Of a DNA stretch of 64,000 nt, positions 1 through 64,000 are shown one piece after another. Positions within the stretch are counted from its first letter, which is position 1. The number at the start of each line of letters is the position of its first letter. The notes below the pieces were generated by a model that made no database searches, was not told where the DNA came from, and saw only the letters and a list, made by a program, of their open reading frames with translations. The translations under genes were made by a program, and so were the position numbers. Origin of the DNA: Ethanoligenens harbinense YUAN-3 (GTDB lineage: Bacteria > Bacillota > Clostridia > Oscillospirales > Ethanoligenentaceae); assembly GCF_000178115.2 (NCBI RefSeq), contig NC_014828.1, positions 1,519,310 to 1,583,309 of the forward strand. Direction: 5' to 3'.

Positions 1-2723
1 GCGGATTGGAGTTTGTGCAGGAGGTCTTCGCAACCGCCGGAGCTGTGGAACGGTATCTGCCGGAAACGGATGCCGTCATCGAACTCGGCGGCGAGGACGC
101 CAAAATCATTTTCCTCACCGGCGGCCTGGAAGAGCGCATGAACGGCTCTTGCGCAGGCGGCACCGGCGCGTTCATCGACCAGATGGCAACGCTGCTCGGT
201 GTGCGCACCGAGGATATGGATGCGCTGGCCGCCAAACATGAAAAAATCTATGCCATCGCCTCGCGCTGCGGGGTGTTTGCCAAATCCGACATCCAGCCGC
301 TGCTCAACCAGGGTGCCAGACGGGAGGATATCGCCGCGTCCGTCTTTCAGGCGGTCGTGGAACAGACGGTGGCCGGGCTGGCGCAGGGGCGTAAGATCGA
401 AGGCCGCGTGGCCTTCCTTGGCGGTCCGCTTTCCTTTTTCAGTACTTTGCGGGAGCGCTTTGTGAAAACGCTGCACCTTTCGCCTGAAAATGCGCTGTTT
501 CCAAAAGAAGCGGCTTATTTTGTCGCACTCGGCGCCGCACTGTATGCGCAGAAGTTCGATGTGATGCCGTTTGACCTGCTGCTGAAAAAACTGCAAACGG
601 CAAAAAGCCTGCGCAGCACCACCCATGTACTGGAACCGCTTTTCCGTTCGCAGGCGGAATATGCGCAGTTTGCGGAGCGCCACAGCACGTCCAAAGTGGA
701 AGAAGCCGACCTCTCGGCTTATCGGGGCAAGGCGTATCTGGGCATAGACGCGGGCAGCACCACCCTCAAGGTCGCGCTGATTACCGGTAAAGGCGAATTG
801 CTTTACAGCTTCTATGCACCCAGCCGCGGCAACACGGTGGATATTGTCAAAGCACAGCTGGAAAAAATCTACGACCTCTGCGGGGACCGTGTGCGCATTG
901 CGGGCAGCGCCGTCACCGGTTATGGCGAAGACCTCATCCGCAGCGCGTTTGGTGTGGATTTCGGCCTGGTGGAAACGGTGGCTCATTTTTACGCCGCGCG
1001 CCATTTCGAGCCGCAAGTCGATTTTATTCTGGATATCGGCGGACAAGATGTAAAATGCTTTAAGATCCGCGGCGGCGCCGTGGACTCCATTATGCTTAAT
1101 GAAGCCTGCTCGTCCGGCTGCGGCTCGTTTATCGAAACCTTTGCGATGGCGCTCGGATACACCGTGGCGGATTTTGCGAAACTGGGCCTTTTTGCGGAAC
1201 ATCCGGTTGATCTGGGATCTCGCTGCACTGTTTTTATGAACTCGTCCGTCAAGCAAGCACAGAAAGACGGCGCGGGCGTGGATGATATCTCCGCCGGTAT
1301 CTCCATGAGCGTAGTCAAGAACGCGCTGTATAAGGTTATCCGTGCCGCCGACGCCAAATCGCTCGGCTCACATATCGTGGTGCAGGGCGGTACATTTTAC
1401 AACGACGCTGTGCTGCGTGCATTTGAAAAGGAGATGGGGCTGGAAGTAACCCGCCCGGCCATCTCCGGCCTGATGGGCGCATACGGCGCGGCCCTGTTTG
1501 CACAGGAGCAGGGGAGCGGGGTCTCCAACCTACTTTCGGCGGAAGCGCTGTCCGCTTTCACCCACGAGACCCGCACGGCCACCTGCGGGCTATGCACCAA
1601 CCACTGCACCCTCACCATCAACGTGTTCGACAATGGGCGGCGGTTCATCAGCGGCAACCGTTGCGACCGTCCAACCGGTCACAAAACCGTCGAGGAACTG
1701 CCGGACATGTTCCAATATAAATATGACAAACTGATGTCGTACCAGCCGGTCGCGGGGCCGCGCGGCAAAATCGGCCTGCCGATGGTACTGAACATGTATG
1801 AAAACCTTCCGTTCTGGCATACCCTGCTGACGGAGCTTGAATTCGAGGTGGTGCGCTCACCGGCGTCTTCCCGCGCCCTGTATACTCAGGGGCAGTACAC
1901 CATTCCGTCCGATACCGTCTGCTATCCGGCCAAACTGGTGCATGGGCATATGGAAGCCCTGTTGGACGCAGGGGTGGACACAATTTTTTATCCCTGCATG
2001 TCCTACAATTTTGATGAGAGCCGCTCCGACAACCATTACAACTGCCCGGTGGTCGCCTATTATCCGGAACTCATCGCCGCCAATGTGGATCGTCTGCACA
2101 GCGTGCGGTACCTCACCCCGTATTTCGGGCTGGACCGCCCGCGTGATTTTAAAAAACGTGCCGCGGCATTTTTCAAAAAAGAGTTCGATGTGCCGGAACG
2201 GGAAACGCGGAAAGCGGTGGACGCCGCCTATGCCGCTTATCGGGATTATGAAGACGATATCAAGGCATACGGCGCGCGGGCACTGGATTTTGCGCGGGCA
2301 CACGGCAAGTATGTCATCGTGCTGGCGGGGCGCCCCTATCATGTGGATCCGGAGATCAATCATGGCATCAACCGCCTGATTTCCTCCTATGGGTTGGTCA
2401 TCGTGACCGAGGACGCGGTGGCCGATTATGTGGAAGCGCCGCGCGTAAAAGTGCTCAACCAGTGGACCTACCACGCCAGGCTGTATGCGGCAGCAAAATA
2501 CGTCACCACCCGACCGGAAGCACAACTGGTGCAGTTGGTATCGTTCGGCTGCGGCATCGATGCCATTACCACCGATGAGGTACGCTCCATCTGCGAGGAG
2601 GGCAGCAAGCTCTACACGCAGATCAAAATAGACGAAATCGACAATCTCGGCGCGGTGAAGATCCGTATCCGCAGCCTGCTGGCGGCGATGGAATCCCGCA
2701 ATAAGGAGAAGAATTATGGCTGA
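1..2723 (+). CDS. Acyl-CoA dehydratase activase-like ATPase (two BcrAD/HgdC-type domains plus DUF2229), 5' end outside window
   Basis: Activators of this family use ATP to inject an electron into 2-hydroxyacyl-CoA dehydratases. The visible protein starts inside a first ASKHA ATPase domain (GGEDAK, then GSCAGGTG and ASRCGVFAKSD, whose cysteines bind the bridging [4Fe-4S] cluster). A complete second ATPase domain follows from about residue 240 (GIDAGSTTLK, DIGGQDVK, NEACSSGCGSF, GSRCTVF). The C-terminal part has the DUF2229 pattern CGLCTNHC and GNRCDRP. The frame is open through base 3, so the true start lies upstream. It overlaps the next gene by 8 bp. In many Clostridia these domains and the next gene form one protein of roughly 1,400 residues; here they are two ORFs. 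The natural substrate cannot be read from the sequence. Confidence 0.85.
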   Translation, partial: GLEFVQEVFATAGAVERYLPETDAVIELGGEDAKIIFLTGGLEERMNGSCAGGTGAFIDQMATLLGVRTEDMDALAAKHEKIYAIASRCGVFAKSDIQPLLNQGARREDIAASVFQAVVEQTVAGLAQGRKIEGRVAFLGGPLSFFSTLRERFVKTLHLSPENALFPKEAAYFVALGAALYAQKFDVMPFDLLLKKLQTAKSLRSTTHVLEPLFRSQAEYAQFAERHSTSKVEEADLSAYRGKAYLGIDAGSTTLKVALITGKGELLYSFYAPSRGNTVDIVKAQLEKIYDLCGDRVRIAGSAVTGYGEDLIRSAFGVDFGLVETVAHFYAARHFEPQVDFILDIGGQDVKCFKIRGGAVDSIMLNEACSSGCGSFIETFAMALGYTVADFAKLGLFAEHPVDLGSRCTVFMNSSVKQAQKDGAGVDDISAGISMSVVKNALYKVIRAADAKSLGSHIVVQGGTFYNDAVLRAFEKEMGLEVTRPAISGLMGAYGAALFAQEQGSGVSNLLSAEALSAFTHETRTATCGLCTNHCTLTINVFDNGRRFISGNRCDRPTGHKTVEELPDMFQYKYDKLMSYQPVAGPRGKIGLPMVLNMYENLPFWHTLLTELEFEVVRSPASSRALYTQGQYTIPSDTVCYPAKLVHGHMEALLDAGVDTIFYPCMSYNFDESRSDNHYNCPVVAYYPELIAANVDRLHSVRYLTPYFGLDRPRDFKKRAAAFFKKEFDVPERETRKAVDAAYAAYRDYEDDIKAYGARALDFARAHGKYVIVLAGRPYHVDPEINHGINRLISSYGLVIVTEDAVADYVEAPRVKVLNQWTYHARLYAAAKYVTTRPEAQLVQLVSFGCGIDAITTDEVRSICEEGSKLYTQIKIDEIDNLGAVKIRIRSLLAAMESRNKEKNYG

Positions 2724-4041
2724 ACTGAACTATGCAAAAGACGGCCGTCTTCTTTTTACCAAAGAGATGAAAGAGGAATATACCATCCTGCTGCCGATGA
2801 TGCTGCCCATCCATTTCACACTGATGGCCAACAGCCTTAAACTGGAAGGGTATCGTGTGGAACTGCTGACGACCACCCACCGTTCCATCGTGGACGAAGG
2901 CGTGAAAAACGTGCACAACGACACCTGCTACCCGGCGCTTCTGGTCATCGGGCAATTCATCGACGCGCTCAAAAGCGGCAAATACGACCCCGATAAGACC
3001 GCCCTGCTCATCACGCAGACCGGCGGCGGATGCCGAGCGTCCAACTATATCCACCTGCTGCGCAAGGCGCTCGTCCACAGCGGCTATGACAAAGTGCCGG
3101 TCATTTCGCTCAATCTCTCCGGTTTGGAAAAAAATCCGGGGTTTTCGCTTAATCTGCGCGTGGCCAAACGGCTCATCTACAGCCTGTTGTACGGTGATCT
3201 CATCATGCTTCTCGCCAACCAGTGCCGCCCTTATGAGGTAGATGCCGGGGCGACCGATAAACTGGTGCAGACTTGGATCAATCGTCTGACAGAGGAATAC
3301 AAGCAGTCTGCCAACCTCAGATATAAGCATGTGCGCGCGAACATGGAGAAGATCGCGGTGGAATTTGCGGCGCTACCCTTACGGTCGGAGAAAAAAATCC
3401 GCGTGGGCGTTGTCGGAGAAATCTATGTAAAATACGCACCACTGGGCAATAATAATCTGGAACGGTTCCTGCAGGACGAGGGTGTGGAGACCGTGGTTCC
3501 CGGTCTGCTGGATTTTGTGATTTTCAAGGTGGATAACCGCTTGGAGGACTGCCGCATTTACGGCGGCAACCCGATCAAACGGGTTGCTATGAAAATTTTT
3601 GAGGACATTTGCGCGAAAAAACAGCGCGACCTCATCAACGTGGTGGCCAAGCACCCTGGATTCCGCACGCCTGCGACGTTTGCACACATCAAGGAACTGG
3701 TCAAAGGGTATCTGGGATACGGCAATAAGATGGGCGAAGGTTGGCTCCTCACCGGTGAAATGCTGGAGCTGGTCACCTCCGGTACTGAAAACGTGGTCTG
3801 CACACAGCCGTTCGGTTGCCTGCCCAATCACATCGTCGGCAAGGGCATGATCCGGAAAATCAAGCAGAACAACCCACAGGCCAACATCGTTGCCATTGAT
3901 TATGACCCCAGCGCCACACGCGTCAATCAGGAAAACCGCATCAAACTGATGCTTGCCAATGCGCGCCTGAGTGCGGAAAAAGCACACCCGCGAACATCCA
4001 GTCAAAACGTGCCCGTCCATAAAACCGTACCGGTTCATTGA
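2716..4041 (+). CDS. 2-hydroxyacyl-CoA dehydratase HgdB-like component (C-terminal half of the clostridial activase/dehydratase fusion)
   Basis: A 441-residue protein matching the dehydratase-like tail of the large clostridial activase-related proteins. Landmarks are NDTCYPALLVIGQ, TQTGGGCRASNY and CTQPFGCLPNH, all with cysteines suited to iron-sulfur coordination. ATG at 2716 follows AAGGAGAAG and overlaps the upstream stop (TGA 2721-2723), so the two are very likely translationally coupled and form one complex. The last 25 or so residues are polar and repetitive (NVPVHKTVPVH), probably a flexible tail. It could act on a 2-hydroxyacyl-CoA or be a paralogue of unknown substrate. Confidence 0.8.
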   Translation: MAELNYAKDGRLLFTKEMKEEYTILLPMMLPIHFTLMANSLKLEGYRVELLTTTHRSIVDEGVKNVHNDTCYPALLVIGQFIDALKSGKYDPDKTALLITQTGGGCRASNYIHLLRKALVHSGYDKVPVISLNLSGLEKNPGFSLNLRVAKRLIYSLLYGDLIMLLANQCRPYEVDAGATDKLVQTWINRLTEEYKQSANLRYKHVRANMEKIAVEFAALPLRSEKKIRVGVVGEIYVKYAPLGNNNLERFLQDEGVETVVPGLLDFVIFKVDNRLEDCRIYGGNPIKRVAMKIFEDICAKKQRDLINVVAKHPGFRTPATFAHIKELVKGYLGYGNKMGEGWLLTGEMLELVTSGTENVVCTQPFGCLPNHIVGKGMIRKIKQNNPQANIVAIDYDPSATRVNQENRIKLMLANARLSAEKAHPRTSSQNVPVHKTVPVH

Positions 4042-4096
4042 GTTAAGCAGGCACTGCCCAACGGCATAAGCGTCCGCTTTCCGGCCATACTAGTAT

Positions 4097-4115
4097 CGCG
4101 GTCCAGCAGACCGCG
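4097..4115 (+). other. Small hairpin in the gap between the dehydratase gene and tepA
   Basis: CGCGGTC and GACCGCG form a perfect 7-bp stem with a 5-base loop. No T-run follows, so it is at best a weak terminator or processing hairpin in the 100-bp gap. Confidence 0.35.
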
Positions 4116-4141
4116 GTATTGCTTTGTGAAGGGAAACGGAC

Positions 4142-5101
4142 ATGGCCAATAAAAAACAGGACGCAGAACACGATAAAAAGCAGCCCAAAGCACAGGGATT
4201 TCCTCCGGAAGTGCAGGGCGGCAATGAGGACGGCGGCAACGGGGACGATTCCCCCGAAAGCGATCAGTTGGATCAGCGTACCCGCCAGATCGTCGAGACC
4301 GGGTCGGTCACGATGTCCAATGGAGATCATATCATCCATTGTCTGACGATCATCGGACAGGTGGAAGGGCATTTCATCCTGCCGCCCCAGAACAAAACCA
4401 CCAAATATGAACACGTCATCCCGCAGATCGTGGCGGTAGAAGAAGACCCCCGCATAGAAGGTCTGCTCATTGTGTTGAACACGGTGGGCGGTGATGTGGA
4501 AGCGGGGCTTGCCATTGCGGAGCTGATCTCCGGTATGAAAAAGCCCACGGTGTCTTTGGTACTTGGCGGGGGGCACTCCATCGGTGTCCCGCTGGCCATC
4601 TGTGCGAGCGAATCGTTCATTGCGCCCACCGCCACGATGACCATACATCCCGTGCGTATGAACGGCATCGTAGTAGGTGTGCCGCAGACACTCAGTTATT
4701 TTGACAAGATGCAGGACAGGATTGGGAAATTTGTGGCACAGAATTCCCATATTGCGCCGGAACGCTTTAAAGAACTGATGATGCATACGGGTGAACTGGT
4801 GCTGGATGTGGGCACCGTGCTGGAGGGGGAGGAAGCCGTCCGGGAGGGGCTGATCGACCATACCGGCGGTCTCTCCGACGCCATTTCCTGTTTATATCGT
4901 ATGATTGAGGAAACAGGACGGACTTTCCCCAAAGGAACCGGTAAAAACCAGGCGGAAGATGCGGAAAAAGAGCCGCCGAAAAAGCACTCCAAAGAACACG
5001 TGCACGACCCGGCTGCCGGTGCAGCCGAATCGGCAACGGCTTCGGCTCGCATAACCGGCCGCCGGAGCCGCAAACACAAGGAACAGGCCAGGGGGGATTG
5101 A
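4142..5101 (+). CDS. tepA: ClpP-fold serine protease TepA (translocation-enhancing protein family)
   Basis: A 319-residue ClpP/crotonase-fold protease. The nucleophile is probably Ser146 in GGHSIG and the base His169 in TIHPVRMNG; the oxyanion-type motif [10 protein letters not shown] precedes them. Residues 1-45 are polar and disordered. The tail from about residue 245 is Lys/Glu/Ala-rich and ends in a basic cluster. TepA in Bacillus is linked to protein secretion and spore-related peptide degradation. The order tepA-ylzJ-ftsK is the same as in B. subtilis, which supports the name over a generic ClpP. The stop overlaps the ylzJ ribosome-binding region. Confidence 0.85.
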
Positions 5102-5103
5102 GA

Positions 5104-5325
5104 ATGCTGCTGTATACGGTCATGCCTTATGACGCCATTTTCGGAGAGGTACAGGAGGAAACAGATAGCCCGGCGCAACAGGGGATATCCGCGATAAACG
5201 GCGGATTTGTGGAATGGACGCGGGATGGTGGCGTACCCCGCGTGGCCCGGTTGATTTCTACCGATCCGTCTGCTTATCTGCGGGCAGACTATGCACCCGG
5301 CGCACCGTGGTTTCCCAAAGGTTGA
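5104..5325 (+). CDS. ylzJ: YlzJ-like small protein
   Basis: A 73-residue protein starting MLLYTVMPYDAIFG, the hallmark of the YlzJ family, whose function is unknown. ATG 5104 is preferred over the in-frame TTG at 5098 because the GGGGGG ribosome site lies about seven bases before it. It sits between tepA and ftsK exactly as in Bacillus. Its TGA stop (5323-5325) lies within the -35 box of the ftsK promoter. Confidence 0.8.
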   Translation: MLLYTVMPYDAIFGEVQEETDSPAQQGISAINGGFVEWTRDGGVPRVARLISTDPSAYLRADYAPGAPWFPKG

Positions 5326-5350
5326 CATTTAAGAGCCCGAACGGTACAAT
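5322..5350 (+). promoter_or_regulatory. SigmaA promoter for ftsK
   Basis: TTGACA (5322-5327), exactly 17 bases, then TACAAT (5345-5350). This is close to consensus and overlaps the ylzJ stop codon. It gives a leader of about 185 bases before ftsK. Confidence 0.8.
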
Positions 5351-5429
5351 AAAAACTGAATCGGCAACTGCTGTATCGTGTATTTGCAGTTTGTTCTCAT
5401 AAACAACAGACCGTTTTGCCGAGTGCGGT

Positions 5430-5475
5430 GCGCGGATAGACCTGAATGCGGTGTTCGGTGTATCCGCGCTTTTTT
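5430..5475 (+). terminator. Intrinsic terminator or attenuator in the ftsK leader
   Basis: GCGCGGATA (5430-5438) pairs perfectly with TATCCGCGC (5461-5469) across a 22-base loop and is followed by T6 (5470-5475). It lies downstream of the promoter at 5322 and 66 bases before the ftsK start, so the leader could be attenuated or release a short RNA. Confidence 0.6.
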
Positions 5476-5541
5476 ACATGATCCCGGTAGATGCGACCAT
5501 AAGCACTGCGGGCCGGGCATCCGGAAGAAAGGGGGAGGCAG

Positions 5542-7896
5542 ATGGCTGCCAGGACAAGCACCACCCAAAAGCGCAGAGCGCCTGCGAAAAAACAAAGCCG
5601 ACCGCGTACACGTACAAAATCCAATTCAAAACGGGCAAAGCAGTCGGCACAGACACACCAGTTCGCAGCGATCCTGCTGATGGCGGCAGCGCTGTTGCTA
5701 GCGGCGCTGGCGTTCCTGCCCGGTACGCATGTCTGGCTTATGCTTCATCGGCTGTTGTTTGGTCTGCTCGGGCCGCTTGCCTATGCGCTCCCGCCGCTCT
5801 GCGCCTATGTGGCGGTTGCCGTGGCGCTGGACAAGCCGCTTACGTCCGTGCGTATCCGCCTGCTTGAGGCGATTCTCTTTCTTCTGCTCATCTGCGGCAC
5901 CGTACATATCTTTTCATTCGGCGGGTTTCCCGGACTCTATACACTATATGACAGCGGTGTCCGCTTACATTCCGGTGGTCTGTTCGGCGGTTTGGTCGGC
6001 GCGCCGCTTTATATGATTTTCGGTAAAGCGGGTGCCGCCGCTACGCTTATCATCCTCGCTGTCGCGGATTTTTTCCTTTTGACAGGGCTGACCATCCTGC
6101 ATGTCATCCGCGCCCTGCGCGTGGCGAATGAACGGCGCCGGTCGTTACAGGCCGCATATGCTGCCGCCCGCGCCCAGGCTTCCGGCGACACAGCGGCCCG
6201 CAAGAGGAAACCTGCGCAGATCGATCTGCCGCTGACCGATTCGGATGCCGCGTCAAAAACCGAAAAATCCATCGCGGGGCTGGACGAACTGGTCGGTAAG
6301 ATTGCCAAACTCGGAGACCGGCCGGAAGCGAATCCGGAACAGCCGGAGAAACCGCATGCCGCACCCGCCGCTTCCACCATGGAAAAGCCCGACAAAGCAC
6401 CCGAAAAATCAGAAACTGAACCGCAGGAACCACATATTCCGATACCTTATCAGCATCCGTCCGTTACCTTGCTGAAAACCGGCAGCACGCCCAATACCCA
6501 CGGTATGGCGCAGGAACTGAAAGAGAACGCCGAACGGCTTGTAGAAACGCTGCGCAGTTTCGGCGTGGAGACCCGTATCACCGACATTTGCCGCGGCCCG
6601 ACTGTAACGCGCTATGAGATACAGCCCTCCGCGGGTGTGAAGATCAGCCGTATCACCTCGCTGGCAGACGACATCGCGCTCAATCTTGCGGCGGCGGGTG
6701 TGCGTATTGAAGCACCCATTCCGAATAAATCCGCCGTAGGCATCGAGGTGCCCAACAAAAACGTCAGTATCGTGCATATTCGGCAGATTCTGGAATCTGG
6801 AGAATTTGTCAACGCGCAGAGCCGCCTGACTATCGCGCTCGGCAACGACATCGCAGGCAACAGCACCGTGGCGGACATCGGCAAGATGCCCCATCTGCTC
6901 ATCGCGGGCGCGACCGGTTCAGGCAAATCGGTCTGCATCAATTCCATCATCATCAGCCTGCTCTATAAGGCTGCTCCCAAAGATGTCAAGCTTCTGCTGG
7001 TGGACCCGAAAGTGGTAGAGCTCGGCATCTACAACGGTATCCCACATTTGCTGGTACCGGTGGTGACCGACCCGCGCAAGGCAGCGGGCGCGCTCAACTG
7101 GGCCGTCACCGAAATGCTCAACCGGTATAAAATATTCGCGGACAACAATGTGCGCGATCTGCACGGCTACAACGCGCTGGCCAGACGTACGGAAGGGCTG
7201 GACACCATGCCTCAGATTGTCATCATCATCGACGAATTGTCCGATCTGATGATGGTCGCCTCCAAAGATGTGGAAGACGCGATCTGCCGGCTGGCGCAGA
7301 TGGCGCGTGCGGCAGGCATGCATCTGGTTATTGCCACGCAGCGCCCGTCGGTGGACGTTATCACCGGCGTCATTAAGGCAAACATCCCGTCGCGTATAGC
7401 GTTTGCGGTCTCCTCACAGGTGGATTCCCGGACTATTCTGGATATGGGCGGCGCGGAAAAACTGCTGGGGCGCGGTGACATGCTGTTCCTGCCCATCGGC
7501 GCGTCCAAACCCATGCGGGTGCAGGGATGCTTTGTGTCCGATGACGAAGTGGAACAAGTGGTCGATTTCGTCAAACAGAGCGCTTCGCCTGATTATGACG
7601 ATGCGGTGCTGGACGAAATCGAAAAACAGGCAGCCAGGGAACGAACCGATGACGCCTCACAACCCGAGGAAGCAGACGCCATGCTGCCGCAGGCCATCGA
7701 ATGCGTAGTGGAAGCAGGCATGGCCTCCACGTCTCTGCTCCAGCGCAGGCTAAAACTTGGCTACGCGCGGGCGGCGCGCATTGTGGATGAGATGGAGGCT
7801 CGCGGGATCGTAGGCCCGCTTGAGGGCAGCAAACCCCGCACGGTATTGATCTCACGCCAGCAATGGATCGAGATGAACATGAACCAGCAGCCGTAA
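5542..7896 (+). CDS. ftsK: DNA translocase FtsK/SpoIIIE
   Basis: A 784-residue membrane-anchored DNA pump that moves chromosome through the division or sporulation septum. After a basic N-terminus there are about four membrane segments (to residue ~195), then a charged Pro/Glu-rich linker, then the motor. Walker A is GATGSGKS (Lys462), Walker B is IIIDELSDL (about 560-568). The end (about 710-784) is the winged-helix gamma domain that reads oriented DNA motifs. Length matches SpoIIIE. A GGGGGAGG ribosome site precedes ATG 5542. In a spore former one protein may serve both division and forespore packaging. Confidence 0.95.
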
Positions 7897-7914
7897 AAGT
7901 CGCAAAGGAGAGCC

Positions 7915-9126
7915 ATGTTTTTACCCATTTCCAAAGCAGATATGCAGGCGCGCGGCCTGCATTATCTGGATTTTATCTGTGTGACGGGAGACGCGTATGT
8001 CGATCATCCGAGTTTTGGCATTGCGATCATTTCGCGGGTGCTGGAAGCGGAAGGGTTTCATGTCGGCGTTCTGGCACAGCCTGATTTTCATCGCGCCGAA
8101 AGCATGACGGCGCTGGGCCGCCCGCGTTATGGTTTTTTTGTGACTGGCGGCAACATCGACTCCATGGTGGCGCATTACACCGTGGCCAAGCGCCCGCGCG
8201 CGGAAGATCTGTATTCGCCGGGCGGCAAACCGCAGCGCCGCCCAGACCGGGCGGCGCTGGCCTACACGCACTTGATTAAAGAGGCCTATCCCGATTGCCC
8301 GGTCGTTCTAGGCGGGCTGGAGGCCAGTCTGCGCCGCTTTGCGCATTACGATTATTGGGCGGACAAAGTGCTGCCGTCCATCCTGCCGGACGCGGGCGCC
8401 GACCTGCTTATATTCGGCATGGGGGAGCGGCAGACAGTCGAGATCGCCAGACGTCTGGCTGCTCATGAGAAGATCGACACCATACGCGACATCCGCGGCA
8501 CCTGCTATTTCACGAAAGAAGCACCGGAAGGCGAGATACGTTTCTGCCCATCGTTTGATGAGGTACGCGCCAACAAAAAAGCCTATGCGCGCGCCTGCCG
8601 CATCCAGTATGACGAACAGGACGCGGTGAGCGGCAAGGCACTGGCACAGCGCCATCCGGGCGGATATCTGGCACAGAACCGCCCCGCGCTGCCGCTGGAA
8701 ACGGCAGAACTTGACCGCGTCTACGCACTGCCCTACATGCGCACCTGGCATCCTGCCTATGCCAAGGAGAGGGGCGTGCCCGCCATCGAAGAGGTTTCGT
8801 TTTCCATCACGCACAACCGCGGCTGTTTTGGCGCCTGCAATTTCTGCTCCATCGCGTTTCATCAGGGGCGGGCCGTCACCAGCCGCAGCGAGGCGTCTTT
8901 GCTGCGGGAAGCAAAAGAACTGATCCGGCACCCGGATTTCAAAGGGTATATCCATGATGTGGGCGGTCCAACGGCTAATTTTCGCGCGCCGTCGTGCGAA
9001 AAACAGAAGCGTGTGGGGCTTTGCAAGGGAAAAAATGCCTCGCGCCAAAGCCCTGCACGCAACTCGTCGTATCGCATGCTGAATATCTGCAGATTCTGCG
9101 TAAACTGCGCACACTGCCGGGTGTAA
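7915..9126 (+). CDS. YgiQ family radical SAM protein, N-terminal part (frameshifted gene)
   Basis: This reading frame holds the N-terminal YgiQ domain (VTGDAYVDHPSFG) and the radical SAM core with its CxxxCxxC cluster site in NRGCFGACNFCS. Homology runs to GGPTANFRAPSC and LCKGK near base 9032, where the protein continues in the next frame. The final ~35 residues of this ORF are therefore out-of-frame and the stop at 9124 is premature. The break lies on an A6 run (9030-9035): one extra A, or -1 slippage, restores KGKKCLAPKPC. YgiQ proteins are large (about 600 residues) and of unknown function. AGGAG precedes ATG 7915. Confidence 0.8.
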   Translation: MFLPISKADMQARGLHYLDFICVTGDAYVDHPSFGIAIISRVLEAEGFHVGVLAQPDFHRAESMTALGRPRYGFFVTGGNIDSMVAHYTVAKRPRAEDLYSPGGKPQRRPDRAALAYTHLIKEAYPDCPVVLGGLEASLRRFAHYDYWADKVLPSILPDAGADLLIFGMGERQTVEIARRLAAHEKIDTIRDIRGTCYFTKEAPEGEIRFCPSFDEVRANKKAYARACRIQYDEQDAVSGKALAQRHPGGYLAQNRPALPLETAELDRVYALPYMRTWHPAYAKERGVPAIEEVSFSITHNRGCFGACNFCSIAFHQGRAVTSRSEASLLREAKELIRHPDFKGYIHDVGGPTANFRAPSCEKQKRVGLCKGKNASRQSPARNSSYRMLNICRFCVNCAHCRV

Positions 9127-9803
9127 AACGAGTCTTTATCCGGTCCGGCATTCGCTATGATTATCTCATGCAGGATAAGGACGAACAGTTTTTCAAAGAA
9201 CTGGTGCGCCATCATGTCAGCGGGCAGCTCAAAGTTGCGCCGGAGCATTGCTCCGCCGCCGTGCTTGATAAAATGGGAAAACCACATATCCAGTCCTACC
9301 TCGCTTTCGTCAGACGGTTCTATGAGCTGACCAAGGCAGCGGGCAAGGAGCAGTATCTGGTGCCCTACCTGATGTCTTCCCACCCAGGCAGCACGCTTAA
9401 AGACGCGGTGGAACTCGCCGTGTTTTTGAAGCGTGAACACATTCGTCCGGAACAGGTGCAGGATTTTTACCCCACACCGGGCACCATTTCCACCTGCATG
9501 TTTTACACCGGGCTGGACCCGTATACCGAAAAACCGGTTTTTGTGCCGCGCACGCCGGAAGAAAAGGCGATGCAGCGTGCTTTGCTGCAATATTTTAACC
9601 CTAAAAACCGCGCACTGGTGGAGAAAGCGCTGTTGAAAGCGGGCCGGCGCGACCTCATCGGCACCGGATCGGATTGCCTGATCCCGCCGGGCAGGCCGCT
9701 TCCGGCAAAGCGGGTTTCCGGTCCGAGCAGCAAACCGGATCAACACCCGAAACAATCCGGAAAGGGGAACCCGCCATGGCGCGCCAAAAAAAAGCGGCAC
9801 TGA
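8994..9803 (+). CDS. YgiQ family radical SAM protein, C-terminal part (frameshifted gene)
   Basis: From about base 9036 this frame continues the YgiQ protein: CLAPKPC, the FIRSGIRYDYL segment, KVAPEHCS and VPYLMSSHPGST, then the variable tail. There is no ribosome site at the first ATG in this frame, so it is very unlikely to be a separate gene. Read together, both frames give a protein of normal YgiQ length (about 629 residues), so either the run lost one base, the assembly has an error, or frameshifting is used. The last 28 bases overlap the next gene. Confidence 0.75.
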   Translation: MRKTEACGALQGKKCLAPKPCTQLVVSHAEYLQILRKLRTLPGVKRVFIRSGIRYDYLMQDKDEQFFKELVRHHVSGQLKVAPEHCSAAVLDKMGKPHIQSYLAFVRRFYELTKAAGKEQYLVPYLMSSHPGSTLKDAVELAVFLKREHIRPEQVQDFYPTPGTISTCMFYTGLDPYTEKPVFVPRTPEEKAMQRALLQYFNPKNRALVEKALLKAGRRDLIGTGSDCLIPPGRPLPAKRVSGPSSKPDQHPKQSGKGNPPWRAKKKRH

Positions 9804-10723
9804 GACCTTGGCACGGTATCGTTGCCGCAGCCGCCGTATTGTTCATCCTGTTTGCCGATCTGGTGGGCAGACAGGGGCTTCCGTTTTTTTTGCAAACTCC
9901 GGCAAATCAAATCAACTCCGCCACCGGCGGGCTGCTGTATCCGGTTGATTCCAAACCGGCGCTGAAAGGTCTTTCCGTTCATTTCATCGATGTGGGGCAG
10001 GGGGACAGTGCATTCATCTGGTGCGGCGGCGAATCCATGATGATCGACGGCGGGCCGAACGACTCAAACGGCAAGGCCGAACAATACGTCGCATCTTATG
10101 GGATCAAGACGCTGAAATACATCGTGCCGACCCACCCGGACGAAGACCACACGGGCGGACTGAACGCAGTTGTCCAGCAACTTTCGGTGCAGAACGCGAT
10201 CATGACCGATGCCACCACCAATACCCAGACCTTCGAACGATTGGTCACGTCCATCAAGCAAAAACATATCAACGTACTGCGTGCCAAAGCGGGCAACCGG
10301 TACACATTGGGCGGCGCGACCTTCACGATCGAGGGCCCGGTACGGGGATACAGCGACACCAACGACATGTCCATTGTACTCAAACTGCAATATCAGAATC
10401 GGTCGTTCCTTTTCACGGGAGATGCACCGACCACTGCCGAGGCCGATATGCTGGCCACCGGCGAGAATTTAAGCGCCGATGTGCTGAAAGTGGGCCACCA
10501 CGGCAGCAAAACGGCAACCTCATCGGCATTCCTTAAAGCCGTTTCACCACGCTACGGCGTCATCAGCGTGGGAAAAGGCAACACCTATGGCCTGCCCAAC
10601 CAATCGGTGCTTGACCGGCTGAAAGCCGCGGGCGTGCAGCTTTTTCGTACGGATGTGCAAGGCACGATTGTGATGCAGACAGATGGCCAGACCATCACGG
10701 TCCAAACAGAGAAAGCTGCGTGA
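9776..10723 (+). CDS. ComEC/Rec2-like metallo-beta-lactamase-fold hydrolase, membrane anchored
   Basis: A 315-residue protein with an N-terminal membrane segment (about 12-30) and then a metallo-beta-lactamase domain like the C-terminal domain of ComEC: DVGQGDSAFIW, PTHPDEDHTGG (metal-binding HxDxDH), FTGDAP and VGHHGSKT. It probably cleaves a phosphoester, perhaps DNA, outside the membrane. It lacks the ComEC channel, so it is not itself a DNA uptake pore. ATG 9776 follows AAAGGGGAA and overlaps the ygiQ end. The DUF3006 gene directly downstream is a common partner of this protein type. Confidence 0.8.
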   Translation: MARQKKAALRPWHGIVAAAAVLFILFADLVGRQGLPFFLQTPANQINSATGGLLYPVDSKPALKGLSVHFIDVGQGDSAFIWCGGESMMIDGGPNDSNGKAEQYVASYGIKTLKYIVPTHPDEDHTGGLNAVVQQLSVQNAIMTDATTNTQTFERLVTSIKQKHINVLRAKAGNRYTLGGATFTIEGPVRGYSDTNDMSIVLKLQYQNRSFLFTGDAPTTAEADMLATGENLSADVLKVGHHGSKTATSSAFLKAVSPRYGVISVGKGNTYGLPNQSVLDRLKAAGVQLFRTDVQGTIVMQTDGQTITVQTEKAA

Positions 10724-10794
10724 CAAAACAACGGACGCAGGGAATAGACCGGAAAAGTGACATGGAAGCGCGCTTTGAAGGTGGGGGGCACGTT

Positions 10795-11013
10795 ATGAGA
10801 TATATCATCGACCGGTTCGAAGGTGAAACAGCCGTGCTGGAGGAAGACAGCGGCGTGATGCGCGATGTTCCCAGAAACCGATTGCCCGCAGGGGCGAAAC
10901 AGGGCGATGTGCTGACGGAAACAAACGGCATTTTTTCCGTAGACACTGCCGCCACCAAAAAACGGACGGAATCGATCCAAGAAAAAATACGGGACCTGTT
11001 CGACGGGCACTGA
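10795..11013 (+). CDS. DUF3006 domain protein
   Basis: A 72-residue acidic protein beginning MRYIIDRFEGETAVLE, the DUF3006 pattern, with PRNRLPAGAKQGDVL in the middle. DUF3006 proteins are small beta-rich proteins of unknown role that are frequently encoded beside ComEC-like hydrolases, as here. ATG 10795 is chosen because GGTGGGGGG lies just upstream. It probably shares a transcript with the hydrolase. Confidence 0.75.
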   Translation: MRYIIDRFEGETAVLEEDSGVMRDVPRNRLPAGAKQGDVLTETNGIFSVDTAATKKRTESIQEKIRDLFDGH

Positions 11014-11035
11014 ATGACAGCAGCGGGGAACGGCC

Positions 11036-11164
11036 ATGGACGATATTCTGAGAGAGCATACGAACTTCCCAATCTGTTCGACGATTATGACCACTCGGAT
11101 TATGGTCGTCTACAAGGCGACGCGCCCGCGTGTATCGGCCGCCGGAGTGGTGAAACCCGCTTAA
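11036..11164 (+). CDS. Doubtful 42-codon ORF between the DUF3006 and GNAT genes
   Basis: ATG 11036 is preceded by GGGGAACGGCC and opens a 42-residue frame (MDDILREHTNFP...) that ends at 11164. It resembles nothing I know, and its composition is mixed. It is the only candidate gene in the 175-bp gap and may be chance. Confidence 0.15.
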   Translation: MDDILREHTNFPICSTIMTTRIMVVYKATRPRVSAAGVVKPA

Positions 11165-11188
11165 AGTACCGGCAGGGAGGAACTGGAA

Positions 11189-11737
11189 ATGAGAACACCG
11201 ATTCTGGAGACCGAACGGCTTCTGCTGCGGCCCCTGACATCGGCAGATGCCGGCGCGGCGTTTCACAACTGGTCCGGCGACCGGGAAGCAACGAAATATA
11301 TGCGGTGGGAACTTCATCAGACTGTCGAGGACGCACGGGCGTGGCTTGCCAGAGAAGAAAAAAACGTAATGAGCGACACCGCTTACAATTGGGGCTTCGT
11401 GCTGAAAACAGCCGGAGAACTGATCGGTTCCGGCGGACTTTTCTATACGCGCAAACACGATATGATGGAGCTGGGGTATATTCTGGCGCGCAGCCAATGG
11501 AAACAGGGACTGGCTACGGAGGCGGCGCGGTCCATCGTAGAGTTTGCAAATCATACCTTGCGTCTGTCGCAGCTCTTTTGCTGCCATGCCGTTGAAAATA
11601 CGGCTTCCGGTAATGTAATGCGAAAAGTGGGCTTTGTGTATCAAAACGACGGGATGTACTCCAGTTTTGACGGCAAACGGATGTTTCGCTGCAAAGAATA
11701 CGTTCTACGCTTTGCAGACGCCGAACCACCGTGCTGA
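11189..11737 (+). CDS. GNAT family N-acetyltransferase, RimJ/RimL type
   Basis: A 182-residue acetyl-CoA-dependent acetyltransferase. The start MRTPILETERLLLRPL is typical of the RimJ/RimL/YdaF branch (COG1670), and the acetyl-CoA loop falls in ARSQWKQGLATEA. The end VMRKVGFVYQ is also typical. AGGGAGG lies just before ATG 11189. The substrate may be a protein N-terminus or a small amine. Confidence 0.85.
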   Translation: MRTPILETERLLLRPLTSADAGAAFHNWSGDREATKYMRWELHQTVEDARAWLAREEKNVMSDTAYNWGFVLKTAGELIGSGGLFYTRKHDMMELGYILARSQWKQGLATEAARSIVEFANHTLRLSQLFCCHAVENTASGNVMRKVGFVYQNDGMYSSFDGKRMFRCKEYVLRFADAEPPC

Positions 11738-11769
11738 TTTTATACTGAAAGATAGAAAGTGGATACACC

Positions 11770-13530
11770 ATGCATGTTTTAAAAAAATTTTTATCCTACT
11801 ACAAACCTTACCGCAAACTTTTCTACACCGACATGCTCTGCGCTGTACTGGCCTCGTCTGTGGATCTGGCGTTTCCGTTGATCCTCAGCTATCTGGCCCG
11901 CAATATTTTCAATAAAAGCCCGGATCAGATCCTGCACACGATTGCCATTGTGTGTGCGGCATTGCTGGGCATGTATGTCCTGCGTTATTTTTGCCAGTAC
12001 TACATCACCTCCTGGGGGCACATCATGGGGGCGCGGATGGAAAGCGACATGCGGCGCGACCTGTTTTACCATTTACAGCGCCTGTCCTTTTCCTATTACG
12101 ACCGCAACAATACCGGGGACATGATTTCCAAACTGGTTTCCGACCTGTTCGACATTTCGGAGCTTGCCCATCACGGCCCCGAGAACCTGTTCATTTCGCT
12201 GCTGAAAATGGCGGGGGCATTCGTTATTCTGCTCACCATCAATGTGCCGATGACACTCATCCTTATGGTTGTCACGGTGCTGATGCTGATCTATTCCTTT
12301 GACCAAAACCGGAAAATGCGTGCGGTCTTTTACGACAACCGTGTGAAGATTTCCGGCATTAACGCGCGGGTGCAAGACAGTCTGTCCGGTATCCGCGTAG
12401 TCAAATCCTTCGCCAATGAAGAGATCGAAAAACGCAAGTTTGACGAGAGCAACGACCATTTCTTCCTTTCCAAGTCCGACAGCTATCACTCCATGGGGCG
12501 CTTTTTCGCGGGCAATGAATTCTTCGAGGGCCTGTTATACATCGTGGTTCTGGCGGCAGGCGGTTTTTCCATTGTCAACCACACCCTGCGCATCTCCGAC
12601 CTCCCCATCTATATCCTGTATATCAACATCTATACCAACCCCATGGAGCTGCTCATCAATTTTACCGAGCAGTTCCAGAAAGGCTACGCAGGGTTCAAGC
12701 GATTTCTGGGCGTGGTGGAAACTGAGCCGGAGATCGTCCAAAAGCCCGATGCGAAGCCGTTGACACATGTAAAAGGCGATATCGAATACCGTCACGTGTC
12801 CTTTGCCTATCATCAAAAAGAAGGCAATGTGCTGGAGGACATCAACATCCGCATCCCGGCAGGGCGCACCATCGCACTGGTCGGACCTTCGGGCGGCGGG
12901 AAAACGACCCTCTGCTCTCTGCTGCCCCGCTTTTATGAGGTAAGCGGTGGCCGCATCACCATCGACGGTACCGATATCCGCGATATCACCTTGTCGTCGC
13001 TTCGCAATGCAATCGGCATGGTGCAGCAGGATGTATATCTCTTTGCGGGCTCCATCCGTGAAAACATTGCCTACGGCGATCCGGAGGCGGGCGATGCGGA
13101 AATCGAAGAGGCCGCCAAAAACGCCAATATCCACGACTTCATCCTCTCCCTGCCAGATGGATACGATACCTATGTGGGCGAGCGCGGCGTGCGGCTTTCG
13201 GGCGGGCAGAAGCAGCGCATTTCGGTTGCGCGGGTCTTTTTGAAGAACCCGCCGATTCTGATCCTGGATGAGGCTACGTCGGCGCTGGATAACGAGAGTG
13301 AGCGGCACATCCAGCAATCACTGGAAAAACTCTCGCAAAACCGTACCACCATTGTCATCGCTCACCGCTTGAGCACCATCGAACACGCGGATGAGATCGT
13401 TGTTATTACCGACGCGGGCATTGTGGAACGCGGTACCCATAAAGACCTCCTCAAAAGCGGCGGAATCTATGCCCGGTATTACAATATGCAGTTCGAGGGA
13501 TTGGAACAATCAGAAGGGTTTTACATGTAA
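11770..13530 (+). CDS. ABC exporter with fused membrane and ATPase domains
   Basis: A 586-residue half-transporter with six membrane segments in residues 1-320 followed by the nucleotide-binding domain: Walker A GPSGGGKTT, signature LSGGQKQR and Walker B ILILDEATSALD. This is the MsbA/BmrA/YfiB-type multidrug or lipid exporter architecture. It would work as a homodimer, since no partner half-transporter is nearby. A strong terminator follows, so it ends the transcript. The substrate is not predictable. Confidence 0.9.
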   Translation: MHVLKKFLSYYKPYRKLFYTDMLCAVLASSVDLAFPLILSYLARNIFNKSPDQILHTIAIVCAALLGMYVLRYFCQYYITSWGHIMGARMESDMRRDLFYHLQRLSFSYYDRNNTGDMISKLVSDLFDISELAHHGPENLFISLLKMAGAFVILLTINVPMTLILMVVTVLMLIYSFDQNRKMRAVFYDNRVKISGINARVQDSLSGIRVVKSFANEEIEKRKFDESNDHFFLSKSDSYHSMGRFFAGNEFFEGLLYIVVLAAGGFSIVNHTLRISDLPIYILYINIYTNPMELLINFTEQFQKGYAGFKRFLGVVETEPEIVQKPDAKPLTHVKGDIEYRHVSFAYHQKEGNVLEDINIRIPAGRTIALVGPSGGGKTTLCSLLPRFYEVSGGRITIDGTDIRDITLSSLRNAIGMVQQDVYLFAGSIRENIAYGDPEAGDAEIEEAAKNANIHDFILSLPDGYDTYVGERGVRLSGGQKQRISVARVFLKNPPILILDEATSALDNESERHIQQSLEKLSQNRTTIVIAHRLSTIEHADEIVVITDAGIVERGTHKDLLKSGGIYARYYNMQFEGLEQSEGFYM

Positions 13531-13554
13531 AGGCTTTTAGCTTTCCATGCCTGT

Positions 13555-13601
13555 CAACCCCGTTGTTTCGGCTTTTTTATGAATAACAGGGTTGTTTTTT
13601 T
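13555..13601 (+). terminator. Intrinsic terminator after the ABC exporter
   Basis: CAACCCCGTTGTT (13555-13567) pairs with AATAACAGGGTTG (13582-13594), with one mismatch and one wobble pair, followed by T7. Confidence 0.8.
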
Positions 13602-13760
13602 ATGAAAACAAGCGTTCAAATCCGATCTTCCCGCATAGACTGAAACAGTGCAGGCACGGCGGTTCGTCCATGCCTCTGCCGGGGCGGAACGGTTCCGCGA
13701 TGCCGGTTCGCGGACGTCATCTGTCCATCTGTTACGCCGTTTATGTCAGGAGGATATGCA

Positions 13761-14909
13761 ATGGATACTGCCACCTTGCCTCGTATCGGGGAGAAAGCGC
13801 CGGAATTTCAGGCGCAGTCTACCCACGGCATGATTTGTTTTCCTGCGGATTTCAAAGGAAAGTGGGTCGTGCTGTTGAGCCATCCAGGCGCTTTCAATCC
13901 GGTCTGCGCCAGCGAATTTCAGGAAATGGCGCGTTTGCAGAACCAGTTTGCCGAAAACAATTGCGCGTTGGTCGCATTTTCACCCGATTCCGCTGAAGCG
14001 CATGCCGCGTGGATGCGGGAATTGGAAAAAGATGCGCCCGGCGGCGCGGAAACTTTCGCCGGCATACCGCTTGTGGCGGATGACGGAGGCGTAATTGCCC
14101 GGCAGTACGGCGTGCTGCCGCAAGGCGCCGCACGACCTGTTCGCGGTGTGTTTTTTATGGATCCCCAAGCGACCATCCGCGCGGTTTTGCTCTATCCACG
14201 CGGTGTTGGCCGGAGCACGGGGGAAATTCTCCGTCTGCTGCTCGCACTGCAGGCGTTTGAAGCGGACGGCATGCCCATACCCGCAAACTGGGGGCCGGAA
14301 GCGAAAGGCGCTATCCGTACACCGCAGCCCAATACCGGCGACGGCGCCACGCAGTCCATGGACAGTCATCAGATTCTCGCCGCACAGGAAAACAGTTGGA
14401 GCTTTCAGGCCGAACCGATATCTGTGCAGCCGGAACCGCAGGTCACACCGGATGCAGTGTCCCAGCCGGGATATGCTGCCGCAGAAGCGGTTCCCGATAC
14501 GCTTTCCAATTCCGCTTTCGCTCAGGAAAGTCCCAAACCGCCCGTGGGCAATGCAAAACCTTCCCGGCAGCAGCTTCTGCACCCGGTCTCCCAGTCTGCC
14601 TGGGATGCATTGGCTCAGGCGCAGCCGCAGATGCTTGCGCCGGAGCAGGCGCTCCGGCAAGACGCTGTGCCGTCGATTTCTTCTTTTGTACATACTAACG
14701 CAAACGCTGCGTTTAAACCTTCTGCGGCAAAGTCCGATCCGTCTGTGCAGACGGGCAGCCAACCGGCACCGACAAAGACCGGAGGGAGCATTGCCGACCA
14801 GAATCGCCGGCTTCTTGGCGATCTGCTGGATAAGGAAGACGCCGAAAACGGCGACTCGCCGGATGGGCGGGATTATCTCATTATGCGGGATTTTCCGTAT
14901 AAAAAATAG
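13761..14909 (+). CDS. Peroxiredoxin-domain protein with a long disordered C-terminal extension
   Basis: Residues 1-175 are a Prx fold close to the Prx6/1-Cys branch. The peroxidatic site is HPGAFNPVC with Cys49, and an Arg in PVRGVFFMDP fits the catalytic Arg. The conserved Thr/Ser of the PxxxTxxC motif is Asn46, which is unusual. Residues ~190-355 are Gln/Pro/Ala/Ser-rich without predictable fold, and the last ~40 residues (LLGDLLDKEDAENG ... RDYLIMRDFPYKK) look conserved, perhaps a docking motif. ATG 13761 is preferred over 13743 because CAGGAGG lies seven bases before it. Flanking terminators make it monocistronic. Confidence 0.75.
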   Translation: MDTATLPRIGEKAPEFQAQSTHGMICFPADFKGKWVVLLSHPGAFNPVCASEFQEMARLQNQFAENNCALVAFSPDSAEAHAAWMRELEKDAPGGAETFAGIPLVADDGGVIARQYGVLPQGAARPVRGVFFMDPQATIRAVLLYPRGVGRSTGEILRLLLALQAFEADGMPIPANWGPEAKGAIRTPQPNTGDGATQSMDSHQILAAQENSWSFQAEPISVQPEPQVTPDAVSQPGYAAAEAVPDTLSNSAFAQESPKPPVGNAKPSRQQLLHPVSQSAWDALAQAQPQMLAPEQALRQDAVPSISSFVHTNANAAFKPSAAKSDPSVQTGSQPAPTKTGGSIADQNRRLLGDLLDKEDAENGDSPDGRDYLIMRDFPYKK

Positions 14910-14930
14910 AATGCCGGTACAACAAATAGG

Positions 14931-14973
14931 CAGGGCATGAAGCACGGTCAGGGTGTTTCATGCCCTGTTTTTT
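14931..14973 (+). terminator. Intrinsic terminator after the peroxiredoxin gene
   Basis: CAGGGCATGAA (14931-14941) pairs perfectly with TTCATGCCCTG (14957-14967), followed by T6. Confidence 0.9.
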
Positions 14974-14989
14974 ATATTCCGGCGGTTTC

Positions 14990-15019
14990 TTGCGCAGATA
15001 AAGCAGGACGTGTTATAAT
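14990..15019 (+). promoter_or_regulatory. Extended -10 promoter for the ybaK-like gene
   Basis: TGTTATAAT (15011-15019) is a perfect extended -10. TTGCGC lies 18 bases upstream (14990-14995). Confidence 0.7.
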
Positions 15020-15053
15020 ATGATTGGAAGTTTTTACATTAAAGAAGTGATCC

Positions 15054-15542
15054 ATGATGAAAACCAATGTGATGCGCATGTTGGACAAAGCGCATATTTC
15101 ATATGAAACGGCAACCTATGTGTATGACGAAAAAGACCTGAGCGGTGTACACGCCGCCACACAGGTGACAGTCATTACACCTGAACAATGTTTCAAAACG
15201 CTGGTGGCGCGCGCCGACCAGAACAATCTGTTCGTATTCTGTATCCCTGTGGCAAAGGAACTCGACCTGAAGGCGGGGGCTTCCGCATCCGGACAGAAGC
15301 GGATGGAACTGATCCATGTCAAGGAACTGCCGGTGTTGACAGGCTATCTGCGCGGCGGATGTTCCCCCATAGGCATGAAAAAAAACTATCCGGTATTCAT
15401 CGATCAAACCGCAATGCGGTTTGATCGGATCGGTGTCAGCGGCGGACACCGCGGCGTGCAAGTGATTCTTGCACCGGATGCGCTGGCCGGATTTGTGCAG
15501 GGGCAGTTCGCGCCGCTCACCCGGGCAGACGGGGCGCAGTAA
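15054..15542 (+). CDS. ybaK: Cys-tRNA(Pro)/Cys-tRNA(Cys) deacylase, YbaK/EbsC family
   Basis: A 162-residue editing domain that hydrolyses mischarged Cys-tRNA(Pro). Family landmarks are the N-terminal LDKAHISYE, the catalytic-region Lys in FKTLVAR, and GYLRGGCSPIGMKK followed by ISGGHRG-like VSGGHRGVQ. Length is normal. Two ATGs in tandem (15054, 15057) are possible starts. Confidence 0.9.
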   Translation: MMKTNVMRMLDKAHISYETATYVYDEKDLSGVHAATQVTVITPEQCFKTLVARADQNNLFVFCIPVAKELDLKAGASASGQKRMELIHVKELPVLTGYLRGGCSPIGMKKNYPVFIDQTAMRFDRIGVSGGHRGVQVILAPDALAGFVQGQFAPLTRADGAQ

Positions 15543-15581
15543 AACGGAACAACACATAACCAACGATAAGGCAGGGAACAG

Positions 15582-16892
15582 ATGCGGCAATTTCATCACA
15601 ATCAGCGCCATTTCCAACAAAGCGCTTCACTGCCGCGTATCAGCGCACAGGCATGGGATATCGAGCAATATGCGGAATGCGCCGTTCAGAAAAGACATGA
15701 CGGGCAGGTACGCTGCGCCGTATATTTTCGGGGCAACCTGAAGCTGGAACGGCTCAAACGGGCCGTTCTGCTCTCTTTGCACGCACTGCCGCAGTTGCAG
15801 GGTCGATATATCCCGGATGACAATCTGCCATATTGGCAGATCCATGATTCGGATATTTCGGATCTGTTCAGTATGGTCACCACTAATTGCACCGACGATG
15901 AGGTGATGTCCTTTTTATCAGACAGGACGGACGGTTTCCGCGGCCCGCAGATCCGGTTCAAACTGGTGCGCGGACAGGCGCGCGATACGCTTTGCATCAT
16001 CCTCAACCGCATGATTTGCGATGAAGCCGGCATGAAGGAATATCTGTATCTGCTCGGGCACATTTATTCCGACCTGCATGCGGCATCTTTTCAAGCCCCG
16101 CAGCCTGAAAAACTGTATATGCAACGTGTATTGCGCGCTCTGCCGCCTATTGCCCGCCTAAAGGCTGCTTTTCGCCGCCAGCCGGTGCTGAATATCCCGG
16201 CCGTGAAGCAATCGTTCCCTTTGAGTGGGGTGGCGGAAGTCCCATTTATTGTGACCAACACCCTCCCGGTCAGCCGCTATCAGGCGCTTGCACGCTTTGC
16301 CGTCTACCGCCATGTGGGCGTGGACGAAGTGTTGCTGACGGCATATATTCGCGCGGTCTATGCCATGCTGCGTGAGCGGCCTGGTGGGCCGTTCCCCGTT
16401 GTCTGCCAGACCGACCTGCGGCGCTTTCTGCCTTGGGGAACCGGCCGCGCGGCCTGCAGTCTGTCACTGCCGCTCTTGTTCGTTTCACCCGCAAAATTGC
16501 CTTCCGATTTTCATCAGACCCTGATGCTGGTACATAACCGCCTGTCCATGCTACACACATTATCTGCCGTGATCGAAAATGCCAAAGCACTCGGATATTT
16601 TCCGTTTTCCGCCAAACATGCGCAGGAGCATCTGGCATCGGTCAGCCTGCCGCATTACCTGTTCAACCACATCGGAAAAATAGACGGATCGCGTTTGGTA
16701 TTCGGCGATGTGGACATCAACGATGCCTATATCACCGGCCCGATCTACAATCAGCCGAATATCGCGCTGCACACAACGGTATATGAAGATTCTCTTACGC
16801 TCAGCTGCAACCTGACGGGAACGAGGGATGACTGGGCTACCTGCAAATATTTCCTGGCGCTTCTGATTCGTGAACTGCCCACCGAGCCTTGA
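15582..16892 (+). CDS. Condensation-domain-like protein (COG4908 type) with a degenerate active site
   Basis: A 436-residue protein with the chloramphenicol acetyltransferase/NRPS-condensation fold: an N-terminal half ending near residue 190 and a C-terminal half with NHIGKIDGSRLVFGDVDI. Such stand-alone proteins usually carry HHxxxDG; here residues 142-148 read NRMICDE, so both His are lost (the second is the catalytic base) and the Gly is Glu. It may be a non-catalytic binding protein or use other residues. No NRPS genes are nearby. It lies 40 bp after ybaK and may share its promoter. Confidence 0.65.
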   Translation: MRQFHHNQRHFQQSASLPRISAQAWDIEQYAECAVQKRHDGQVRCAVYFRGNLKLERLKRAVLLSLHALPQLQGRYIPDDNLPYWQIHDSDISDLFSMVTTNCTDDEVMSFLSDRTDGFRGPQIRFKLVRGQARDTLCIILNRMICDEAGMKEYLYLLGHIYSDLHAASFQAPQPEKLYMQRVLRALPPIARLKAAFRRQPVLNIPAVKQSFPLSGVAEVPFIVTNTLPVSRYQALARFAVYRHVGVDEVLLTAYIRAVYAMLRERPGGPFPVVCQTDLRRFLPWGTGRAACSLSLPLLFVSPAKLPSDFHQTLMLVHNRLSMLHTLSAVIENAKALGYFPFSAKHAQEHLASVSLPHYLFNHIGKIDGSRLVFGDVDINDAYITGPIYNQPNIALHTTVYEDSLTLSCNLTGTRDDWATCKYFLALLIRELPTEP

Positions 16893-16964
16893 CCGGCAGC
16901 TGCAAAAACTGCGTGGACTATCTCTCCCTGCTTCTGCATATGTTTTGACGGGGAGGGAAGCGGT

Positions 16965-17996
16965 ATGATGGACGATGAAAACGGTTTGCGCAACAGGCAA
17001 CGGGAATACGAGAGACCCTATCCGCGCCCATATACGCGTGAAACCATGCGCGGGAAGGGAAACAACCGGAACAGAAGCCACGCGACCCAGCCGAAGGGAA
17101 CCCAGCCGAAGGGAACCCAGCCGCATGTACTGGGCGTGCAGATTGTGATTTGCGTCCTGTCCCTGCTGGCCGTGCTTGCTTTACATATTGCCAAAAGCCC
17201 GGTGGACCAGACGATGCGTCAGGCGCTGAATAAAGCACTGACCAGCCAGTTAAATCAGAAAGAGCTGGCCGGGCAGATTTCACAGGTAATGAAGCGTTTG
17301 CAGATTGGGTTGCCGGATGTCAAGAGCGTATTCAACACATCGTCTAGAACCGTTTCCGCAGGCAGTTCAAAACCTGTCTCATCTTCCTCCGCGTTGTCAT
17401 CTTTGGCTTCTTCCGTTTCTTCTTCGGCTGTCGCTTCCCAGAACACGTCTTCATCCGGTGCATCTCAACCTGCGGAAAATCCCACAAGTTCTTCCGTCTC
17501 CGCCTCCCTGAGCGGAGAGGGAGGAGCGGACCTGACGGTGCAGCCGACAGGAAGTGTATTGGTACCGCCCGCCTCTGTCAGTCTGGGGCCGTACCTGCTT
17601 TCGGCACAACCCGTCTGGCCGGTACAGGGGCGTATCACATCCCCTTTCGGGTTCCGTATCAACCCGGTGACCCATAAGCACAGTTTCCACACCGGCATGG
17701 ATATTGCCGCGCCGAAGGATACGCCGATTTCTGCGGCTCTTCCGGGTGTTGTGAAGCAGGCCGGGCAGTCGGCGGACTACGGGAATTTTTTGCTGATCGA
17801 TCACGGCGGCGGAGTGGAAACCTTTTACGGCCATTGTGACCAGTTGCTTGTGGGGCAGGGGACGCCTGTCAAAATAGGGGATACCATCGCTAAAGTGGGG
17901 AGCACCGGGCTATCCACCGGCTATCACCTGCACTTTGAGATCCATATCGACGGCGTCTGTGTTGACCCTGCCCGTGCGCTAGGCGCGCAGGTGTAA
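16965..17996 (+). CDS. M23 (LytM-fold) metallopeptidase, SpoIVFA/SpoIIQ-like
   Basis: A 343-residue single-pass membrane protein. An Arg/Tyr-rich cytosolic N-terminus (with a TQPKG repeat) precedes one membrane helix at about residues 53-70. Next come an amphipathic stretch, a Ser-rich linker (about 125-190) and a C-terminal M23 domain (about 215-343). The zinc ligands look intact: HTGMD and HLHFEI, so it could cut peptidoglycan. The next gene is a SpoIVFB-like site-2 protease. This pairing matches SpoIVFA-SpoIVFB, where the M23-like partner controls the protease that processes pro-SigmaK. GGGAGGG precedes ATG 16965. Confidence 0.75.
   Translation: MMDDENGLRNRQREYERPYPRPYTRETMRGKGNNRNRSHATQPKGTQPKGTQPHVLGVQIVICVLSLLAVLALHIAKSPVDQTMRQALNKALTSQLNQKELAGQISQVMKRLQIGLPDVKSVFNTSSRTVSAGSSKPVSSSSALSSLASSVSSSAVASQNTSSSGASQPAENPTSSSVSASLSGEGGADLTVQPTGSVLVPPASVSLGPYLLSAQPVWPVQGRITSPFGFRINPVTHKHSFHTGMDIAAPKDTPISAALPGVVKQAGQSADYGNFLLIDHGGGVETFYGHCDQLLVGQGTPVKIGDTIAKVGSTGLSTGYHLHFEIHIDGVCVDPARALGAQV
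17086..17124 (+). repeat. 15-bp tandem repeat inside the M23 gene
   Basis: ACCCAGCCGAAGGGA occurs at 17086-17100 and 17101-17115, followed by a partial copy to 17124. It encodes TQPKG-TQPKG-TQP in the cytosolic tail and could vary in copy number. Confidence 0.9.
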
Positions 17997-18026
17997 AACC
18001 AGACGGGTAAAGTCGGGAGCTATTGC

Positions 18027-18659
18027 ATGAAAACCTGCAGGGTGACGTTCAGCGTTTATTTTCTGGTGTTGCTTACCTGCATGCTTGCACTGGATTCCAC
18101 CGGGCTGACGGCATTAGCGCTGTTCTGTGCGGCTATACATGAACTGGGACATTTTTCTGTGCTGCTGCTGTTTCATGTCCGTGTCCGCGCTATCTCGTTC
18201 CATATGTTTGGTGTGGATATCAATGCAGATGAAAGCAGACGCCTTTCGTATGGGAAAGAAGCTGTGCTGGCACTTGCAGGCGTGGCGGCCAACTTCCAGC
18301 TCTGCGCTGTGATGCTGATATGCTGGCGCCTGCATTTCTGGATGGGCCCGGCGCAGGCGATCTTTACCGTAAGCCTGTTCCTGGCGCTTTTCAACCTGTT
18401 ACCCGTAGGCAGTCTGGACGGCGGACGGGCGCTGGAAGCGTTGCTATGCGCACACGCCACACCACAAATGGCGACGCGCATCCTTCAGATATGCTCTGTT
18501 TCCATTTTGCTGCCTGCGGGTACATTCGGTTTCTGGTTGCTTATCCATGCGCAAAATGTCACATTGCTGGCGGCCGCTGTTTACTTGACCGTATCCTTGA
18601 TATGGCACGGTGGAAACACTGGAAAATCGTCTGAGCGACGAACAGCCGGAGTGCGTTGA
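18027..18659 (+). CDS. Site-2 protease family membrane metallopeptidase, SpoIVFB-like (M50)
   Basis: A 210-residue intramembrane protease with about five or six hydrophobic segments. Zinc ligands are His38 and His42 with Glu39 as base in HELGH, and Asp131 in NLLPVGSLDGGRAL. The compact form without PDZ or CBS domains resembles SpoIVFB, which cleaves pro-SigmaK in the mother cell. It starts 31 bp after the M23 gene, probably in one operon. A housekeeping role of an M50 paralogue cannot be excluded. Confidence 0.8.
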   Translation: MKTCRVTFSVYFLVLLTCMLALDSTGLTALALFCAAIHELGHFSVLLLFHVRVRAISFHMFGVDINADESRRLSYGKEAVLALAGVAANFQLCAVMLICWRLHFWMGPAQAIFTVSLFLALFNLLPVGSLDGGRALEALLCAHATPQMATRILQICSVSILLPAGTFGFWLLIHAQNVTLLAAAVYLTVSLIWHGGNTGKSSERRTAGVR

Positions 18660-18693
18660 TTCTGTCTGATTGTCTGATTTTTCCGTATTCCTA

Positions 18694-18722
18694 TTGCCCT
18701 TTGCCATGCATTCGTGTACAAT
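18694..18722 (+). promoter_or_regulatory. Promoter for the small gene at 18748
   Basis: TTGCCC (18694-18699), 17 bases, TACAAT (18717-18722). Confidence 0.5.
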
Positions 18723-18747
18723 TTGTATGAAAAGGGGGGTGGTTTGC

Positions 18748-18960
18748 ATGCTTTCAAAGGAAATATTAAAAAATTATGCCGAGTTGGAATGTGAAGAAAT
18801 CAGCGGAACACGTGACTTGAATCGGCTGAGTAACGAGGAACTGATTGATGTGGTCATCCGCTTAATTATGAAAACCGCAAACGAGCAGTTGGACATTGCA
18901 AAAATATCCAATATAGTACACGATCAGTTGCGCAAGGCATCCCGGTACAGTGATTATTGA
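18748..18960 (+). CDS. Small protein of unknown function, 70 residues
   Basis: I do not recognise this protein. ATG 18748 follows AAGGGGGGT, which makes it better than the upstream in-frame starts. The product is mostly helical, with an acidic first half (MLSKEILKNYAELEC) and the segment NEELIDVVIRLI, and a basic end. It has its own promoter-like sequence and a strong terminator, which suggests a genuine independently expressed gene. Confidence 0.6.
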   Translation: MLSKEILKNYAELECEEISGTRDLNRLSNEELIDVVIRLIMKTANEQLDIAKISNIVHDQLRKASRYSDY

Positions 18961-18979
18961 TATTGCATCGCTTCAAAAT

Positions 18980-19014
18980 AACCGGCCGTCCTTCGAAAAA
19001 GGACGGCCGGTTTG
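18980..19014. terminator. Bidirectional terminator between convergent genes
   Basis: AACCGGCCGTCCTT (18980-18993) pairs perfectly with AAGGACGGCCGGTT (18999-19012) over a 5-base loop. Short T-runs occur on both strands. Confidence 0.8.
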
Positions 19015-19019
19015 TGTAT

Positions 19020-19526
19020 TCAAATAAATTTCTGTAAAATCACAAGATCCAAATAACGCCCGAATTTATAGCCCACTTCCTTTAAACAGGACTGCATCAT
19101 ATAACCAGAGCGCTTAAACAAACGGATGCTTTCCGTATTTTCATGGCACACAAGCGCAAGCAGTGTGTGCACACCGGCGTTTTTGGCCAGCGGCTCCAGC
19201 ATCTGAAGTGCTTTTGAGCCGATACCGCATCCGGCATATTCATTTTTAAGATAAATGCTGATTTCCGCTGTTTTTGAAAAGGCTTCGCGCTCCCGATATT
19301 TATGATAGGATGCATATCCACACAGTTCACAGCCTGCAAAAATGGAAAAACTGCGATAACCGGCATTTTCCGGTGTAACAAGCGCTCGCATCTCATCAAT
19401 ACCAATTTCCGCAATCTGAAAGGTTCCGGTAGAGTTCCGTATGTAATACAGGTAGATCTCCAACAATCCGGAGATATCCCGTTCTTGAACGGGTCGAAAT
19501 GTGATTTGTTCTTCGTGCACGTGCAT
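19020..19526 (-). CDS. GNAT family N-acetyltransferase, phosphinothricin acetyltransferase-like
   Basis: A 168-residue acetyltransferase resembling the Pat/Bar branch: ITFRPVQERDISGLLEIY at the start, the acetyl-CoA loop in YAGCGIGSKALQ, then ALVCHENTESIRLFKRSGY and VGYKFGRYLDLVILQK. Members acetylate phosphinothricin, methionine analogues or other amines. ATG 19526 follows GGAGGGG and is preferred over the TTG eight codons upstream, which would fall inside the palindrome. Confidence 0.85.
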   Translation of the reverse strand: MHVHEEQITFRPVQERDISGLLEIYLYYIRNSTGTFQIAEIGIDEMRALVTPENAGYRSFSIFAGCELCGYASYHKYREREAFSKTAEISIYLKNEYAGCGIGSKALQMLEPLAKNAGVHTLLALVCHENTESIRLFKRSGYMMQSCLKEVGYKFGRYLDLVILQKFI

Positions 19527-19547
19527 CTGGTATAGTTCCCCTCCCCT

Positions 19548-19579
19548 CAATTATACAAAATTTTTATTTTGTATAATTG
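19548..19579. repeat. Perfect 14-bp AT-rich inverted repeat upstream of the GNAT gene
   Basis: CAATTATACAAAAT (19548-19561), TTTT, then ATTTTGTATAATTG (19566-19579). The minus-strand arm contains TATAAT at a sensible distance from the GNAT start, so the palindrome may be an operator over its own -10. It could alternatively act as a hairpin at the end of the upstream permease transcript. Confidence 0.75.
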
Positions 19580-19598
19580 TATTTGTATTTGAACTTCT

Positions 19599-20798
19599 CT
19601 ATTCGCAGCGAAGCGCATCGACCGGATTCAGATTCGAGGCCTTCACCGCCGGGTAAACACCGAAAACAACACCGATGGACGCTGAAAGCAACGTACTGAA
19701 CAGCACAGACTGGATGGTCCATGCAAATGGCATATGCATCACCACCGTGGCGGCATATGCCAGCAAAAGTCCCGCCGCCAGGCCAATCACACCGCCGAGT
19801 ATGGAGATCCCCAATGCCTCGAATAAAAATTCCAGTAAGATCGCGCTTTTGGGTGCCCCAATGGCTTTTTTGATACCGATCTCTCGTGTACGTTCGCTTA
19901 CAGACATCGTCATCACCGTCATAATTCCCAACCCGGCAACTACCAGAGAAATTCCGCCCACCGCGGATATAATCAGCGTAATGATATTCAGCACATCTGA
20001 AAGTTGCTGCCTCTGCTTGAACATATTCATAGCCACATAGGTATTTCCGGAACCATCTGTGGAAAGGGCCGATACGATCCGGTTGCCAATCAGATCATTG
20101 TTGCTTTCAGAATAGGTCTGTACAGCAATCTGATCGTATCCGTCCTCGCCCCGCAGATTTTCAGCGGTTGTATAGGGTATATACAGAAAACTTGGAATAT
20201 AGTTGCCAACCAGATTATAAAACATGCCGCTCCCGTTTGCAACGATTCCTTTAATTTTCATGGTTGTGCTTGTGCTGTTGACAAACACCGTGATGGTTTT
20301 GCCGACGATGTTGCTGCGTTTATATGCAGCACGCGCGAAAGCGTCCTCCACCAGACAGACATTGGCGGCATTCTGAACATCGGACTTTGTCAGCATACTG
20401 CCATACAGCAGATGTACGGTCTGCATCTGGCGCGCCTGCTCTCCAATACCCCAGATCAGCGCCTGCTTTTGCACATTGCGGATCTGCGCGCCGCCCATCT
20501 GCATGATGATCGGCATGACCGCTTTCACACCTTTGACTTGTCTACTTTTCTGCACATCAATGTCATGCAGTGCGGACTGGCTGGACACGGCGCTGGCAGC
20601 CTGGATATTCAGCCCGTCCATTCCCAGGCTGTTCAGCTGCGATGTGATGGCATTGCGTCCGCTTTCACCGATGGAGGAAATTAAAATAACAGATGCCACA
20701 CCAATGACGATGCCCATGATCATCATGCCGGTGCGCAGCGGTTTACGCCCCAGATTGCGAACCGCATTGTGCAGCAGGTCGTTCAGGAAATCAAACAT
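19599..20798 (-). CDS. ABC transporter permease, MacB/FtsX family
   Basis: A 399-residue MacB-type permease: N-terminal helix with LGRKPLRTGMMIMGI, a large extracellular MacB core domain (about 55-265), then three helices, with the family motif SERTREIGIKKAIGA and a C-terminal GVYPAVKASNLNPVDALR. Start ATG 20798 lies after GGGGGT and overlaps the adaptor gene by 8 bp, so the two are coupled. The ATPase usually found with this pair is missing next to it. Confidence 0.88.
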   Translation of the reverse strand: MFDFLNDLLHNAVRNLGRKPLRTGMMIMGIVIGVASVILISSIGESGRNAITSQLNSLGMDGLNIQAASAVSSQSALHDIDVQKSRQVKGVKAVMPIIMQMGGAQIRNVQKQALIWGIGEQARQMQTVHLLYGSMLTKSDVQNAANVCLVEDAFARAAYKRSNIVGKTITVFVNSTSTTMKIKGIVANGSGMFYNLVGNYIPSFLYIPYTTAENLRGEDGYDQIAVQTYSESNNDLIGNRIVSALSTDGSGNTYVAMNMFKQRQQLSDVLNIITLIISAVGGISLVVAGLGIMTVMTMSVSERTREIGIKKAIGAPKSAILLEFLFEALGISILGGVIGLAAGLLLAYAATVVMHMPFAWTIQSVLFSTLLSASIGVVFGVYPAVKASNLNPVDALRCE

Positions 20799-22005
20799 GA
20801 CGAACCCCCTGCACCGAGACGGGCGTTCCGGAGCGCAGAGACGACGACGGTGCAAGTACCACTTTGTCGCCGCCCTGCAACCCGGAAAGCACCTGTACGG
20901 TTGAAGGAAACTCGGCTCCTGTCCGAATGTTCTGGCGGTAGACCCAGTGTCCGCGCAGCACGAAAACATACTCCTGCCCTGCGTCATCCTGCTGTACTGC
21001 TTCATATGGCACGGACAGTGTTTTGGGGTTCACATTGGTGGTGATACTTGCCTGAGCAGACATATCCGGCAGCAGGTTTTTGTCCGGTTTGGCAACCCGG
21101 ATGAGCACATCCACCACATTGCGCGTCCCGCTTGCATCGGATACGCTGTGCGCCGCCGGAAAAACCTGCGTGACCGTTCCCGTATAACGCCCCCCTGCCC
21201 CAGACCCGGCAGCTGACGCGGAGATCTGCACGTTCTGCCCGGTATGCACCTGCGAAATATCGGCCTGCCCCACCTGTGCGCGCAGATTCAGTCCGCTCAG
21301 ATCACTGATGACCACCAAGCTCGTTGCAGGCGCGCTAAAACTGCCTACGGCGGCGTTTATCTCCGTAATCACACCGGAGATCGGCGCTGTGATCTGGCTG
21401 GGTATCTGCTGCTCCAACGCGCTTTCCGCGGCACCGCTGCCGGATGTGCTTTGCGACAGCTGCGAGGAAAGCGCGGATTGCAGTTGTGCAGCCGTGCCAG
21501 CGCCGGTATATTGTTGATATTGCTGCAAAAGGGCGTTCATGCTTTCGGAATTGCCGGACGCACTTTGCGCTGTGCCGGGCATCCAGTCACTGATGGCCTG
21601 ACGAAGGCGTTCGGCCGCATCGTCGGAGGATGTTCCGGCGGTATCCCCGGAATTGGAGGAATTGCTGGCGGCATTGTCATTCTGGTTTTGTGCGGACTGC
21701 GCGGAAGCAAACGCCGCAATCGACTGGTCACGGTCGATATCCATCAGCACCTGCCCCGCATGGACCGTATCCCCAACCGCCACACGGATCGCCGTCGGCT
21801 TGATGGGCAGCCCAAAACTGACGGCCTGCTCCGCTGTCGGCTGGATGGTTCCGGAACACTGCACCTGTGTTTGATAGGTACCCATGTGCACTTGCGCCAG
21901 CATCACATTTTCGCCGCTCCATGTTTTGGCGGAAACGGTCGGAAAAACAAAAATCCATGCGATGACGGCAGTCGTCGCAGACAGCAGTAACATCCATTTT
22001 TTCAT
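20791..22005 (-). CDS. HlyD/MacA-type periplasmic-adaptor-like protein
   Basis: A 404-residue membrane-fusion protein: N-terminal signal anchor (about 6-26), barrel-sandwich half QAVSFGLPIKPTAIRVAVGDTVHAGQ, then a Ser/Asn/Gln-rich low-complexity insertion (about 100-195) in place of the usual coiled hairpin, then the second lipoyl half ITAPISGVITEI and beta-barrel domains. In Gram-positives such proteins work with MacB-like permeases in peptide or drug export or as sensors. First gene of the two-gene unit. Confidence 0.85.
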   Translation of the reverse strand: MKKWMLLLSATTAVIAWIFVFPTVSAKTWSGENVMLAQVHMGTYQTQVQCSGTIQPTAEQAVSFGLPIKPTAIRVAVGDTVHAGQVLMDIDRDQSIAAFASAQSAQNQNDNAASNSSNSGDTAGTSSDDAAERLRQAISDWMPGTAQSASGNSESMNALLQQYQQYTGAGTAAQLQSALSSQLSQSTSGSGAAESALEQQIPSQITAPISGVITEINAAVGSFSAPATSLVVISDLSGLNLRAQVGQADISQVHTGQNVQISASAAGSGAGGRYTGTVTQVFPAAHSVSDASGTRNVVDVLIRVAKPDKNLLPDMSAQASITTNVNPKTLSVPYEAVQQDDAGQEYVFVLRGHWVYRQNIRTGAEFPSTVQVLSGLQGGDKVVLAPSSSLRSGTPVSVQGVRHV

Positions 22006-22197
22006 CCAGACACCGGCCCCAATCCATCAACAGTCCAACACTTCCTCTTTGTTGATAGTTTGGCAATTAAAAATAGATTTATCCGTATTTTGGAGCATCG
22101 TCGGATGATTTTTCTGCAGCGTACCGGAATAGGACGGAGGCTTTCAGAAAATACTAAAAAAAATAGAATCCTGAAACATTAGGCAGAGGAGATCACT

Positions 22198-22377
22198 ATG
22201 AGCCTGATACAGTGCACCAACGACTGCAAATTTCAAAAAGACGGATACTGCAATCTGGAAAAAGCAGGGCTCTTATCCGATACATCCTGTTCCGGTGAAA
22301 AAAAGGACTGCCTGTATTACCAAGCCAGGCAGCCACAGACAGCAGCGTACACACCGCAGGAACCCGGACGGCTCTAA
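22198..22377 (+). CDS. Small cysteine-rich protein, 59 residues
   Basis: The frame MSLIQCTNDCKFQKDGYC... has five cysteines at 6, 10, 18, 31 and 38 in a pattern that suggests metal or iron-sulfur binding. Related CxxxC...C miniproteins are common in Clostridia and have no established function. GAGGAG lies just before ATG 22198. The Pro/Gln-rich tail is probably unstructured. It runs divergently from the adaptor gene. Confidence 0.65.
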   Translation: MSLIQCTNDCKFQKDGYCNLEKAGLLSDTSCSGEKKDCLYYQARQPQTAAYTPQEPGRL

Positions 22378-22402
22378 GCTGTATCCCCTGCCCTGCTCCC
22401 AA

Positions 22403-23788
22403 TCAAGAAGAAAAAGCGACGGCGATCACCTGCTTAACGGTTTTGCAGCGGATGACTTGAATGTGCAGCGATTCGTGCGTCCGCAAAACGGCATCTTTCG
22501 CCACAAACACACGTTGAAACCCCATGCGGTCGGCTTCCTTGACGCGCGATTCCAGCGAGGGAACTTTCTTCAGTTCCCCGGTGAGTCCCACATCCGCGAT
22601 AAACAGCGTATCCCCCGCAATGCCTTTGTGAAAGACCGACGAAACGATACTCATGATGACACACAGGCTTACGGCGTTTTCCGAGAGCCGCAGGCCCCCG
22701 GTCGTTTTCAAAATCACATTTTTATCGAACAGGGTGATGTCCGCACGCTGTTCCAAAATGGAGACCAGCGTGTTGAGCTGGTCACGTTTCAGGCTTTCCC
22801 CTATGCGCGTGGGATACGGTGTGAACGAGCGGGACACCAAACTTTCGATCTCCACGATGATGGGGCGCGACCCCTCACGCACCACCGTGAGTGCGCTGCC
22901 GGAAACGGTCTCCCCTGTTTCCCGTTTGGTCATGAAATAGGCGGACGGGTTGTCGATGGAAACCAGACCGGATTCGGTCATCGAAAAGAAACCCATCTCA
23001 CCGGTGCTGCCAAAACGGTTTTTGGAACAGTAAAGCGAACGAATCTCTTCGCCGGCGCTGCTGTCCATCAGTAGTACCGTGTCCACCATATGCTCCAGCG
23101 CGCGCAGGCCAGCCAGTTCATTTTCCTTGGTCATTTGCCCGATCATGATAATGGCGCGCGGTCTGGCTGGATCTTTTGCGGTGTGCAGCAATTCGCCCGC
23201 GCACTGCATGGTCTGTGTGGGCGAGCCCGGCCTGGAATCCACGCCGTCCATTACGAATGTCTGGATACTGTCGGTCACGACAAAATCCGCGTCGATCGCG
23301 TCAATGTGCCGCAGGACATTATTCATACTGGTATCCGAAAGAATCCAGAGATTATCGTTGACGCCGTTCAGAATGCGATCGGCGCGGCGTTTGATCTGGG
23401 AGGCGCTTTCTTCGCCCGATGCATACAGCGCCTTGCAGCCCTGCTCGGCAAGATCTTCTGCAATCATCAATGCAAGAGAGCTTTTGCCGCAGCCCGGCGG
23501 AGAAGATAGAATGGTTAAGGAATCACGGATCAGGCCGCCTCCCATCACGCGGTTGAATTCCTGTATCCGTGTCACCAGGCGGTCGCTGTTGCCGGTCTCC
23601 ACTTCGGACAGCCGAGCGGCCGATACCCCCGGGCGGCTGAGAGATGCAGCTGTGCGCGACGCACTGGTAGGTGCAGGCGCCGCTTCCTCCAGCGTGTTCC
23701 ATTCGCCGCAGGCGGGGCAGCGCCCCACCCATTTGGATTCCACATGCCCGCAGCTGCTGCATACATATTGCGTCCTTACTTTTGCCAT
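22403..23788 (-). CDS. radA: DNA repair protein RadA (Sms)
   Basis: A 461-residue branch-migration helicase of recombinational repair. The N-terminal zinc finger is CSSC...CPAC. A RecA-like ATPase follows with Walker A SSPPGCGKSS, then the RadA-specific KNRFG motif, and a C-terminal Lon-like domain (from about residue 290). Length is standard. ATG 23788 is selected because AAGGGGGG precedes it and the zinc finger starts directly after; the frame upstream is spurious. Confidence 0.95.
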   Translation of the reverse strand: MAKVRTQYVCSSCGHVESKWVGRCPACGEWNTLEEAAPAPTSASRTAASLSRPGVSAARLSEVETGNSDRLVTRIQEFNRVMGGGLIRDSLTILSSPPGCGKSSLALMIAEDLAEQGCKALYASGEESASQIKRRADRILNGVNDNLWILSDTSMNNVLRHIDAIDADFVVTDSIQTFVMDGVDSRPGSPTQTMQCAGELLHTAKDPARPRAIIMIGQMTKENELAGLRALEHMVDTVLLMDSSAGEEIRSLYCSKNRFGSTGEMGFFSMTESGLVSIDNPSAYFMTKRETGETVSGSALTVVREGSRPIIVEIESLVSRSFTPYPTRIGESLKRDQLNTLVSILEQRADITLFDKNVILKTTGGLRLSENAVSLCVIMSIVSSVFHKGIAGDTLFIADVGLTGELKKVPSLESRVKEADRMGFQRVFVAKDAVLRTHESLHIQVIRCKTVKQVIAVAFSS

Positions 23789-23846
23789 ATGCGCCCCCCT
23801 TTTTCGTCCTTTCTGTTGCCGGATCGTCCCAGTCTGTATGAGCCGG

Positions 23847-24608
23847 TCATGGTCCCGCATCACCCTGTGAGGAGAGCCTCGGAGCGGATGCGGCCGTTTT
23901 TCCCTGTTCCGCGTAAAAATGCACGGTGCCATAAAAAATGGAAAAGGCCAGTTGGTTCTGATATACGTTATCCTGCAGCTTCTCGTTTTCTGTGGGATTG
24001 GAAACAAACCCGCATTCCACCAAAACCGCCGGAGAACGCGCATGATATAAAATATAAAGGTTACTGCCCGCCGGCTTAATGAGCCGATCGTTCTGTGGTT
24101 GGAGCAACGCGCGGATGTCTGTTTGCAGGCATTGCGCCAGCATTTTGGAATCGGGATTGTTGGTGGAATAAAACACCTGCGCGCCGCTGTATTGCGGCTG
24201 TGTATATAAATTCTGATGGATGCTCAAAAACAGCGCGTTCGGATGTGCGTCGGCAATCTTCAGTCGGTTGTGGATGTCGCTCGTTTTCTGTTCGCGGAGT
24301 GTATCGCTTCCACTGCTGTGGATGGAACGGTCATCCTGTCTGGTCATGATCACCTGGTACCCGCCCGCGAGAAAAAAGCTGCGCAGCTTTAGAGAAACAG
24401 ACAGATTGATGTCCTTCTCAATTGACCCATCCGCCCCCACGGCCCCGCCATCCATCCCTCCATGCCCCGGATCAATGATGACAGTTTTTTCATAAGCTGC
24501 CGCAGCAGATGCCGATGTAGAGCTCTGGATGGACGTGAGCGTACCCGCGGCAACCAGGCAAAGCGCGGCTATGGCAATCAGCGGCAGAATCCAGCGTTGC
24601 GGACGCAT
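23847..24608 (-). CDS. cwlD: N-acetylmuramoyl-L-alanine amidase CwlD (spore cortex)
   Basis: A 253-residue Amidase_3 protein: N-terminal signal anchor (about 6-25), then IIDPGHGGMDGG (zinc His), an IEKDINL segment with the zinc Glu, LFLSIHQN (zinc His) and VLVECGF with the catalytic Glu. Length and the single catalytic domain fit CwlD, which removes stem peptides so that muramic-delta-lactam can form in the spore cortex. GGAGGTG precedes ATG 24608. A SigmaE-like promoter lies upstream, consistent with mother-cell expression. Confidence 0.85.
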   Translation of the reverse strand: MRPQRWILPLIAIAALCLVAAGTLTSIQSSTSASAAAAYEKTVIIDPGHGGMDGGAVGADGSIEKDINLSVSLKLRSFFLAGGYQVIMTRQDDRSIHSSGSDTLREQKTSDIHNRLKIADAHPNALFLSIHQNLYTQPQYSGAQVFYSTNNPDSKMLAQCLQTDIRALLQPQNDRLIKPAGSNLYILYHARSPAVLVECGFVSNPTENEKLQDNVYQNQLAFSIFYGTVHFYAEQGKTAASAPRLSSQGDAGP

Positions 24609-24628
24609 CGGCGCATCACCTCCGCAAA

Positions 24629-24657
24629 ACAGTATGCGGAACGCGGCGCTTTTATGT
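24629..24657 (-). promoter_or_regulatory. Candidate SigmaE promoter of cwlD
   Basis: On the minus strand ACATAAA, 14 bases, CATACTGT. The -10 matches the SigmaE consensus CATACANT at all but one position, and the -35 keeps the ATA core. The box ends about 20 bases before the start codon. Confidence 0.55.
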
Positions 24658-24783
24658 AAAAACGGAACCTTCCGTTCGAGATGTTTGAGATACAGAATGC
24701 GCGTTCCGGGGTTAAAACAGCCCCGTGCCTCATAAAGTGAACAGGAAGCCGCAGATGAAAAGCCTGTTTGCCGGAGGAACGGT

Positions 24784-25491
24784 GTGGTGAAACGCAAGCT
24801 GGAAAATACCCTGATCGTCATACTGTGCATACTGGCAACAGTCCTGTTGCTGCCCGTTGTGCAGCATGCTTTTCAGGCAAATGGGATGCGGGCTTCTGCC
24901 ACTTCCCCAAATCCTTACATGATCCTGATCCAGGTGCAGGAAAACCGCCTGTCTTTGTTCAAAAACGGTAAGCTCTATCGCTCCTACAGCTGTGCAACCG
25001 GCAAGGAAGACACCCCGTCGCCTTGCGGAACATTCCAGATCAACCGCAAGGCTCGCTGGGGGGAAGGCTTCGGCGGCTATTTTTTGGGGCTCAACTGCCC
25101 GTGGGGCAATTACGGCATTCACGGCACCACACGGCCGGATTCGGTCGGGCAGCCGTCCTCACACGGCTGCTTCCGCATGTACGGCAAGGATATCCGCGCA
25201 CTCTATTCTCTGGTGCCGTGCGGCACGACCGTTCTGATCGTCAACGGCGTCTACGGCGCGTTTGGCACAGGGTTCCGCACCATCGGGCCGGGAATGTACG
25301 GACAGGACGTGCTTGCCGTGCAGAAGCGGCTGCACGACCTGGGGTATTTCGACGGCATCTGCAACGGCCGGTACGACTCTTGGGGGTTCCATCAGGCGGT
25401 ACTCCGGTTTGAAAAAGACCGGGGGTTGCCGCCGTCAGACCGTATCGCCTCCGCTTTTTATAAAGCGCTGGGGTTCGTTCTCATTGAATGA
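24784..25491 (+). CDS. L,D-transpeptidase (YkuD) with C-terminal peptidoglycan-binding domain
   Basis: A 235-residue exported enzyme: N-terminal membrane segment (about 8-28), YkuD domain (about 45-155) with His113 in GIHGTT and the catalytic SSHGCFR (Cys129), then a PG_binding_1 repeat (about 168-230). It would form 3-3 cross-links or attach proteins to peptidoglycan. Start is GTG 24784 or GTG 24787; GGAGG at 24773 suits either. It is divergent from cwlD, and its end overlaps the convergent ogt gene by 57 bp. Confidence 0.88.
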   Translation: MVKRKLENTLIVILCILATVLLLPVVQHAFQANGMRASATSPNPYMILIQVQENRLSLFKNGKLYRSYSCATGKEDTPSPCGTFQINRKARWGEGFGGYFLGLNCPWGNYGIHGTTRPDSVGQPSSHGCFRMYGKDIRALYSLVPCGTTVLIVNGVYGAFGTGFRTIGPGMYGQDVLAVQKRLHDLGYFDGICNGRYDSWGFHQAVLRFEKDRGLPPSDRIASAFYKALGFVLIE

Positions 25492-25989
25492 GATGCCTTC
25501 CAGACGTAGCAGCAGACGTTTGACCTGCACCCCACCGCTGAATCCGCCCAACTCTCCGCTTTTTCGCAGAACGCGGTGACAGGGCACCAAAATAGGGATC
25601 GGATTGCGCCCCACCGCATTGCCTGCCGCCCGCGCGCCGGAAACGCCGCCGTCAGCCGCCAACTGCTGGTAGGAAACGGTCTGCCCGTAAGGGACGGCGG
25701 CAATCGCCTGCCAGACCTTACGCGAAAACGGTGACCCGTAAACAAAAGCAGGCGGCACGGAAAATGCTTTCAGCTGCCCCTCGAAATACGCGTCCAGTTC
25801 CCGGCAAACGGTATCGGCAACCGTGTTTGCAGCGGAAACGTGTGTGGATCCCTGCATGCGGGAAAGCTGATCCGCCTCTTCGTCTTCGTTGTCAGAAGCC
25901 CAGAGAAGTCGTATAATGGAGGCATTGGTGCAGATGCAGGTAAGCCGGCCAACAGGCGAATCCATGCAGGCACGATACAGTGTGGTCAT
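25435..25989 (-). CDS. ogt: Methylated-DNA-[protein]-cysteine S-methyltransferase
   Basis: A 184-residue suicide repair protein that removes alkyl groups from O6-alkylguanine. The acceptor is Cys137 in PCHRV; the helix-turn-helix region is VSYQQLAADGG...ARAAGNAVGRNP. The N-terminal domain MTTLYRACMDSPVGRLT is typical of Ogt. ATG 25989 follows AAAGGG. The final ~20 residues extend beyond the usual end and overlap the transpeptidase gene on the other strand. Confidence 0.93.
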   Translation of the reverse strand: MTTLYRACMDSPVGRLTCICTNASIIRLLWASDNEDEEADQLSRMQGSTHVSAANTVADTVCRELDAYFEGQLKAFSVPPAFVYGSPFSRKVWQAIAAVPYGQTVSYQQLAADGGVSGARAAGNAVGRNPIPILVPCHRVLRKSGELGGFSGGVQVKRLLLRLEGISFNENEPQRFIKSGGDTV

Positions 25990-26026
25990 ATTACCCTTTC
26001 TTTTCAAAAGCGGAGGACAAAGAATT

Positions 26027-27031
26027 ATGGATGAAAAATTGCTGGCCTCACCCAAGGCGGTCAGAGATTTTCTGGTATACATGGAAACGATCAAGGGGAA
26101 ATCCCCTGGTACTGTACGAGAATATGAAAACGACCTGCGCACATTTTTCCGCTTCATTAAACAGATGCGCGGATCGGTTCCGCGGGACACCCCGTTCGAT
26201 GAGATTGCCATAGACGATGTGGACATCCCTTTTTTGGCGTCTATCACATTGGCGGATATCTATGAATATCTCAATTATATCACAAACGAGCGCAAAAACC
26301 GAGCCGCATCCAGAGCCCGCAAGGTATCCAGCCTTCGTTCCTTTTACAAATACCTGTGTGAACGTGCCGGAATCCTTCAGGAAAATCCAACGCGCGACCT
26401 GGAGGCACCTAAACAAAAAAAATCCCTGCCCAAATACCTCACGCTGGAAGAAAGCATGGAGGTTTTGCGGGATATCGACGGCAAGTTCGCTGCGCGGGAC
26501 TATTGCATCATGACCCTGTTTTTAAACTGCGGCATGCGCCTCTCCGAACTGGTGGGACTGAACCTCTCGGATATTCGGAACAGCACCATGACGGTGACCG
26601 GAAAAGGCAACAAACAACGCACGATCTACCTCAACGAAGCCTGCCTGCAGGCGCTGGAGCGATATCTCGCCGTGCGCGCAAAAGACAGCGTGAAAGACCG
26701 GGACGCCTTGTTCCTGAGCAACCGGCTACAACGCATTAGTCCAAAGACCGTGCAGGCCATCGTGTACAAATATCTGGAACGCGCCGGTCTGAGCGGCCGC
26801 GGGCTTTCCGTCCATAAGCTGCGGCACACGGCCGCCACGCTGCTGTATCAGCACGGGCATGTCGACGTCCGCGTCCTGCAGGAAATACTGGGGCACGAGA
26901 ACCTAAGCACAACCGAAATCTACACGCATCTTTCAGACAGGCAACTGCAGGACGCCGTGAACCGGTCCCCCCTGGCCCATTTTTCCGGACAAAAAGCGCC
27001 AAGAGACAAAGAAAAGCCGGAAGACAAGTAA
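26027..27031 (+). CDS. Tyrosine recombinase XerC/XerD type
   Basis: A 334-residue site-specific recombinase: N-terminal SAM-like core-binding domain (about 8-118) and catalytic domain with Arg171 (GMRLSEL), Lys196 (GKGNKQR), His263-x-x-Arg266 (HKLRH), His290 and nucleophile Tyr299. Such enzymes resolve chromosome dimers at dif. The N-terminal domain has an insertion around residues 50-70 and a basic tail after Tyr299, making it longer than XerD. ATG 26027 follows CGGAGGA. It is convergent with a second Xer gene 36 bp away. Confidence 0.9.
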   Translation: MDEKLLASPKAVRDFLVYMETIKGKSPGTVREYENDLRTFFRFIKQMRGSVPRDTPFDEIAIDDVDIPFLASITLADIYEYLNYITNERKNRAASRARKVSSLRSFYKYLCERAGILQENPTRDLEAPKQKKSLPKYLTLEESMEVLRDIDGKFAARDYCIMTLFLNCGMRLSELVGLNLSDIRNSTMTVTGKGNKQRTIYLNEACLQALERYLAVRAKDSVKDRDALFLSNRLQRISPKTVQAIVYKYLERAGLSGRGLSVHKLRHTAATLLYQHGHVDVRVLQEILGHENLSTTEIYTHLSDRQLQDAVNRSPLAHFSGQKAPRDKEKPEDK

Positions 27032-27067
27032 TCTTTCAAGCGTCCGCCTGACAAATCCAACTGCGTT

Positions 27068-27952
27068 TCAAGCTTTTGGATGGCATTTGTTATAGACCAG
27101 TCTGCACCGGTTCTGGACGATCTGCTCATAAATCTGTGTAGAGGAAATATCGGAATGCCCGAGCATTTCCTGGATGGATTTGAGGTCAGCCCCGTTTTCC
27201 AACAAGTGCGCGGCAAACGAGTGGCGAAGCGTGTGCGGTGTGATGCGTTTCTGGATGCCTGCCTGTCCCGCGTAGCTTTTGACGATCTTCCAAAACCCCT
27301 GCCGGGAGAGTCGCCGACCGCCCGCATTGACAAAAAGTGCTTTTTCGCCGTGAAGCATGCGGAGGGTGGAACGTGCGTTGTCCAGATATAGGGAGATCGA
27401 CTGAACCGCTTCGTTATAGATGGGGATAGACCGATTTTTTTCCGGACCACGGCAAAATAAGGTGCAAAGCCCCAAATTGATATCGCCGACGTCCAGCGCG
27501 ATCAACTCGGAGACCCGGATACCGGTGGCGTACAGCAGCTCCAGCATCGCCTTGTCCCGGTATCCTTTGAAGTCGTTGCAGACCGGCTGTGCAAACAGAA
27601 GATCGACTTCTCCACTTGTCAAAATATCCGGCAGGCAACGTTTGCCGCGTTCCACATGCAACAGCAAAGCCGGGTTCTCGGAGATGATTCCTTCCAAAAG
27701 AAGATATTGGAAAAATCCGCGGACAGACGCGGTAAAACGGGAGATAGTCGCTTCGGAGCGGCCTTTTCCCCGCAAAACATCCAGATACATTTCCAATTCA
27801 GCGGCCGTGACGTCGGCCGGATCCTCGTTTCCCCTTTGCTGCAGATACTGCACGAATTGTTTCAGATCTCGCTGATAGGACTGGAGCGTACTCGCCGAAA
27901 CGGATTTTTGATCACGCAGATAGGCGGAGTATCCATCCAGGTAGTTGTCCAT
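27068..27952 (-). CDS. xerD: Site-specific tyrosine recombinase XerD
   Basis: A 294-residue recombinase of normal XerD length, with catalytic Arg146 (GIRVSEL), Lys172, His240-x-x-Arg243 (HTLRH), His266 (LGHSDISSTQIY) and Tyr275. The beta-hairpin carrying the Lys is unusual: RGPEKNRSIP instead of the common GKGxKxRxVP. The neighbour spoIIM lies upstream on the same strand; spoIIM and xerD are also close in B. subtilis, which supports XerD rather than an integrase. Confidence 0.9.
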   Translation of the reverse strand: MDNYLDGYSAYLRDQKSVSASTLQSYQRDLKQFVQYLQQRGNEDPADVTAAELEMYLDVLRGKGRSEATISRFTASVRGFFQYLLLEGIISENPALLLHVERGKRCLPDILTSGEVDLLFAQPVCNDFKGYRDKAMLELLYATGIRVSELIALDVGDINLGLCTLFCRGPEKNRSIPIYNEAVQSISLYLDNARSTLRMLHGEKALFVNAGGRRLSRQGFWKIVKSYAGQAGIQKRITPHTLRHSFAAHLLENGADLKSIQEMLGHSDISSTQIYEQIVQNRCRLVYNKCHPKA

Positions 27953-28105
27953 ACGGTTTACTTTCCCCTCATTTTTGCGTCAGAATGTTTTATGGTTTTC
28001 TGTCTGTTTATCTATGGTATGATCCGAGCCCGTTCTAATCAGGAAAAAGAAAAAGAGCGAAAAATCCATCCATCTTCCCTTTCATCCATTTATATGGCAG
28101 TGCTC

Positions 28106-28741
28106 TCAACTTAAAAACAGCGCGGAAAACGCGATGGTAGAGCCAGCCTCGATCAATGCTGCCAAGGCGGCCAGGCCGAAACAGACGACGAACCGCATGG
28201 CATACAACCGGAAAAGCTGCCACAGGTGCGTGCTTTCAGCCGGCGAGATCGCCCGTGCGATGCAAACCGAAAACGACAGCCCTTCACGGCAGGCCACTAC
28301 AATCGCAAAAGAAGTGACCAATGCCCATGGAAGGATGAACAGCGCACAAATCATAAACCCGGATACGCCGTAGTGGATGTAGATGTAGCCCATGGACAGG
28401 CCGATTCCGGCGCCTTTGAACAGTGCCACCAGCACAACCCCCACCACACCGACGGCCCACAGCCCAAACAGGAAAGCCGCGCACAGCAAAACGGCCGTTG
28501 AGAAAAACGAAGAACAAAACAGATCTAAAAAGCCTTGTGAAGCAGCTGCTTTTGACAGCAGTTCCTGAGAAAGCAACTGCAGCCCGGAAGTCTCTCCCGG
28601 CGTCTTACCCGGCGCCAGCAGCGCTCCAACCATCACACCGGCCAGGATCAGGACTGCCAATCCCAAATATGGCAAAAACAATTTGCTGCTGCCCTTGCTT
28701 GCGGGCACCCGAGCCGAATGCCCCATCCTTTTCCTTTTCAA
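28106..28741 (-). CDS. spoIIM: Stage II sporulation protein M
   Basis: A membrane protein of the SpoIIM family with about five helices; with SpoIID and SpoIIP it drives septal peptidoglycan remodelling during engulfment. Features are the basic N-terminus, VLILAGVMVGAL, the FLDLFCSSFFSTAV segment and a conserved GAGIGLSMGYI loop. Start is uncertain: TTG 28741 has GGGGGT seven bases before it, whereas ATG 28762 has no ribosome site and lies only about 10 bases after the predicted transcription start; ATG 28726 is a third option. Confidence 0.85.
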   Translation of the reverse strand: MKRKRMGHSARVPASKGSSKLFLPYLGLAVLILAGVMVGALLAPGKTPGETSGLQLLSQELLSKAAASQGFLDLFCSSFFSTAVLLCAAFLFGLWAVGVVGVVLVALFKGAGIGLSMGYIYIHYGVSGFMICALFILPWALVTSFAIVVACREGLSFSVCIARAISPAESTHLWQLFRLYAMRFVVCFGLAALAALIEAGSTIAFSALFLS

Positions 28742-28777
28742 GGGCTTGACCCCCTTTACCATTCATATTCACAGTAA

Positions 28778-28806
28778 ACTGTATGCAGGTAAAAAGGGTG
28801 CTATGC
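28778..28806 (-). promoter_or_regulatory. Candidate SigmaE promoter of spoIIM
   Basis: On the minus strand GCATAGC, 14 bases, CATACAGT. The -10 is a full match to CATACANT. spoIIM is a known SigmaE gene in Bacillus. Confidence 0.7.
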
Positions 28807-28830
28807 GTGATAATGGGATTGACAGAAGAC

Positions 28831-29631
28831 CTATTTTCCGAGTTCTTTGGCGCGCCTTGTACATTGCCGCATCCCGTCAATGACCGCCTGCTCGAATCCA
28901 TGCGCATAAAGCGCATCAAGTGCCGCAATGGTGGTGCCGCCTTTGGAAGAAACCATCCGGATCAGTTCATCCGGTTCTATGCCGGAATCCGTCAGCATTT
29001 TCGCGGAACCAATCAGCGTCTGGGCAATCAGCGCTTTTGCCACCGCGACGTCTATCCCTTGTTCCACGGCTCCAGCGATCACAGCTTTTGCAAATAGATA
29101 GACATATGCAGGGCTGCTGCCGCTGACCGATATAACGGCCGCCATCTGCTCCTCCGGCAGATCCTGTACCACACCGCCCGCCGCGAAAACGGCCTTGACC
29201 TTCGCGTATTCCACATCTGTAAGCGGCGAACATTGGCACAGCGCCGTAGCGCCTTCTCCCAGAAGCAGAGGCGTGTTCGGCATGGCCAGCGCGATTTTGG
29301 CTGCGTCACCCAGGCGTTCCTTGATGTAGGCCGAGGAAATACCGGCCGCAATGCTCACGATGATTTTGCCCTCCGCGAAGGGACAGATGTTTTGGAGCAC
29401 TTCGTCATAATTTTGCGGTTTTACAGATAAAAAAATGATATCTGCAAATTTCACGAGTTGCCGGACCGTTTCCACGCCGCACACCCCACGCTCTTCAAAC
29501 CGTGCATAATGTGTGCTGTGGTGATCGTATACCGCCAAATGGTCGGCTGGACAGACCCCTTGCCGCAGTAGACCGTTGATGATGGCACCGGCCATATTGC
29601 CGGCTCCAATGAAGCCTATTTTTTCTGTCAT
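28831..29631 (-). CDS. proC: Pyrroline-5-carboxylate reductase
   Basis: A 266-residue enzyme making proline from pyrroline-5-carboxylate with NAD(P)H. The Rossmann motif is IGFIGAGNMAGAI, followed by SVKPQN, AMPNTP and the C-terminal dimer domain signature SGSSPAYVY and GGTTIAALD. ATG 29631 follows GAGGAAA; the upstream 28 residues of the open frame are not family-like. Confidence 0.95.
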   Translation of the reverse strand: MTEKIGFIGAGNMAGAIINGLLRQGVCPADHLAVYDHHSTHYARFEERGVCGVETVRQLVKFADIIFLSVKPQNYDEVLQNICPFAEGKIIVSIAAGISSAYIKERLGDAAKIALAMPNTPLLLGEGATALCQCSPLTDVEYAKVKAVFAAGGVVQDLPEEQMAAVISVSGSSPAYVYLFAKAVIAGAVEQGIDVAVAKALIAQTLIGSAKMLTDSGIEPDELIRMVSSKGGTTIAALDALYAHGFEQAVIDGMRQCTRRAKELGK

Positions 29632-29703
29632 GCCGTTTCCTCTTATTCTTCTATTACTTGATCTAAAAAATAGCAAAATGAATCCATGGTTGATGTACCG
29701 ACA

Positions 29704-29732
29704 ATCATATACCATTTTTTACATAAATGCAA
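29704..29732 (-). promoter_or_regulatory. Promoter of proC
   Basis: On the minus strand TTGCAT, 17 bases, TATGAT, about 70 bases before the proC start. Confidence 0.55.
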
Positions 29733-29842
29733 GACGCTGGATACCTATTGACATAATTTTCACTTTCTGCACAAAGCAGACACTTGCATTTCCACAAACC
29801 TGCGGGGTGGGGCCGTTTTACCAGTGCAGAGTGCCGGAAGCA

Positions 29843-29879
29843 GAAAAAAGCCGACAGGATATTTCCTGGCGGCTTTTTT
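29843..29879. terminator. Terminator after scfB
   Basis: GCCG-A-CAGGA (29850-29859) pairs with TCCTG-G-CGGC (29864-29873), flanked by A-runs on one side and T6 on the other. It sits about 40 bases past the scfB stop and could work in both directions. Confidence 0.75.
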
Positions 29880-29917
29880 CTCCTGGCCGGGATCGGGATA
29901 AACGTTTGCCTCCAGCA

Positions 29918-31276
29918 TCATTCGGCAAGCGCGGCTTTGATCATCAGCGCACACTCCACACGCTTGCGTTCCAGCGCGCACGAAATGTCTAGCGGTGTCA
30001 GGATATTGCCCGCATAGGCACTGTTGTTCGCATTGCAGCCACCACTGCAATAAAATTTTGCCCAACAATCCGCGCAGTCTTTTTTGGTAAAAATGTTGGC
30101 TTTGGAAAATGTGTTTTTCATCGCCTGGTCAAATTGTCCGTTGCAAACATTTCCCATACGGAACGCCCTGTCCCCCACAAACTGGTGACAGGGATAAATA
30201 TCCCCTTCCGGCGTAACAGCGACGTATTCATTGCCGCAACCGCAGCCGCGCAGCAGCTTGATGGCGCACGGACCGTGTTCCATGTCGATCATAAAATGGA
30301 AAAAGTTAAAACCGTTGCCCGCTTTGGCACGCCGAATCATTTCAAGAGCAAGCCGGTCGTATTCCGCAAAAATATGGGGCAGATCGTCTTTGCGCAGCGC
30401 CAACGGATGGCCTTCCGGCAGGATGACCGGTTCCACCGATATTTCCTTGAACCCTTCGTCCGCCAGAGCCAGCACATCCTCTGCAAAATCCAGATTTTCA
30501 TGGGTGAAGGTGCCGCGCACATAGTAGTTGCGATGTTCGCGGCGCTCTACCAATCGCTTGATGTTTGCCAAAATAGTTTGATAGCTGCCGCTACCGTCGA
30601 TCCGCCTGCGCATCCGGTCATGGACGGATTGCCGCCCGTCGATCGAGAGCACGACATTGTACATTTCCCGGTTGATGAAATCGATCTTTTCATCATCCAG
30701 CACAAGGGCGTTGGTGGTTGTGGTGAAACGGATGTGCTTGCCGGCTTTCTGTTCGGCTTCCCGCCCATAAGCGACAACCTCTTTGACCACATCGAAGTTC
30801 ATCATCGGCTCGCCGCCGAAAAAATCCAACTCCAGATTGCGCCGGTTGCCGGCGTGCTCCAGCAGAAAATCAACGGCCTGTTTGCCAACCGAAAACGGCA
30901 TGAGCTTGCGCCCGCCTCCAAAATCACCGGTGGAGGCAAAACAATAAGAACAACGCAGATTGCAGTCATGTGCGACATTCAGGCACATGGATTTGACCGG
31001 AGCCATGTCACCCGCATTGCGGTAAGCGGCATAAACGTCCGGCGAAAAAAGCCTGCCGTCTTCTTTCAAAGCAAAAAGTTCCTCCCATGCCTCCCGCAAT
31101 GCATTCACCCCATAACGGGCTGCAAGCCGCTCTCCGGCTTTCTGCGGAAGTACACGGGTCATATCTTCACCGGCAAACTCCAGAAGCGCGTAGCTGATTT
31201 CATCCAGCTCGCTGATTGAACCGCTGTTGACATCCACCACCAAACGGTGGCCATTTGATGCGAATGTATGTATCAT
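29918..31276 (-). CDS. scfB: SCIFF peptide maturase, radical SAM/SPASM thioether-forming enzyme
   Basis: A 452-residue peptide-modifying radical SAM enzyme. An N-terminal peptide-recognition region (1-95) is followed by the SAM cluster HDCNLRCSYC (Cys105, 109, 112), then DFFGGEPMMNF, and a C-terminal SPASM domain rich in cysteines (GCGCGNEY, IYPCHQF, CADCWAKFYCSGGC). This arrangement and the adjacent six-cysteine precursor gene define the SCIFF system, in which Cys sulfurs are cross-linked to partner residues such as Thr. The biological role of the product is unknown. Confidence 0.93.
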   Translation of the reverse strand: MIHTFASNGHRLVVDVNSGSISELDEISYALLEFAGEDMTRVLPQKAGERLAARYGVNALREAWEELFALKEDGRLFSPDVYAAYRNAGDMAPVKSMCLNVAHDCNLRCSYCFASTGDFGGGRKLMPFSVGKQAVDFLLEHAGNRRNLELDFFGGEPMMNFDVVKEVVAYGREAEQKAGKHIRFTTTTNALVLDDEKIDFINREMYNVVLSIDGRQSVHDRMRRRIDGSGSYQTILANIKRLVERREHRNYYVRGTFTHENLDFAEDVLALADEGFKEISVEPVILPEGHPLALRKDDLPHIFAEYDRLALEMIRRAKAGNGFNFFHFMIDMEHGPCAIKLLRGCGCGNEYVAVTPEGDIYPCHQFVGDRAFRMGNVCNGQFDQAMKNTFSKANIFTKKDCADCWAKFYCSGGCNANNSAYAGNILTPLDISCALERKRVECALMIKAALAE

Positions 31277-31330
31277 GTAGACCTCTCTGCGCCGAATAAC
31301 CGGCTATCTGGCATCGCTATAAAAAACGAC

Positions 31331-31360
31331 AAAAATTCAGGGACGTAAAACGCCCCTGAA
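31331..31360 (-). terminator. Hairpin attenuator between scfA and scfB
   Basis: On the minus strand TTCAGGGGCG and CGTCCCTGAA form a 10-bp stem (one G-U pair) with a 5-base loop, followed by TTTTT. Partial termination here would favour the precursor over the enzyme. Confidence 0.7.
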
Positions 31361-31384
31361 CCATCACTGACTTCCAAAGCGAAA

Positions 31385-31525
31385 TTATTTCTGTTCGCAG
31401 GACTGGTTGGCAACCGTGCAGGAAGTTTTGCAAGCCGACTGGCAGGATGCCTGGCACTCCCCGCAGCCGCCCTTTGCCGCAGTTTCCTGCAATTTACGAT
31501 CGTTCAACGTTTTGATATGTTTCAT
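31385..31525 (-). CDS. scfA: SCIFF ribosomal peptide precursor (six cysteines in forty-five)
   Basis: A 46-residue precursor starting MKHIKTLNDRKLQ, the conserved SCIFF leader, and ending with a core that has Cys at 21, 24, 28, 32, 36 and 43. Thr34 and Thr37 lie between cysteines and are candidate cross-link partners. GGAGGAAAACC lies before ATG 31525. The maturase gene follows 108 bp downstream. Confidence 0.95.
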   Translation of the reverse strand: MKHIKTLNDRKLQETAAKGGCGECQASCQSACKTSCTVANQSCEQK

Positions 31526-31581
31526 GGTTTTCCTCCGTGATTTTAAAAAATAAGACTGAGGGCCTTGCCTGTATACGGTAA

Positions 31582-31610
31582 AGCATACCACACCATGCAA
31601 TTTTTTTCAA
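31582..31610 (-). promoter_or_regulatory. Promoter of scfA
   Basis: On the minus strand TTGAAA, 17 bases, TATGCT, about 57 bases before the scfA start. Confidence 0.6.
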
Positions 31611-31635
31611 CACAAACTTCCAGGCCGGTCTGTTC

Positions 31636-32046
31636 TCAGGCATGCAGGCGCCGCTGCCGGGTGTTGACACCTACGATACCGCCCACGGCGCCCGTGAGCA
31701 CCGAGACCACCATCTTGAGTAGGACCGCTCCGCCCAAAGCCGCCTGCCCCAGCAACGCGCCGCTGAGAAGAAGCAGCAACAGGTAAAAAAAGCCCGCCGC
31801 CCCCCCGAGCGCCAGTCCTTTGTGACCGAACAAACGGCCAGCAAACAATCCACCGCCGAATCCGCCGCCCGCGATAGCCGTAAAGGCGAACGGCTGCACC
31901 GCTCCGGCCGGCATATCCTGCAGCACCATCAAAATGGAAAACAGGATCAGCAGCAGAATGCTGAATAATACGCCGCACAATATGCCGATCAATACGGAAA
32001 GCACCGCGTCCCGCCACCCGGACTGCACCTGCGCAACACTTTTCAT
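31636..32046 (-). CDS. TIGR04086 family membrane protein
   Basis: A 136-residue membrane protein with four hydrophobic segments (about 17-43, 48-70, 78-100, 103-125) and Gly-rich turns (AGGGFGGGLFAGRLFG). Proteins of this family are found in Clostridia close to yajC and the SCIFF genes, as here. Function unknown. The tail NTRQRRLHA is basic and cytosolic by the positive-inside rule. Confidence 0.75.
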   Translation of the reverse strand: MKSVAQVQSGWRDAVLSVLIGILCGVLFSILLLILFSILMVLQDMPAGAVQPFAFTAIAGGGFGGGLFAGRLFGHKGLALGGAAGFFYLLLLLLSGALLGQAALGGAVLLKMVVSVLTGAVGGIVGVNTRQRRLHA

Positions 32047-32149
32047 GGAAATCCCCTCAGCCTTTCAGATTCCGCACATCTGTCCGGCTTTGCCCGCGGC
32101 TTTATTGAGAAAACGGCACTTGAATGCCCTCGTTATGACCGCGATGCAT

Positions 32150-32191
32150 AAAAAACCGGCGCGGAAAGGTATTTACCAAAAAATATGCGCC
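32150..32191 (-). terminator. Probable terminator after yajC
   Basis: On the minus strand GGCGC and GCGCC enclose a large loop with an inner GGTA/TACC pair and are followed by GG and T6. The loop is longer than usual. Confidence 0.45.
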
Positions 32192-32227
32192 TGCTACCCG
32201 TTTTATGCTGCGAAAGGCTGTGAACCA

Positions 32228-32545
32228 TTATTCCTTGTCGTCATGCATCGTTTCAACGCTCTGGATCGCCCATTTTCTGATGCGGATCTTCTCGCGGTCG
32301 GCGCCGGTCTCGATCACGATGGTATCATCCTTGATGCTCACGACACGCCCGACAATGCCGCCGATGGTGGTGATCTCGTCGCCCACCACCAGATTTTCCC
32401 GCATCGCTTTGGCTTCCTTTTCCTTTTTTCGCTGCGGCCGGATCATGAAAAAGTACATGACCACGAACATCAAGATGATGACCACAAAAATGGATATGCT
32501 GGAAAATGCATCCCCGGTCGAGGATGTTGCTGCCAAAAGCTGCAT
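32228..32545 (-). CDS. yajC: Preprotein translocase accessory subunit YajC
   Basis: A 105-residue protein with one membrane helix (about 19-38) followed by the hallmark FMIRPQRKKEKEAKAM and a small beta domain (GDEITTIGGIVGRVVSI). YajC associates with SecDF-YidC. GGAGGTG precedes ATG 32545. The order queA-tgt-yajC matches Bacillus (queA-tgt-yrbF). Confidence 0.92.
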   Translation of the reverse strand: MQLLAATSSTGDAFSSISIFVVIILMFVVMYFFMIRPQRKKEKEAKAMRENLVVGDEITTIGGIVGRVVSIKDDTIVIETGADREKIRIRKWAIQSVETMHDDKE

Positions 32546-32628
32546 AAAAACACCTCCGAAATTTTTGGAACGACCGTTCCCGGATGTCTGCGGCGTCCGA
32601 TGGTTTCTGCCGCAAACCATACGATTTG

Positions 32629-32657
32629 ATTATACCTGCAACCCGCATAGTTGGCAA
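32629..32657 (-). promoter_or_regulatory. Promoter of yajC
   Basis: On the minus strand TTGCCA, 17 bases, TATAAT, in the gap between tgt and yajC. Confidence 0.65.
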
Positions 32658-32726
32658 GCAATATTTCCTGCAAAGGCGCAGAAAGTTGAAAAATCCTTGA
32701 AAAATGTGCGTATAGACGCCCGCTTT

Positions 32727-33857
32727 TTAAATACGGCGGTCGATTGTCCGACTCAGCTCACGCTTGAATGCGGCAAAACGCCCTTCCTCAATCGCGGCGC
32801 GGATATCTTCCATCAGACGATTATAGAAATACAGATTGTGCATCACGCTCAGCCGCATGGCCAATAGTTCTTCCGCTTTGAACAGGTGGTGCAGGTAGGC
32901 GCGCGAGTGCTTTTTGCAAACCGGGCAGTCACAGGTCTCGTCGATGGGTGCGGAATCGCGCGTGTATTTGGCGTTCATCAGATTGCGCTTGCCCGCGCGG
33001 GTGAAGACATGCGCATGCCGGGCGTTCCGGCTGGGCATCACGCAGTCAAACAGATCGATGCCGCGCTCTACCGCTTCCAGGAGATTCAGCGGCGTTCCCA
33101 CCCCCATCAGGTAACGTGGCTTACCCACCGGCATATGCGGTTCGACACAGGAGATGATCCGGTACATATCCTCGGCAGGCTCGCCCACCGCCAGTCCGCC
33201 GATGGCATAGCCGTCCAGATCCATTTCCGCGATCTGCCGCATATGCGCCACACGCAGGTCATCAAACGTCGCGCCCTGGTTGATGCCAAACAGCATTTGG
33301 TGTGGATTGATGGTGCCGGGCGCGGCGTTCAGACACGCCATCTCCTTCTTGCAGCGCTCCAGCCAGCGCGTGGTACGCGCACAGGACTGCACGGCATACT
33401 CGTATTCAGCCGGATTGGCAACGCATTCGTCAAAGGCCATGGCGATGGTGGAGCCGAGATTGGACTGGATACGCATGCTTTCCTCCGGTCCCATAAAAAT
33501 GTGGCTGCCATCTATATGAGAAGAGAAATAGACGCCGTCCTCGGTGATACGCCGCAGCGGAGCCAGTGAAAAGACCTGAAACCCGCCGCTATCGGTCAGA
33601 ACCGGTCCCTGCCATCCCATGAACGCCCGCAGACCGCCCATATCGCTCACCACATCATCGCCCGGGCGCAGGTGCAGATGGTAGGTGTTGCAAAGCTCGA
33701 CCTGACAGTGCAGATCGACCAGATCATAAGAGGAGATGCCGCCTTTAATGGCGGCGCTGGTCGCCACGTTCATAAACGCCGGCGTTTCCACCTTGCCGTG
33801 CACGGTGGTAAATCGGCCGCGGCGCGCTTTTCCTTCGGTCTGGAGCAGTTCAAACAT
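32727..33857 (-). CDS. tgt: tRNA-guanine transglycosylase
   Basis: A 376-residue enzyme that exchanges G34 of GUN-anticodon tRNAs for the queuosine precursor preQ1. Asp89 in LTDSGGFQVFSL is the general acid/base position, the second Asp region is in FDCVMPSRNARH, and the zinc site is CDCPVCKKH...LHHL. ATG 33857 is preferred over the TTG at 33869 because GAGGG lies correctly before it. It pairs with queA upstream. Confidence 0.95.
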   Translation of the reverse strand: MFELLQTEGKARRGRFTTVHGKVETPAFMNVATSAAIKGGISSYDLVDLHCQVELCNTYHLHLRPGDDVVSDMGGLRAFMGWQGPVLTDSGGFQVFSLAPLRRITEDGVYFSSHIDGSHIFMGPEESMRIQSNLGSTIAMAFDECVANPAEYEYAVQSCARTTRWLERCKKEMACLNAAPGTINPHQMLFGINQGATFDDLRVAHMRQIAEMDLDGYAIGGLAVGEPAEDMYRIISCVEPHMPVGKPRYLMGVGTPLNLLEAVERGIDLFDCVMPSRNARHAHVFTRAGKRNLMNAKYTRDSAPIDETCDCPVCKKHSRAYLHHLFKAEELLAMRLSVMHNLYFYNRLMEDIRAAIEEGRFAAFKRELSRTIDRRI

Positions 33858-33927
33858 GATATCCCTCAATCGCTTTGATTTTTGAAAATTGCGGCAACAA
33901 ACGTTCGCTGGCCCGCATATGAATGCG

Positions 33928-33969
33928 GTTTCATTAATGTAAAGCTTATAAACTTTACATTAATGAAAC
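33928..33969. repeat. Perfect 17-bp inverted repeat between queA and tgt
   Basis: GTTTCATTAATGTAAAG (33928-33944), an 8-base spacer, then CTTTACATTAATGAAAC (33953-33969). It begins five bases past the queA stop. There is no T-run on either side, so it does not look like a simple terminator. Confidence 0.85.
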
Positions 33970-33974
33970 GCGGC

Positions 33975-35000
33975 TTAATACAGAAGCATCGCGTCCCCGA
34001 AGCTGTAAAAGCGGTATTGTTCGGCAATGGCTTCCTGATATGCGTGCAGCACATGCTCCCTGCCCGCAAATGCCGATACCAGCATGATGAGCGTCGATTC
34101 CGGCAGATGGAAATTGGTGATGAGCGCATCCAGCACTTGAAACTGGAAACCCGGATAAATGAAAATATCCGTCCATCCTTCCGCCGCACGGATTTCTCCG
34201 TACCGCTGCGCCACGCTTTCCAGTGTACGGCAACTGGTAGTGCCCACGCCCACCACGCGCCCACCGGACGCTTTGGTTTCCCGGATAAGGGCGGCCGTTT
34301 CCTCCGGCAGTTCGTAATGCTCGCTGTGCATCACATGTTTCTCAATGGTGTCTGCCTTCACCGGACGGAACGTACCAAGCCCCACATGCAGCGTGACATA
34401 GCCGATGCGCACACCTTTCTGCCGCAGGTGCTCCAGCAGCTCCGGCGTAAAATGCAGCCCCGCCGTAGGTGCCGCCGCCGAACCGGACTCTTTGGCATAA
34501 ACGGTCTGGTAACGTTCCTTGTCTTTCAATCTGTGCGTGATATAATGCGGAAGCGGCATCTCTCCGATTTGCTCGATCAGCCGATAGAAATCCCCCTCGT
34601 GCTCAAAGCGTACGATGCGATTGCCGTCTTCAATGATCTCCAGCACTTCCGCCTTGAGCAGCCCGCCGCCGAACACATACCGTGCACCCACGCGGGCGGT
34701 GCGTCCCGGACGGAGGATCACTTCCCATTCATCGCGTTTCTTTTCATTGAGAAGCACAAATTCCACCCGGCCGCCTGTTTTTTCGCGGTTGCCGTACAGC
34801 CTGGCGGGCAGCACGCGGGAGTTGTTCAGAATCAGGCAGTCGCCCGGCAGCAGCAAGTCAGGCAAATCATAAAAATGTCGGTGTCCCACCGCGCCGGTGG
34901 CGCGGTCGAGCGTCATCAGGCGCGACTGATCCCGCTGCGCCAGCGGTTCTTGTGCAATCCGTTCCGGGGGAAGATCATAGTAAAAATCCGATTTTTTCAT
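33975..35000 (-). CDS. queA: S-adenosylmethionine:tRNA ribosyltransferase-isomerase
   Basis: A 341-residue enzyme that builds epoxyqueuosine on preQ1-tRNA from SAM. Conserved segments are DFYYDLPPERIAQ, NNSRVLPARL, AAPTAGLHFT, THVGLGTF-like TLHVGLGTFRPV and the end segment YSFGDAMLL. Length is normal. It is the first gene of the queA-tgt pair and is divergent from the lysine riboswitch region. Confidence 0.95.
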   Translation of the reverse strand: MKKSDFYYDLPPERIAQEPLAQRDQSRLMTLDRATGAVGHRHFYDLPDLLLPGDCLILNNSRVLPARLYGNREKTGGRVEFVLLNEKKRDEWEVILRPGRTARVGARYVFGGGLLKAEVLEIIEDGNRIVRFEHEGDFYRLIEQIGEMPLPHYITHRLKDKERYQTVYAKESGSAAAPTAGLHFTPELLEHLRQKGVRIGYVTLHVGLGTFRPVKADTIEKHVMHSEHYELPEETAALIRETKASGGRVVGVGTTSCRTLESVAQRYGEIRAAEGWTDIFIYPGFQFQVLDALITNFHLPESTLIMLVSAFAGREHVLHAYQEAIAEQYRFYSFGDAMLLY

Positions 35001-35072
35001 ACGATAAGGTCATACCCGATTTCCATTTGATTTTTTCCATAAAAACGATGTCTGGTTTGTCCGGCAAAGCGA

Positions 35073-35101
35073 TTGACATCCGATATGGAAAATGGTAAGA
35101 T
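35073..35101 (+). promoter_or_regulatory. Promoter of the lysine-regulated asd operon
   Basis: TTGACA (35073-35078), 17 bases, TAAGAT (35096-35101). Transcription would begin at about 35108, just before the riboswitch. Confidence 0.75.
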
Positions 35102-35116
35102 AGCGTTAATTGAATA

Positions 35117-35290
35117 TACTGTGATAGAGGCGCGTTTTTGATGAGTAGCCCGCCGGAGGTTGTTCGGAACCGAAGATGGCCGGCAAAAGGCAAAAACGCC
35201 GAAGGGAGCAGCGCCGGGCGGCTGCTCGCCTGGTTGCTTTGCAAACAGCGCAGCGACTGTCATCATGCGATTGATGGAGAGCTATCCACT
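35117..35290 (+). ncRNA. Lysine riboswitch (L box)
   Basis: The conserved L-box blocks appear in order: GATAGAGGCGCG (35123), GATGAGTAG (35139), ACGCCGAAGG (35198), GCGACTGTCA (35252) and GGAGAGCTATC (35275-35285). The first and last blocks pair as helix P1. It lies between a SigmaA promoter and a terminator upstream of asd-dapA-dapB, exactly the genes expected to be repressed by lysine. The rest of the 450-bp queA-asd gap holds nothing else I can identify. Confidence 0.93.
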
Positions 35291-35351
35291 TTGTTTCGGG
35301 CACAGAGCCCGTCCGCAAAGCGTCAGTGCTTCTATTATATTGCATGGACAG

Positions 35352-35373
35352 CCGGTTTTCAACCGGTTTTTTT
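35352..35373 (+). terminator. Expression-platform terminator of the lysine riboswitch
   Basis: CCGGTT-TTC-AACCGG followed by T7, 79 bases before the asd start. Lysine binding would favour this hairpin. Confidence 0.85.
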
Positions 35374-35451
35374 CTTGCGCGGATTTTGAATGCAGGCAGT
35401 CTGCTACGCAGCACGCCGACGTCTGTGCGGCAAAAACGCGGGAGGTGCACA

Positions 35452-36534
35452 ATGAAACAGTACAAAGTCGGGATCATCGGCGCCACGGGCATGGTGGGGC
35501 AGCGTTTCATCACGCTGCTGGAGGGCCATCCGTGGTTTACGGTAGAGGTGCTGGCCGCAAGCGCCAGATCCAAAGGCAAAGCATACGAGGAGGCGGTGGC
35601 GGGGCGCTGGTTCATGAAGAAGCCGATCCCCGAAACACTGAAAGCCAAAACGCTCTACGACGCGGAAGCGGATCTGGACACCATCGTTTCGCAGGTGGAT
35701 TTTGTTTTTTGCGCCGTTAATATGAAAAAAGAGGAAATTCGCGCACTGGAAGAAAAATACGCCAAAGTCGAGTGCCCGGTCATCTCCAACAACAGCGCCA
35801 ACCGGTTCACACCGGACATTCCCATGATCGTACCGGAAATCAACGCCGATCATGCCGCCGTCATCCCGTTTCAGCGCAAACGGTTGGGTACAAAACGCGG
35901 CTTCATCGCCGTTAAATCCAACTGCTCGCTGCAAAGCTATGTTCCCGCGCTGCATCCGCTGCGTGCATTTGGCATGACCCGTGTGCTTGCCTGCACCTAT
36001 CAGGCCATTTCGGGCGCGGGCAAGACATTCGAGAGCTGGCCGGAGATTTTGGACAATGTGGTGCCCTACATCGGCGGCGAAGAAGAAAAATCGGAACAGG
36101 AACCGCTGAAGATCTGGGGCAAACTGCAAAATGGCGCGATCGTACCGGAAAGTGATGGTCCGTCCATCACCACACAGTGCCTGCGCGTGCCGGTATCCGA
36201 CGGGCATATGGCCGCCGTGTTCGCCAGTTTTGCACAAAAACCCGAGCTTAAGCAGATCCTGCAAATCTGGAAGGATTTCAAGGGCAGAGCACAGGAATTG
36301 CAGTTGCCGAGCGCACCGAAACAATTCCTGCATTATTTCACCGAAAACGACCGCCCGCAGACAAGGCTGGACCGCGAGATCGAAAACGGAATGGCCGTGT
36401 CCATCGGTCGCCTGCGCCCGGACAGCCAGTATGATATCAAATTTGTCTGTCTTTCTCACAACACCATCCGCGGCGCGGCGGGCGGCGGCATTCTGATGGC
36501 CGAACTGCTTTGCGCCGAAGGATATCTGGATTGA
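35452..36534 (+). CDS. asd: Aspartate-semialdehyde dehydrogenase
   Basis: A 360-residue NADPH-dependent enzyme producing aspartate semialdehyde for lysine, threonine and methionine. GIIGATGMVGQ is the nucleotide-binding loop and Cys158 in SNCSLQ the nucleophile. The sequence fits the archaeal/fungal type (KSNCSLQSYVPALHPL, GAGKTFESWPE) rather than the E. coli type. GGGAGGTG precedes ATG 35452. First gene of the lysine operon. Confidence 0.93.
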   Translation: MKQYKVGIIGATGMVGQRFITLLEGHPWFTVEVLAASARSKGKAYEEAVAGRWFMKKPIPETLKAKTLYDAEADLDTIVSQVDFVFCAVNMKKEEIRALEEKYAKVECPVISNNSANRFTPDIPMIVPEINADHAAVIPFQRKRLGTKRGFIAVKSNCSLQSYVPALHPLRAFGMTRVLACTYQAISGAGKTFESWPEILDNVVPYIGGEEEKSEQEPLKIWGKLQNGAIVPESDGPSITTQCLRVPVSDGHMAAVFASFAQKPELKQILQIWKDFKGRAQELQLPSAPKQFLHYFTENDRPQTRLDREIENGMAVSIGRLRPDSQYDIKFVCLSHNTIRGAAGGGILMAELLCAEGYLD

Positions 36535-36548
36535 CCGGAGGGATACTC

Positions 36549-37451
36549 TTGAAGAATACGATTTTTACCGGTGCCGCTGTCGCAATCGTCACCCCCATGC
36601 ATGCCGACGGCACCGTTGATCTGGATAAGCTGGGCCGCTTCATTGATTTTCAGATTCAGGGTGGCACGGATGCCATCGTCATCTGTGCAACGACCGGGGA
36701 ATCGTCCACCCTTACACATGAAGAACATATTGAAGCCATCCGTTATGCCGTGCAAAAAACGGCCGGGCGCGTACCCGTGATTGCGGGCACCGGCAGCAAC
36801 GACACGGCTTACGCAGTCAAATTATCTTTGGAAGCACAGAAAGCGGGCGTGGACGCGTTGCTCTGCGTGACACCGTATTACAATAAGACCTCGCAGGCAG
36901 GTCTTGTGGCACATTTCACCTACATCGCCGACCGGGTCGATCTGCCGATCATTCTGTATAATGTGCCCAGCCGTACCGGTGTGAACATCAAACCGGAAAC
37001 GTATCTGACACTTTCCAAGCATCCGAACATCGTCGCCACGAAAGAGGCGAATGGTGATATCACTTCGGTGGCCCGCACGGCCGCGCTCTGCGGGGACGAT
37101 TTGGCTATCTATTCCGGGAACGACGACCAGATCGTCCCCTTGCTCTCCCTGGGTGCAAAAGGCGTAATCTCGGTGCTTTCCAACGTCATGCCGCAGAAAG
37201 CGCACGACATCTGCGCGCGGTATTTTGCAGGAGATGTCGAGGGTTCCCGCCGTCTCCAGTTGGAGCTGATTTCGCTCATCGACGCGTTGTTTATCACGGT
37301 CAATCCCATCCCGGTCAAGGCAGCGCTGAATCTCATGGGATTTGACATGGGGCCCTGCCGCCTGCCGCTGACCGACCTTTCCGAACAGGAAGAATCCATC
37401 TTGAAGGCGGAACTGGAAAAGCACCACCTCTTACAAAAAGTTTTCTCCTGA
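36549..37451 (+). CDS. dapA: 4-hydroxy-tetrahydrodipicolinate synthase
   Basis: A 300-residue TIM-barrel aldolase condensing pyruvate with aspartate semialdehyde. The Schiff-base Lys165 is in ATKEANGD, Tyr137 in LYNVPSRTG, and CATTGESSTL marks the N-terminal active-site loop. The start appears to be TTG 36549: GGAGGG lies six bases before it, and no ATG is suitably placed. It follows asd by 14 bases. Confidence 0.95.
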   Translation: MKNTIFTGAAVAIVTPMHADGTVDLDKLGRFIDFQIQGGTDAIVICATTGESSTLTHEEHIEAIRYAVQKTAGRVPVIAGTGSNDTAYAVKLSLEAQKAGVDALLCVTPYYNKTSQAGLVAHFTYIADRVDLPIILYNVPSRTGVNIKPETYLTLSKHPNIVATKEANGDITSVARTAALCGDDLAIYSGNDDQIVPLLSLGAKGVISVLSNVMPQKAHDICARYFAGDVEGSRRLQLELISLIDALFITVNPIPVKAALNLMGFDMGPCRLPLTDLSEQEESILKAELEKHHLLQKVFS

Positions 37452-37511
37452 CATGACGGTCCGGAATCAGAACGCCTGCACAGATACAAAAGAAACAGGA
37501 GTACAAAAAGC

Positions 37512-38276
37512 ATGAAGCGCATCATACTGAGTGGTTGCAACGGAAAAATGGGGCGCGTGGTTTCGCAGGCTGCGGCGGAACGCGAGGACTGTACGATCGT
37601 GGCCGGTTTTGACATCAACGCAGACCGGAACGAGTCCTACCCGGTTTACGCCGAGCCGGAATCGTTTGACGGAGAAGCCGACGCAATCATCGATTTCTCC
37701 CACCCGGCCTATTTTCCCAAAGTGCTGGAGTTTGCAGCCGCAAGACGCCTGCCGGTCGTGGTGGCGACCACCGGTCTTTCCGCCGAGCAGCGGGAGCAAC
37801 TGCAGCAGCTTGCCCAAACCGTGCCGGTCTTTTTCTCAGCCAATATGTCGCTGGGTGTCAATCTGATTCTGGACCTGTGTAAAAAAGCAGCAGCCGTACT
37901 TTCCGATTCATTTGATATCGAAATCGTGGAGATGCACCACAATCAGAAAATCGATGCACCGAGTGGAACAGCCCTCATGCTTGCAGACGGGATCTCATCC
38001 GTACTGCCGAAGACGCCTCAATATGTCTACGATCGGCATTCCCGCCGCCAGAAACGCGAGAAAAACGAGATCGGCATCCACTCCGTGCGCGGTGGCACGA
38101 TCGTGGGCGAGCATGAGGTGCTGTTTGCCGGCACCGACGAAGTCATCACCATCCGCCACTCCGCGTCGTCCAAACGCATTTTTGCCACAGGTGCCATCAA
38201 CGCCGCCTTGTTCCTCACCCTGCAAAATCCGGGATTGTACGATATGAGCCATCTGGTATCCGCGATTGGAGGCTGA
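37512..38276 (+). CDS. dapB: 4-hydroxy-tetrahydrodipicolinate reductase
   Basis: A 254-residue NAD(P)H reductase of the diaminopimelate pathway. Nucleotide-binding motif is LSGCNGKMGR; the substrate-binding signature is EMHHNQKIDAPSGTA. The C-terminal segment HSVRGGTIVGEHEV is also typical. It continues the lysine-regulated operon. Confidence 0.96.
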   Translation: MKRIILSGCNGKMGRVVSQAAAEREDCTIVAGFDINADRNESYPVYAEPESFDGEADAIIDFSHPAYFPKVLEFAAARRLPVVVATTGLSAEQREQLQQLAQTVPVFFSANMSLGVNLILDLCKKAAAVLSDSFDIEIVEMHHNQKIDAPSGTALMLADGISSVLPKTPQYVYDRHSRRQKREKNEIGIHSVRGGTIVGEHEVLFAGTDEVITIRHSASSKRIFATGAINAALFLTLQNPGLYDMSHLVSAIGG

Positions 38277-38282
38277 ACAGGA

Positions 38283-38771
38283 ATGGAAGATATCACAACA
38301 ATCACTGTTACAGAAGATGTCGCACTGGTCACGTTACGCAGTTCCCCGGCCGATATCCGTTTCATTTCCCATGTGTTCTTGGAAATCGCCAAAAAAGGTG
38401 TCAATGTGGACATGATCTCCCAGACCACGCCGGTCGGCAGCATCACCAGCCTGTCGTTCACGGTTTCTGATGAGCAGATCGGTGAGATTCTGGAAGTCTG
38501 CGCACTGCTGCGCCGGGAAACGCCTCAAATCAAAACGGATATCCATTCCGGCAACTGCAAGATTTCTTTCAGCGGCGAAGTCATGCGCACCAAGCCCGGC
38601 GTGGCCGCCCATGTGTTCGACGCACTCGCCGAAATCGGGACGGATATCCGCATGATTACCACATCGGAAGTGGATATTTCCATCTTGATCCCGCAGACGG
38701 AATATCCAGATGTACGCGAACGGTTGGAAAAGCTGTTCGCCGCCAAGCCGCAGGTTACCAAAACCATTTGA
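38283..38771 (+). CDS. Stand-alone tandem ACT-domain protein (aspartokinase regulatory-domain type)
   Basis: A 162-residue protein with two ACT domains (about 8-75 and 85-150). The pattern GVNVDMISQT and KPGVAAHVFDALAEIGTDIRM closely follows the C-terminal lysine/threonine-binding half of aspartate kinase. The kinase domain is absent. Being six bases after dapB, under a lysine riboswitch, it may sense an amino acid or regulate an aspartokinase encoded elsewhere, like the separately translated beta subunit of some aspartokinases. Confidence 0.8.
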   Translation: MEDITTITVTEDVALVTLRSSPADIRFISHVFLEIAKKGVNVDMISQTTPVGSITSLSFTVSDEQIGEILEVCALLRRETPQIKTDIHSGNCKISFSGEVMRTKPGVAAHVFDALAEIGTDIRMITTSEVDISILIPQTEYPDVRERLEKLFAAKPQVTKTI

Positions 38772-38800
38772 CACAAGCTACATCCTTTTATCAATTTCCT

Positions 38801-38832
38801 GCCCGCCGGTTCTATTGGCCGGCGGGCTTTTT
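38801..38832 (+). terminator. Terminator of the asd-dap operon
   Basis: GCCCGCCGG (38801-38809) pairs with CCGGCGGGC (38819-38827), followed by T5. Confidence 0.88.
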
Positions 38833-38943
38833 GCGCCCTTCCCACGATGCCTTTTCTCCACGCGACCGCACGATTTGTAATTTCCTGGGAAATGTTCGAA
38901 TACGCATATATGGATACGGGCTTTTTTGCGGGGAGGCGGCAGC

Positions 38944-40584
38944 GTGGCAAAAGAAAAAAGCAACAGCATTGTAAAAGGCACGTTGGTGCTGATTGCCGGC
39001 AACCTGGTCGTCAAAATCATAGGAGCGCTGTTCAAGCTGCCGCTGGCCAATATCATCGGTGCAGACGGCATGGGGTTATACAACGCCTCTTTTATCGTAT
39101 ACGACATTTTTTTGGTGCTTTCCACCGCAGGTTTTCCGCTTGCCGTTTCCAAAATGGTGTCGGCAAGCTGCGCGCACGGCAACGACGAGGATGCCCTAAA
39201 AATCTTCCGTGTGTCCCGCGCCTGCTTTTTGGTCATCGGGCTGATTTTCACCGCTCTGATGTTTTTCGGCGCGGAGATGTATTCCGGATGGATCGGCAAC
39301 AACCGCGCCTATCTGGCCATCCTCACTCTTTCCCCCGCTATTTTGTTTGTATCGCTGATGTCGGCCTATCGCGGCTATTATCAGGGCATCAACGATATGA
39401 TCCCCACCACAATCTCGCAGATCACCGAAGCGGTCTGCCGGCTGGTGGTGGGGCTTTCCCTGTCCTGGTATCTAAACGCGGCCGGATACGACCCGCAGGT
39501 GGTAGCTGCGGGCGCGATTCTGGGCATCACCGCAGGCGAATTTGTTTCCACCTTTTCTCTCGCCATGATCCATTGCCGCAAAATGCGACAGCGCACACAC
39601 AGACCAAAACGGCGAACACAGCCGTCCCTATCTGTGGCGAATATCATCGGAACGATGTTTGCCACATCCGTTCCCATCGGAATCGGTACGATCATCATCA
39701 GCGCCATTAACGCGCTGGACAATGTGGTGGTCATGCGGCGTCTGGAATCCATCGGATACAGCGAACAGCAGGCCAACACGCTGTATGGTACATATAATAT
39801 GGCGTTTACGGTCTTTTCCCTGCCCATTACCATCGCCTCGGCGTTGATCGTGAGTGTCTTCCCTGTCCTCTCTTATGCACACGCGTGCCGGAATTTCGCG
39901 CGCGTCAACCGCACGGCCTCCGCGTCCTTGCGCATCACCGTCATCGTGGGCATGGCTTCCGCCGCACTGTTCCTGTCCCTGTCTTATCCCATCGTCATGC
40001 TGCTCTTTTTCCGCCAGCCGCAGGCGGCACGGGTGGCGGCCATGATCTTGACGATTCTGGCACCCACGGCTGTCCCCATCACAATGTTTATGCTGACCTC
40101 TGCCATTCTGCAGGCGGTCGATAAACTGTTTGCCCCCACCGGTTCTTCCATCGTGGGCGGGATCATCTGCCTGCTGTGCAACTGGGTGCTGATCGGCCAG
40201 AAATCCATCGGCATCTTTGGCGCGCCGGTCGGGTTGTTTACCTGCTTCACGGTGGCTTCCATCCTCAATATGGCCGCCATCGGCAGATGCAAAAACATTC
40301 GCCTGAAAGTCCGTCATCTGTTCAGCAAAGCATTAACACCGGCAGCCGTCATGGGCGTGACGGGATTTGCCGCATTCCGCTTGACCCTGTCCCCACTGGG
40401 TCTGTTCAAATCCGCCGCGTTCAGCATCCTGATCGCACTGGTCAATTACCTGCTGGTCCTGTTCCTGAACCACACACTGGAACGGGAAGATATTCTGCTG
40501 CTGCCCAAAGGGCATGTGATCGTGCGTATTCTGGAGCGCCTGCACCTGCTGGATTCCCGTTTTGCACCGGCGGACAGAATCTGA
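38944..40584 (+). CDS. Oligosaccharide flippase, SpoVB/MurJ-like (MVF family)
   Basis: A 546-residue polytopic protein with about 14 membrane helices. The start KGTLVLIAGNLVVKIIGALFKLPLANIIGADGMGLYNA is a signature of the SpoVB branch of the MOP superfamily (shown here as context only in part: GADGMGLYN). SpoVB-type proteins flip lipid-linked peptidoglycan precursors, for spore cortex or vegetative wall. GTG 38944 follows GGGGAGG. No neighbouring polysaccharide genes, which fits SpoVB better than an O-antigen flippase. Confidence 0.85.
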   Translation: MAKEKSNSIVKGTLVLIAGNLVVKIIGALFKLPLANIIGADGMGLYNASFIVYDIFLVLSTAGFPLAVSKMVSASCAHGNDEDALKIFRVSRACFLVIGLIFTALMFFGAEMYSGWIGNNRAYLAILTLSPAILFVSLMSAYRGYYQGINDMIPTTISQITEAVCRLVVGLSLSWYLNAAGYDPQVVAAGAILGITAGEFVSTFSLAMIHCRKMRQRTHRPKRRTQPSLSVANIIGTMFATSVPIGIGTIIISAINALDNVVVMRRLESIGYSEQQANTLYGTYNMAFTVFSLPITIASALIVSVFPVLSYAHACRNFARVNRTASASLRITVIVGMASAALFLSLSYPIVMLLFFRQPQAARVAAMILTILAPTAVPITMFMLTSAILQAVDKLFAPTGSSIVGGIICLLCNWVLIGQKSIGIFGAPVGLFTCFTVASILNMAAIGRCKNIRLKVRHLFSKALTPAAVMGVTGFAAFRLTLSPLGLFKSAAFSILIALVNYLLVLFLNHTLEREDILLLPKGHVIVRILERLHLLDSRFAPADRI

Positions 40585-40599
40585 CCTCCGCCCCCAAAC

Positions 40600-40638
40600 G
40601 CGGCAAGGCCGCCCGGATGTTCCGGGCGGCCTTGCCGC
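40600..40638. terminator. 18-bp GC-rich hairpin between convergent genes
   Basis: Bases 40600-40617 pair perfectly with 40621-40638 around the loop TGT. T-runs are short, but the position between the flippase and the minus-strand glucosaminidase suggests a shared terminator. Confidence 0.7.
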
Positions 40639-40652
40639 ATGAAGCCTGCCGC

Positions 40653-43625
40653 TCAGCTGTTGAACTGCGGCAGATAGAATGTAACGTTCTTGTCGGTAAA
40701 AATATCGGAATACTGTGCCATGATTTTGGCGATGCTGAACGCCCAGTCTTCGTCTGTGGCATATTCGCTCGATCCGCGCGCATTGTGCAGGGCAGTCCCT
40801 TCGGGGTCCCATTTCATCTCATATAAGGTGGGCTGGTCATAATATCCACTGAAAGAGACTGTGTTCAGCTGTGAATTGTTGATATAGTTTCGGGAAATCC
40901 ACTGTGCACCGCCCGCAATGGCCGCCGCCACCGTGTTCCAATTCTGGCTGGCCGCATACTCCGAACCATCGGTCACCGGGCTGGCGTCATCCGCATGAAT
41001 ACCCAACAAATTGTAATAGGTGCCGCTTGCCGCCACGGTTACGGTTCTACCGTAAGAATCCGTATAGGTTCCAGCCGTGACCTGCACGCCCTTTGCCAGC
41101 GTGGATGTCCCGTTTCCGGTTTCCACACGCATGTGTGCGGCCAGATAGACCGGGTTGATGTTGTAGCGCGCCGCCGCATCCACAACCGCCTGCCCCTGCC
41201 CCGTCAGCACGCCGCAGTTGGTCAACATTTCATTGATATCGTCAGCCGTCACGCCCTGCATTCCATACAGCGACATAAACTCGTATTTGCTCACAGCATC
41301 AGCAAACAGCAGGTTCGGATCGATTGAGGAAGGTGTCACGCCGTTATAACCGGCAAGCAGATTCAGCGTGGTATCAAACGGTTTTTCGACCACCGTAACA
41401 AGACCTGGAACGGTAACCGTAACAGAAACACTCATGGTAGTCCCATTGTCCGAGGTGAACTGGACTTTCACCTGATGGGTGCCGCCGGCTACGTTCTGCA
41501 GCACGTAGGAAAAACCGGAATAGGCCGCATAGGTGTAAGTCGGAAAAACATTGCCAACGTCGGCACGCGGGTTGTTTGCCGTCACGGTTGCCATTTTATT
41601 GCCGTCCAGATAGATGTCTACATTAGGCTGTCCTGCATAAGAAAGTGCCCAGCCGCTTACCTGCACCGTATTACTTGTCAGGTTTGCACCGTTCGCAGGC
41701 GCATCCAGCGTAAGGTAGGGCGACGGTTTAATAAACGTCACCGTGCTCTGTGCGCCTGCACTACCGTTGTTCAGCGTGGTGCTGACGGTTAGCTTATGTT
41801 CACCGAACGACAGGCTGGAAATGTCCACCGCTGCGGCATAGCCCGACGTCGCGCCACCCGTATATCCGGGAAACGCGTTGTTCACATCGGGACGCGCGCC
41901 GTTCACCGGGATATTAGTCTGCACGACGGCGCCATCGATGGAAAAAGTTACCGATTGGACGCCTCCGTCCCCCAGCGCCCAGCCGCTTACCTGCATCTGA
42001 CTACTGTTCGCGCATGCATTGGCTCCGGGCGCGTCAATCGTCACCAAAGACGGCTTCGCGGAAACATTGACGGTTGCGGAGCGAGTCTCCGTCTGTCCAT
42101 CCGAGGTGACCTGCACGGAAACCGTATGGGAACCCGCCGAAGTGATGTCCAACGTATAATCGAACCCCGATGCCGATGCCGAAGGATAACTGGGAAACGC
42201 ATTCCCTACATCCGCACGCGGTCTGTTCGCCGTTACGCTTCCCACTTTCTTGTTATCCAAGTAAATACTCACCGTAGGCTGACCCGTATAGGTCAGTGCC
42301 CAACCGCTCACCTGCACGCTGCCCGTCTGCATGCTTGCGCCGCTGGCCGGCCAATCCAGCGTAAGGAGCGGAGATTGTTTGACAAACGTCACCGTGCTCT
42401 GTGCGCCCGCACTGCCGTTGTTCAGCGTGGCGCTGACGGTCAGCTTATGCGAGCCAAACGAAAGACCGGAAATATCCACCGCTGCGGCATAACCCGACGC
42501 CGCGCCGCCCGTATATCCGGGAAACGCGTTGTTCACATCGGGACGCGCGCCGTTCACCGGGATATTGGTCTGCACGACGGCGCCATCGACGGAAATGGTC
42601 ACCGATTGGACGCCGCCGTCCCCCAGTGTCCAACCGCTCACCTGCATCTGACTGCTGTTCACACACGCATTGGCTCCGGGCGCGTCAATCGTCATCAAAG
42701 ATGGCCTTGCGGAAACATTGATGGTGGCGGAGCGGGTCTCTGTCTGCCCATCCGAGGTGATCCGCACGGCAACCGTATGAGAACCAGCCGCAGCGATATT
42801 CAACGTATAGCCGAATCCAGACGCCGATGCCGAAGGATATCCGGGATACGCATTGCCGACGTCTGGCCGCGAACCGTTCGCCGTTACGGTTGCTACGTGA
42901 TTGTTATCAAGATAGATGTCCACATTGGGCTGACCCGCATAGGTCAACGCCCAACCGCTCACCTGCACACTGCCGGTCTGCAGGTTTGTGCCGCTGACCG
43001 GCCAATCCAGCGTAAGGAGCGGGGATTGTTTGACAAACGTCACCGTACTCTGTGCGCCTGCACTACCGCTGTTCAGCGTGGCGCTGACGGTCAGTTTATG
43101 CTCACCAAACGACAGACCTGAAATGTCCACCGCCGTAGCATAGCCCGACGTCGCACCATCCGTATATCCGGGAAACGCGTTGTTCACATCGGGACGCGCG
43201 CCGTCTACGGGGATATTGTCGGCGGCAACGGTTCCATCAATCGAGACGGTCACTTTGCTGACCCCCCCGCTCCCAAGTGCCCACCCGCTTATCTGCAGTT
43301 TGCCGCCGGCGGTATTTGCCGAATCAGGGGTGGGCGTATCAATGGTAAGGCGCGGGATCGTACCGACTGCTGTGTCCTGATGCAGAGATGGACTGCTCGC
43401 CGTCGCTGATACGCCGGACGACGAAATGGAGGATGATACGCTGCCGGACGCGGTGCTCCCGGTTGAACCGACAGACGATGCGCCCGACGTGCTCGTCACT
43501 GCAGATGTGGTGGAACAGGACGTCGGAGGTTCCGCCGCACATACGGCATATGTAACAGTAAAGGCACAGAGAATCGTCACAGCACACACCACGCGCCGGA
43601 ACGGATTTGCGTTTCTTCTTTTCAT
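40653..43625 (-). CDS. Secreted repeat protein with six Ig-like domains and a C-terminal glucosaminidase domain
   Basis: A 990-residue exported protein: signal peptide (1-30), Ser/Thr-rich linker (35-85), six domains of about 108 residues (91-741) in an alternating A-B-A-B-A-B order, and a C-terminal GH73/LytB-like N-acetylglucosaminidase (about 765-990) with LAAHMRVETGNGTS containing the likely catalytic Glu, and YYNLLGIHADD. Type A modules contain SGWALGDGGV and NNAFPGYTGGA; type B contain SGWALTYAGQP and DVGNAFPSYPSA. It is probably a wall hydrolase held at the surface by the modules, with a role in daughter cell separation. It stands alone between terminators. Confidence 0.85.
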   Translation of the reverse strand: MKRRNANPFRRVVCAVTILCAFTVTYAVCAAEPPTSCSTTSAVTSTSGASSVGSTGSTASGSVSSSISSSGVSATASSPSLHQDTAVGTIPRLTIDTPTPDSANTAGGKLQISGWALGSGGVSKVTVSIDGTVAADNIPVDGARPDVNNAFPGYTDGATSGYATAVDISGLSFGEHKLTVSATLNSGSAGAQSTVTFVKQSPLLTLDWPVSGTNLQTGSVQVSGWALTYAGQPNVDIYLDNNHVATVTANGSRPDVGNAYPGYPSASASGFGYTLNIAAAGSHTVAVRITSDGQTETRSATINVSARPSLMTIDAPGANACVNSSQMQVSGWTLGDGGVQSVTISVDGAVVQTNIPVNGARPDVNNAFPGYTGGAASGYAAAVDISGLSFGSHKLTVSATLNNGSAGAQSTVTFVKQSPLLTLDWPASGASMQTGSVQVSGWALTYTGQPTVSIYLDNKKVGSVTANRPRADVGNAFPSYPSASASGFDYTLDITSAGSHTVSVQVTSDGQTETRSATVNVSAKPSLVTIDAPGANACANSSQMQVSGWALGDGGVQSVTFSIDGAVVQTNIPVNGARPDVNNAFPGYTGGATSGYAAAVDISSLSFGEHKLTVSTTLNNGSAGAQSTVTFIKPSPYLTLDAPANGANLTSNTVQVSGWALSYAGQPNVDIYLDGNKMATVTANNPRADVGNVFPTYTYAAYSGFSYVLQNVAGGTHQVKVQFTSDNGTTMSVSVTVTVPGLVTVVEKPFDTTLNLLAGYNGVTPSSIDPNLLFADAVSKYEFMSLYGMQGVTADDINEMLTNCGVLTGQGQAVVDAAARYNINPVYLAAHMRVETGNGTSTLAKGVQVTAGTYTDSYGRTVTVAASGTYYNLLGIHADDASPVTDGSEYAASQNWNTVAAAIAGGAQWISRNYINNSQLNTVSFSGYYDQPTLYEMKWDPEGTALHNARGSSEYATDEDWAFSIAKIMAQYSDIFTDKNVTFYLPQFNS
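41403..43355 (-). repeat. Three tandem 651-bp coding repeats
   Basis: The block AAACGCGTTG in the type A module recurs at 41871, 42522 and 43173, a spacing of exactly 651 bp (217 codons). Each unit encodes one A-B pair of Ig-like modules. The copies remain alike at silent positions, implying fairly recent duplication. Confidence 0.9.
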
Positions 43626-43655
43626 GCAGATCCTCCTTATGAGACCTTATGTACG

Positions 43656-44201
43656 TCAGGATTCTGTTTGTAATACGTTTTCAACAACTTGCACAATCTC
43701 GTCCACATCGGCCATCGCGCCTTTCCCGGTGTCCCCACAGGCCAGGCGCGATTCTTTCGGCTCGATGATCTGATAACCCACGCGGCGCAGTCTCTGAATG
43801 TTTTTCTGCACGATCGGGTTCTCATACATTTTCGTATTCATGGCCGGGGCAAAAAAGACCGGCACACCGCTGACGGCGCACAGCACAGTGGAAAGCATAT
43901 CATCGGCAATGCCGCCGGCAGCCTTGCCGATGATGTCGGCCGAAGCGGGCGCAACCAGCACCAGATTGGTCTTCTGTGCCAGAGAAATATGCTGGATCTC
44001 GTGCGGATATTTTTCTTCAAATACATCTGTATAAACGCGGTTTTTGGTCAAAGATTGCAGAGTGAGCGGTGTGATAAATGCGCATCCGCCTTTTGTCATG
44101 ATCGTTTCGACCGCATATCCGTCTTTGGTAAGCCGATTGGCGATTTCTGCGGCTTTATAGGCGGCGATACTTCCGGTAATTCCAAGCAAAATTGTTTTCA
44201 T
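43656..44201 (-). CDS. coaC: Phosphopantothenoylcysteine decarboxylase
   Basis: A 181-residue flavoprotein that decarboxylates 4'-phosphopantothenoylcysteine in CoA synthesis. LLGITGSIAAYKAAEIA is the FMN-binding start, HISLAQ carries the active-site His, PAMNTKMYENP the substrate loop and RLACGDTGKGAMAD the catalytic Cys. ATG 44201 has GGAG upstream. In most bacteria CoaC is fused to CoaB; here CoaB is a separate gene 20 bp upstream. Confidence 0.92.
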   Translation of the reverse strand: MKTILLGITGSIAAYKAAEIANRLTKDGYAVETIMTKGGCAFITPLTLQSLTKNRVYTDVFEEKYPHEIQHISLAQKTNLVLVAPASADIIGKAAGGIADDMLSTVLCAVSGVPVFFAPAMNTKMYENPIVQKNIQRLRRVGYQIIEPKESRLACGDTGKGAMADVDEIVQVVENVLQTES

Positions 44202-44221
44202 ATGGGATTTTCTCCTTCTTT

Positions 44222-44986
44222 TCAAAAAAAGGACAGCAACCGGTCGGCTATCAGAGATGCAATGGCCGTTTTACCATCCGCCCGGGCAACGGTACGGCCG
44301 GGCCCCACCAGATAACCCGTATGGCAGCCCGCACGGATACTCTGCAGATCATTCGCCAAGACAAAATCACATCTGTTTTTCAAAAGCAGTGTATAGGCCG
44401 TATCGATCAATTGTTCGTACGCAACACCGTCCAGCAATTTAAACCCGACCAGTCGTGTCGTCGGCGCGGTCTTTTTGATCATCCCAATGATTTTGGGCGT
44501 TTTGCGCAACAACAGCACCATATGTTCCACATCGGATGAAAGCTTTCCACCACCGGACAGACAGGATGGCCCGATAAGACTTTCGCACAGCAACGCGCGC
44601 AGTTTCCGGCCGGTTGGCAGCGAACCGTTCCGCAAATGAGTTTCCAGTACAGTTGCCAGCTTCTCTATGTCCGCCGCTGCGGAAAACGTGTAGTCGCTGA
44701 CGGCCATCGAATGGACGACTCCCGCAATGGGTCTGGATGTCAACAGTTGCCGCAGAGTGTCCGCAGTCTCCTCCGCACCGTGCACCAGTCGAACCTCCAC
44801 GCAAGGCAGTTCCGGCTTTTGGGCGGATGTTTCACAGACGTAGTAAATTTTCGAAACCTTATCACCGCCCTGCTTTGCCAGATGCTCCGCCACCCTGCAC
44901 CCAAGCGCCCCGGTCGCGTGGTTGGTGATGGACCGCACCGTATCGATATTTTCCGAAGTGGCTCCCGCCGTGATAATCCATTCCAT
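44222..44986 (-). CDS. coaB: Phosphopantothenate--cysteine ligase, stand-alone
   Basis: A 254-residue CoaB: IITAGATSENIDTVRSITN at the N-terminus, VVHSMAVSDY in the middle, GFKLLDG and DFVLANDL toward the end. It activates phosphopantothenate with a nucleotide and joins cysteine. The separate gene and sequence features resemble the unfused CoaB of streptococci and enterococci. ATG 44986 begins at the conserved motif; the upstream open frame crosses the promoter and is not coding. Confidence 0.9.
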   Translation of the reverse strand: MEWIITAGATSENIDTVRSITNHATGALGCRVAEHLAKQGGDKVSKIYYVCETSAQKPELPCVEVRLVHGAEETADTLRQLLTSRPIAGVVHSMAVSDYTFSAAADIEKLATVLETHLRNGSLPTGRKLRALLCESLIGPSCLSGGGKLSSDVEHMVLLLRKTPKIIGMIKKTAPTTRLVGFKLLDGVAYEQLIDTAYTLLLKNRCDFVLANDLQSIRAGCHTGYLVGPGRTVARADGKTAIASLIADRLLSFF

Positions 44987-45068
44987 GAAACACCTGTTGT
45001 CCGTATCCTCCGCAGGCCTATGACAGTCCGCATATGGAAGGAAGCAAATTGGTAAATATTTTAATTTC

Positions 45069-45097
45069 AGTATACAGGCATTACAAAGAAAGGTCAA
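45069..45097 (-). promoter_or_regulatory. Promoter of coaB-coaC
   Basis: On the minus strand TTGACC, 17 bases, TATACT, about 80 bases before coaB. Confidence 0.7.
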
Positions 45098-45148
45098 TTC
45101 TTACGGCGAAGTTTTATAAAATAGCGGTATATCCCGCCAAAACGGCGC

Positions 45149-45177
45149 TTGATTTTTAAAATGCAGAGGGCTATACT
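45149..45177 (+). promoter_or_regulatory. Promoter of the zinc-binding lipoprotein gene
   Basis: TTGATT (45149-45154), 17 bases, TATACT (45172-45177). Confidence 0.7.
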
Positions 45178-45185
45178 ATATATGC

Positions 45186-45206
45186 AAATGCATTCTATTC
45201 GCATTT
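45186..45206 (+). promoter_or_regulatory. Candidate metal-responsive operator
   Basis: AAATGC-N9-GCATTT, an inverted repeat at the expected transcription start of the zinc lipoprotein gene. Fur-family (Zur) sites have similar AT-rich arms, but the match to the Bacillus Zur box is only partial. Confidence 0.4.
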
Positions 45207-45232
45207 ATTTTGCAACAATTTAGGGGAGATCC

Positions 45233-46141
45233 ATGTTGAAAAAACGTATTTGGCGCATTGTCGCTTCCGCTTTTGCCGTTGCACTTTTATCATCATGCAG
45301 CGGAACGAAACAGGCAACCGGTTCGGCTGACGGGAAACTGCCGGTTTCCGTCACATTCAATGCCATGGCGGAATTTGTCCATGCAGTCGGGAAAGACAAA
45401 GTTTCCATTTCCACCATCATTCCCAACGGCACGGAGCCTCACGATTTTGAGCCGAAAGTAAAAGACCTGGCGACATTGAGCGCGGCAAAAGTTTTTGTGT
45501 ATAACGGGCTGGATATGGAGAACTGGGCGGAAAAAGCCGTGCAGTCCGCCGGAAACAAGTCCCTGGTCGTTGTGGAAGCGGCTTCTGGCGTAACACCCAT
45601 CAAAAGCGGAGAAACCGGAGAAAACGGGCAGTATGACCCGCATGCATGGATGAGCCTGAAATGCGCGCAGACAGAGATTTCCAATATCGAGCACGGGCTT
45701 ATTAAGGCCGATCCCAAAAACACAGCATATTATACGGCCAACTCCGCGGCATTTCAGACGAAGCTTCAGCAGCTCTATGACACCTACGCGGCCAAGTTCC
45801 AATCTGCACCCCGCAAGGATTTTGTGACGGGTCACGCGGCGTTCGCCTATCTCTGCCGCGATTTCGGGCTGGAACAGAACAGCGTGGAAGATGTGTTTGC
45901 CAGCGGCGAGCCCAGTGCCGCCAAATTGGCCGAATTGGTCAATTTCTGCCGCACAAAGCAGATCAAAACGGTTTTCTCCGAAGAAATGGTCAGCCCGGCC
46001 GTTTCTCAGACACTGGCCAAGGAAGCAGGCGCAAAAGTGGAAACAATCTATACCATAGAAAGTGCGGAGGATAACAAAGACTATCTGACACGCATAAAAG
46101 ATAATCTGGACAAAATTTACGCCAGCTTGACCGAAACCTGA
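45233..46141 (+). CDS. Metal (zinc/manganese) ABC transporter substrate-binding lipoprotein, ZnuA-like
   Basis: A 302-residue cluster A-I binding protein. The lipobox LLSSC anchors it through Cys22. Metal ligands expected from the family are His70 (GTEPHDFEP), His137 (YDPHAWMS), His201 (VTGHAAFAYL) and an acidic residue in FSEEMVSP, which together favour zinc. It lacks the His-rich loop of Gram-negative ZnuA. No permease or ATPase gene lies next to it, so it must share a transporter encoded elsewhere. Confidence 0.85.
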   Translation: MLKKRIWRIVASAFAVALLSSCSGTKQATGSADGKLPVSVTFNAMAEFVHAVGKDKVSISTIIPNGTEPHDFEPKVKDLATLSAAKVFVYNGLDMENWAEKAVQSAGNKSLVVVEAASGVTPIKSGETGENGQYDPHAWMSLKCAQTEISNIEHGLIKADPKNTAYYTANSAAFQTKLQQLYDTYAAKFQSAPRKDFVTGHAAFAYLCRDFGLEQNSVEDVFASGEPSAAKLAELVNFCRTKQIKTVFSEEMVSPAVSQTLAKEAGAKVETIYTIESAEDNKDYLTRIKDNLDKIYASLTET

Positions 46142-46152
46142 GCGCGCTGTCT

Positions 46153-46193
46153 GCAAAAAAGCGGAGGATCATAACGATCCTCCGCTTTTTTGC
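46153..46193. terminator. Bidirectional terminator between the zinc lipoprotein gene and hisE
   Basis: GCAAAAAAGCGGAGGATC and GATCCTCCGCTTTTTTGC form a perfect stem with loop ATAAC and A/T tracts on both sides, ending both convergent transcripts. Confidence 0.9.
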
Positions 46194-46230
46194 AGGTGCA
46201 TTCTATGCTGTATTTCCGCCAAACCGGCCG

Positions 46231-46557
46231 TCAGGAATTGTGATCCACCTGATGGAACTGCTTGAGATTGCCGGTCTTTTCCGCGCGTGCATCCAGCACT
46301 TTTTGCAGATCGGCAGGCTGAATGCCCTGTTCCGCCATCAACACCAGCAGATGATAGATCAGATCGCTGATTTCCCCCACGGTTTCCTCGTTTTGCCCAT
46401 TTTTGGCCGCGATAATAACCTCGGAGGCTTCTTCTCCCACCTTTTTCAGAATCTTGTCCAGGCCTTTTTCAAACAGGTAGCATGTATAGGAATTCTCTAC
46501 ATGTTGGCCTTTGCGGCTTTCGATCACATCATACAGGTTCTGAATGGTATCATTCAT
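46231..46557 (-). CDS. hisE: Phosphoribosyl-ATP diphosphatase
   Basis: A 108-residue MazG-like enzyme hydrolysing PR-ATP to PR-AMP, step 2 of histidine synthesis. [20 protein letters not shown] and [12 protein letters not shown] supply the acidic metal-binding residues. ATG 46557 overlaps the hisI stop (ATGA), and the ribosome site GGAGGGAAAAGG lies within hisI. Last gene of the his operon. Confidence 0.95.
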
Positions 46558-46880
46558 GCCTTTTCCCTCCAAATCTCATTGAAGAAACAGGTTTTGCTGC
46601 CGGTGTGGCAGGCCGGACCGGTTTGCTCCACGCGCACGAGAAGCGTGTCGTCGTCACAGTCTCCGGTGATAGACAGTACGCGCTGTACATGACCGGAAGT
46701 TTCCCCTTTATGCCACAGCTTTTGCCGCGAACGGCTGTAAAACCAAGTATAGCCGGTTTCCAACGTTTTTTGCAGCGATTCGGCGCTCATATAGGCCATC
46801 ATCAGCACCTCACCGGTCGATGCCTCCTGTACAATAGCCGGGATCAGCGGGTTCTTCTGAAAAAACTTCTGAATATCCAT
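46554..46880 (-). CDS. hisI: Phosphoribosyl-AMP cyclohydrolase
   Basis: A 108-residue zinc enzyme opening the adenine ring of PR-AMP. Conserved [35 protein letters not shown], and the metal-binding [10 protein letters not shown] and QTGPACHTG. Separate from hisE here, whereas many bacteria fuse them. ATG 46880 has AAGGAAA upstream. Confidence 0.95.
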
Positions 46881-46907
46881 TGGATCGTTTCCTTTCAAGG
46901 TATGCGC

Positions 46908-47666
46908 TCACAGACGCACTGGAATGCGGTGCTCCCTCAGATGTGCTTTGACTTCCCCAATCGTCAGTTCCCGGTAATGGAACAGGGAAGCCGCAAGCGC
47001 CGCGTCCGCTCCGGTTTTTTCAAACACTTCCGAAAAATGTTCCAGTTTGCCGCAGCCGCCGGACGCGATGACCGGAATGTTGACCTTTTGGCAAACGGCT
47101 TCGGTCAGCTCCAGGTCGAAGCCGTTTTTGGTGCCGTCAGTGTCCATGGAAGTGAGCAGGATTTCTCCGCAGCCCAGGCGCTCGACTTCAGCGGCCCATT
47201 CCACCGCGTCAAGCCCGGTTGCGACCCGCCCGCCGTTGATGACGACCTCAAATCCGCCGTCTTCCCTACGTCGCGCGTCGATAGCCACCACGACACACTG
47301 GTTGCCGAAACGATCTGCGGCCCGCGCGATGATCTCCTTGTCCCGCACGGCGGCGGAATTGACGGAGACTTTGTCAGCCCCCGCGCGCAGTATCTCCTTG
47401 AAATCATCCAGCGTGCGGATGCCGCCTCCCACCGTCAACGGCACAAACATCTTCCGCGCGGTACGGCGCACCACATCGGCCATCGTTTCGCGCCCGTCGC
47501 TCGTGGCGGTGATATCCAGAAAAACAATTTCGTCCGCGCCCTGTTTGTCGTAGAGTGCGGCGCACTCCACCGGATCGCCCACGTCCTGAATATCCACGAA
47601 ATTGATGCCCTTGACCACCCGGCCGCCATCCACGTCCAGACATGGGATGATTCGTTTAGCCAGCAT
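46908..47666 (-). CDS. hisF: Imidazole glycerol phosphate synthase, cyclase subunit
   Basis: A 252-residue TIM barrel using ammonia from HisH to form imidazole glycerol phosphate and AICAR. Start [20 protein letters not shown] is diagnostic; Asp residues of PCLDVD and [10 protein letters not shown] are catalytic. ATG 47666 overlaps the hisA end, with GGGAGGTG upstream inside hisA. Confidence 0.96.
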
Positions 47667-48384
47667 CCTGAACACCTCCCAGTTCAACAGCCTGTGCAAG
47701 ATCCAGCGTCCCGCTGTAAATCGATTTGCCGCAGATGGCGCCAAACAGCCCCATTTCTTTCAGCTTTTGGATATGTGTGATATCCCGGATGCCCCCGCTG
47801 GCCGTGATGCGGCAGGAAACAGCTTTTTGCAGGTCTGCCAGTTGCTCTAAATTCGGGCCACCCAGCATCCCGTCGCAGTCTATATCTGTAAAGATAATAT
47901 ACTTTACACCGATATCTTCCATCGCTTTTGCAAAAGTCAGGTAGGAAACATCCGACGTTTCCAGCCAGCCCTGTGTAGCCACCAGACCATTCTTTGCATC
48001 GATACCCACGGCGATGTGGTCATCATAGACCCGCACCGCTTCTTTTACAAATGCGGGGTCTTTGAGCGCCGCCGATCCGAGGATGACCCGGTCGATGCCG
48101 TGCTCAAGATAATCCTCCACACAGGCCATGTCCCGAATGCCGCCGCCCAGTTCTGTCTTCAACCCGCTTTTGTGCATGGTCTGCAAAATGAGATCGCGGT
48201 TGGGGCGCTCTCCGGTCTTGGCACCGTCCAGATCGACCATATGCATATACCGGGCGCCCGCCGCGCGAAAACGTGCCGCGGTTTCAAAAGGACTCTCCGC
48301 CACTTTTTCCGCCGTTCCGAAATCCCCCTTGCGCAGGCGCACGCAGGTGCCGTTTCTGATGTCGATGGCAGGAAACAGAATCAT
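47656..48384 (-). CDS. hisA: ProFAR isomerase
   Basis: A 242-residue TIM barrel isomerising ProFAR to PRFAR. Start [17 protein letters not shown], catalytic Asp in AIDI, second acidic site in [10 protein letters not shown], and ASGGIRD. ATG 48384 overlaps the hisH stop by four bases. Confidence 0.96.
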
Positions 48385-48983
48385 TTGGACAGCCTCCCAA
48401 AATTGCGCAGAATCGTCAGCCCGACTTCGCCGCTTTTTTCTGGATGGAACTGCATGCCGTAGACACTTCCGTTTGCCACCACGGCCGGGATTTTGGCGCC
48501 ATATTCGGCATAGGCGGCAATGTACTTGTCGTCTGTAAACGCCATATAGGAGTGCACGAAATACACAAAACTGCCGTCTTCCACACCGTCCAGCAGCGGG
48601 CACGGGTTCAGAAACCGCAAGCTGTTCCATCCCATATGCGGGATCTTCAGGTCTCCGGCCGGGATTTTATCCACTTCGCCCTCAATCAGGCCCAGCCCTT
48701 TGCATTCCTCGAATTCGAAGCCGGTTTCAAACAGGATCTGCATACCCAGGCAGATGCCAAGCAGCGGCTTTTTCTGCGCCTGTGCCCGGATTGTCCCCAC
48801 CAATCCCGTTTTCTCCAGTTCCCGCATGGCATCCGGAAAAGCACCCACGCCGGGAAGAATCAGTGCGTCCGCCTTTTCCATCACGGCGGCATCCGACGTG
48901 ATTTCGGATTCTTCGCCGATAAAATCCAGCGCATTTTTGACGCTAAACAGGTTGCCGACATTGTAGTCAATCACCGCAATCAT
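48381..48983 (-). CDS. hisH: Imidazole glycerol phosphate synthase, glutamine amidotransferase subunit
   Basis: A 200-residue class I amidotransferase feeding ammonia to HisF. Nucleophile Cys in LGICLGMQ, and the His-Glu pair in GMQFHPEKSG. Start MIAVIDYNVGN is typical. A 62-bp gap separates it from hisB, the largest gap inside the operon. Confidence 0.96.
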   Translation of the reverse strand: MIAVIDYNVGNLFSVKNALDFIGEESEITSDAAVMEKADALILPGVGAFPDAMRELEKTGLVGTIRAQAQKKPLLGICLGMQILFETGFEFEECKGLGLIEGEVDKIPAGDLKIPHMGWNSLRFLNPCPLLDGVEDGSFVYFVHSYMAFTDDKYIAAYAEYGAKIPAVVANGSVYGMQFHPEKSGEVGLTILRNFGRLSK

Positions 48984-49045
48984 GTATCAAAGCTCCATTC
49001 AGCCGTTTCACGCCGGCACAGTCTTTTTGTGTCTATATGCGGGAG

Positions 49046-49624
49046 TCACAGGCTCCCTTTGGTGGAAAGCACGCCTTTGCCCGTTTCCTCGCAGGCCAGC
49101 CGCAAAGCATGGCCCAGCGCTTTGAACAGCCCTTCCGTCATATGGTGGGTGTTTTTCCCGTAAAGAATACGCAGGTGCAGCGTGATGCCCGCGTGGAACG
49201 CGAACGCCCGCATGAATTCCTCGGTCAGGCAGGCGTCGTATGCGCCGATCTGCCCGGCCTGCAGCGGCGCGTCGAACACCAGAAAAGGCCGACCGCTGAT
49301 ATCCAGCACGCAAAAAGCCAACGCTTCATCCATCGGTACATAAAAACTGCCATACCGTGCAATGCCCTCTTTGGTGCCAATGGCTTTTGCAAAGGTATCC
49401 CCCAACACGATACCGGTATCCTCAACGGTGTGATGCCCGTCCACATCCAGATCGCCCTGCACATGCACCTGCAAGTCAAAGCCCGCATGTGTGGCAAAGC
49501 TGTTGAGCATATGATCGAAAAAGCCGATGCCCGTCCGGATATCGTTGTGTGCGTTCCCATCGAGATTCAGAGAAAGCTCGATCTTGGTTTCCTTTGTCTG
49601 ACGGGTACTTTTTCCTATCCGCAT
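49046..49624 (-). CDS. hisB: Imidazoleglycerol-phosphate dehydratase
   Basis: A 192-residue monofunctional IGPD. Metal-binding FFDHMLN, VDGHHTVED and KNTHHMTEG motifs are intact. There is no fused phosphatase domain, unlike enteric HisB. ATG 49624 follows GAGGGGG and overlaps hisC by 10 bp. Confidence 0.95.
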   Translation of the reverse strand: MRIGKSTRQTKETKIELSLNLDGNAHNDIRTGIGFFDHMLNSFATHAGFDLQVHVQGDLDVDGHHTVEDTGIVLGDTFAKAIGTKEGIARYGSFYVPMDEALAFCVLDISGRPFLVFDAPLQAGQIGAYDACLTEEFMRAFAFHAGITLHLRILYGKNTHHMTEGLFKALGHALRLACEETGKGVLSTKGSL

Positions 49625-50676
49625 GCAAGTGCCCCCTCTTTCACACAGGCAGCGAATGCCTGGATAAACAGTTGATTTTCTTCCGGCGCGCCCGCGGTGA
49701 TACGCAACAGCTCGCCGCCGACACACCGCACCGAAACCCCGCGCGATTGCAGTGCCTGATGCAGAGCGGGAGCGTCCGGCGTACGGAGTGTAACAAAATT
49801 GGCCCGCGCGGAGAAAACATGTAAACCGTTCTGCGCAAACGACAGCAAAGCGGTATACAGCGCGTCCCGCGAAGCGCATATTTGGGCGACGGCGCTTTGC
49901 AGGGTGCTTTTTTCCGCCAGCACCGCTTCCCCCGCGATCTGCGTGAGCGCATTGACATTATACGGGGATTTTGCCGCGCGCAGATAGGCGCTCAAACGGT
50001 CGTTTGCCACTGCAAACCCCAGCCGGATACCCGCCAGCCCGATTTTGGAAAGGGTTTTCAGCACAATGCAGTTTTCCCGCATTGGCGCTTCGCGTATAAT
50101 GGACTCATCCCAAAAATCCATATAGGCTTCGTCCACCACCACCAGGCAGTTCAACGAATCAACGATCTTCAGCACATCGGCGGCGGGAATGCCCTGTGAT
50201 GTCGGGTTGCAGGGGTTGGAAAAAAGGACCATGCGCACCTGTTCCGCACGCGCCAGCGCGATCAGTTCATCCGCGTCAAACCGCAGCGCGTGATCTTTCT
50301 GCAAAAAGACCGGCTCGATCTCCGCCAGCGCGCCATAATGCGGATACATCGAAAAATCCGGCGTGACAAGCAGTGCACGATCACCCTTTTCCAGCAGCAC
50401 GTTGAACAGCAGCGTAATCAGCTCATCCGAACCGTTTCCCGGCGTGACAAAACGCGCATCCACGCCGTAATACGCGCCGAAAGCCTCGCTGACGGCCGCG
50501 CCAAGCGGGTCAGGATAGCGGTTGAATGCCAGCGCGGACACGCGCCGGCCGATCACCTCACGCAGGCTGTCCGGCAGAGGCACAAAGCTCTCGTTCGCGT
50601 CCAGATGGATGCCGTCCGCGGAAGTACCGGGGTCATATGGCCGCAGGCACGCCAGCTTTTCGCTCACAAAGTTCAT
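49615..50676 (-). CDS. hisC: Histidinol-phosphate aminotransferase
   Basis: A 353-residue PLP enzyme converting imidazole acetol phosphate to histidinol phosphate. Motifs are HLDANESF, NPCNPTSQG, VVDEAYMDF and the PLP Lys in LKTLSKIGLAGIRLG. ATG 50676 overlaps the hisD stop by four bases. Confidence 0.95.
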   Translation of the reverse strand: MNFVSEKLACLRPYDPGTSADGIHLDANESFVPLPDSLREVIGRRVSALAFNRYPDPLGAAVSEAFGAYYGVDARFVTPGNGSDELITLLFNVLLEKGDRALLVTPDFSMYPHYGALAEIEPVFLQKDHALRFDADELIALARAEQVRMVLFSNPCNPTSQGIPAADVLKIVDSLNCLVVVDEAYMDFWDESIIREAPMRENCIVLKTLSKIGLAGIRLGFAVANDRLSAYLRAAKSPYNVNALTQIAGEAVLAEKSTLQSAVAQICASRDALYTALLSFAQNGLHVFSARANFVTLRTPDAPALHQALQSRGVSVRCVGGELLRITAGAPEENQLFIQAFAACVKEGALACG

Positions 50677-51959
50677 TGGCCGAACCTCACCTTGATGGAG
50701 TTGGCGTGCGCGGTCAGCCCCTCCGCTTCCGCAAGCGTGACGATATCGTCTTTGCCCTTGTCCAGTGCTTCGCGGGAGTAATAAATGAAACTGGACTTTT
50801 TCACGAACGTGTCAACCGACAGCGGGGAGAAAAACCGTGCGGTGCCGCTGGTGGGCAACACATGGTTAGGCCCGGCGTAATAGTCCCCCAGCGGTTCGGG
50901 CGAATATTGGCCCAAAAAAACCGAACCGGCGTTTTCCACCATGCCCAGCCAGTGCATCGGCTGGTTCACCATCAGTTCCAGATGCTCCGGTGCGATGCGG
51001 TTGGCCAGGCACAGACAGTCCGCCAAGTTCTTACAGACGATGATGGCACCGAAATCGCGCAGCGACTGTTCGATGATCTCGCGGCGGGAAAGCGCAGCTT
51101 TCTGCCGGTCGATCTCTGCCAGTGTTTGTTCTGCCAGCTTTCTGGAAACGGTGAGCAGTACCGCCGAGGCCAACGGGTCGTGCTCCGCCTGCGACATCAG
51201 GTCGGCGGCCAGATAGGCGGGGTCGGCCGTTTCGTCGGCCACCACCAGAATCTCGCTGGGTCCCGCGATCATGTCGATATCGACCGCGCCGAACACCAAC
51301 CGCTTAGCTGTCGCAACATAAATGTTGCCCGGCCCGACGATCTTGTCCACTTTCGGGACAGATGCGGTACCGTACGCCAATGCCGCAACCGCCTGCGCGC
51401 CGCCGATGGCGAACACCCGATCCACGCCTGCGACCTTTGCCGCCGCAAGGATGTACGGATTGACGGTTCCTTCTTTTCCGGGAGGAGCCACCATCACCAG
51501 TTCACCCACCCCGGCCACTTTGGCGGGGATAGCGTTCATCAGCACCGACGACGGATATGCCGCCTTGCCACCGGGCACATATAGGCCCACACGCGCCAGC
51601 CCACGCACACGCTGCCCCATTACGACGCCGTTGGGCTGGGTCGTGATGAAGCCCTCGCGCTTCTGCCGCTCATGAAATGCACGGATGTTTTCGGCAGCCC
51701 GGGTGAGCGATTCGATGAACCGTGCGGGCACCTGAGCGTAGGCATTCTCCAGCGCGTCCGGAGACAGCTCCAGCGCCCCCGGCCGCTTGCCGTCGAACTT
51801 CTCGGTATAATCGCGTACCGCGTCATCGCCGCGCGTACACACATCCGCAAGGATGCCGCTCACGGTCTCGCTTACCTGCCGGTCGATCTCCGTGCTGCGG
51901 TTGTGCATGGTCTCCAGCAACTCCAGTTCGCTTGTGCCGTCGGCAGTCAGAATCTTCAA
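50673..51959 (-). CDS. hisD: Histidinol dehydrogenase
   Basis: A 428-residue zinc and NAD enzyme performing the final two oxidations to histidine. Signature region is DMIAGPSEILVVADETADP, with MSQAEHDP and the C-terminal EHLELM. The start is TTG 51959, preceded by GGAGCGGAG and just one base past the hisG stop, so translation is probably coupled. Confidence 0.95.
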   Translation of the reverse strand: MKILTADGTSELELLETMHNRSTEIDRQVSETVSGILADVCTRGDDAVRDYTEKFDGKRPGALELSPDALENAYAQVPARFIESLTRAAENIRAFHERQKREGFITTQPNGVVMGQRVRGLARVGLYVPGGKAAYPSSVLMNAIPAKVAGVGELVMVAPPGKEGTVNPYILAAAKVAGVDRVFAIGGAQAVAALAYGTASVPKVDKIVGPGNIYVATAKRLVFGAVDIDMIAGPSEILVVADETADPAYLAADLMSQAEHDPLASAVLLTVSRKLAEQTLAEIDRQKAALSRREIIEQSLRDFGAIIVCKNLADCLCLANRIAPEHLELMVNQPMHWLGMVENAGSVFLGQYSPEPLGDYYAGPNHVLPTSGTARFFSPLSVDTFVKKSSFIYYSREALDKGKDDIVTLAEAEGLTAHANSIKVRFGQ

Positions 51960-51960
51960 T

Positions 51961-52596
51961 TCACTCCGCTCCTTTCACAGTTTCGATTTTATGGGTCAGG
52001 GTTTCGATCTGTTCTTTTTTCAGCTTCATGCTGGGGATGTTCACGATCATCCGGGCGGAAACCGGGCAGATATCCTCGATCATTTCCAGCCCGTTCTCGC
52101 GCAGGGTGGCGCCGGTTTCCACGATATCCACAATGGCGTCGGAAAGGCCGAGCAGCGGCGCAAGTTCGACCGAACCCTCGATCTTGATGATCTCCACATC
52201 CATGCCCTTGCCTTCAAAAAAGCCGCGTGCGATCTTCGGATATTTGGTGGCGATGCGCTTCTGGCGATAGCCGGTGTAAAACGGCTTGCCCTTCGGCCCC
52301 GCCACGGCAAACTTGCAGCGCCCGAAACCAAGATCAAGCACTTCATAAAAGCTGTGCCCGTTTTCCAAAATGGTGTCTTTGCCTACGATCCCCACATCGC
52401 ACACGCCGTGCTCCACATACGTAATAACATCCGCCGCTTTTGCCAGCACGATCTCCATATTTCCATCCGGGATGGCAAGAATCAGTTTCCGGCCCTTTTC
52501 GAGCAGTGGGGTGCAGTCGTAACCGATCTTCTGGAACAGCCCGACGGTGTCCCGTTCCAGGCGCCCTTTGGTTAATGCAATGCGAATCGGTTTCAT
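51961..52596 (-). CDS. hisG: ATP phosphoribosyltransferase, short form
   Basis: A 211-residue catalytic subunit for the first step of histidine synthesis. It is the short HisG type lacking the C-terminal histidine-binding domain and therefore needs HisZ. Motifs are IALTKGRLE and the PRPP loop DIVETGATLREN. GGAGGCGGAAAA precedes ATG 52596, which overlaps the hisZ stop. Confidence 0.95.
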   Translation of the reverse strand: MKPIRIALTKGRLERDTVGLFQKIGYDCTPLLEKGRKLILAIPDGNMEIVLAKAADVITYVEHGVCDVGIVGKDTILENGHSFYEVLDLGFGRCKFAVAGPKGKPFYTGYRQKRIATKYPKIARGFFEGKGMDVEIIKIEGSVELAPLLGLSDAIVDIVETGATLRENGLEMIEDICPVSARMIVNIPSMKLKKEQIETLTHKIETVKGAE

Positions 52597-53786
52597 TTTT
52601 CCGCCTCCAGTATCCGGGTCGTCACAGTTTTCGCCACTACGTCAATGCGGCGAATTCCCTTTTTGCGGGCGTAATCGACCGCGTCCTCCAGTGCCTCAAA
52701 CACACTGCGTTCGCAGGTCAGGCCAGACGCGATCAGATCGTCCGCATGGGCAAACGCCGCCTTAACATATCCCTTTTCATAAAAAACCAGCACGTCCGCC
52801 CGGTCGGATTTGTTCTCATCCAGTCCCTCGCGGGCAACGGCATCCACATTCAGCGCGAAACCTGTGGCCGGCATGGGCAGGCCGAATTTTCCATACAGCT
52901 CGTCGTACCGCCCGCCGAGCAGCACAGGCTCGCCCGGTCCGTGCATATATCCTTTAAATACCACGCCGGTATAATAATCAATACTCTGCACCAGACCGAG
53001 GTCGATCATGATATGTTCTTTCCAACCCATTTCGCAAAGTGTTTCATAAACAGACTGAAGATACCGGATGATACCGGCGGCCTGTTCGTTCGGCGCGATC
53101 TCCAATGCGCGTTTGAGTACTTCGTCGCCGCCAAAAAGATGGGGTAATTCCGCAAGGGCGCGGCAGGCCGCGTTTTCATGGCCATAGGGGGCAAGCAACG
53201 CGCCAATGGACGCATAACTTTTTGAATCAATAAAACTGCGGATGCGCTCTTTTATTTCCAGTTCCACCGGCAAATCGTCGATCAACGCCTTGAAAAAGCC
53301 GACATGCCCGATCTCCAGACGGAAATCCGGTGTTACACTGCGCAGCGCGGCGATGGCCAGGGAAATCGCCTCGATATCCGCACGCTCGCCGCCTATGCCG
53401 ATGAGTTCCACACCGCACTGGGCGATTTCGTCCCGTCGGCCGGACATGGACGGGTTGATACGGAACACATTCTGGTTATAAAACAGACGAAGCGGCGGTG
53501 CAAACCCTTTCAGTTTGGTGGAAACGACCCGCGCAATGGGGGTGGTATTATCCGGTCGAAGCGCTAAAATACGACCGCGCGCATCAATCAGTTTATACAT
53601 GGTCTCATCGTCCATGGTGGAGTCGCGAAAAACATCATAAAACTCCATCGACGGCGTGACCACTTCGCTGAACCCATAGCTTTTGAACAGGTTCACCAGT
53701 TTGGTTTCCACTGCACGGCGCACTTCGCATTCTTTAAACAGCAGGTCGCACCCGCCGTCCGGCGTCACGTTTCTGTATTTTGCCAT
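52593..53786 (-). CDS. hisZ: ATP phosphoribosyltransferase regulatory subunit
   Basis: A 397-residue catalytically inactive paralogue of histidyl-tRNA synthetase that binds short HisG and mediates feedback by histidine. HisRS-like class II motifs are present (VTPSMEFYD, LRPDNTTPIAR, YYTGVVFKGY), but the full HisRS anticodon domain is not. ATG 53786 follows GGAGG/GGGGA. First gene of the operon. Confidence 0.93.
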   Translation of the reverse strand: MAKYRNVTPDGGCDLLFKECEVRRAVETKLVNLFKSYGFSEVVTPSMEFYDVFRDSTMDDETMYKLIDARGRILALRPDNTTPIARVVSTKLKGFAPPLRLFYNQNVFRINPSMSGRRDEIAQCGVELIGIGGERADIEAISLAIAALRSVTPDFRLEIGHVGFFKALIDDLPVELEIKERIRSFIDSKSYASIGALLAPYGHENAACRALAELPHLFGGDEVLKRALEIAPNEQAAGIIRYLQSVYETLCEMGWKEHIMIDLGLVQSIDYYTGVVFKGYMHGPGEPVLLGGRYDELYGKFGLPMPATGFALNVDAVAREGLDENKSDRADVLVFYEKGYVKAAFAHADDLIASGLTCERSVFEALEDAVDYARKKGIRRIDVVAKTVTTRILEAEK

Positions 53787-53815
53787 TCCCCGTATCCTCC
53801 AGATTTCCACGGCCT

Positions 53816-53831
53816 GCCGCCGTACGGCGGC
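53816..53831 (-). promoter_or_regulatory. Perfect 16-bp palindrome in the his leader
   Basis: GCCGCCGTACGGCGGC lies between the predicted his transcription start and hisZ. A second palindrome, AGATATATCT, follows at 53847-53856. Either could be a repressor site or form RNA structure. Confidence 0.5.
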
Positions 53832-53861
53832 TACATTGCATAAAACAGATATATCTTGTCT

Positions 53862-53889
53862 ATTATAGCATGGTTGCGGCTATCGCAAC
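53862..53889 (-). promoter_or_regulatory. Promoter and possible operator of the his operon
   Basis: On the minus strand TGCTATAAT is an extended -10 (53870-53862). The -35 region is poor but overlaps GTTGCG-N5-CGCAAC (53873-53889), an inverted repeat positioned like an operator. No T-box motif is visible in the leader. Confidence 0.6.
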
Positions 53890-54107
53890 AGAGGTTTCGG
53901 CCGTATCGGATATTTTTATTACAGTATTAGTTTATCATGGTAAATCAAAAAAGTCAACCACCCCACAAGGGCATTGGGAAGAGCAGCGCATAGCCTGTGC
54001 ATAGAATCCATCCGGCAGGGTAAAAGCATTTCCCTGTATACACCCCCTTTTGTTCACACAAATTCCTTATTTATGTAAAAGAATCCCGTTGGATTTTACA
54101 TTTTCCC

Positions 54108-54135
54108 TTGATTTTTGCTGTTCACAGCGTATAAT
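54108..54135 (+). promoter_or_regulatory. Promoter of the NYN-domain gene
   Basis: TTGATT (54108-54113), 16 bases, TATAAT (54130-54135). The remaining sequence from 53890 to 54107 in this 460-bp divergent gap is AT-rich and shows no gene. Confidence 0.65.
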
Positions 54136-54141
54136 AATGAG

Positions 54142-54240
54142 TGTGAGAATGGTTCGTGGCCTTAGTGGCCCGGACTGTACAGATCTGCCGGAAAGACCTG
54201 ATTAGCTTTTTAGCTGACGGGTCTTTTAGACTTAGAGGAG
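54142..54240 (+). ncRNA. Structured 5' leader of the NYN-domain gene
   Basis: The predicted 105-base leader contains GGCC-TTAGT-GGCC and a strong hairpin in which AAAGACC (54192-54198) pairs with GGTCTTT (54220-54226), with an inner TTAGC/GCTGA stem, followed by a short T-run and then the ribosome site AGAGGAG. It looks like a regulatory leader but matches no riboswitch class I can name. Confidence 0.4.
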
Positions 54241-54247
54241 TATTTTT

Positions 54248-54853
54248 ATGCAACGTGTAATGGTCTTCATCGACCAGTTGAACTTCGAGATCGCCCTGTT
54301 AAATTACTACCGCGATAACGGCTCCCAAGCCCCCCGCCTGGATTACAACGCCATCCCTGTTGAACTGACCAAACTGCTTCCGGGAGAAAACCATCTTGTC
54401 AAGACATTTCTGTTTGTCCCCAAGCCCGATGAGTTCCTGATGAATCTTCCCCGCTGGCAGCATTACAGCAACTGGATCAACGGCATGAAAAACCAGCATT
54501 ATTTTACCGTGATTGAAGGGTCGTATGTAGCGCGCCAGATTGATGAATCCATCCCCATGGATGCGAACGATCCCCGCTCATATTACAAAGAAGAAAAAGG
54601 TACAGATATCAACATCGCCGTGCATGTTCTGACTAAAGGCTTCATGAACGCATACGATACAGCGCTCATTCTGAGTGGAGACAGCGATTATGTGACGGTG
54701 CTGGATATCCTAAACATGATCGGCAAAACGACTGTGATCGCCGGCGTCAAGGGCCAGAACATCTCCAAACTCCGCAAAAGCTGTGACGACAGTTATATCA
54801 TAGATGATACATTCTTTCAGAAATGCCTGCGGGACGATAGCAAACGCATCTGA
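54248..54853 (+). CDS. NYN domain protein (LabA/DUF88-like, PIN-fold ribonuclease family)
   Basis: A 201-residue protein with the NYN fold: Asp9 in VFIDQLNF, a second Asp in EKGTDINIAVHVL and the pair SGDSDYVTVL form the acidic site typical of metal-dependent RNases in this family. VIAGVKGQNIS and SYIIDDTFF complete the domain. The substrate is probably RNA. AGAGGAG precedes ATG 54248. Single gene with its own promoter and leader. Confidence 0.85.
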   Translation: MQRVMVFIDQLNFEIALLNYYRDNGSQAPRLDYNAIPVELTKLLPGENHLVKTFLFVPKPDEFLMNLPRWQHYSNWINGMKNQHYFTVIEGSYVARQIDESIPMDANDPRSYYKEEKGTDINIAVHVLTKGFMNAYDTALILSGDSDYVTVLDILNMIGKTTVIAGVKGQNISKLRKSCDDSYIIDDTFFQKCLRDDSKRI

Positions 54854-54971
54854 TATTCCATCATTTTTTCCCAACAAACTGTTCTTTGAAAGCGAAATAG
54901 ATGAAAATCCAAGAAATCTCCTCGGATGTTGGAATTGGCTTCCAAAAGTTGGACGATATTTCAATTCAGTG

Positions 54972-55023
54972 ACCGGAAGGGCTTGTTGCCTGTGCAGAGC
55001 AGGTGGCAAGCCCTTCCGGTTTG
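54972..55023. terminator. Long hairpin in the 500-bp gap between the NYN and msrAB genes
   Basis: ACCGGAAGGGCTTG (54972-54985) pairs perfectly with CAAGCCCTTCCGGT (55007-55020), with an inner CCTG/CAGG pair, followed by TTTG. It can end the NYN transcript. The rest of 54854-55352 has no convincing gene; the open frames on both strands have no family resemblance or ribosome site. Confidence 0.6.
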
Positions 55024-55352
55024 TCTTGATGCGATACCCATTTCTGGTTTGGCACAGGCGCAGAAAAAGCCCCGCTCCAAAAGGTTCGGTGCGATCTTGC
55101 CACTGCACCTGTATATGATCGGTATTTCTTCATCATCACCGTTGTACTGCCTTATGGGTGATGATATACCCCGACGCTTTTTCCAAACTTTGATTCGCGT
55201 CGTTTTGGCGCAACCGTGCGGAAAGGCGGCGGCAATATACCGAACCTCACCCGTGGGTTTTCCAATGCCGAAAACGGCCATATGCGCGGCATACCATTCC
55301 TGTTTTTGGCCCAGGCGGGACACGATGCGCAGCGCCCCCAACCGGAGGGGAG

Positions 55353-56321
55353 TCAACGCACCTCGTGCAAATAGGCAGCATACCCCTCCCGCACCATTTC
55401 CGCGCAGGGAACGAACCGCAACGCGGCGCTGTTGATACAGTATCGCAGCCCGCCCGTTTCCGCCGGGCCGTCGGTGAACACGTGGCCCAAATGCGCATCC
55501 CCGGATGCGCTGCGCACCTCCGTACGCAGCATACCGTGGCTGGCGTCCGGTTTTTCTATGATTTTCGCACTGCGGATGGGATGAGTGAAACTCGGCCAGC
55601 CGCACCCGGATTCAAACTGATCGGTTGTCACGAACAGCGGTTCCCCTGTCACGATATCGACATAGATGCCCGGTTCATCATTGTCCCAATACGCGTTCTG
55701 GAACGGCGGCTCAGTGCCGTTTTCCTGCGTGACGGCATAAGAGGAGGCGGGCAGCGTCTGTTTCAGCGTATCTCTGTCCGGTGTTTGGCCGGTGCCGGGC
55801 TTCCATTCGCCATGTACCGGCGCCATCAGACCCATGTCGATGTGGCAATACCCCCCCGGATTTTTCTCCAGATAGCGTTGATGGTAGTCCTCTGCGGGGC
55901 AAAACCCACGCAGCGGCTCCACCTCGGTGACGATGCGGCGCTTGTACTTCTTTTGCTCCCGAATCAGCGCCTTTTGGATCACGGGCATATCCTCTTCGTC
56001 CCGGTAATAGATGCCGGTGCGGTACTGCGTGCCCACGTCTCCCCCCTGCCGGTGATAGGCCGTGGGGTCGATGACGCGGAAAAAAAAGCAGAGCAGCGCC
56101 GTCAGCGAAATCTGCGCCGGGTCGTACCGCACCTCCACCGTTTCGGCATGCCCTGTTTCGGAAAGTTCCTCGTATCGAGGATGCTCCGTGCGGCCGTTCG
56201 CATAGCCCGTGGTGACATCCAGCACACCCGGAATGCGCCGGAACAACGCCTCCATCCCCCAAAAACAGCCGCCGGCCAGCCGGATTTCACGCGCTGCGCC
56301 GTCGTTTGTTTGCTTTGTCAT
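55353..56321 (-). CDS. msrAB: Bifunctional methionine sulfoxide reductase MsrA-MsrB
   Basis: A 322-residue fusion repairing both sulfoxide epimers of methionine. MsrA (about 8-170) has the nucleophile Cys19 in GGCFWGME, followed by TGYANG and the EDYHQRYL segment. MsrB (about 185-320) has SGCGWPSF, HVFTDGP and the catalytic Cys in RYCINSAALRF. The two CxxC zinc motifs of some MsrBs are absent. ATG 56321 follows AGGAGGT. No signal peptide, so cytosolic. Confidence 0.95.
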   Translation of the reverse strand: MTKQTNDGAAREIRLAGGCFWGMEALFRRIPGVLDVTTGYANGRTEHPRYEELSETGHAETVEVRYDPAQISLTALLCFFFRVIDPTAYHRQGGDVGTQYRTGIYYRDEEDMPVIQKALIREQKKYKRRIVTEVEPLRGFCPAEDYHQRYLEKNPGGYCHIDMGLMAPVHGEWKPGTGQTPDRDTLKQTLPASSYAVTQENGTEPPFQNAYWDNDEPGIYVDIVTGEPLFVTTDQFESGCGWPSFTHPIRSAKIIEKPDASHGMLRTEVRSASGDAHLGHVFTDGPAETGGLRYCINSAALRFVPCAEMVREGYAAYLHEVR

Positions 56322-56378
56322 AATGTATGACCTCCTGTTCATCCGACCGTTTGCAGCCGCCGTCCGCAAGGTAACCTT

Positions 56379-57149
56379 TCAGCGGGCCGTTGCCGTGAAA
56401 AAGAATCGCGGAAAACGGAAAATAACTTCTCCGTTCTTCTGCTTTGGATATCTTGCCACGATCTGCGCGAAAATTTCCTGTTCAAACGCCGGTATGCATT
56501 CTTTCGGCAGCGTCGAAAGGTACGGACGCAGCCCTGTGCCCCGATACCATTCCAAAATAGCCGCATGGTTGGGCAGGATGTGGAAATAAGTCGTCTGCCA
56601 CACCGTAAAAGCGGCGGACAGTTCCGTGAGAAGGTCCACATAAGCGTTCTGTTCCAGATTGTAGAATACGCGCGGCTGCGGGAACGCGTCTTTCCAATCC
56701 GCACGCATAACAGTCTCCGTGATGATCTGATGGATTGGTTCTTCGTAATTCATCGGCGTCTGCACGGCGAGCACCCCACCCGGACGCAGCAAACCCAGCA
56801 TCTCGCGCAGCAGGCGCGGATGATCGGGTATCCACTGGATGCAGGCGTTGGAGAACACCACGTCGAAACCGGGCGTAAGGTCGCCCAGCTGGCTGCCGGC
56901 ATCCAGCACCCCGAACCGCAGATCGGGATGCATTTTCCGGGCGGCTTCCACCATCTCAGCGGAACGGTCGATACCCAGAATATCCGCTTGCGGGAAGCGG
57001 TCTTTAAGCACGCGGGTGCTGTTACCCGGCCCACAGCCGATATCCAGCACACGACGCACGTCTTGTAAACGAATATGCTCCGTCAGGTCGATGGACGGCT
57101 GTGTGCGCTCCCGTTCAAATTTCAAATACTGGTTCGAATCCCATCGCAT
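56379..57149 (-). CDS. tam: SAM-dependent methyltransferase, trans-aconitate 2-methyltransferase-like
   Basis: A 256-residue class I methyltransferase. The start MRWDSNQYLKFERERTQP is highly characteristic of Tam, which methylates trans-aconitate; the SAM loop is VLDIGCGPGNST and post-motif FSNACIQWIPDH. ATG 57149 or GTG 57152 may be used; GGAGGAG serves both. It is followed by msrAB 57 bp downstream on the same strand. Confidence 0.85.
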   Translation of the reverse strand: MRWDSNQYLKFERERTQPSIDLTEHIRLQDVRRVLDIGCGPGNSTRVLKDRFPQADILGIDRSAEMVEAARKMHPDLRFGVLDAGSQLGDLTPGFDVVFSNACIQWIPDHPRLLREMLGLLRPGGVLAVQTPMNYEEPIHQIITETVMRADWKDAFPQPRVFYNLEQNAYVDLLTELSAAFTVWQTTYFHILPNHAAILEWYRGTGLRPYLSTLPKECIPAFEQEIFAQIVARYPKQKNGEVIFRFPRFFFTATAR

Positions 57150-57181
57150 CACGGTCCGCTCCTCCTGTATGTTCCATTATA

Positions 57182-57808
57182 TCACCGGCCGTACCCGCAT
57201 TTATAGTAAAACACGGCAAGCTGCGTGCGGCCGCGCAGGTGCAGTTTTTCCAGAATGGCACTGATGCTGTTGCGCACCGTACCCTCGCTGAGGAACACGC
57301 GGGACGCGATTTCCTTATTGCTTAGCCCCTCCGCGATGAGCGCGAGCAATCCGCTTTCCTTTTCCGTGAGACCATAGGCGGAAAAATCCGGCGGCACATG
57401 GCCGAAATAGGACGGTATTTTCGCCACGATATCCTCGCCGAACACCGTCTGCCCGGCGTAGACCGCTTTCAGCGCGGGCACGATGGACTCGAAATTCTGC
57501 TTGAGCAGATAGCCTTTGGCTCCGATACGCAATGCTTCAATGATATAATCATCATCGGCAAAGGTGGTGAGGAACAGCACGCGGGCGTCGTGATGGCGGG
57601 AGATGACTTCCCTGCCCGCGTCCAGCCCGGTCTGTTTCCCCATGCGGATATCCATGAGCAGGATATCCGGGACAAGCTGTTCATAAAGCCGGGCGGCATC
57701 CGCGGCACTCCCGCCCGTACCACAGACGCTGATCTCTTCATCCGCCTCCACGATGGTTTTGAGGGATGTGCTAACCAGCGGGTCATCGTCCACGATCAAT
57801 ACGGTCAT
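57182..57808 (-). CDS. NarL/LuxR-family response regulator
   Basis: A 208-residue regulator with a receiver domain (phospho-acceptor Asp53 in LLMDIRM, acidic pair in VDDDP) and a C-terminal LuxR helix-turn-helix (about 145-205; LTEKESGLLALIAEGLSNKEIA). Start overlaps the kinase stop by four bases, so the pair is co-translated. By organisation it resembles LnrK of Bacillus, which activates the adjacent exporter genes. Confidence 0.9.
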   Translation of the reverse strand: MTVLIVDDDPLVSTSLKTIVEADEEISVCGTGGSAADAARLYEQLVPDILLMDIRMGKQTGLDAGREVISRHHDARVLFLTTFADDDYIIEALRIGAKGYLLKQNFESIVPALKAVYAGQTVFGEDIVAKIPSYFGHVPPDFSAYGLTEKESGLLALIAEGLSNKEIASRVFLSEGTVRNSISAILEKLHLRGRTQLAVFYYKCGYGR

Positions 57809-58875
57809 ATACCGGCTCCTTTCGGAATAGTCACAAATACCAGGAACCCGTTATCCCCGCTGAACCGCACACGCCCGTTCAGGCTTTCCACCCGCTCGGT
57901 GATGTTCTGCAGGCCCAGACCCTGGTGCTGCACGACGGCGGGCGCGTGCCCATTGTCCTGCACGATAAGCTGATAAAAACCCGGATGTTCCCGCAGCAGC
58001 ACGTGCACAAACGTTGCGTCGGAATGCTTCATAATGTTGGAAAGCGCCTCTTTGAGCACAAACAGCAGTACATACTGCACGTTGTTCGACGGGTTATTCT
58101 CCACGTCATACTCCAGCCGGGCCGGACAGAAACGGAATGCATCCGTCAGCCGGACGGCTTCCAACCGCAGGTCAAGCGACTGGTCATGCAGATTGTGGAT
58201 ATCGGCGCGGATGCTGTCCATCCCGCGGGAAAGGGTGCTTTTGAGCGTTTGCAGGCTTTGCCGCATCGGTTCCTCTTTGGTAACGGCAAGCAGCGCACCG
58301 ATCTGCAAAATGGAACTTGAGAGCAGATGCCCCACCGTATCGTGGATATCGCGCGCGATGCGGTTGCGCTCGGTCAGCGTGGCCAGGCGAATTTCATACT
58401 CCTGCTTTTCCAGCAGTTCATGGTTTTTGGCCACCAGACGCAGTTCGGTTTCTTTCGCATCGTCCCGTACGGTCAGCGCCCGCCTGGATAGTTTTTCAAA
58501 CGCATCGGTGCGCCTGCGCATGAAATAGGCCACCGCGCCTGCCAGCGCCCCCCATCCAAGCAGCTTTGCGCCGCCGGACGGCAGCGCGGCGCAAAGCGGA
58601 ATGATCCCCAACAAAAACAGCCAGCGCATTTCCCCAAAAAACACATCGTAGCAGATAAGCGGCAAAAAATAGACCGCGGAGGGCACAAGCAGGCAAAACA
58701 ACAGATAACCGCCGAACAGGCCCCGCCGCAGATTTTCCCTCTCAAAAAGGCTCATTCCCGCGCCGATGATTACGGCGGTCAGCAGCGGTACCACCGCATA
58801 AACATCCCGGATATTTTGCAGATACCACACGGCGCACAGCAGGAACAGCGCGCTCTTATCCAGTAAACGGTTCAC
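57805..58875 (-). CDS. Sensor histidine kinase, HisKA_3 (NarL-partner) type
   Basis: A 356-residue membrane kinase: four or five hydrophobic segments in residues 5-120 with very short loops, a coiled linker (about 125-165), HisKA_3 with His178 in RIARDIHDTVGH, and an HATPase domain with VLKEALSNIMKHSDA and GLGLQNITERVESL. The lack of an extracellular sensor domain suggests detection within the membrane, as in intramembrane-sensing kinases of antibiotic-response systems. The start is GTG 58875 after AAGGAGG. Confidence 0.88.
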   Translation of the reverse strand: MNRLLDKSALFLLCAVWYLQNIRDVYAVVPLLTAVIIGAGMSLFERENLRRGLFGGYLLFCLLVPSAVYFLPLICYDVFFGEMRWLFLLGIIPLCAALPSGGAKLLGWGALAGAVAYFMRRRTDAFEKLSRRALTVRDDAKETELRLVAKNHELLEKQEYEIRLATLTERNRIARDIHDTVGHLLSSSILQIGALLAVTKEEPMRQSLQTLKSTLSRGMDSIRADIHNLHDQSLDLRLEAVRLTDAFRFCPARLEYDVENNPSNNVQYVLLFVLKEALSNIMKHSDATFVHVLLREHPGFYQLIVQDNGHAPAVVQHQGLGLQNITERVESLNGRVRFSGDNGFLVFVTIPKGAGI

Positions 58876-58904
58876 CGCCGTTCCTCCTTCCGTTTTCTGT
58901 CCAA

Positions 58905-58933
58905 ATAGTAGCATATCCGCGTGAAATGCACAA
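58905..58933 (-). promoter_or_regulatory. Promoter of the kinase-regulator operon
   Basis: On the minus strand TTGTGC, 17 bases, TACTAT with TGC before the -10 (extended -10). Confidence 0.5.
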
Positions 58934-59094
58934 GGCGAGCGCCGCCCGCATTTCGGTTCAGGCAAGGTTTCCGGTTATCCGTCGCTCAGCCTGAAACAAG
59001 CCGCACTCCAAATGCCATCCCGTTTTTCAGGCTGTGTACATATTGCCGGACTTATCGCTTCCCTAAACAGGAATACGGGCCGTAACCGCCCCGC

Positions 59095-59110
59095 CATGAC
59101 ATTTGTCATG
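59095..59110. promoter_or_regulatory. Palindromic site between divergent kinase and exporter operons
   Basis: CATGACA-TT-TGTCATG, a perfect 7-2-7 inverted repeat, with a further half-site ATGACA at 59125-59130. Its centre lies about 60 bases before the predicted exporter transcription start, a usual activator position for a LuxR-type regulator. The remainder of the 333-bp gap (58876-59208) holds only the two promoters. Confidence 0.6.
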
Positions 59111-59151
59111 CCCAACTTGGAAGGATGACACTGTGCGCGCCCCGTCCGCCC

Positions 59152-59160
59152 TGTTATACT
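59152..59160 (+). promoter_or_regulatory. Extended -10 promoter of the exporter operon
   Basis: TGTTATACT with no good -35 hexamer at 17 bases, fitting an activator-dependent promoter. It lies about 50 bases before the ATPase gene. Confidence 0.6.
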
Positions 59161-59208
59161 GGTACTTGTAAGAAAAAGGGAACCGACCCTGAACGGAGGA
59201 GAAGAACT

Positions 59209-60141
59209 ATGGTAGTGGAAGTGAAGAACCTGGTCAAGCGCTACGGAGACCTGCTGGCGCTCGACCATCTCAACCTGGAGGTGGAGGAGGGCGAGGTGTT
59301 CGGTCTGCTCGGCCCGAACGGTTCGGGCAAATCGACCTCGATCAACTGCATTCTGTCCCTGCTGCGGTACAGCAAGGGCGATATCCGCATCTTCGGCAAG
59401 CCCATGCGGCCGGACGCATATGACATCAAGCGCAACATTGGTGTGATTTTCCAGAACGTGGCCGTGTTCAATGAGCTGACCGTCTATGACAACATCCAGT
59501 ATTTCTGCGGGCTGTACATCAAAGATAAAAAGGAATGCAACCGGCTGGTGGACGAGGCCATCTCGTTCGTCGGGCTGGAAGATTTCAAAAAGTTCTATCC
59601 CAAGAAACTCAGCGGCGGCCTGCTGCGCCGCCTGAACATCGCCTGCGGTATCGCGCACAAACCCAAGCTCATCATCCTCGACGAGCCGACGGTAGCCGTA
59701 GACCCACAAAGCCGCAACAAGATCCTCGAAGGCATCCAGGAGCTTAACCGGCAGGGCGCCACCATCATCTACACCTCGCATTATATGGAAGAAGTCGAGC
59801 AGATCTGCACCCGCATCGCCATCATGGACAAAGGCAAGATCATCGCCACCGGCACCACCGATTCGCTCCGCCGGCTCATCAAGACCGGTGAAAAGATTGT
59901 GGCCGAGATCATTGGCGCACCTGTTCTGGATGAGGACGGCCTGCGCGCGTTACCGCGCGTGACCGATGTGTCTTATGAAAACGGGGCGCTCACGGTGAAA
60001 TCCGCGCAGGGGCGCAGCAACCTCACCGAGGTGCTCGAGTATCTCAAGGCGCACGACATCGCTTACGGCCGCATCTACTGCGAATTGCCCACGCTCAACG
60101 ACGTGTTCCTTGAGATTACCGGCAAGCAGCTGCGCGACTGA
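59209..60141 (+). CDS. ABC transporter ATP-binding protein, LnrL-like
   Basis: A 310-residue DRA-type ATPase. Walker A is GPNGSGKST (Lys41), signature LSGGLLRRLNIACG, Walker B LIILDEPTVAVDPQSR, followed by a C-terminal extension (about 220-310) typical of ABC-2 drug exporters. GGAGGAG precedes ATG 59209. It is followed by two permease genes and faces a kinase-regulator pair, the LnrJKLMN-type layout. Confidence 0.92.
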   Translation: MVVEVKNLVKRYGDLLALDHLNLEVEEGEVFGLLGPNGSGKSTSINCILSLLRYSKGDIRIFGKPMRPDAYDIKRNIGVIFQNVAVFNELTVYDNIQYFCGLYIKDKKECNRLVDEAISFVGLEDFKKFYPKKLSGGLLRRLNIACGIAHKPKLIILDEPTVAVDPQSRNKILEGIQELNRQGATIIYTSHYMEEVEQICTRIAIMDKGKIIATGTTDSLRRLIKTGEKIVAEIIGAPVLDEDGLRALPRVTDVSYENGALTVKSAQGRSNLTEVLEYLKAHDIAYGRIYCELPTLNDVFLEITGKQLRD

Positions 60142-60154
60142 GGGGGTGACGAGC

Positions 60155-61324
60155 ATGTTTACACATATCTATACCCATCGGCTGAAATGCCACCTGCGCG
60201 ACCGGATGACCCTGTTCTGGTCGATCGTCTTCCCGCTGGTGCTGGCCACCTTTTTCTCGATGGCGTTTTCCAACATCGGCAAGGACGATCTTTTTAATGA
60301 GATTCCCATCGCGGTGGTCAACAACAGCGCGTATCAGCAGGACACCGCGTTCCAGCAGGCAATCCAGAGCGTGCAGAGCACACAGGCCGACGGAACCAAG
60401 GCCCTGTTCAAGGTACAGCTTTTGTCGCAGAAACAAGCCGACGACGCGCTGAAAAACAGTAAAATCGTCGGTTACATCCTGCCCGGCAGTGCAGCAGACG
60501 ATCTGCAGGTCATCGTCAAGCAGGCCGACCCCAGCAACGCGTCCGGCGTCTACCAGACCGTCCTCAAATCGTTTGTGGACGAATACCTGCAATATACCGC
60601 GGCATATAAAGACATCGCCGCGCAGGACCCGGCCGCCCTGCGCACGGCCATGCAGGTCAAAACCCAGGACTTTATCCGCTCGGTCCCGCTGTCGAAAACA
60701 TCACCGAACCCCACCCTCACCTATTTCTATGCGCTGATCGCCATGGCCTGTATGTACGGCTCTTTCTGGGGCATCCGGGAGATCAACGCCGTGCAGGCCA
60801 ACCAGACGATGCAGGGTGCGCGTATCAACATGGCGCCGGTGCACAAGACCCGTGTGTTTTTCGCCTCGCTCTGCTCTGCGCTCACCGTCCAGACGGCAGG
60901 CGTCTTCCTGCTGGTCGCCTACATGCGGTATGCACTGAACGTGCAGTTCGGCTCACAGACCGGATATGTTCTGCTGGCGTGTTTCGCAGGTTCCTGCGCG
61001 GGCGTGCTGTTTGGTGCCATGATCGGTGCCGTCCTGAAAGCGGCGGAAGGCGTGAAAATTGCCATTCTGCTCGCGCTGTCCATGTTCCTGTCGTTCCTTT
61101 CCGGCCTGATGTACAACAAGATGATCTATATCGTGGAGACCAGCGCGCCGATCGTAAACCGCATCAATCCCGCCGCTCTGACCGCCAATGCGTTCTATTC
61201 CCTCTATTATTACGACACGCCCGGCCAATATCTGCTGAACGTCGGCCTGTTGTTCCTGATTTCCGGCATCTTCTTTGCCGTCACCTACTTTGCACTGAGG
61301 AGGCAGAAATATGAGAGTCTATAA
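60155..61324 (+). CDS. ABC-2 type permease, LnrM-like
   Basis: A 389-residue ABC-2 permease: one helix at about 20-38, a long extracellular domain (about 45-190), then five helices (LTYFYALIAMACMYGS, ... FLISGIFFAVTYFAL). GAGGGGGTG precedes ATG 60155, 13 bases after the ATPase stop. It overlaps the second permease by 14 bp. The two permeases share topology and would form a heterodimer. Confidence 0.88.
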   Translation: MFTHIYTHRLKCHLRDRMTLFWSIVFPLVLATFFSMAFSNIGKDDLFNEIPIAVVNNSAYQQDTAFQQAIQSVQSTQADGTKALFKVQLLSQKQADDALKNSKIVGYILPGSAADDLQVIVKQADPSNASGVYQTVLKSFVDEYLQYTAAYKDIAAQDPAALRTAMQVKTQDFIRSVPLSKTSPNPTLTYFYALIAMACMYGSFWGIREINAVQANQTMQGARINMAPVHKTRVFFASLCSALTVQTAGVFLLVAYMRYALNVQFGSQTGYVLLACFAGSCAGVLFGAMIGAVLKAAEGVKIAILLALSMFLSFLSGLMYNKMIYIVETSAPIVNRINPAALTANAFYSLYYYDTPGQYLLNVGLLFLISGIFFAVTYFALRRQKYESL

Positions 61325-62477
61325 AACCTGTCTTCGGGTGATACAAAAACGTAGGGTCGCGTTTCTGATCTATCTGGTCATCTTCCTCTCTGTGGCTCTG
61401 ATGCTCAGCAAGCTCAACCTGGACAGCGGGATAATGAATTTCACCGCGACCAAAAGCAATGTCGTCATCTTCAATGAAGACGGCAGCTCCGCCATCTCCG
61501 ACGGACTGAAACAGTATCTTTCCCAAAACGCCGTGCTGGTTTCCGTGCAGGACAACAGGCGCGCGCTGCAGGACGCCCTGTTCTTCTACCAGGCAGACAG
61601 CATCCTGCGCATTCCGGTCGGTTTTTCCAAAGACCTGACGAGCGGCACGGCGACAATCAGCCGTTCGTCCCGGGCGGACAGCACCAGCAGTATCTATACG
61701 GATTATCTCGTCAACCGTTATCTCAACCTTGCAAACCTGTACGCAAAAAGCCTGCCGGGCCTCCCGGAATCGCAGATCACCGCGCGGGTGAGCGCCGCGC
61801 TCAAGAACCAGTCAACCGTCAGCATGCGTACCTTCGGGCAAAAGAGCCAGACCAGCACCGCCTCCTACTATTTCAGATATCTGATCTACGTAATCATCGC
61901 CATACTGATTCTTTCCACCTCCTCCGTCCTGTTTACGTTCCAGCAGTTGGATCTGCGGCGGCGCAACCTATGCGCCCCGATTCCGGCCGTCTCCAGCAGT
62001 CTGCAGCAAATGCTGGCTATCCTGACATTCGGTGTGGTACTCTGGGCGGTGCTGTGCAGTCTCGGGCTGGTGGAGGGCCAGCAATCCCTCAACCCGAGCA
62101 CGGCTATCCTCTACCTGACCAACGCGTTCGCGGGCATGCTGGTGGGCCTGGGCATCGGGTTCCTGGTCAGCACCGTGGTCAAAAACGACCAGGCCGCCAG
62201 TGCGGCTTCCAACGTCATCTCGCTGGGCATGAGTTTCCTGTGCGGTGTGTTCGTTCCACAAGAGCTGCTGAGCAGCAGCGTGGTAAACCTTTCGCGTTTC
62301 CTGCCCGCCTATTGGTATGTGCACGCTATCAATACCATCAACAGCCTCTCCTCCTACACGATTTCTTCCATTACGCCGATTCTGCAGGACATTGGCATCG
62401 AGCTTGGATTTGCGGCGGCATTGCTGCTTATCTCGCTCCTGCTGTACCGCCAGAAACAAATGAGCAGCAGCAACTGA
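61311..62477 (+). CDS. ABC-2 type permease, LnrN-like
   Basis: A 388-residue partner permease with the same plan: first helix about 18-34, extracellular domain with NVVIFNEDGSSAISDGL (about 45-185), then five helices ending at residue ~383, including FLCGVFVPQELL before the last pair. GGAGGCAGAAAT precedes ATG 61311 inside the upstream gene. Last gene of the exporter operon. Confidence 0.88.
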   Translation: MRVYKTCLRVIQKRRVAFLIYLVIFLSVALMLSKLNLDSGIMNFTATKSNVVIFNEDGSSAISDGLKQYLSQNAVLVSVQDNRRALQDALFFYQADSILRIPVGFSKDLTSGTATISRSSRADSTSSIYTDYLVNRYLNLANLYAKSLPGLPESQITARVSAALKNQSTVSMRTFGQKSQTSTASYYFRYLIYVIIAILILSTSSVLFTFQQLDLRRRNLCAPIPAVSSSLQQMLAILTFGVVLWAVLCSLGLVEGQQSLNPSTAILYLTNAFAGMLVGLGIGFLVSTVVKNDQAASAASNVISLGMSFLCGVFVPQELLSSSVVNLSRFLPAYWYVHAINTINSLSSYTISSITPILQDIGIELGFAAALLLISLLLYRQKQMSSSN

Positions 62478-62499
62478 CCCTCTTTTTCACACCGGCACG

Positions 62500-62539
62500 G
62501 GCCGGGGCATTCGGCAACATCATGCCGGACGCCCCGGCC
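62500..62539 (+). terminator. Terminator-like hairpin after the exporter operon
   Basis: GGCCGGGGC (62500-62508) pairs with GCCCCGGCC (62531-62539), with an inner CGGCA/TGCCG stem. The T-run is poor. Confidence 0.55.
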
Positions 62540-62732
62540 TTGCCATATCCCCATATTCCGATCATACACGAACAAAACGGAATCTTCTTCTGCATTTTTG
62601 CAGAAAAACGTGCACAAAACACCCGATTCGAGGTACAATAGAAACAGCGGAACAAGCGGAAGTTTTACCGCAACCAACTGGGCCTTGTCGGTTGATGTGC
62701 AAACAAGGCCGAATATCCGGGAAGTGAGCAAT

Positions 62733-63536
62733 ATGAATCCAAACGGAAAAGTCATCATCCTCACGGGCGCGTCCTCCGGCATCGGGCGGGAACTGTTGGA
62801 ACGGCTCCAGCGATACGACGCGGACATCATCGCGGTAAGCCGCCGCATCGGCTCTATCCCCAACCAGGGGGCGCGGGTCATCCCTTACGCCTGCGATGTT
62901 TCCAAACAGGAGGAGGTGGACGGCCTTTTTGATTTCGCAGTCAAAAAATTCGGGCGGGTGGACCTGTTCATCGCCAATGCGGGCTTTGCCTATTGCGAGG
63001 AACTCAACCACGCCGACTGGGACCACATCGAATCCATCTTCCGAACCAATGTGTTTTCGCCCATTTATTCCTTTGAAAAGATGAAGGAACTCAACCGCGG
63101 ACGCCGCTACAACGTCATCATGACCTGCTCGGCGATCAGCCGCATCCCGCTGCCGGGCTATGCGCTGTACTGCTCCACCAAAGCCGCTATTGAGCACTTT
63201 GCGCACACCTATTATTTTGAAAAAAACGACAAGGGCACGCTCACTCTTATCTTCCCCGTGGCGACCGCTACCAAATTCTTTAAAAAAGCGGGCGACCGGG
63301 CGCCAGTGCCGTTCCCGGTGCAGTCGCCGTCCTGGGTGGCCGCATGCATCATGGCCGGCCTGCACACCGACAGCCCGGTGGTCTTCCCCTCCCTTATCCA
63401 CATGGTCAGCTATTTTACCATCAACCGCGTGTTCCCGTTCATCTACGGCATTTACGACCTGGTGAACGCAGCCCGCTTTCGCAGTTGGGCGAAAAAACAA
63501 CGGCAGGAAAAAGAGGCCGACACGTCGGCCCGATAA
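62733..63536 (+). CDS. Short-chain dehydrogenase/reductase
   Basis: A 267-residue classical SDR: cofactor loop TGASSGIGRE (from residue 11), NAG at 81-83 region (IANAG), catalytic Ser133, Tyr146 and Lys150 (YCSTK). The C-terminal 45 residues contain a hydrophobic stretch and a basic end (WAKKQRQEKE), seen in SDRs that associate with membranes or lipids. ATG 62733 has GGGAAGTGAG upstream. Substrate unknown. Confidence 0.88.
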   Translation: MNPNGKVIILTGASSGIGRELLERLQRYDADIIAVSRRIGSIPNQGARVIPYACDVSKQEEVDGLFDFAVKKFGRVDLFIANAGFAYCEELNHADWDHIESIFRTNVFSPIYSFEKMKELNRGRRYNVIMTCSAISRIPLPGYALYCSTKAAIEHFAHTYYFEKNDKGTLTLIFPVATATKFFKKAGDRAPVPFPVQSPSWVAACIMAGLHTDSPVVFPSLIHMVSYFTINRVFPFIYGIYDLVNAARFRSWAKKQRQEKEADTSAR

Positions 63537-63541
63537 ACCGT

Positions 63542-63568
63542 GCGGCCCGGGATATTCTCCCGGGCCGC
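63542..63568. terminator. Hairpin between convergent SDR and GH1 genes
   Basis: GCGGCCCGGGA (63542-63552) pairs perfectly with TCCCGGGCCGC (63558-63568) around a 5-base loop. T-runs are weak, but the position fits a shared terminator. Confidence 0.6.
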
Positions 63569-63576
63569 CGGCCTGT

Positions 63577-64000
63577 TTATGCAAGATTGTATTCGCGGAT
63601 GAGTTCCTCCGTACAGCCGCCGTCCTCGCAGATCCTCGCGTAGAACCGGCCGCTTTTTTTGATGATCCTGCGCTGGGTCTCATAATCCACATACACCAGC
63701 CCGAACCGCGCCGATTCCCCTTCCAGCCACTCGAAATTGTCCATGAGCGACCAGTGGTAATAGCGTTCGACCGGGACTCCCTTGTCGATGGCTTTTTTCA
63801 CTGCGCGCAGATGCTCGGCAATAAACCGCACACGCAGTACGTCATTGTTGTCGCAGACGCCGTTCTCCGTGATCCAGATGGGCAGATGATAGCGCTCATA
63901 GAACGTTTCACACAGGATGCGCAGGCCGTCCGGATAAATTTCCCACCCCAGGTCGTTCACGGGGCGATCGGGCTGCACGAAAGTCTTGAGATCCACCGCG
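63577..64000 (-). CDS. GH1 family beta-glucosidase, C-terminal part (gene runs past the window)
   Basis: About 141 C-terminal residues of a family 1 glycosidase: the nucleophile Glu lies in WITENG, followed by HLRAVKKAIDKGVPV and YYHWSLMDNFEWLEG, which lines the sugar-binding site, and RFGLVYVDYETQ. The enzyme would hydrolyse beta-glucosides or related sugars in the cytosol. The N-terminal two thirds lie beyond base 64000. Confidence 0.9.
   Translation of the reverse strand, partial: AVDLKTFVQPDRPVNDLGWEIYPDGLRILCETFYERYHLPIWITENGVCDNNDVLRVRFIAEHLRAVKKAIDKGVPVERYYHWSLMDNFEWLEGESARFGLVYVDYETQRRIIKKSGRFYARICEDGGCTEELIREYNLA

Follow-up and report, generated by a model that had tools for sequence, protein, structure and literature searches.

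Predicted hairpin leaders ahead of HEC-09-type NYN ribonuclease genes and their possible role in a mobile RNA-RNase module

An NYN-domain RNase gene of Ethanoligenens harbinense YUAN-3 lies directly behind a leader that is predicted to fold strongly, which raises the question of whether this RNA acts on the RNase itself, on the expression of its gene, or on neither.

The leader and the NYN gene in the window

The initial annotation had placed a promoter and a leader of about 100 bases ahead of the gene in the window (the whole stretch of 64,000 nucleotides that was analysed), and this layout is borne out. A sigma-70-type promoter-like site, TTGATT-16-TATAAT, is located at 54108-54135 (+) with 10/12 matches, a match that is weak on its own because a scan of 3 kb contains 5 sites of that quality as compared with 3.0 expected. 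With transcription presumably starting near 54141, the structured leader RNA (54136-54247, +) would be approximately 107 nt long. The sequence 54141-54250 folds at -40.5 kcal/mol, compared with -26.6 (sd 3.2) for dinucleotide shuffles (z -4.37), of which 0/200 are as good; repeat runs gave z -4.13, and z -3.79 for the last 110 nt. Among the 105 mechanically listed window ORFs of at least 150 aa, whose upstream folds have a mean z of -0.33 (sd 1.25), the upstream fold of the NYN gene ranks second (z -3.76).

The strong structure that had been proposed just before the ribosome site is present, but its description as a single bipartite hairpin does not hold, and two hairpins are predicted instead. 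Hairpin 1 (HP1; 54151-54176, +) consists of GGUUCG, an inner hairpin and CGGACU in the predicted fold, and hairpin 2 (HP2; 54191-54227, +) contains 16 pairs and one bulge and ends 20 nt before the ATG at 54248. The linker UUUAGACUU (54225-54233, +; assigned by eye) and the ribosome binding site AGAGGAG (54234-54240, +) lead to the RNase gene, which encodes 201 aa at 54248-54853 (+). About 120 nt past its stop codon, the terminator scan finds a strong terminator-like hairpin of 20 bp (54973-55019, +), which is the probable end of the NYN unit. HP2 is not called a terminator by the terminator rule, and a role in binding or in translation control is more likely for it than one in termination. No tandem repeats were found in 54000-54300.

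The suggestion that the leader fits no known class also stands: Rfam gave no match over the window leader at the gathering score and none at E<=10, and none of the NYN leaders searched against Rfam 15, those of the window and of sets of 9 and 13 loci, reaches the gathering score of any family. The leader of locus L028 matches Thr_leader below the Rfam threshold (30.1 vs 55 bits). Elsewhere in the window, a lysine riboswitch is found at 35117-35292 (+) with 110.8 bits.

The identification of the gene product as an NYN-domain RNase is confirmed by a match to PF01936 of 46.4 bits (cut-off 24.2; E 7.8e-12), the sole match in a Pfam search up to E 1. The AlphaFold2 model has a mean pLDDT of 91.0, and the best solved structures found by Foldseek are VPA0982 (2qip, E 8.0e-10) and the MARF1 NYN domain (5yaa_C, 1.6e-5); a sequence search of solved structures returned three matches at E of about 0.6, which were taken as chance. 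The acidic residues of the protein include D9, E116, D120, D145 and D147. In the alignment, D9 is present in 6/6 rows reaching that position, D145 and D147 in 7/7, and D120 in 6/7, and we take these conserved acidic residues to have a catalytic role. The protein of L004 (L004:3001-3588), from the same genus, has Tyr where the others have Asp120; it may be catalytically impaired, or the Tyr may be a sequence error.

The window protein is probably a distant relative of the PADLOC protein HEC-09, with a weak match of 58.9 bits (E 1.3e-16) to the model PDLC04163, which has no curated cut-off. A family search at 1e-15 gave no match in the organism's own genome. The corresponding scores are 39.4 bits for L010, 66 bits for L022, 42.6-183 bits for five plasmid relatives and 28.4 for L053, and the plasmid members overall range over 42.6-324.4 bits; the top score belongs to a Thermus oshimai gene sited after a helicase-related gene. 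In L044, L052 and several plasmid matches, the HEC-09-like NYN protein bears the annotation 6-hydroxy-3-succinoylpyridine hydroxylase or 3-monooxygenase, apparently in error.

Leaders of the close relatives and their carriage

Two clades of close relatives were compared. In clade 1, readable leaders are available for the window, L004, L005, L006, L009, L010, L018 and L019, and a further member, L007, lies on a contig that lacks leader sequence; the aligned proteins, a comparison that leaves L018 and L019 aside, are 45-85% identical to the window protein. Clade 2 consists of L021, from a Carboxydocella plasmid, and L022, the proteins of which are 72% identical to each other. The leader sequences differ strongly between relatives, and 10/10 clade-1 and clade-2 leaders fold below their shuffles (z -2.6 to -5.9). 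In every clade-1 leader, one or more 5' hairpins are predicted, and a strong hairpin stops 15-28 nt short of the start codon. Upstream of the hairpins, TATAAT is present in 6 of the 7 other clade-1 leaders (L004, L005, L009, L010, L018 and L019), and L006 has TAAACT at this position. By eye, the motif UUAGAY follows the last hairpin in five of the ten leaders (window, L004, L006, L010 and L018), takes a looser form in L019, L021 and L022, and is absent from L005 and L009.

Within an outer stem, L009, L010, L018 and L019 have in common the HP1 motif AGAUGGYU..ARCCUGCCU, and a search of 8 genomes or records revealed 4 occurrences, all ahead of an NYN gene. An RNA-first scan with this motif returned 28 viral stretches, of which 2 contain an NYN gene, both on known contigs, and the remaining 26 were taken as chance; the outer-stem filter was too loose for these stretches, as 9 passed and 7 of those are without NYN.

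The two clade-2 leaders have four hairpins each, all with loops of 7 nt. The GGUUCG...CGGAC of the window HP1 resembles GGUUCGGACU of their first hairpin, but is interrupted by the inner hairpin. Both clade-2 loci carry, downstream of the NYN gene, a convergent two-hairpin element, L022:1415-1500 (+) and L021:2040-2120 (-), which folds at z -6.3 and -8.5, respectively, has 7-nt loops like those of the leader hairpins, and may represent either a small RNA of its own or simply terminators. Across the 12 loops (8 leader and 4 convergent), position 1 is a purine in 12/12, position 3 is U in 11/12, and positions 5 and 7 are G and A in 12/12 each. Stems that vary around loops that stay alike form a pattern such as would be expected of repeated sites for one protein.

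Base-pair changes were counted in seven hand-aligned hairpin comparisons, a set that does not extend to HP1 of L009/L010 or of window-L004, nor to hairpin 3 of L021/L022; in these seven, 62 of 77 pairs are the same, 8 have one-sided and 6 two-sided changes, and 1 is broken. For HP2 of the window and L004, the 13 aligned pairs divide into 10 same, 1 one-sided, 2 two-sided and 0 broken, and for hairpin b of L021/L022 the counts are 4, 2, 1 and 0. Six of the 25 predicted pairs of L039/L044/L051/L052 have a two-sided change, all in HP1, where 8/52 cells are broken or gapped; in HP1 of L009/L010/L018/L019, the figures are 2 of 10 pairs and 3/40 cells broken. The MAFFT clade-1 alignments were not used for the HP2 counts because the HP2 arms are out of register in them, and the last helix of the A4 alignment (columns 98-125) was not trusted. 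Compensatory changes thus exist but are few, and these small numbers were counted without a phylogenetic test. The initial annotation had named a lack of conservation or of compensatory changes in related leaders as the outcome that would speak against it; instead, related NYN genes have a comparable structure ahead of them, with some, though few, such changes.

The window-type NYN gene is rare. It is present in 3/59 of the nearest genomes (counting the own genome and one weak partial match), in 1/391 genomes of a class-level search, this being the own genome, in 3/297 genomes of the family of one carrier, with the carrier counted, and in 5/398 genomes of a phylum search at 1e-12 (counting the own genome and two partial matches). 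Searches of phage records with the window, L022 and L010 proteins gave no relative at the limits used, and viral scans with a single protein (window, L006 or L022) gave none, whereas a viral scan with an alignment as query gave two matches. On a viral contig, the gene of L009 has an integrase-like gene close by; that of L010 is inserted in antisense orientation among capsid- and tail-type genes, and that of L005 likewise runs opposite to the phage structural genes around it, between head-tail-like and prohead-protease-like genes; these neighbour names are readings of the translations, not database results. The neighbours of the gene differ between the window and L004, although the proteins of these two members of one genus are 85% identical. 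Given these phage-gene, integrase and differing-neighbour settings, the unit seems to travel together with its promoter and leader. Other family members reside on small plasmids, and, with the L032 protein as query, tblastn detects similar stretches in 263 plasmid records.

Leaders across the HEC-09-type family

A strong hairpin shortly before the NYN gene is also predicted in Klebsiella, E. coli, Salmonella, Xanthomonas, Pseudomonas, Leptospira, Granulicella, Pararoseomonas, Novacetimonas, Nitratireductor and Thermus, and these plasmid-family leaders usually have an additional hairpin further upstream. The median z of 27 NYN leaders is -4.06, compared with -1.07 for 45 control genes drawn from those records (Mann-Whitney p 6e-7), where n=27 overstates the independence because the similar pairs L029/L048 and L051/L058 were kept. 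A hairpin of -12 kcal/mol or lower near the start is present in 26/27 leaders vs 25/45 controls (p 1e-4), a weaker separation than that by z. The best hairpin ends 5-34 nt before the start codon in 24/27 leaders, and in several of them its lower stem extends toward the ribosome site.

A perfect stem of 7 bp or more that ends at most 45 nt from the start is found in 19/27 leaders vs 8/45 controls (Fisher p 1.1e-5), and the same rule applied to the window ORFs selects 8/105. The 8/27 leaders that fail it are those of the window, L005, L006, L010, L019, L045, L050 and L055; the window leader fails because HP2 is bulged. A terminator-like hairpin ahead of the RNase gene is present in 15/27 leaders vs 0.4 expected in shuffles, a rule that was compared with shuffles alone and not with the control genes, and 12/27 leaders, including that of the window, fail it. 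A promoter scan of 13 plasmid leaders gave sites with at least 9/12 matches in 5, weaker ones in 4 and none in 4; for the plasmid loci, a shared transcript is therefore presumptive. Two leaders, L045 (z -0.05) and L055 (z -0.25), have no unusual structure despite a HEC-09 score, and L030 is also weaker (z -1.7).

The set of 27 leaves out L040 and L047, which have nearly the L028 leader, L041 (unreliable start, z +1.31), L007 and L049 (no leader sequence), the unannotated L057, and L091, which was examined later and has z -1.65, though by eye a hairpin stands ahead of its ribosome site. Also left out are L053, L054 and L056, weak or unconfirmed as HEC-09 (z -0.90, -4.04 and -2.22), and L003, L023 and L024, partial matches of the general NYN type. 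The controls were chosen by hand, and the start codons throughout are those annotated or chosen by the authors. A first set of 38 genes had a mean z of -1.76 and a lowest value of -12.76; for the final 45, three genes were dropped (L040 2130-, L041 2228- and L047 1117-, two of them strongly structured) and 10 were added.

Two further structures were observed in these records. The divergent helix-turn-helix gene of small enteric plasmids has a strong upstream fold, with z -7.9 for L028:941 (-), -6.2 for L032:2125 (-) and -7.6 for L040:2130 (-), and stems of 20 bp occur upstream of this gene in L028 and L032. In the Alkalihalophilus plasmid locus L054, where the NYN gene is a partial family match, a very strong hairpin with a U-run precedes the start (L054:1100-1233, z -4.04), from which the RNA-NYN layout may reach beyond HEC-09.

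Possible function of the leader RNA

As read from the sequences, the loci have the anatomy of a putative module, which recurs at the majority of the examined HEC-09-type NYN genes and is carried by phage contigs, plasmids and varied chromosomal sites. The initial annotation had suggested that a PIN-like RNase might bind its own leader. We tentatively interpret the loci, at somewhat short of an even chance, as a mobile module in which the NYN RNase binds the leader RNA of its own gene and is held in check by it. A promoter would drive an RNA of approximately 100-170 nt with two to four hairpins, placed directly ahead of the NYN endoribonuclease gene and probably on one transcript with it. The hairpins may be where the cognate NYN protein binds, and perhaps processes, the RNA; in the RNA-bound state, the protein would stay inactive and limit its own expression, like the toxins held by RNA antitoxins in type III systems and AbiF-RCd22. 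If the balance were upset, for example by a phage that shuts off host transcription, free NYN could cut RNA and stop the infection.

The closest described layout is that of the phage-borne RCd22-abiF pair of Clostridioides difficile, in which a promoter is reported to be followed by an RNA of 132 nt containing two hairpin motifs, a terminator, a ribosome site and the toxin gene; the RCd22 RNA is reported to bind and neutralise AbiF, an Abi_2 protein linked to Cas13 ancestors, and a similar RNA-terminator-toxin layout is described there for type III loci (PMC12373285). The window family shares with this account the order of promoter, hairpin RNA, often a terminator, ribosome site and RNase, but its enzyme is an NYN protein with no Abi_2 domain, its leaders have no Rfam match, and binding is in its case presumed. 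Type III toxin-antitoxin systems (ToxIN, CptIN, TenpIN and AbiQ) likewise combine an RNA and an RNase gene in one unit, and 15/27 relatives, not including the window, have a terminator-like hairpin between the two. The fold, however, is NYN and not that of ToxN/AbiQ-type toxins, and the window leader has no tandem repeats, whereas clade 2 has four hairpins with matching loops.

HEC stands for "Hma embedded candidates" (PMC10855318), and HEC-09, a candidate defence protein of this kind, probably has its protein family in common with the window protein; the PADLOC model describes the protein alone. HEC-09 is reported to correlate with phage susceptibility in one paper (PMC12447246). Among the matches listed, chiefly from non-subscription literature, no title or abstract describes a leader RNA for the HEC-09/NYN family, and the term "NYN" is absent from the main text on DefensePredictor (PMC13092281). 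A CRISPR-associated NYN ribonuclease of Bacteroides fragilis, reported to cut single-stranded RNA with Mn2+, is likewise an NYN protein in a context of prokaryotic immunity; it differs in being part of a CRISPR locus, and the abstract and introduction of that paper mention no leader RNA (PMC11346440).

The main rival, which we consider unlikely on the whole, is a purely cis-acting leader without a trans-acting antitoxin, in which HP2 and the lower stem would set translation or read-through and the effector would be NYN itself, by feedback cutting of its own leader, or another factor. RNases are known to control their own mRNAs, as with the rne, rnc and pnp leaders and Regnase-1, and RNase E and RNase III exert feedback by cutting their own leaders; here, too, the RNase's own mRNA bears hairpins that it could recognise. 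The position of the best hairpins near the start, with several lower stems near the ribosome site, agrees with such control, as does the occurrence of the HP1 motif solely ahead of NYN genes in the 8 genomes or records searched, and the 12/27 leaders that fail the terminator rule imply no separate RNA. For the window, the cis-only reading gains weight because no terminator is called in its leader. However, the four-hairpin arrays and the convergent element of clade 2, with their matching loops, exceed the needs of a simple attenuator, and the terminator-like hairpins of the other 15 leaders also count against cis action alone.

Those same hairpins could instead reflect generic insulation or mRNA stabilisation with no specific recognition, as mobile cassettes often bear a terminator against outside read-through or a 5' hairpin that protects the mRNA. 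The 4/13 scanned plasmid leaders without a clear promoter upstream and the strongly structured controls on the same small plasmids (L028 941-, L032 2125- and L031 2198+) are in keeping with this explanation, which nevertheless appears rather improbable: in the window and clade 1, the hairpins follow a promoter-like site, the HP1 sequence is conserved in four leaders and covaries in another four, and perfect-stem hairpins near the start are enriched over same-record controls. A ligand riboswitch or a leader-peptide attenuator would suit a structured leader of this length, and a short ORF does begin at 54149, but by eye this ORF has no ribosome site before it and encodes no conserved peptide, and it was rejected as a leader peptide. 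Since none of the leaders searched reaches an Rfam gathering score and the sequences vary strongly among relatives, this last explanation is very improbable.

The preferred reading, RNA restraint of the NYN RNase, leads to a broader proposal that is possible and more doubtful, namely that HEC-09-type NYN proteins and their leaders constitute a new, widespread, type III-like RNA-antitoxin class of anti-phage systems, extending from Thermus to enterobacterial miniplasmids and gut-bacterial prophages, with fast-changing hairpin arrays matched to their own nucleases. The loci are short (approximately 1 kb or less) and self-contained, which makes the matching of RNA and RNase directly testable. If the gene usually stands behind a structured RNA, testing the HEC-09 protein alone or from a foreign promoter would omit part of the system. 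If true, the proposal would add another unrelated nuclease fold to the RNase-type toxins restrained by RNA, beside the ToxN-like and AbiF-type enzymes.
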